Assembly: GCA_025057795.1 (NCBI GenBank)
Contig: JANXEP010000016.1
Span: forward strand, 1 to 12,970
Length of the DNA: 12,970 bases
Source of the DNA: Candidatus Bathyarchaeota archaeon
GTDB lineage: Archaea > Thermoproteota > Bathyarchaeia > Bathyarchaeales > UBA233
Reading direction: 5' to 3'
The translations under genes were made by a program, and so were the position numbers. The notes below the pieces were generated by a model, which saw only the letters and a list, made by a program, of their open reading frames with translations, was not told the origin of the DNA and made no database searches. Positions 1-12,970 of this stretch are shown here, piece by piece; the stretch's first letter is position 1; each line of letters opens with the position of its first letter.

Positions 1-136
1 TTTCCTTTATTCCTTCAACAGGTTTAATTTCTTTAGGAGCAAAACGGAATGGAATATTATTTTTCTCGAGCATGGCAGTTAAATCTTTGATGTCTTCATC
101 ATACCCGCTTATTTTGATGTGAATGTTATTCTTCAT
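1..136 (-). CDS. Small hypothetical protein of the integrated element (3' end outside window)
   Basis: The frame opens at an ATG (134-136) and stays open to the window edge, giving 45 codons that begin MKNNIHIKISGYDEDIKDL. A GAGG Shine-Dalgarno motif (144-147 on the complement) lies 7 nt upstream, which supports this start. The visible part is charged and mixed alpha/beta in character, with no signal peptide or membrane segment. I do not recognise a family. It lies on the same strand and in the same AT-rich stretch as the integrase module, so it is probably element cargo (inference). TATA-like AT-rich stretches at about 160-201 could serve as its promoter. Confidence 0.55.
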   Translation of the reverse strand, partial: MKNNIHIKISGYDEDIKDLTAMLEKNNIPFRFAPKEIKPVEGIKE

Positions 137-287
137 GTTAATGCCTCAAACTTTCGTAGCTTTTTAAATTATCAATTAAACCTTTTAATCTATAAAAAAT
201 CTGCGTGTTCAACTTTATTCCAATAATGTTGATTAAACCATAAAATTATGGAAAAAGTAAACTTTGGAAGGAAAAATTTTGCTTCTA

Positions 288-575
288 TTATCCTCCTCCG
301 CACTCGGTTCTAAGCGTTTGTTTACTTGTCTTTTTCTTGTGGAAGTAGAAAAGTATCCCGTAAGAAATTATGTAGTATAGCACAAGCAAAATGGTGTATT
401 GAGGAAAAAGCGTTATAATCCAATATGGATAGGCAAGGAGTAACATAAAAAACAAAATTACTTGATATGCTGGAGCGGGATAAAGGGGTTGTGTGGCAAA
501 AACGATAAAGCAGAAACCTAAACCACCTAATAGGTAAATTAAGAGAATCTGCGTATACAGATTTTCTGAATCCAT
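288..575 (-). CDS. Small three-helix membrane protein, unknown function
   Basis: This 95-residue protein is mostly hydrophobic. Three membrane segments are visible at roughly residues 8-28, 36-56 and 58-78, followed by a basic tail (HKKKTSKQTLR) that would stay in the cytoplasm by the positive-inside rule. There is no signal peptide and no catalytic motif. No Shine-Dalgarno motif precedes the ATG, but an AT-rich TATA-like stretch at about 594-608 lies about 25 nt upstream, consistent with a leaderless transcript. Small polytopic proteins like this are common in archaeal viruses and integrative plasmids. The position beside the integrase module suggests element cargo. The function cannot be inferred. 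Confidence 0.6.
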   Translation of the reverse strand: MDSENLYTQILLIYLLGGLGFCFIVFATQPLYPAPAYQVILFFMLLLAYPYWIITLFPQYTILLVLYYIISYGILFYFHKKKTSKQTLRTECGGG

Positions 576-621
576 GAAATAATAATTATGAAAGCTTTAA
601 TCTTAAAATTTCCATGCAATT

Positions 622-1143
622 TTAACCGAATTTAGGTTTGTTTGAGCTTCTATCTTCCTCTTGTTTCTGTTTAAGCTTTGCTTTTTCCTCTTCTATAAGT
701 TTTCTTAACGCTATTTCCCTCGCTTCTTTCCGTAGCTTAGCTTCCCCAATAATCCTTTTTGCCTCTGCTTCCTTTTCCTTTATAGCGTCATGTATGGTTT
801 TCTTGCTTCTATCAAAGATTAACGCCAAATAATCCATGCTTAAACCTTCATAATCATTCAGCAAAGCAGAATTCTCTGTTTTTTCTCTGCTTTCAAAATA
901 CATTAAAGCTACCAAAAGCTTCAAGGAATCAGTCATGTGGTAACTGCACATGCTAACGGGATAAGCTTCCAAAAGCTCCAAAAAGTCTACGGGGGCGAAC
1001 TCGTTATCCGCATTTGCCTCTTTCCTATACCTCTCCCAGAAACCTCTAATCTTGTCAATAACCTTCACATCAGTTAAACCGCTAACATCCTTCTCCCTCG
1101 GAGGAAGCTTAATACCGCGAGAATCCATCAAATCCAAACTCAT
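622..1143 (-). CDS. HTH-like, coiled-coil protein translationally coupled to the integrase
   Basis: This 173-residue protein has a globular N-terminal part of about 100 residues. A segment at roughly 104-125 (DYLALIFDRSKKTIHDAI) reads like a helix-turn-helix, with helix, turn and a serine/lysine-rich recognition helix. After it, residues 120-165 form a highly charged Lys/Glu/Ala coiled coil, and the tail is polar. Its ATG overlaps the integrase stop as ATGA (1140-1143), and a strong GAGGTGAT Shine-Dalgarno motif (complement of 1147-1154) lies inside the last integrase codons, so the two are co-translated. A DNA-binding accessory or regulatory protein of the element is the best guess. An excisionase-like or partition-related role is possible but not shown. 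I do not recognise a named family. Confidence 0.6.
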   Translation of the reverse strand: MSLDLMDSRGIKLPPREKDVSGLTDVKVIDKIRGFWERYRKEANADNEFAPVDFLELLEAYPVSMCSYHMTDSLKLLVALMYFESREKTENSALLNDYEGLSMDYLALIFDRSKKTIHDAIKEKEAEAKRIIGEAKLRKEAREIALRKLIEEEKAKLKQKQEEDRSSNKPKFG

Positions 1144-2069
1144 ACCATCACCTCAAGCTTTTCTAAAGCTTTGAAAACTCTATACTTCAAATCGGTTATG
1201 AGAGCAGGGTTGAAATAGTTTCGCATGAACACGCTTCCGCTAACTCTTCCTTGGAGAAAATCTATCTCCGCAGGGTTAAGCCATTTAGTCATATAAGTTG
1301 CGTAGAATTCTCTAATATCTGAAAAGCGACATTTCAAACCCTTTCTTTTAACTCTATTCCAAATTTTGAAAGTGGTAAGTCTTTCTCTTTGATTGCTTAC
1401 AGTTTCAACTAACGCTTTAGGAATAAAGCTGATAAACGCCTTTTTAGTTCTGTGAATGAAAAGCTCTCTAAAACGGTAATGCTCCAAAGCTTCATTTTCA
1501 AAATTGTAGTATTCGCCCAGCTTTCCTTTTTCAGCACAATCAATTATCAAGTTGTAGCTCTGAACCGCTTCCTCAAACCGTAAACCGCTACTAACCATGA
1601 AATCCATGAAAACGCTTAGTTCAGGCAATTCAGCTTTAACCATCCTTACCCATTCTAAAACGTTTTCTCCATTCTTAGCTTTCACCATTCTTGAAATAAG
1701 CAAATCTTCAGCTTTCACGTTTTTCCATTTCAAACCGTAGCTTTTAACCAAACTTGAAAAATGCTCATACATCCCAAGATACTTAGCTAAACTTGACAAA
1801 GAACACATTACAAGATTTCGCTTACTCTCTGAAACAAACTGAAACCCGGAGAAATCGCCTTCAAACAAGCAATCAGCATACTTCTTAGCTGTTCTAACCT
1901 TATCCTTAACATACCTCTTTGAACCGCAACTATTAGATAGAAACCTCTTGAAATCATCCCAATCAACGTTAAAATGGTTATGAGCCTGTCGCTCTAACCT
2001 AGCTGAGCTACGGGCCCCAGTTGATAGAAATCTTTCTGCTATTATGAAAGTTTTACGGTTTAAGGTCAC
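1140..2069 (-). CDS. int: Archaeal tyrosine recombinase / integrase (SSV-type, Phage_integr_3-like)
   Basis: This site-specific recombinase would integrate and excise the element at a tRNA gene. An N-terminal SAM-like core-binding region spans about residues 34-140 and the catalytic domain about 145-300. The visible catalytic set is R164 (SGLRFEEAV), a lysine at 209/210, R253 (DIREFYATYM, lacking the His of bacterial HxxR), R275 (LQGRV) and nucleophile Y285 (FMRNYFNPA). This matches the R-K-R-R-Y pattern of archaeal virus integrases. The length of 309 residues is typical. The start is a GTG without a Shine-Dalgarno motif; a TATA-like TTAAAAGG (complement of 2083-2090) lies close upstream. Residues 18-31 are encoded by a tRNA-Met fragment, the attachment site. 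No usable start codon lies soon after it, so the frame depends on sequence upstream of the tRNA copy. The gene is not split, unlike an integrated SSV1 integrase. Confidence 0.88.
   Translation of the reverse strand: MTLNRKTFIIAERFLSTGARSSARLERQAHNHFNVDWDDFKRFLSNSCGSKRYVKDKVRTAKKYADCLFEGDFSGFQFVSESKRNLVMCSLSSLAKYLGMYEHFSSLVKSYGLKWKNVKAEDLLISRMVKAKNGENVLEWVRMVKAELPELSVFMDFMVSSGLRFEEAVQSYNLIIDCAEKGKLGEYYNFENEALEHYRFRELFIHRTKKAFISFIPKALVETVSNQRERLTTFKIWNRVKRKGLKCRFSDIREFYATYMTKWLNPAEIDFLQGRVSGSVFMRNYFNPALITDLKYRVFKALEKLEVMV
1976..2017 (-). other. Attachment site: 5' half of tRNA-Met(CAU) inside the integrase gene
   Basis: Read on the complement from 2017 down, the sequence is a tRNA 5' half. It has acceptor strand GGGCCCG, T8-A9, D-stem GCTC/GAGC enclosing the AGCTAGGTTA loop, G26, anticodon 5' strand ACAGG, and loop CTCATAA with anticodon CAT. 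The next bases CC still fit the 3' strand of the anticodon stem, but the following ATT does not (CCTGT would be needed), and no T-arm or acceptor 3' strand follows. The identity therefore covers tRNA positions 1 to about 40. The GGGCCCGTAGCTCAG start is typical of archaeal elongator tRNA-Met. This is the left-behind half copy created by integration. The intact tRNA should lie at the other, unseen end of the element. Confidence 0.85.
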
Positions 2070-2149
2070 GCCAGCTTGGTAACCTTTTAATCGACAATAT
2101 TTTCATTTTTATCGGAGTCTTTTACAGCTTTTAAGCGGCATATCAAAAC

Positions 2150-2160
2150 AATTTTAAGGA
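2150..2160 (+). promoter_or_regulatory. TATA-like box of the thioredoxin-like gene
   Basis: The AATTTTAAGG stretch is centred about 27 nt upstream of the ATG at 2182. There is no Shine-Dalgarno motif before that ATG, so transcription starting at or very near the start codon (a leaderless mRNA) is the simplest reading. Confidence 0.45.
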
Positions 2161-2181
2161 TGCACGGCACGAATCTAGATT

Positions 2182-2496
2182 ATGGAAGGATTTGACTCTA
2201 AAGTTCCAGAACTTAAGGTTTTCACTCTGCCAACATGTTCAAGCTGCCACGCTGCCAAGCAGGTCGCCCTTGAAGTTTCTCGAAAACTTGGCTTGGCCTA
2301 CCGAGAAGTGGATATGAACACCAAAGAAGGTCTAGAAGAGGGAACAGCCTACCAAATCATGAGCACTCCGAGCATAACCTTAGGCGATGAGGTCATCGTT
2401 GTGGGGCGTTTAATTTCAAAAGAGAAGCTTGAGGAGGAGGTTTGTAAAAGACTGGCAAAGTGGCGTGCCAGAGCCTTTCAAGTAAAGCCGCCGTAA
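2182..2496 (+). CDS. Thioredoxin/glutaredoxin-like redox protein with CSSC active site
   Basis: This 104-residue thioredoxin-fold protein opens with beta-strand LKVFTLPTC and the dithiol motif C19-S20-S21-C22. The likely cis-proline is P63 (STPSI), followed by the GDEVIVVGR strand turn and a C-terminal helix. This layout matches small archaeal thioredoxin/glutaredoxin-like disulfide reductases that exchange dithiols in the cytoplasm. There is no signal peptide. The charged tail (KRLAKWRARAFQVKPP) extends past the fold. It is the first chromosomal gene beyond the integrated element. The following gene starts 24 nt downstream on the same strand, so the pair may be cotranscribed. The redox partner and substrate cannot be told; CSSC is not the classical thioredoxin CGPC. 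Confidence 0.8.
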   Translation: MEGFDSKVPELKVFTLPTCSSCHAAKQVALEVSRKLGLAYREVDMNTKEGLEEGTAYQIMSTPSITLGDEVIVVGRLISKEKLEEEVCKRLAKWRARAFQVKPP

Positions 2497-2520
2497 GTCT
2501 CCCTTGAGAGTTGACCATGC

Positions 2521-2889
2521 TTGACGGAGAACGAAATTAAAAGGGCCATTGCGGTGTTCAATTACGCGGAAAAATTCAAAACAGGCCTTATTGTGGCTTC
2601 AAGCCTGCTGGAGCTTTTAGGCGAATTTAGGGAAGAAGCCGAACTGGCTGGCGCGGAGAGACTGCTTATAGCCTACTTTAACGCCATAATTTTGGAAGTT
2701 AACATAGCGGCCAACGCCTCCAAAGTTGAGGGGTTCAGAGAAATAGCCACAAACCTTCAGAAGGCCATTGAATATGTGAAGCAACATAACCCCATGGTTG
2801 CACAAAGGCTTATTTCTGAAGCCATTTCCATAGCGACTACCCATGGAAACTGGGCGGCTCAAATGCTTAAGGAGAAAAACCTAATCTAG
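2521..2889 (+). CDS. Helical protein of unknown function
   Basis: The 122-residue product is almost entirely alpha-helical in character. It has alternating amphipathic stretches such as RAIAVFNYAEKFKTGLIVA and ISEAISIATTHGNWAAQML, and no membrane segments or cysteines. It resembles a four- or five-helix bundle. The frame opens with TTG. A GTG at 2554 is an alternative start, and the nearby ATG at 2516 is in another frame. It lies 24 nt behind the thioredoxin-like gene on the same strand. Its stop overlaps the stop of the convergent glycosylase gene within the palindrome CTAG. I do not recognise the family. It looks like a real, lineage-conserved soluble protein, not a chance frame. Confidence 0.65.
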   Translation: MTENEIKRAIAVFNYAEKFKTGLIVASSLLELLGEFREEAELAGAERLLIAYFNAIILEVNIAANASKVEGFREIATNLQKAIEYVKQHNPMVAQRLISEAISIATTHGNWAAQMLKEKNLI

Positions 2890-3773
2890 ATTCTTCCCGT
2901 CACGACCCGTTCAAAGTGAAAGAGGTACTCTTGAGCATAGCCAGCATATCTTCCAAAATACCTCTGCCCGAAAAGTCTCAGCCTTTCATATTCTGCTTTC
3001 ATCAGCGACTTTTTAAGCGAAATTCTTTTGACAAAACCTTCCTCAAAGTGGTTTGAATAGTGTTTTATGATTACGCGTTTAACCCAAACATCCACCGGGA
3101 AAGCCTCCAGTTTTTCAAGGGAAAAAAGCAAAACACAGTCAGCCACCTTAGGCCCTACACCGGGCAAAGCTAGTAGGGCTTCTCTGGCTTCTTCAAAGTT
3201 TTTAGCCCTCAACTTTTCTATGTCAAACTCGCCGTCTATGAAGCGCTTAGCGGTTTCCGCAACATACTTGGCCCTATAGCCTAAACCACAACTGGCAAGT
3301 TCTTGGACGCTTGCCTTTGCAAGTTTTCGAGCTGTGGGAAAAATGTAGAAAACGCGGTTGTCTAGGAGGGTTTTCTCCCCAAATTTTTTGGAGAGGTTGA
3401 GGAGCATCCGCTTTATTGCGGGTATGTTTTTGTAGGTGGCGCATATGTAGGATATTAGGCACTCCCATGGGTCTTGGCGTAGAATCCTCAACCCTTCTAG
3501 GGCTTTAACGGCCTCCTCCACGTATTTGTCCTTTGATATTTGAGATAGAATTGTTGGCAAATCGTCGTTCAACCCAAAATAATCCCATAAAAAATTGGGA
3601 GCAGCGTTTTCAAACTCAAGCACCCTGCCCGTCTGCCTTACTTTGACAGCCTTATCTTTTAAAACGCCATACCACCATTCGCCTACTTTTTCCCATCTGA
3701 AAGCTTGGCCACAACAAAGGGTTAGCTCCAAATCAAAGGGTTGAGAAGGTTCCAACATTAACCTCATAAACAC
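2886..3773 (-). CDS. ogg: 8-oxoguanine DNA glycosylase, OGG1 type (HhH-GPD)
   Basis: This enzyme removes 8-oxoguanine opposite cytosine and nicks the abasic site by beta-elimination. An OGG-type N-terminal domain spans about residues 5-100 (CCGQAFRW matches the family GQxFRW). The HhH-GPD domain spans about 100-290, with hairpin LPGVGPKVAD (203-212), catalytic lysine K209 and activating aspartate D228 in PVDVWVKR. The 295-residue length fits OGG1-like archaeal enzymes. The segment CATYKNIPAI corresponds to the human CSSNNNIARI loop, so the residues aligned with N149/N150, which contact the orphan cytosine, are Tyr/Lys here. The start is a GTG with GGAGA 7 nt upstream; an in-frame ATG follows at 3767. 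It lies 17 nt downstream of the EF-2-like gene, as the last gene of that operon. Confidence 0.88.
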   Translation of the reverse strand: MFMRLMLEPSQPFDLELTLCCGQAFRWEKVGEWWYGVLKDKAVKVRQTGRVLEFENAAPNFLWDYFGLNDDLPTILSQISKDKYVEEAVKALEGLRILRQDPWECLISYICATYKNIPAIKRMLLNLSKKFGEKTLLDNRVFYIFPTARKLAKASVQELASCGLGYRAKYVAETAKRFIDGEFDIEKLRAKNFEEAREALLALPGVGPKVADCVLLFSLEKLEAFPVDVWVKRVIIKHYSNHFEEGFVKRISLKKSLMKAEYERLRLFGQRYFGRYAGYAQEYLFHFERVVTGRI

Positions 3774-3790
3774 ACACTGTTCTCCATGGG

Positions 3791-5992
3791 CTAGTCTACA
3801 AACTTGCCTAGCGTTGGCATTTCAGGATGTAAACCCTTTCTTTTGCGTACTTGGATAATCACGTTTGCAGAGACGTCTGCAGGAACCCTTTCCCAACGTT
3901 CAAAGGAACATTGCCAAAAAGCATATCCAGAGGTAGCCGAACGCATTTCAGAGGCTAAGCCGAAGGTTTCCGCCACAGGAATGTACCCGGTAATTATCGT
4001 TAAAGCGCCTTTCTGTTCAAAGGAGAATATTTTGCCTCTATGCCTAAGAATTAGGCCAGTGCATTCCCCAACTCGCTGGGCGGGAACAGAAACCACAATC
4101 TTGTAGACAGGCTCCAAAAGCACAGGCTTAGCCGTAAGCAGAGAGCCTATGATTGCACGGCGAATAGTTGGCGCAATCTGAGCTAGCCCCTTGTAAGCTA
4201 GGCCCTCATAATTTTGGGCTTTGACAAGTTTAATTTTTACGCCCCTTAGAGGTTCCTCGCATAAAGGCCCAGCCCTGCAAGCCCAATGGAAACCGGCGAT
4301 AATTGCCTCTCTCGCCTCGTGAAATTGCTGGATTTCTTCTACAAGGTTTATAAGTATGTTTTTGTACTCGTCTATGGCCAAAACTTTTTCAGCTTCTTCG
4401 GCTTGCAAACCAGCCTCTTTAAAGAGGATTTCTCCGGCAAGCTTTGTATCCATTTCGCTGGAGATTACACCTTTTTCGATTAAAGCTAAAGCTTTTTCTT
4501 CTAGAGGTTCTGTTTGCACCCAAAACCTGCTATGCCCATCTGGGCTTTCCGCTGATGCCACGGCTCCTTTTTCGGAAACGCTTTCCCTGTAAACAACCAT
4601 AGGTTTAGGAGTTACAATCTCTACCCCGCTATAGTCCTTGAGGGCTTTTAGGGCGATTTCCAGGTGGAGCTCTCCTAACCCGCTTAAGAGGTATTCGCCT
4701 GTCTCCTTGTTCACTGTAACCACCAAATTTGGGTCTTCGACGGAAACTCTGTTCATGGCTTCGAGGAGAATTGGTAAATCTTCGGGGTTTCTAGGTTCAA
4801 CGGCTATGGTTACAACGGGCTCTGAGACATACCTTATGCGTTCAAAGGGAGCCATGGCTTTTCGGTAAGACGCGTCTACGAGGGTTTCCCCTGCCCAAAC
4901 ACCCTCCAATCCTGAAACGGCAGTGATGTTTCCAGCGCTTATTTTTTCAACGTTTTCTCTGAAAACTCCCATATACATGAAAACGTGTTTAATAATGCAG
5001 TCTTTCTTTGCACCCACCAGATAAACGTGGTCTTCTGGCTTAACAGAGCCTGAGAAAAGCCTTCCAGTGGCAACCGGCCCCTCCTTGGGATCCATCTGAA
5101 CCATGGTTATGCACATGACAGTGGGCCCATCATCGTTGCAGTTCAGCATAGCCCTGCCGACTTCGCTGTTTATATCTCCCTTCCATATTTTTGGCAGTCT
5201 ATACTTTTGGGCTTCGGCAGGGCTTGGAATGTTATTAACTACCATGTCCATTATCGCGTTGTGAAGGGGAATAAGTCTTTCAAGGCTTTGATAGTTGCCT
5301 TCAGCATATGCTTCAATAACTTCTTTGATTTTTAATCCTTTTTCTTGGGCTATTTTTAGGGTGAAGCCCCATTTGTGGAGGGCTGAGCCAAAAGCCACTG
5401 TTTCATTTTGCGGGCTAACTTTCCACTGTTCTTTGAACTCTGGCTCGCCGTAAATCTCAATTAAATTGTTAAAGTCGCGTACTATGCGTTCCAGCTTGCC
5501 TTGAATCTCGTTGGGGGTTAGCCTCAACTCTCTTATCAACCTGTCAACCTTGTTTATGAAGAGGACTGGCCGAACCCTTTCCTCCAAGGCTTGTCTGGTT
5601 ACGGTTTCCGTCTGAGCCATAACCTCCTCAACGGCGTCTACAACAACCACGGCACCGTCTATAGCCCTTAAAGCCCTGGTAACTTTGCCTGTGAAATCCA
5701 CGTGTCCAGGCGTATCCACCAAGTTTATCACATAGGGGCGGCCATCAACTTCGTGCAAAAGGGATATGTTTGCGGTTTTAATGGTGATTCCCCTTTTTTG
5801 CTCCTCTTCCAGATAGTCGAGGACTCGGGCTTCGCCGGCTATTTTGGGCGAAATTAGTCCAGCCTCGGCTAATAGGGAGTCCGTCATGGTGGTTTTTCCA
5901 TGGTCTATGTGGGCTATTACGCCAATGTTGCGGATACACTCCTTTTTATGCATTAATCTGAGAATTTCAGCGGTTTGCCTAAACCTGTGCAA
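3791..5992 (-). CDS. Elongation factor 2-like GTPase, divergent paralog without the diphthamide histidine
   Basis: EF-2 drives GTP-dependent ribosomal translocation. All GTPase motifs are present: P-loop AHIDHGKTT (27-35), switch RGITIKT, DTPGHVDF, NKVDR and the GSAL box, followed by domains II to V. The 733-residue length is that of archaeal EF-2. Domain IV is abnormal at both functional tip loops. The family motif D-A-I-H-R-G-x-x-Q, whose His carries diphthamide, reads LAYKGLAQI (Tyr at 600, Lys at 601), and the partner loop SPNKHNR reads SPDGHSR (483-489). This matches the EF-2 paralogs reported from archaea without diphthamide synthesis, so its role may be an altered or non-canonical translocase. 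I cannot tell whether a normal EF-2 exists elsewhere. The start is taken as TTG because RFRQTAEILRLMHKKECIRN aligns with EF-2 N-termini; GGAG lies 11 nt upstream. ATG at 5953 is the alternative. It is the middle gene of a three-gene operon. Confidence 0.9.
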   Translation of the reverse strand: MHRFRQTAEILRLMHKKECIRNIGVIAHIDHGKTTMTDSLLAEAGLISPKIAGEARVLDYLEEEQKRGITIKTANISLLHEVDGRPYVINLVDTPGHVDFTGKVTRALRAIDGAVVVVDAVEEVMAQTETVTRQALEERVRPVLFINKVDRLIRELRLTPNEIQGKLERIVRDFNNLIEIYGEPEFKEQWKVSPQNETVAFGSALHKWGFTLKIAQEKGLKIKEVIEAYAEGNYQSLERLIPLHNAIMDMVVNNIPSPAEAQKYRLPKIWKGDINSEVGRAMLNCNDDGPTVMCITMVQMDPKEGPVATGRLFSGSVKPEDHVYLVGAKKDCIIKHVFMYMGVFRENVEKISAGNITAVSGLEGVWAGETLVDASYRKAMAPFERIRYVSEPVVTIAVEPRNPEDLPILLEAMNRVSVEDPNLVVTVNKETGEYLLSGLGELHLEIALKALKDYSGVEIVTPKPMVVYRESVSEKGAVASAESPDGHSRFWVQTEPLEEKALALIEKGVISSEMDTKLAGEILFKEAGLQAEEAEKVLAIDEYKNILINLVEEIQQFHEAREAIIAGFHWACRAGPLCEEPLRGVKIKLVKAQNYEGLAYKGLAQIAPTIRRAIIGSLLTAKPVLLEPVYKIVVSVPAQRVGECTGLILRHRGKIFSFEQKGALTIITGYIPVAETFGLASEMRSATSGYAFWQCSFERWERVPADVSANVIIQVRKRKGLHPEMPTLGKFVD

Positions 5993-6025
5993 GGGTGAAA
6001 ATTCTCCACGTGTTACCTTTGCTGA

Positions 6026-6526
6026 TTAAACCAGCTCAATTATTTTTGCTTCAAGTTTTTCCGTGTCTAAAAGGGCTATTGTTGACTTTCCAGTTATGTA
6101 ACCGCAAACCTCTCCAGGGTTAACCACCAACGTTTTTCCCTCTTTGCGGTTTTCCGCCCTGTGCGTATGCCCATAGGCAACTATGGAGAAGTTTTGGCTG
6201 TTTATCAAAGCCTTCAAAAGTTCTTCCTCATGTCCATGCAGCAGGGCAATTTTAACGTTGTCTACGCGTAGCTCTGCAAAGTTTCCGCGTAGCTCCATGC
6301 CGTCACGCTCGCTGAACCTTTTCTTTAAAAGCTCGCGGTCACCGTCGTTGTTACCGAAGACTCCTACAAGTTTCGCTCTCAGCTCCTTAAACCTTGTAAC
6401 CACAAAGGGCGCCACATAGTCTCCGGCATGAAGTACAAGTTCAACCCTTTCCTCGTTGAACTTTTTAATGGCTTTCTCTACCATGGGCAAACGATCATGA
6501 GTATCCGCCATCAACCCAATCCACAT
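6026..6526 (-). CDS. YfcE/MJ0936-type metallophosphodiesterase
   Basis: This 166-residue calcineurin-like phosphoesterase (Metallophos_2) hydrolyses phosphodiester bonds using two divalent metals. The complete metal-ligand set is present: D8 and H10 (ADTHD), D36 (HAGD), N59 (FGNND), H97 (LLHGH), and H120 and H122 (YGHTH). Length and motif spacing fit the archaeal MJ0936 subgroup. There is no signal peptide, so it is cytoplasmic. The physiological substrate of this subgroup is unsettled. AGGTGA (complement of 6531-6536) lies 4 nt upstream of the ATG. It is the first gene of the operon; the EF-2-like gene begins 33 nt downstream. Confidence 0.9.
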   Translation of the reverse strand: MWIGLMADTHDRLPMVEKAIKKFNEERVELVLHAGDYVAPFVVTRFKELRAKLVGVFGNNDGDRELLKKRFSERDGMELRGNFAELRVDNVKIALLHGHEEELLKALINSQNFSIVAYGHTHRAENRKEGKTLVVNPGEVCGYITGKSTIALLDTEKLEAKIIELV

Positions 6527-6560
6527 TTTCTCACCTAATCTCCAATGTTACACCCTTAAA

Positions 6561-6570
6561 GAAATTTATT
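6561..6570 (-). promoter_or_regulatory. TATA-like box of the phosphodiesterase / EF-2-like / ogg operon
   Basis: On the complement an AATAAATTTC box is centred about 40 nt upstream of the phosphodiesterase ATG. A start site about 26 nt further on would leave a leader of roughly 14 nt containing the AGGTGA Shine-Dalgarno motif. It is the only promoter-like signal seen before this three-gene minus-strand cluster. Confidence 0.4.
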
Positions 6571-6685
6571 TCCTTTCAGAGTAAAGTGAAAATTATTCTA
6601 GAAAATATTCCGAGAACTGAAATAGTTAGGTTGGGGAAACACGGTTTAATAGCTCACCACCCTTTTACTCATAAAGCGTTGAGAG

Positions 6686-7036
6686 ATGAACACTTTGGAG
6701 ACGGATGCTTGGTTTTCTAATGTTCCGCAGAAAAGAAGAGACAAGCTATACATAATTGCTGAAATTCTTGAAATAGCCAAGGACAAAGCCTTAAAAACCC
6801 AAATAATGTATAGGGCAAATTTAAGCTTCACCCAACTCAACGACTATCTTAATTTTATGTTAAAAACCAAATTTTTAGAAAGATTCGTTGAAAACGGAAA
6901 GGAGTTTTACAAGCCGACAAAAAAGGGTTTAAATTTCCTCCAACGCTACCGGGAATTAACAGACCTTCTCAGTAGTGAAGATGAAGGAAACAGTATTAAA
7001 ATTTCTTCCCATCATCTGATCAAAAAGACTAATTGA
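6686..7036 (+). CDS. Archaeal winged-helix transcriptional regulator (HTH_45-like)
   Basis: This 116-residue regulator has a single winged helix over about residues 15-92. KRRDKLYIIAEILEIAKDKALK forms the first helices, TQIMYRANLSFTQLNDYLN contains the recognition helix, LKTKFLERFVEN leads to the wing, and KEFYKPTKKGLNFLQRY is the wing strand and last helix. This is the common archaeal HTH_45 / PadR-like small-regulator pattern, with the family GLxFL signature. It probably binds DNA as a dimer. The first residues and the tail (SSEDEGNSIKISSHH) are polar and unstructured. A TATA-like TTTAATA at about 6645 precedes it. It is transcribed divergently from the phosphodiesterase operon and convergently with the surface-protein gene. 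The target is not known. Confidence 0.8.
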   Translation: MNTLETDAWFSNVPQKRRDKLYIIAEILEIAKDKALKTQIMYRANLSFTQLNDYLNFMLKTKFLERFVENGKEFYKPTKKGLNFLQRYRELTDLLSSEDEGNSIKISSHHLIKKTN

Positions 7037-7220
7037 AAGTGCCATTAACTGTTTCAGATTCCTTTTAATGTGTGCTTTAATCTTCTTTTCATGTTTGGGG
7101 ATTTTCCAGCATGGCTTTTATTGTTTGCTGACGTAGTTCTCGTCGTTTTATTTTTGCCTTGTGTCTCTCTATGCCTCAAAAACAGAACGTATCCCGAGAC
7201 AATAAAAAGGTGGGATGGGG

Positions 7221-8717
7221 CTATTTAATAGCTAGAAGGTTTAAGGGTTTCTTTAGCAGTTTCATAGTTGCGACAGCCAAGGCGATAACCAACGTGGCCC
7301 CTACCAGGATTACCAGTAATGGTGGAGTTCCAGGTGTTGATGACGCTGGTGCTGGCTGCGGGGTGGGCTCAAGCGTCGGTTCAGGTGTGGGCTTCAACGT
7401 TGATGTAGGTGTTGGTCTAGGTGTAGGTACAGGTGTCGACGTCGGTGTTACTTCTGGAACCGTTTCTTCTGTAGATGTTAAGCCTATAGTGGGGTCATGC
7501 TCAAGCGTGTAGTTGCCAAAGTACGGATAGCAAATGAACAAGCGCAGGTGGCGGCCAGCCGCAATGTAGGATGCGGTGACATTAACGTATTCAACGGTGT
7601 CGCCTGCTTCATTAAGAAGCCTTGCCCACGGAACAAACTCCAAGAAGCCTGAAATGTTTCCTTCAGTGGTGATTCTCTCGTACTTGATTTTGACACGATT
7701 TCTGAAGCGGTTTGTTAATCGCACTTGCCTTTCATACTCTTTTTGGCTCTTGTTTTCGCTTACTTCGTAATATTCGTCGTTTATTGTTGCAGCCTGCATT
7801 TGAGACTTTTCCTCTACTGTTTCCCGCTCTTGGCTTTGAGCCTCTTTTTCCGCAGCGTTTAAGTCTTCAGTTTTTATGGAAGCCATGTTAATCCATAACG
7901 CTAACCCCGCCTTGTCTGCGGGTATTTCAATTTGGTATTGGGTGAAGGGGCTTTCATTAAGCCATTCAACAAAAGCCCTTATTTTGTCTATGTTCCATTC
8001 CCAGTTGTCCACTACAAAGTCGAATTTTAGCTGTCCAGCCGCAACCGTGTAGCTATGCTCTTCATCAAAGCCTTCAGTTGCGCTAGTGCTGTAGAACCTG
8101 CATATAATCTTAATGTTGCCTTCAGCAAACTCAAATCTGGGCATAGGTACATTTTCTAAGGTGAAGTTGAAGGACCAGTAAGAGACACCGCCTTCTTTTA
8201 ATACAAGTTCAGGGCCTTCTAGCTTCCACTTGCATGCGCTTAAAGGCAGGTAAGCCGTATGCAAATTCGTCAGGAAGCTCATGAGCCTATTCATGAGATT
8301 TTCCCTTATCTGTTCGCGGTTTGCATGACGGCTGATTCTTGGTTCAATAAACTTATCCCTTATCATTTGTCGAATTGTTGTATTTTCAGCTTGGTAGCTC
8401 CTATTATAGTGCTTAAAGTCGAAGGTTAAGTACTCTATCAGCCCCTTGAACTTCACCACATATATCGTGCTGTTGTCTTCCGTGTACCACCATAGAAACA
8501 TGGGTTTCGTTCCGTTTGCAGGGAAAATCAAAGTAATCAGCGGAGTTTCAAACTTGTACCACGTGTTTCTCCATAAGGGCACGGTTTTAACTGGCAGGCT
8601 TTGAGCGTCATCTGCGGGTTCGCTAGCATAAGCGTATGGAACATTTACCGCGACTGCTGGCAAGGTTAAGAACAAAGCTAGACTCAAAGCCAGTATTGAT
8701 TTTTTCATGTTTTTCAA
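7221..8717 (-). CDS. Secreted, membrane-anchored surface protein with Pro/Thr-rich stalk
   Basis: This 498-residue protein has an N-terminal signal peptide (about 1-32, hydrophobic core ILALSLALFLTLPAVAV, AYA-S cleavage-like site), a large extracellular domain (about 33-415), a Pro/Thr stalk (about 416-464, TPTSTPVPTPRPTPTSTLKP and similar) and one membrane helix near the C-terminus (about 466-485) followed by a basic cytoplasmic tail. About ten N-x-S/T sequons (for example NGT, NST, NTT, NFT, NVT, NYT) suggest archaeal N-glycosylation. The extracellular domain is not one I recognise. It lacks cysteine pairs and protease motifs, and includes a Glu/Gln-rich, probably helical stretch around 283-330. 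The start given is a TTG with GGTGA 6 nt upstream; the in-frame ATG at 8708 keeps the whole signal peptide and is equally possible. A cell-surface structural or receptor role is inferred from architecture only. Confidence 0.75.
   Translation of the reverse strand: MKNMKKSILALSLALFLTLPAVAVNVPYAYASEPADDAQSLPVKTVPLWRNTWYKFETPLITLIFPANGTKPMFLWWYTEDNSTIYVVKFKGLIEYLTFDFKHYNRSYQAENTTIRQMIRDKFIEPRISRHANREQIRENLMNRLMSFLTNLHTAYLPLSACKWKLEGPELVLKEGGVSYWSFNFTLENVPMPRFEFAEGNIKIICRFYSTSATEGFDEEHSYTVAAGQLKFDFVVDNWEWNIDKIRAFVEWLNESPFTQYQIEIPADKAGLALWINMASIKTEDLNAAEKEAQSQERETVEEKSQMQAATINDEYYEVSENKSQKEYERQVRLTNRFRNRVKIKYERITTEGNISGFLEFVPWARLLNEAGDTVEYVNVTASYIAAGRHLRLFICYPYFGNYTLEHDPTIGLTSTEETVPEVTPTSTPVPTPRPTPTSTLKPTPEPTLEPTPQPAPASSTPGTPPLLVILVGATLVIALAVATMKLLKKPLNLLAIK
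7330..7475. repeat. Low-complexity repeat encoding the Pro/Thr stalk
   Basis: The plus strand is dominated by imperfect units of GGTGT, with variants GGTGTAGGT and GGTGTTGGT. These encode Thr-Pro and Glu-Pro units of the surface protein on the minus strand. Such runs change length readily by slippage, so stalk length may differ between strains. Confidence 0.7.
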
Positions 8718-8734
8718 GGCTTTTCACCGAAAAA

Positions 8735-8858
8735 GACTTATAAAAACAGCTTATTAAGAAATTTGCTTCTAAAAAAACCGAACATTCCACCTCCAAAGTT
8801 CTAGAAATCTCGAACATTTACTGCATGTATCTGGAATGTTCTGCAAAAAATTAAAATA
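8735..8858. promoter_or_regulatory. Divergent promoter region with three GAACATT sites
   Basis: This region separates the surface-protein gene (minus) from the small membrane-protein gene (plus). A minus-strand TATA-like TTTATAAG (complement of 8737-8744) serves the surface protein, and a plus-strand TTAAAATA (8851-8858) lies about 45 nt before the ATG at 8901. Between them are GAACATTCC (8780-8788), its exact inverted copy GGAATGTTC (8833-8841), and a third GAACATT (8812-8818). The last inverted copy ends 10 nt before the plus-strand TATA box, where archaeal regulators often act. The arrangement suggests an operator shared by both genes. Confidence 0.5.
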
Positions 8859-8900
8859 TCAAACGTTCATGACGCCTATTATGCTGGAAAGGTGCGGGGG

Positions 8901-9101
8901 ATGAGTGAGGAAAAGAAGGAGTTGAAGTTGGTCGATGTCAGCTTCACAGCGTCATTGAAGTTTTAGTTGGCATATCTAATAGTTCAGGTAATATTCATGG
9001 TTGTTGTTTTCGGCATAATGTTTGTATTCATGGCGTGGATGGCTCAAACTTTAAGGGGACTAACACCACAGATTCCAACAGTGCTTGCATTTCCCTTCTA
9101 A
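8901..9101 (+). pseudogene. Small single-helix membrane protein interrupted by an in-frame TAG
   Basis: From the ATG at 8901 the frame reads 21 charged or polar codons (MSEEKKELKLVDVSF...), then TAG at 8964-8966. It continues in the same frame for 44 codons to TAA at 9099-9101. The second part is a strongly hydrophobic membrane helix (LAYLIVQVIFMVVVFGIMF) with a short polar tail (AQTLRGLTPQIPTVLAFPF). The two parts together make a sensible 66-codon small membrane protein, so the TAG looks like an interruption and not a natural end. Expression signals are intact: TATA-like TTAAAATA at 8851-8858 and AGGTG a few bases before the ATG. A mini-frame from ATG 8881 ends in TGA overlapping this start (ATGA). 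The likeliest reading is a recent nonsense mutation. Readthrough or restart at TTG 8967 or ATG 8997 are alternatives. Confidence 0.6.
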
Positions 9102-9201
9102 TCTTCTCGGAATCTAAAAAGCCTTTATGAAGGTCTTTAAGCTCCGCTTTTTTCTGGCTCTGCTTTCCAACCTTTAGAATAGTTTCACATACTTTCGGCT
9201 C

Positions 9202-10032
9202 TTAGGTAAACTTCCCAAGTATGAAAAGTACCGCCATGTTTAGGTATATAGCTGTTAGGCTTAGGAGTATACCCTTATCAAGCCTTAAGCCTTTCCCATG
9301 GCAGAAAGCCGCCGAAACAAGCAGCAAACTCCAAATCTGCAGTATAACTAGTATGCCTTGCCTTACCGTCTCCGGGTTTAGCGCGTATAAGCCCAAAGCC
9401 TCTAGAATTGTTGGAACAGCCATGTGTATATATGGAAAAGCTGCCAAGGGTGCTGCCGCCAGCCCTATACATGTAAAAAGTTGAAGGTCATTTCCAACCC
9501 GTTTAAACAACATATATGCAAGGGTTTCTGCGAAGAGAAATAAACCCGCCCAGTTGAATATGAATAACACTGCCAAACTTGAAGGGTTACTGGTGGGATG
9601 GGGAAAATAGAAGAATAGAGCCGGCTCAAGCCTCGCGAGAGAGACGCCAAAGGCGCCTAAAATCAAAACAGCAGCAGAGATCGGTATAAACCTTAAAGGT
9701 TTAGAGGTCAAGGCAAACAAAGGCGATAAGAAAATCCATCTTACAAAACGGTGGCTGAAACTTTCGCTTATTCCAAGGCTAGCTGGAACCGCTCCCTCCT
9801 TCAAAACCCTGTAAAGCATCCGCCCCTTATCATTTAGCCTATACTTGCGCTGCTTGTCCTGTTCAAGGAAGTCTGAAAGCATGTCTAAGTGATAATAAAC
9901 AGTGCCGACGCCTAAGCCTAAGGCTTCCCGAAGCTCCCTAAAGCCAATTTTCCCCTGCGTGCCTAAAATTTCAATTATTTTTCGCCGCGTCGGATCTTTA
10001 AGAAGCGCATAATACCGAGACAATTCTTCCAT
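9202..10032 (-). CDS. Membrane-bound ArsR-like winged-helix regulator
   Basis: This 276-residue protein joins an N-terminal winged helix (about 1-80) to a membrane domain. The DNA-binding part begins LSRYYALLKDPTRRKIIEIL, with recognition helix GVGTVYYHLDML and a wing around KQRKYRLNDKGRMLY, as in ArsR/HTH_20 regulators. The rest holds about five hydrophobic helices (near 113-132, 150-175, 183-206, 225-245 and 253-272), with no sensor or enzyme motif visible. Such one-component regulators bind DNA while anchored in the membrane and may sense envelope state. GAGG lies 4 nt before the ATG. A TATA-like CATAAATAC (complement of about 10060-10068) lies upstream. It shares its upstream region with the glycosyltransferase gene, transcribed the other way, which is a plausible target. 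Confidence 0.8.
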   Translation of the reverse strand: MEELSRYYALLKDPTRRKIIEILGTQGKIGFRELREALGLGVGTVYYHLDMLSDFLEQDKQRKYRLNDKGRMLYRVLKEGAVPASLGISESFSHRFVRWIFLSPLFALTSKPLRFIPISAAVLILGAFGVSLARLEPALFFYFPHPTSNPSSLAVLFIFNWAGLFLFAETLAYMLFKRVGNDLQLFTCIGLAAAPLAAFPYIHMAVPTILEALGLYALNPETVRQGILVILQIWSLLLVSAAFCHGKGLRLDKGILLSLTAIYLNMAVLFILGKFT

Positions 10033-10124
10033 GGTTCCTCGGTCAAAGGCTATTTTAGGCAGAGTATTTATGCTTTCTTAAATTTTGATAAACATCTGCT
10101 ATTAGGGTTTCCGACTCGTCATTA

Positions 10125-10144
10125 TCTATCATTTTCTATCATTT
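10125..10144. repeat. Tandem 10-bp direct repeat between divergent genes
   Basis: TCTATCATTT occurs twice with no gap (10125-10134 and 10135-10144). It lies in the intergenic region between the membrane-bound regulator (minus) and the glycosyltransferase (plus). A period of 10 bp is about one helical turn, which places two copies on the same DNA face and suits an operator. Only two units are present, so chance is not excluded. Confidence 0.4.
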
Positions 10145-10252
10145 GAAATATTTCCTTGCGGGGAATACAGTTTTATTTGGCCAAGTCTTCGAGAAAATGG
10201 CTTAGGAGAAGGCGATAGACGGCAGAAGCTAGAATACGTAAGGCAGATTTAT

Positions 10253-11080
10253 ATGCCACAAAAAGCTTCGAAAAAGAGTTCAAGATTAGTGTATTTGTTA
10301 TTTGCCTTGCCAATTTTTCTAGCATTTTTATGCTGGTTACATTTTCCTGCCCTAGCCTACGCTATTTCTGTTTATGTTTTTGGCTACGTTCCCAACGTTC
10401 AGCCGACCCATTGGCTTTGGCACTGCACCCTCTACGCGTTCTTCACCTTGTACACTTTTTTGGCAATAGGAGTTGGCGGCATGAGGGTTGTCGCCGCTTG
10501 GATTTACAGGAGAAGGAAACATGTAGGTGATAACACCCGCTACCCATCAGTTAGTTTTGTGGTGCCCGCATACAACGAGGAAAAGCGAATTTCAAGGTGC
10601 ATAACAAGCCTTTTCGCCAACGCATCAAACTACCCAGGTTTCTGCGAAATTATAGTCATTGACGATGGAAGTGATGACTACACATATGAGATTGCGTGGG
10701 CGGCTATTCAAAAATGCCGGAGACGTTGGCCCAACATTAGATGCAAAGTTGTTAGGCACTGCGCGAACCTCGGCAAGGCTGAAGCCCTTAGAACGGGAGT
10801 AAACAAGGCGCAGGGTGAACTGATAGCCATGGTGGACGCTGACACGTGGTGGGAGCCAAACGCTTTGAAAGAGCTTGTTGAAACCGCTGAAGGAGTTGGC
10901 TACTACGCCCTAAGCGGTTACATCCATCCTACAGACGAAGAAGACGAAAGAAAGCTCTACATAGCCCTTCAACAGCTTGAGTACAGCCATGGACTAGGAA
11001 TAGACAGGAGCGCTCAAGCCCTGGGAAACTCCATTGTTGTTGTCCCTGGACCCATGGGCTTGTACCGGGCGGGCGCTTAG
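10253..11080 (+). CDS. Membrane glycosyltransferase family 2, N-terminal part (frameshifted gene)
   Basis: This is the first part of a processive-type GT2 enzyme that would polymerise or transfer sugars at the membrane. Two N-terminal membrane helices (about 12-46 and 58-83) precede the GT-A domain. That domain shows SFVVPAYNEEKRI, the nucleotide-binding IIVIDDGSDD, ANLGKAEALRTGV and the metal-binding DADT. The frame ends early at TAG 11078-11080, just after PGPMGLYRAGA, in the middle of the catalytic domain. The missing second half lies directly downstream in the +1 frame. Removing one G from the run at 11067-11069 gives YRRALREIL, the usual YRxxAL-type continuation, and restores one frame of about 470 codons (10253-11663). 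The acceptor and product (an exopolysaccharide or glycolipid) cannot be told. No strong Shine-Dalgarno motif is seen. Confidence 0.8.
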   Translation: MPQKASKKSSRLVYLLFALPIFLAFLCWLHFPALAYAISVYVFGYVPNVQPTHWLWHCTLYAFFTLYTFLAIGVGGMRVVAAWIYRRRKHVGDNTRYPSVSFVVPAYNEEKRISRCITSLFANASNYPGFCEIIVIDDGSDDYTYEIAWAAIQKCRRRWPNIRCKVVRHCANLGKAEALRTGVNKAQGELIAMVDADTWWEPNALKELVETAEGVGYYALSGYIHPTDEEDERKLYIALQQLEYSHGLGIDRSAQALGNSIVVVPGPMGLYRAGA

Positions 11081-11663
11081 AGAAATATTAAACGTAAAAA
11101 CCGTCAAGTCTGTGGCTGAAGACATGGAAATAACTTTGGAGATGCACAAGAAAAATTTACCCATTGGGTATACGGAAAAGGCTAGAAGTGTAACTGTGGC
11201 GCCAAAAACGTTCAGGGCTTTCTGGAACCAGCGGCTGCGGTGGTTCATAGGAGGCATCCACAACATGCTATCTATCCACAGGGATCTGCTTTTCAAAAAG
11301 CGTTTTCTAAGCTTATTTCTCTGGGATGCTTTGATTCTGGGCTATGGGTGCAGCCTATTAGAAGTCATGGCCATGCTAAGCCTTCCCATCTTCCTATGGT
11401 TTGCGCCAGACAAGATATTTTTCCTTATAAATTTGTTAATTTATGCCACTTTGGCTTTTCTTGTCGGAGTAATTTATCATGCTATAGCCCTAAAATTTTC
11501 CTATGGTCAATACAACCATAAACGTCTTCTCATTTATACTCCACTGTACTCAGCATTGAGAATGATTAACGTGTTTGCAAGGCTTAGGAGCCTTATAAAA
11601 TTTTTAATGGGTGATAAGGGTTGCTGGCGAAAGAACCAGAAATGTGAAAAAGATATTGGCTAA
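11034..11663 (+). CDS. Membrane glycosyltransferase family 2, C-terminal part (frameshifted gene)
   Basis: This is the second half of the GT2 gene. The ATG at 11034 is only the first one in this frame; residues up to about 12 overlap the first part out of frame, and true coding begins near 11070. It holds the rest of the catalytic domain: the acidic catalytic-base motif AEDMEITLEMHKK, then QRLRWFIGG, the Q-x-x-R-W motif of chitin-, hyaluronan- and cellulose-synthase-like enzymes. Three to four membrane helices follow (about residues 92-126, 131-160). The C-terminus is basic. As a separate protein it would lack the donor-binding half and be inactive. Confidence 0.75.
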   Translation: MLLSLDPWACTGRALREILNVKTVKSVAEDMEITLEMHKKNLPIGYTEKARSVTVAPKTFRAFWNQRLRWFIGGIHNMLSIHRDLLFKKRFLSLFLWDALILGYGCSLLEVMAMLSLPIFLWFAPDKIFFLINLLIYATLAFLVGVIYHAIALKFSYGQYNHKRLLIYTPLYSALRMINVFARLRSLIKFLMGDKGCWRKNQKCEKDIG

Positions 11664-11728
11664 AACGAAAGAGAGTTAGCTATATTTCAAAACAATTAAA
11701 GGAAACAACAACGCATATTAAGGCGCAG
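11664..11728. other. Intergenic region before the rRNA promoter
   Basis: No gene is seen here. A weak GCTAA...TTAGC hairpin (about 11661-11682) follows the glycosyltransferase stop and may contribute to transcription ending. The rest is A-rich without recognisable sites. Confidence 0.3.
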
Positions 11729-11729
11729 A

Positions 11730-11741
11730 AACATTTATATC
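11730..11741 (+). promoter_or_regulatory. rRNA promoter (TATA box)
   Basis: ACATTTATATCC is a strong archaeal TATA box, with a purine-rich GCAGAAA before it that could act as BRE. A start about 26 nt downstream would fall near 11762, giving a leader of about 240 nt before mature 16S. No tRNA or protein gene intervenes, so this is the promoter of the rRNA transcript. Confidence 0.6.
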
Positions 11742-11761
11742 CACTGACACGCCTTCCAAAA

Positions 11762-12003
11762 TATCTTGACTAAAGAAGGCTGCCCGCAATTAAACGGCGG
11801 CGGCCCAACCTAGACCGCAAAGGCGTTAAACGCCTAAAAGGGATGAATGTGGTTGGCCTCCAGTTGCGGGTACAAGAATGTGGACCTGATGTTTACCCGT
11901 TAGGTCTGAAATGGGCTTTGACCATGGTTGGTCTCCCTCCAATTCCAGTCGGCTTCGCGGCCGTATGCCAATAAGCGTTTCTGGCAGTCAGCCGGGAGCC
12001 GTA
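11762..12003 (+). other. 16S rRNA 5' leader (external transcribed spacer)
   Basis: This stretch holds no protein gene and is packed with short hairpins. Besides the complex 11781-11874 structure, they include GACCT/AGGTC (11883-11887 with 11902-11906), GACCA/TGGTC (11920-11924 with 11929-11933), a CGGC/GCCG hairpin near 11950-11963 and TGCCA/TGGCA further on. Archaeal 16S is released by cleavage of a long stem formed with sequence downstream of the gene. The 5' strand should lie in the last part of this leader, but the 3' strand is outside the window. Confidence 0.6.
11781..11874 (+). ncRNA. Structured leader RNA with H/ACA-guide-like shape (candidate)
   Basis: Three nested stems can be drawn. 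The basal stem is TGCCCGCAA with TTGCGGGTA (11781-11789 with 11864-11872, 9 bp including one G-U). The middle stem is GGCCCAACC with GGTTGGCC (11802-11810 with 11851-11858, one bulge). The apical stem is AGGCGT with ACGCCT (11821-11826 with 11830-11835). The internal loop between basal and middle stems is asymmetric. ACA (11872-11874) sits at the foot of the basal stem, about 14 nt from the middle stem, which is the geometry of archaeal H/ACA pseudouridylation guides. GA/AUGA elements in the upper internal loop could form a K-turn. It may equally be an ordinary leader structure. Confidence 0.3.

Positions 12004-12970
<967 letters not shown>

Follow-up and report, generated by a model that had tools for sequence, protein, structure and literature searches.

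An EF-2 with tyrosine at the diphthamide position from Bathyarchaeia, a class in which a second, histidine-bearing EF-2 is common

The window, i.e., the whole stretch of 12,970 nucleotides analysed here, carries an EF-2 gene on its reverse strand. This gene is called copy A below, and the second EF-2 found in related genomes is called copy B. The EF-2 gene, its landmarks and the genes around it are:

2182..2496, forward strand: glutaredoxin/thioredoxin-like gene of the A locus (domain and synteny)
2521..2889, forward strand: conserved hypothetical gene of the A locus (synteny)
2886..3773, reverse strand: ogg, 8-oxoguanine DNA glycosylase, conserved downstream neighbour of copy A (family and synteny)
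3791..5992, reverse strand: EF-2 copy A, the native bathyarchaeal EF-2, 733 aa, TTG start (EF-2 domains)
4178..4213, reverse strand: domain-IV tip loop, residues 594-605, NYEGLAYKGLAQ replacing LHEDPVHRGPAQ (alignment and model)
4193..4195, reverse strand: Tyr600 codon TAC (GTA on the forward strand) at the diphthamide-His position (direct read; alignment to solved EF-2s)
4526..4546, reverse strand: second domain-IV tip loop, residues 483-489, SPDGHSR replacing SPNKHNR (alignment and model)
5693..5716, reverse strand: GTPase motif G3, DTPGHVDF, residues 93-100, intact
5888..5914, reverse strand: GTPase motif G1, AHIDHGKTT, residues 27-35, intact
6026..6526, reverse strand: yfcE, YfcE-type phosphodiesterase, occupying the spot of the divergent EF-2 copy B in relatives (family)

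The order glutaredoxin-like gene, hypothetical gene, ogg and EF-2 A is common to the window and five related genomes (G001, G002, G124, G125, and G160), in which B is divergent and lies immediately upstream of A. In five others (G126, G149, G120, G079, and G139) the A-ogg pair is present and B does not adjoin it. The upstream spot held by B in the first five relatives is filled in the window by yfcE, and no B remnant was detected in the window, where the search returned only the self-match of EF-2 A and hits at E 1.7 or worse. Since the A-ogg locus is kept and yfcE stands in the place of B, the window gene is in its native position, and B has either moved or been lost. The yfcE, EF-2 A and ogg genes (2886-6526, reverse strand) are co-oriented and closely spaced (33 and 17 bases apart), an operon-like arrangement unlike that in the five relatives, where EF-2 A shares a divergent intergenic region with B. 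A promoter scan of 5950-6700 gave two promoter-like sites vs. 1.0 expected from shuffles, with sigma-70 patterns that are unfit for archaea, and no terminator. An archaeal phage-type integrase gene (PF16795; 1140-2069, reverse strand) lies next to the glutaredoxin-like gene, with which the A locus ends, and a hypothetical gene (622-1143) overlaps the end of the integrase gene. A family-2 glycosyltransferase gene (10253-11663, forward strand) consists of two overlapping frames, 10253-11080 (PF00535) and 11034-11663 (PF13632), and looks as if it had been broken by a frameshift. No tandem repeats or tRNAs were found in the window.

The window protein resembles canonical archaeal EF-2 in domain architecture, in its GTPase motifs, and in its match to the aEF-2 model TIGR00490 (836.9 bits; curated cut-off 738.45). 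Motifs G1-G5 were all read as intact, in agreement with the initial annotation. Its nearest named relatives, among the matches listed, are annotated as Candidatus Bathyarchaeia. The gene is bathyarchaeal and is the native copy A. Unlike canonical archaeal EF-2, the protein has Tyr in place of the diphthamide His, and its H-x-D-x-x-H-R-G and SPNKHN loops are altered. The HxDxxHRG loop thus contains no diphthamide-accepting His, and this loss is the defining feature of a His-less archaeal EF-2 paralogue. Tyr600, which the initial annotation had placed at the diphthamide position, aligns with the His of HRG in three solved archaeal EF-2s (8hl1, 5h7j, and 6u45).

The homologue set comprised 120 sequences listed of 8000 found. 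Residue 600 in the window and the 119 other homologues is H in 113, Y in five, Q in one and L in one; among these matches listed, Tyr occurs in the window, P0002, P0003, P0101, and P0111, Gln in P0046, and Leu in P0116. The window was read from a single contig, which would leave room for a sequencing or assembly error at Tyr600. P0002 and P0003, which are separate records 82 and 78% identical to the window protein, also have Tyr at this position together with further tip changes. Because these two records share the Tyr, we rejected an error as its source, and the chance of one is negligible.

The initial annotation was right that the context of Tyr600 is altered. The bathyarchaeal tip consensus, however, is HEDPVHRGPAQ and not D-A-I-H-R-G as given there, and the changes are more numerous than it listed: H595Y, D597G, P598L, V599A, H600Y, R601K, and P603L. 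Likewise, its statement that both tip loops have changed holds for the window, where the changes in the 483-489 loop include N485D and K486G, but not for the closest relatives, in which this loop is near canonical (SPNRHNR in P0002 and SPNKHNK in P0003). The loss common to the whole clade is therefore that of the His only.

Conservation was scored against 51 single-copy bathyarchaeal EF-2s, at the positions where these agree to 90% or more. The window protein retains 94% of such positions in domain I, 73% in domain II, 82% in domain III, and 85% in domain V; in domain IV it retains 53% at the two tips and 69% outside them. P0002 and P0003 both keep 69% in the tips, with 67 and 60% in the rest of domain IV and 76 and 64% in domain II, respectively. 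As the tips of these two relatives are no worse than the rest of their domain IV or, in P0003, than domain II, sharp tip erosion is limited to the window and to more eroded copies. His-less A rows as a group keep 42% in the tips and 83% in domain I. The 77 B rows show the reverse pattern, with 79% kept in the tips and 54–68% elsewhere. We propose that the window copy A stands at an early to middle stage, with the His lost, the tip about half eroded, and the GTPase domain near canonical.

An AlphaFold2 model of the window EF-2 A (mean pLDDT 80.9, pTM 0.69; low confidence at residues 29-33, 55-73, and 96-100, around the GTPase P-loop and switches) shows both tips still as loops within the domain-IV fold. 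Residues 594-602 form a loop with strand 585-593 before it and helix 603-620 after it, and the 483-489 loop lies between strands 479-482 and 489-496. The best PDB fold matches are archaeal EF-2s at 41–48% identity, including the Methanoperedens EF-2 H595N.

To place the gene in its class, we surveyed 256 class genomes that had been accessed by way of relatives. EF-2 was found at E ≤ 1e-60 in 229 of them; the 27 genomes with no EF-2 at this threshold serve as a yardstick for missing genes. With the second copy of G002 as query, B came out as a clean orthologue set in 80 of the 256 genomes (71–100% identity, next matches at 53%). An 81st carrier is G093, whose B is split over two pieces at contig ends. 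B is ∼46% identical to A, and its tip reads HEDPVHRG in all 77 copies read. In G002, A has the Tyr and adjoins a His-bearing B. For P0101 (Tyr) and P0046 (Gln), a listed B has a longest contig of the same size (30913 and 14070, respectively), which is a size match and not a direct read. As a control outside the class, 61 genomes drawn evenly from the phylum were examined; each had one EF-2, except the class members G002 and G180. In G115 (L327), a 100-aa EF-2 fragment (9606-9905, forward strand), 67–73% identical to B, lies divergent to an intact B.

Copy-A tips were read in 156 rows, with two rows each for G006 and G193 and with many more distant single-copy genomes left out. When G093 is counted as a B carrier, A beside B has the His in 13 rows and lacks it in 49 (62 rows), and A without a detected B has it in 83 and lacks it in 11 (94 rows). 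In two of the 13 (G129 and G155) the His is assigned by alignment and the loop is otherwise eroded. Bathyarchaeia often have copy A beside a His-bearing B, and B is present in the genome-resolved rows closest to the window; both points support the suggestion in the initial annotation that the gene is a paralogue of the His-less kind.

In an IQ-TREE tree of 69 chosen rows, from which the tip columns were excluded, the window groups with P0002 and P0003 (SH-aLRT 100). This clade is joined by G160, G125, and G126 (96), then by G002 (96), and then by G124 and G130 (99), six genomes that all have B. The second His-bearing EF-2 that the initial annotation proposed to look for was accordingly found in relatives, namely in these six genome-resolved rows; on the window contig itself there is neither B nor any other second canonical EF-2. 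A FastTree tree of 263 rows grouped the window, P0002, P0003, G125, and P0116 at 0.976, with G160 next at 0.764. Many further single-copy rows, most of which lack B, branch next to G002 and G130 in that tree and so nest within the larger assemblage of B carriers. Given these B-less rows, B carriers securely flank the window only as far out as G125 and G160, and beyond that level the bracketing is tree-dependent. As B was not seen on the window contig, we infer from the relatives that the source organism has B. Both trees were built without named Asgard or Korarchaeota sequences.

Parsimony on 162 A rows requires six changes of the His state. An independent-pairs test of B against His loss was not significant, with few informative pairs, as B is largely one gain. 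The B copies group together (SH-aLRT 100) and fall outside the bathyarchaeal A copies, on a stem so long (1.12) that long-branch error is possible. B may have arisen by transfer or by an old duplication, two origins that the 69-row tree does not tell apart.

The window lineage could instead have lost B, so that the Tyr EF-2 is its sole translocase and diphthamide has been given up. The yfcE gene in the place of B, with no B remnant, would fit such a loss, as would the 120 B matches listed, none of which is on a contig of the size of the 206,624-base contig of P0003, and the eleven genomes with a His-less A and no detected B. B sits away from A in other two-copy genomes, however (e.g., G126), and for some of the eleven the neighbourhood of B is missing from the assembly. 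B adjoins rpS19 and argS (arginyl-tRNA synthetase) in G168-G170 and G173. Of the six A-only genomes of the subclade of these four, argS is missing in G172, G175, G176, and G177 and is cut by a contig end in G171, so in these five the expected place of B is not in the assembly; G167 has argS, with rpS19 not on the stretch examined. The B carriers G178-G180 have argS and rpS19 with no B alongside in the stretch examined, and absence of B can thus not be called from that neighbourhood. The other six genomes with a His-less A and no detected B (G085, G089, G111, G112, G154, and G167) have no such explanation. With the B neighbourhood missing or cut in five of the eleven genomes, we do not regard the occurrence of a His-less A in genomes devoid of B as established, and no proven sole His-less EF-2 was found in this survey.

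The diphthamide pathway also argues against a loss of B with diphthamide given up. Dph1/2 was found in 230 of the 256 class genomes, including the B-less His-less G175 and G177. Dph5 and the Dph6 family, which has paralogues, were looked for in 64 selected genomes, including 60 B carriers, and each was found in 63, with Dph5 missing in G096 and Dph6 in G178. G002, with its Tyr copy A, has Dph1/2, Dph5, and Dph6. These counts refer to relatives of the window organism, and in them the dph genes are not lacking; loss of dph as the cause of the His loss is thus rejected for the relatives. The initial annotation had offered a sole EF-2 in a lineage that dropped diphthamide and had pointed to dph1/2, dph5 and dph6 as the genes to look for. 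In the relatives these genes are kept and every one of the 77 B tips read shows the full motif, which speaks against that proposal, and we regard a Tyr EF-2 as the sole translocase of the window lineage as improbable. With a second, His-bearing EF-2 in related genomes, the most likely view of the window EF-2 A is that of a spare copy taking on a new use, not that of the sole motor of a diphthamide-less cell. In seven genomes (G168, G169, G170, G171, G172, G173, and G175; e.g., G171 contig C45, L335), a Dph6-family gene lies 1.2–1.4 kb from a His-less A that is no longer modifiable.

A spare copy might also be a decaying one, redundant beside B, heading for loss and with no function of its own. 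Of the 80 genomes of the B orthologue set, 14 yielded no copy A, partly clade by clade, and a few A genes are broken into different frames or contain an internal stop. In one B subclade A is absent from six of seven genomes, so B seems able to serve as the only EF-2. Clusters of B carriers without A (G131, G132, G142, G143, G146, and G078; G178 and G179) suggest that the native EF-2 has been fully replaced by B in them. Selection was estimated as dN/dS (Nei-Gojobori, whole gene) in pairs of related genomes. The ratio was 0.09–0.19 in seven His-less A pairs (an eighth, G134/G135, was saturated), 0.18 in the mixed pair G155/G156, 0.01–0.12 in seven intact A pairs, and 0.01–0.09 in six B pairs. 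A thus evolves faster than B, as a decaying copy would, but the values for the His-less pairs are far under 1. The His-less copies have full-length frames, with G3 intact in all 66 rows and G1 canonical in 63, and the domain I of the window protein is kept as described above. Switch I (RGIT) has G replaced by K in 35 of the 66 rows and not in the window. Decay towards loss is on this evidence an unlikely account of copy A.

We consider it probable that the window gene is the vertically inherited EF-2 A of a lineage that has or had B, and that A is a constrained GTPase released from diphthamide-dependent translocation. B would have become the diphthamide-modified translocase, and A, no longer needing a diphthamide tip of its own, would then have been freed from holding codon-anticodon pairs with it. 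A may persist as a GTPase that binds the ribosome and whose domain IV carries no diphthamide, acting as a second, laxer translocase under some conditions or as a factor for another ribosomal step; that it now acts as a GTPase on the ribosome, its tip unmodified, is a guess. As a more tentative proposal for the class, which may well prove wrong, the two copies would form a system in which diphthamide-dependent translocation passed to B, leaving A as a ribosomal GTPase that does a job of its own without diphthamide, its tip lost several times and its G domain under purifying selection. The EF-G1/EF-G2 pairs of bacteria and mitochondria are likewise duplicated translocase GTPases with divided work, in a different lineage; the recycling partner RRF is not known from archaea.

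Many archaea that lack dph genes are reported to have a second EF-2 without the key diphthamide residues (passage in PMC10307638, citing Narrowe et al., 2018). Copy A resembles those proteins, as that passage describes them, in being an EF-2 without diphthamide residues beside another EF-2. It differs in that dph is absent there, whereas the bathyarchaeal relatives keep Dph1/2, Dph5, and Dph6 and their other copy has the full motif. His-less paralogues themselves are already known; new here is a His-less archaeal EF-2 paralogue where relatives keep the diphthamide pathway. We found no description of bathyarchaeal EF-2 pairs in the open-licence literature searched, and they may have been noticed earlier. 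In yeast, diphthamide has been tied to translational accuracy (PMC6193676).

One class of archaea thus offers A alone, A and B both with the His, B with a His-less A, and B alone, with the diphthamide enzymes kept. Diphthamide is regarded as almost universal among archaea and eukaryotes, and the need for it is hard to test. This natural series lets one ask what the modified tip does and what EF-2 does without it. EF-2 is also a common phylogenetic marker, and in Bathyarchaeia it comprises two deeply split copies, which is a warning for its use in phylogenetics. A His-less EF-2 should not be taken as loss of the diphthamide pathway.
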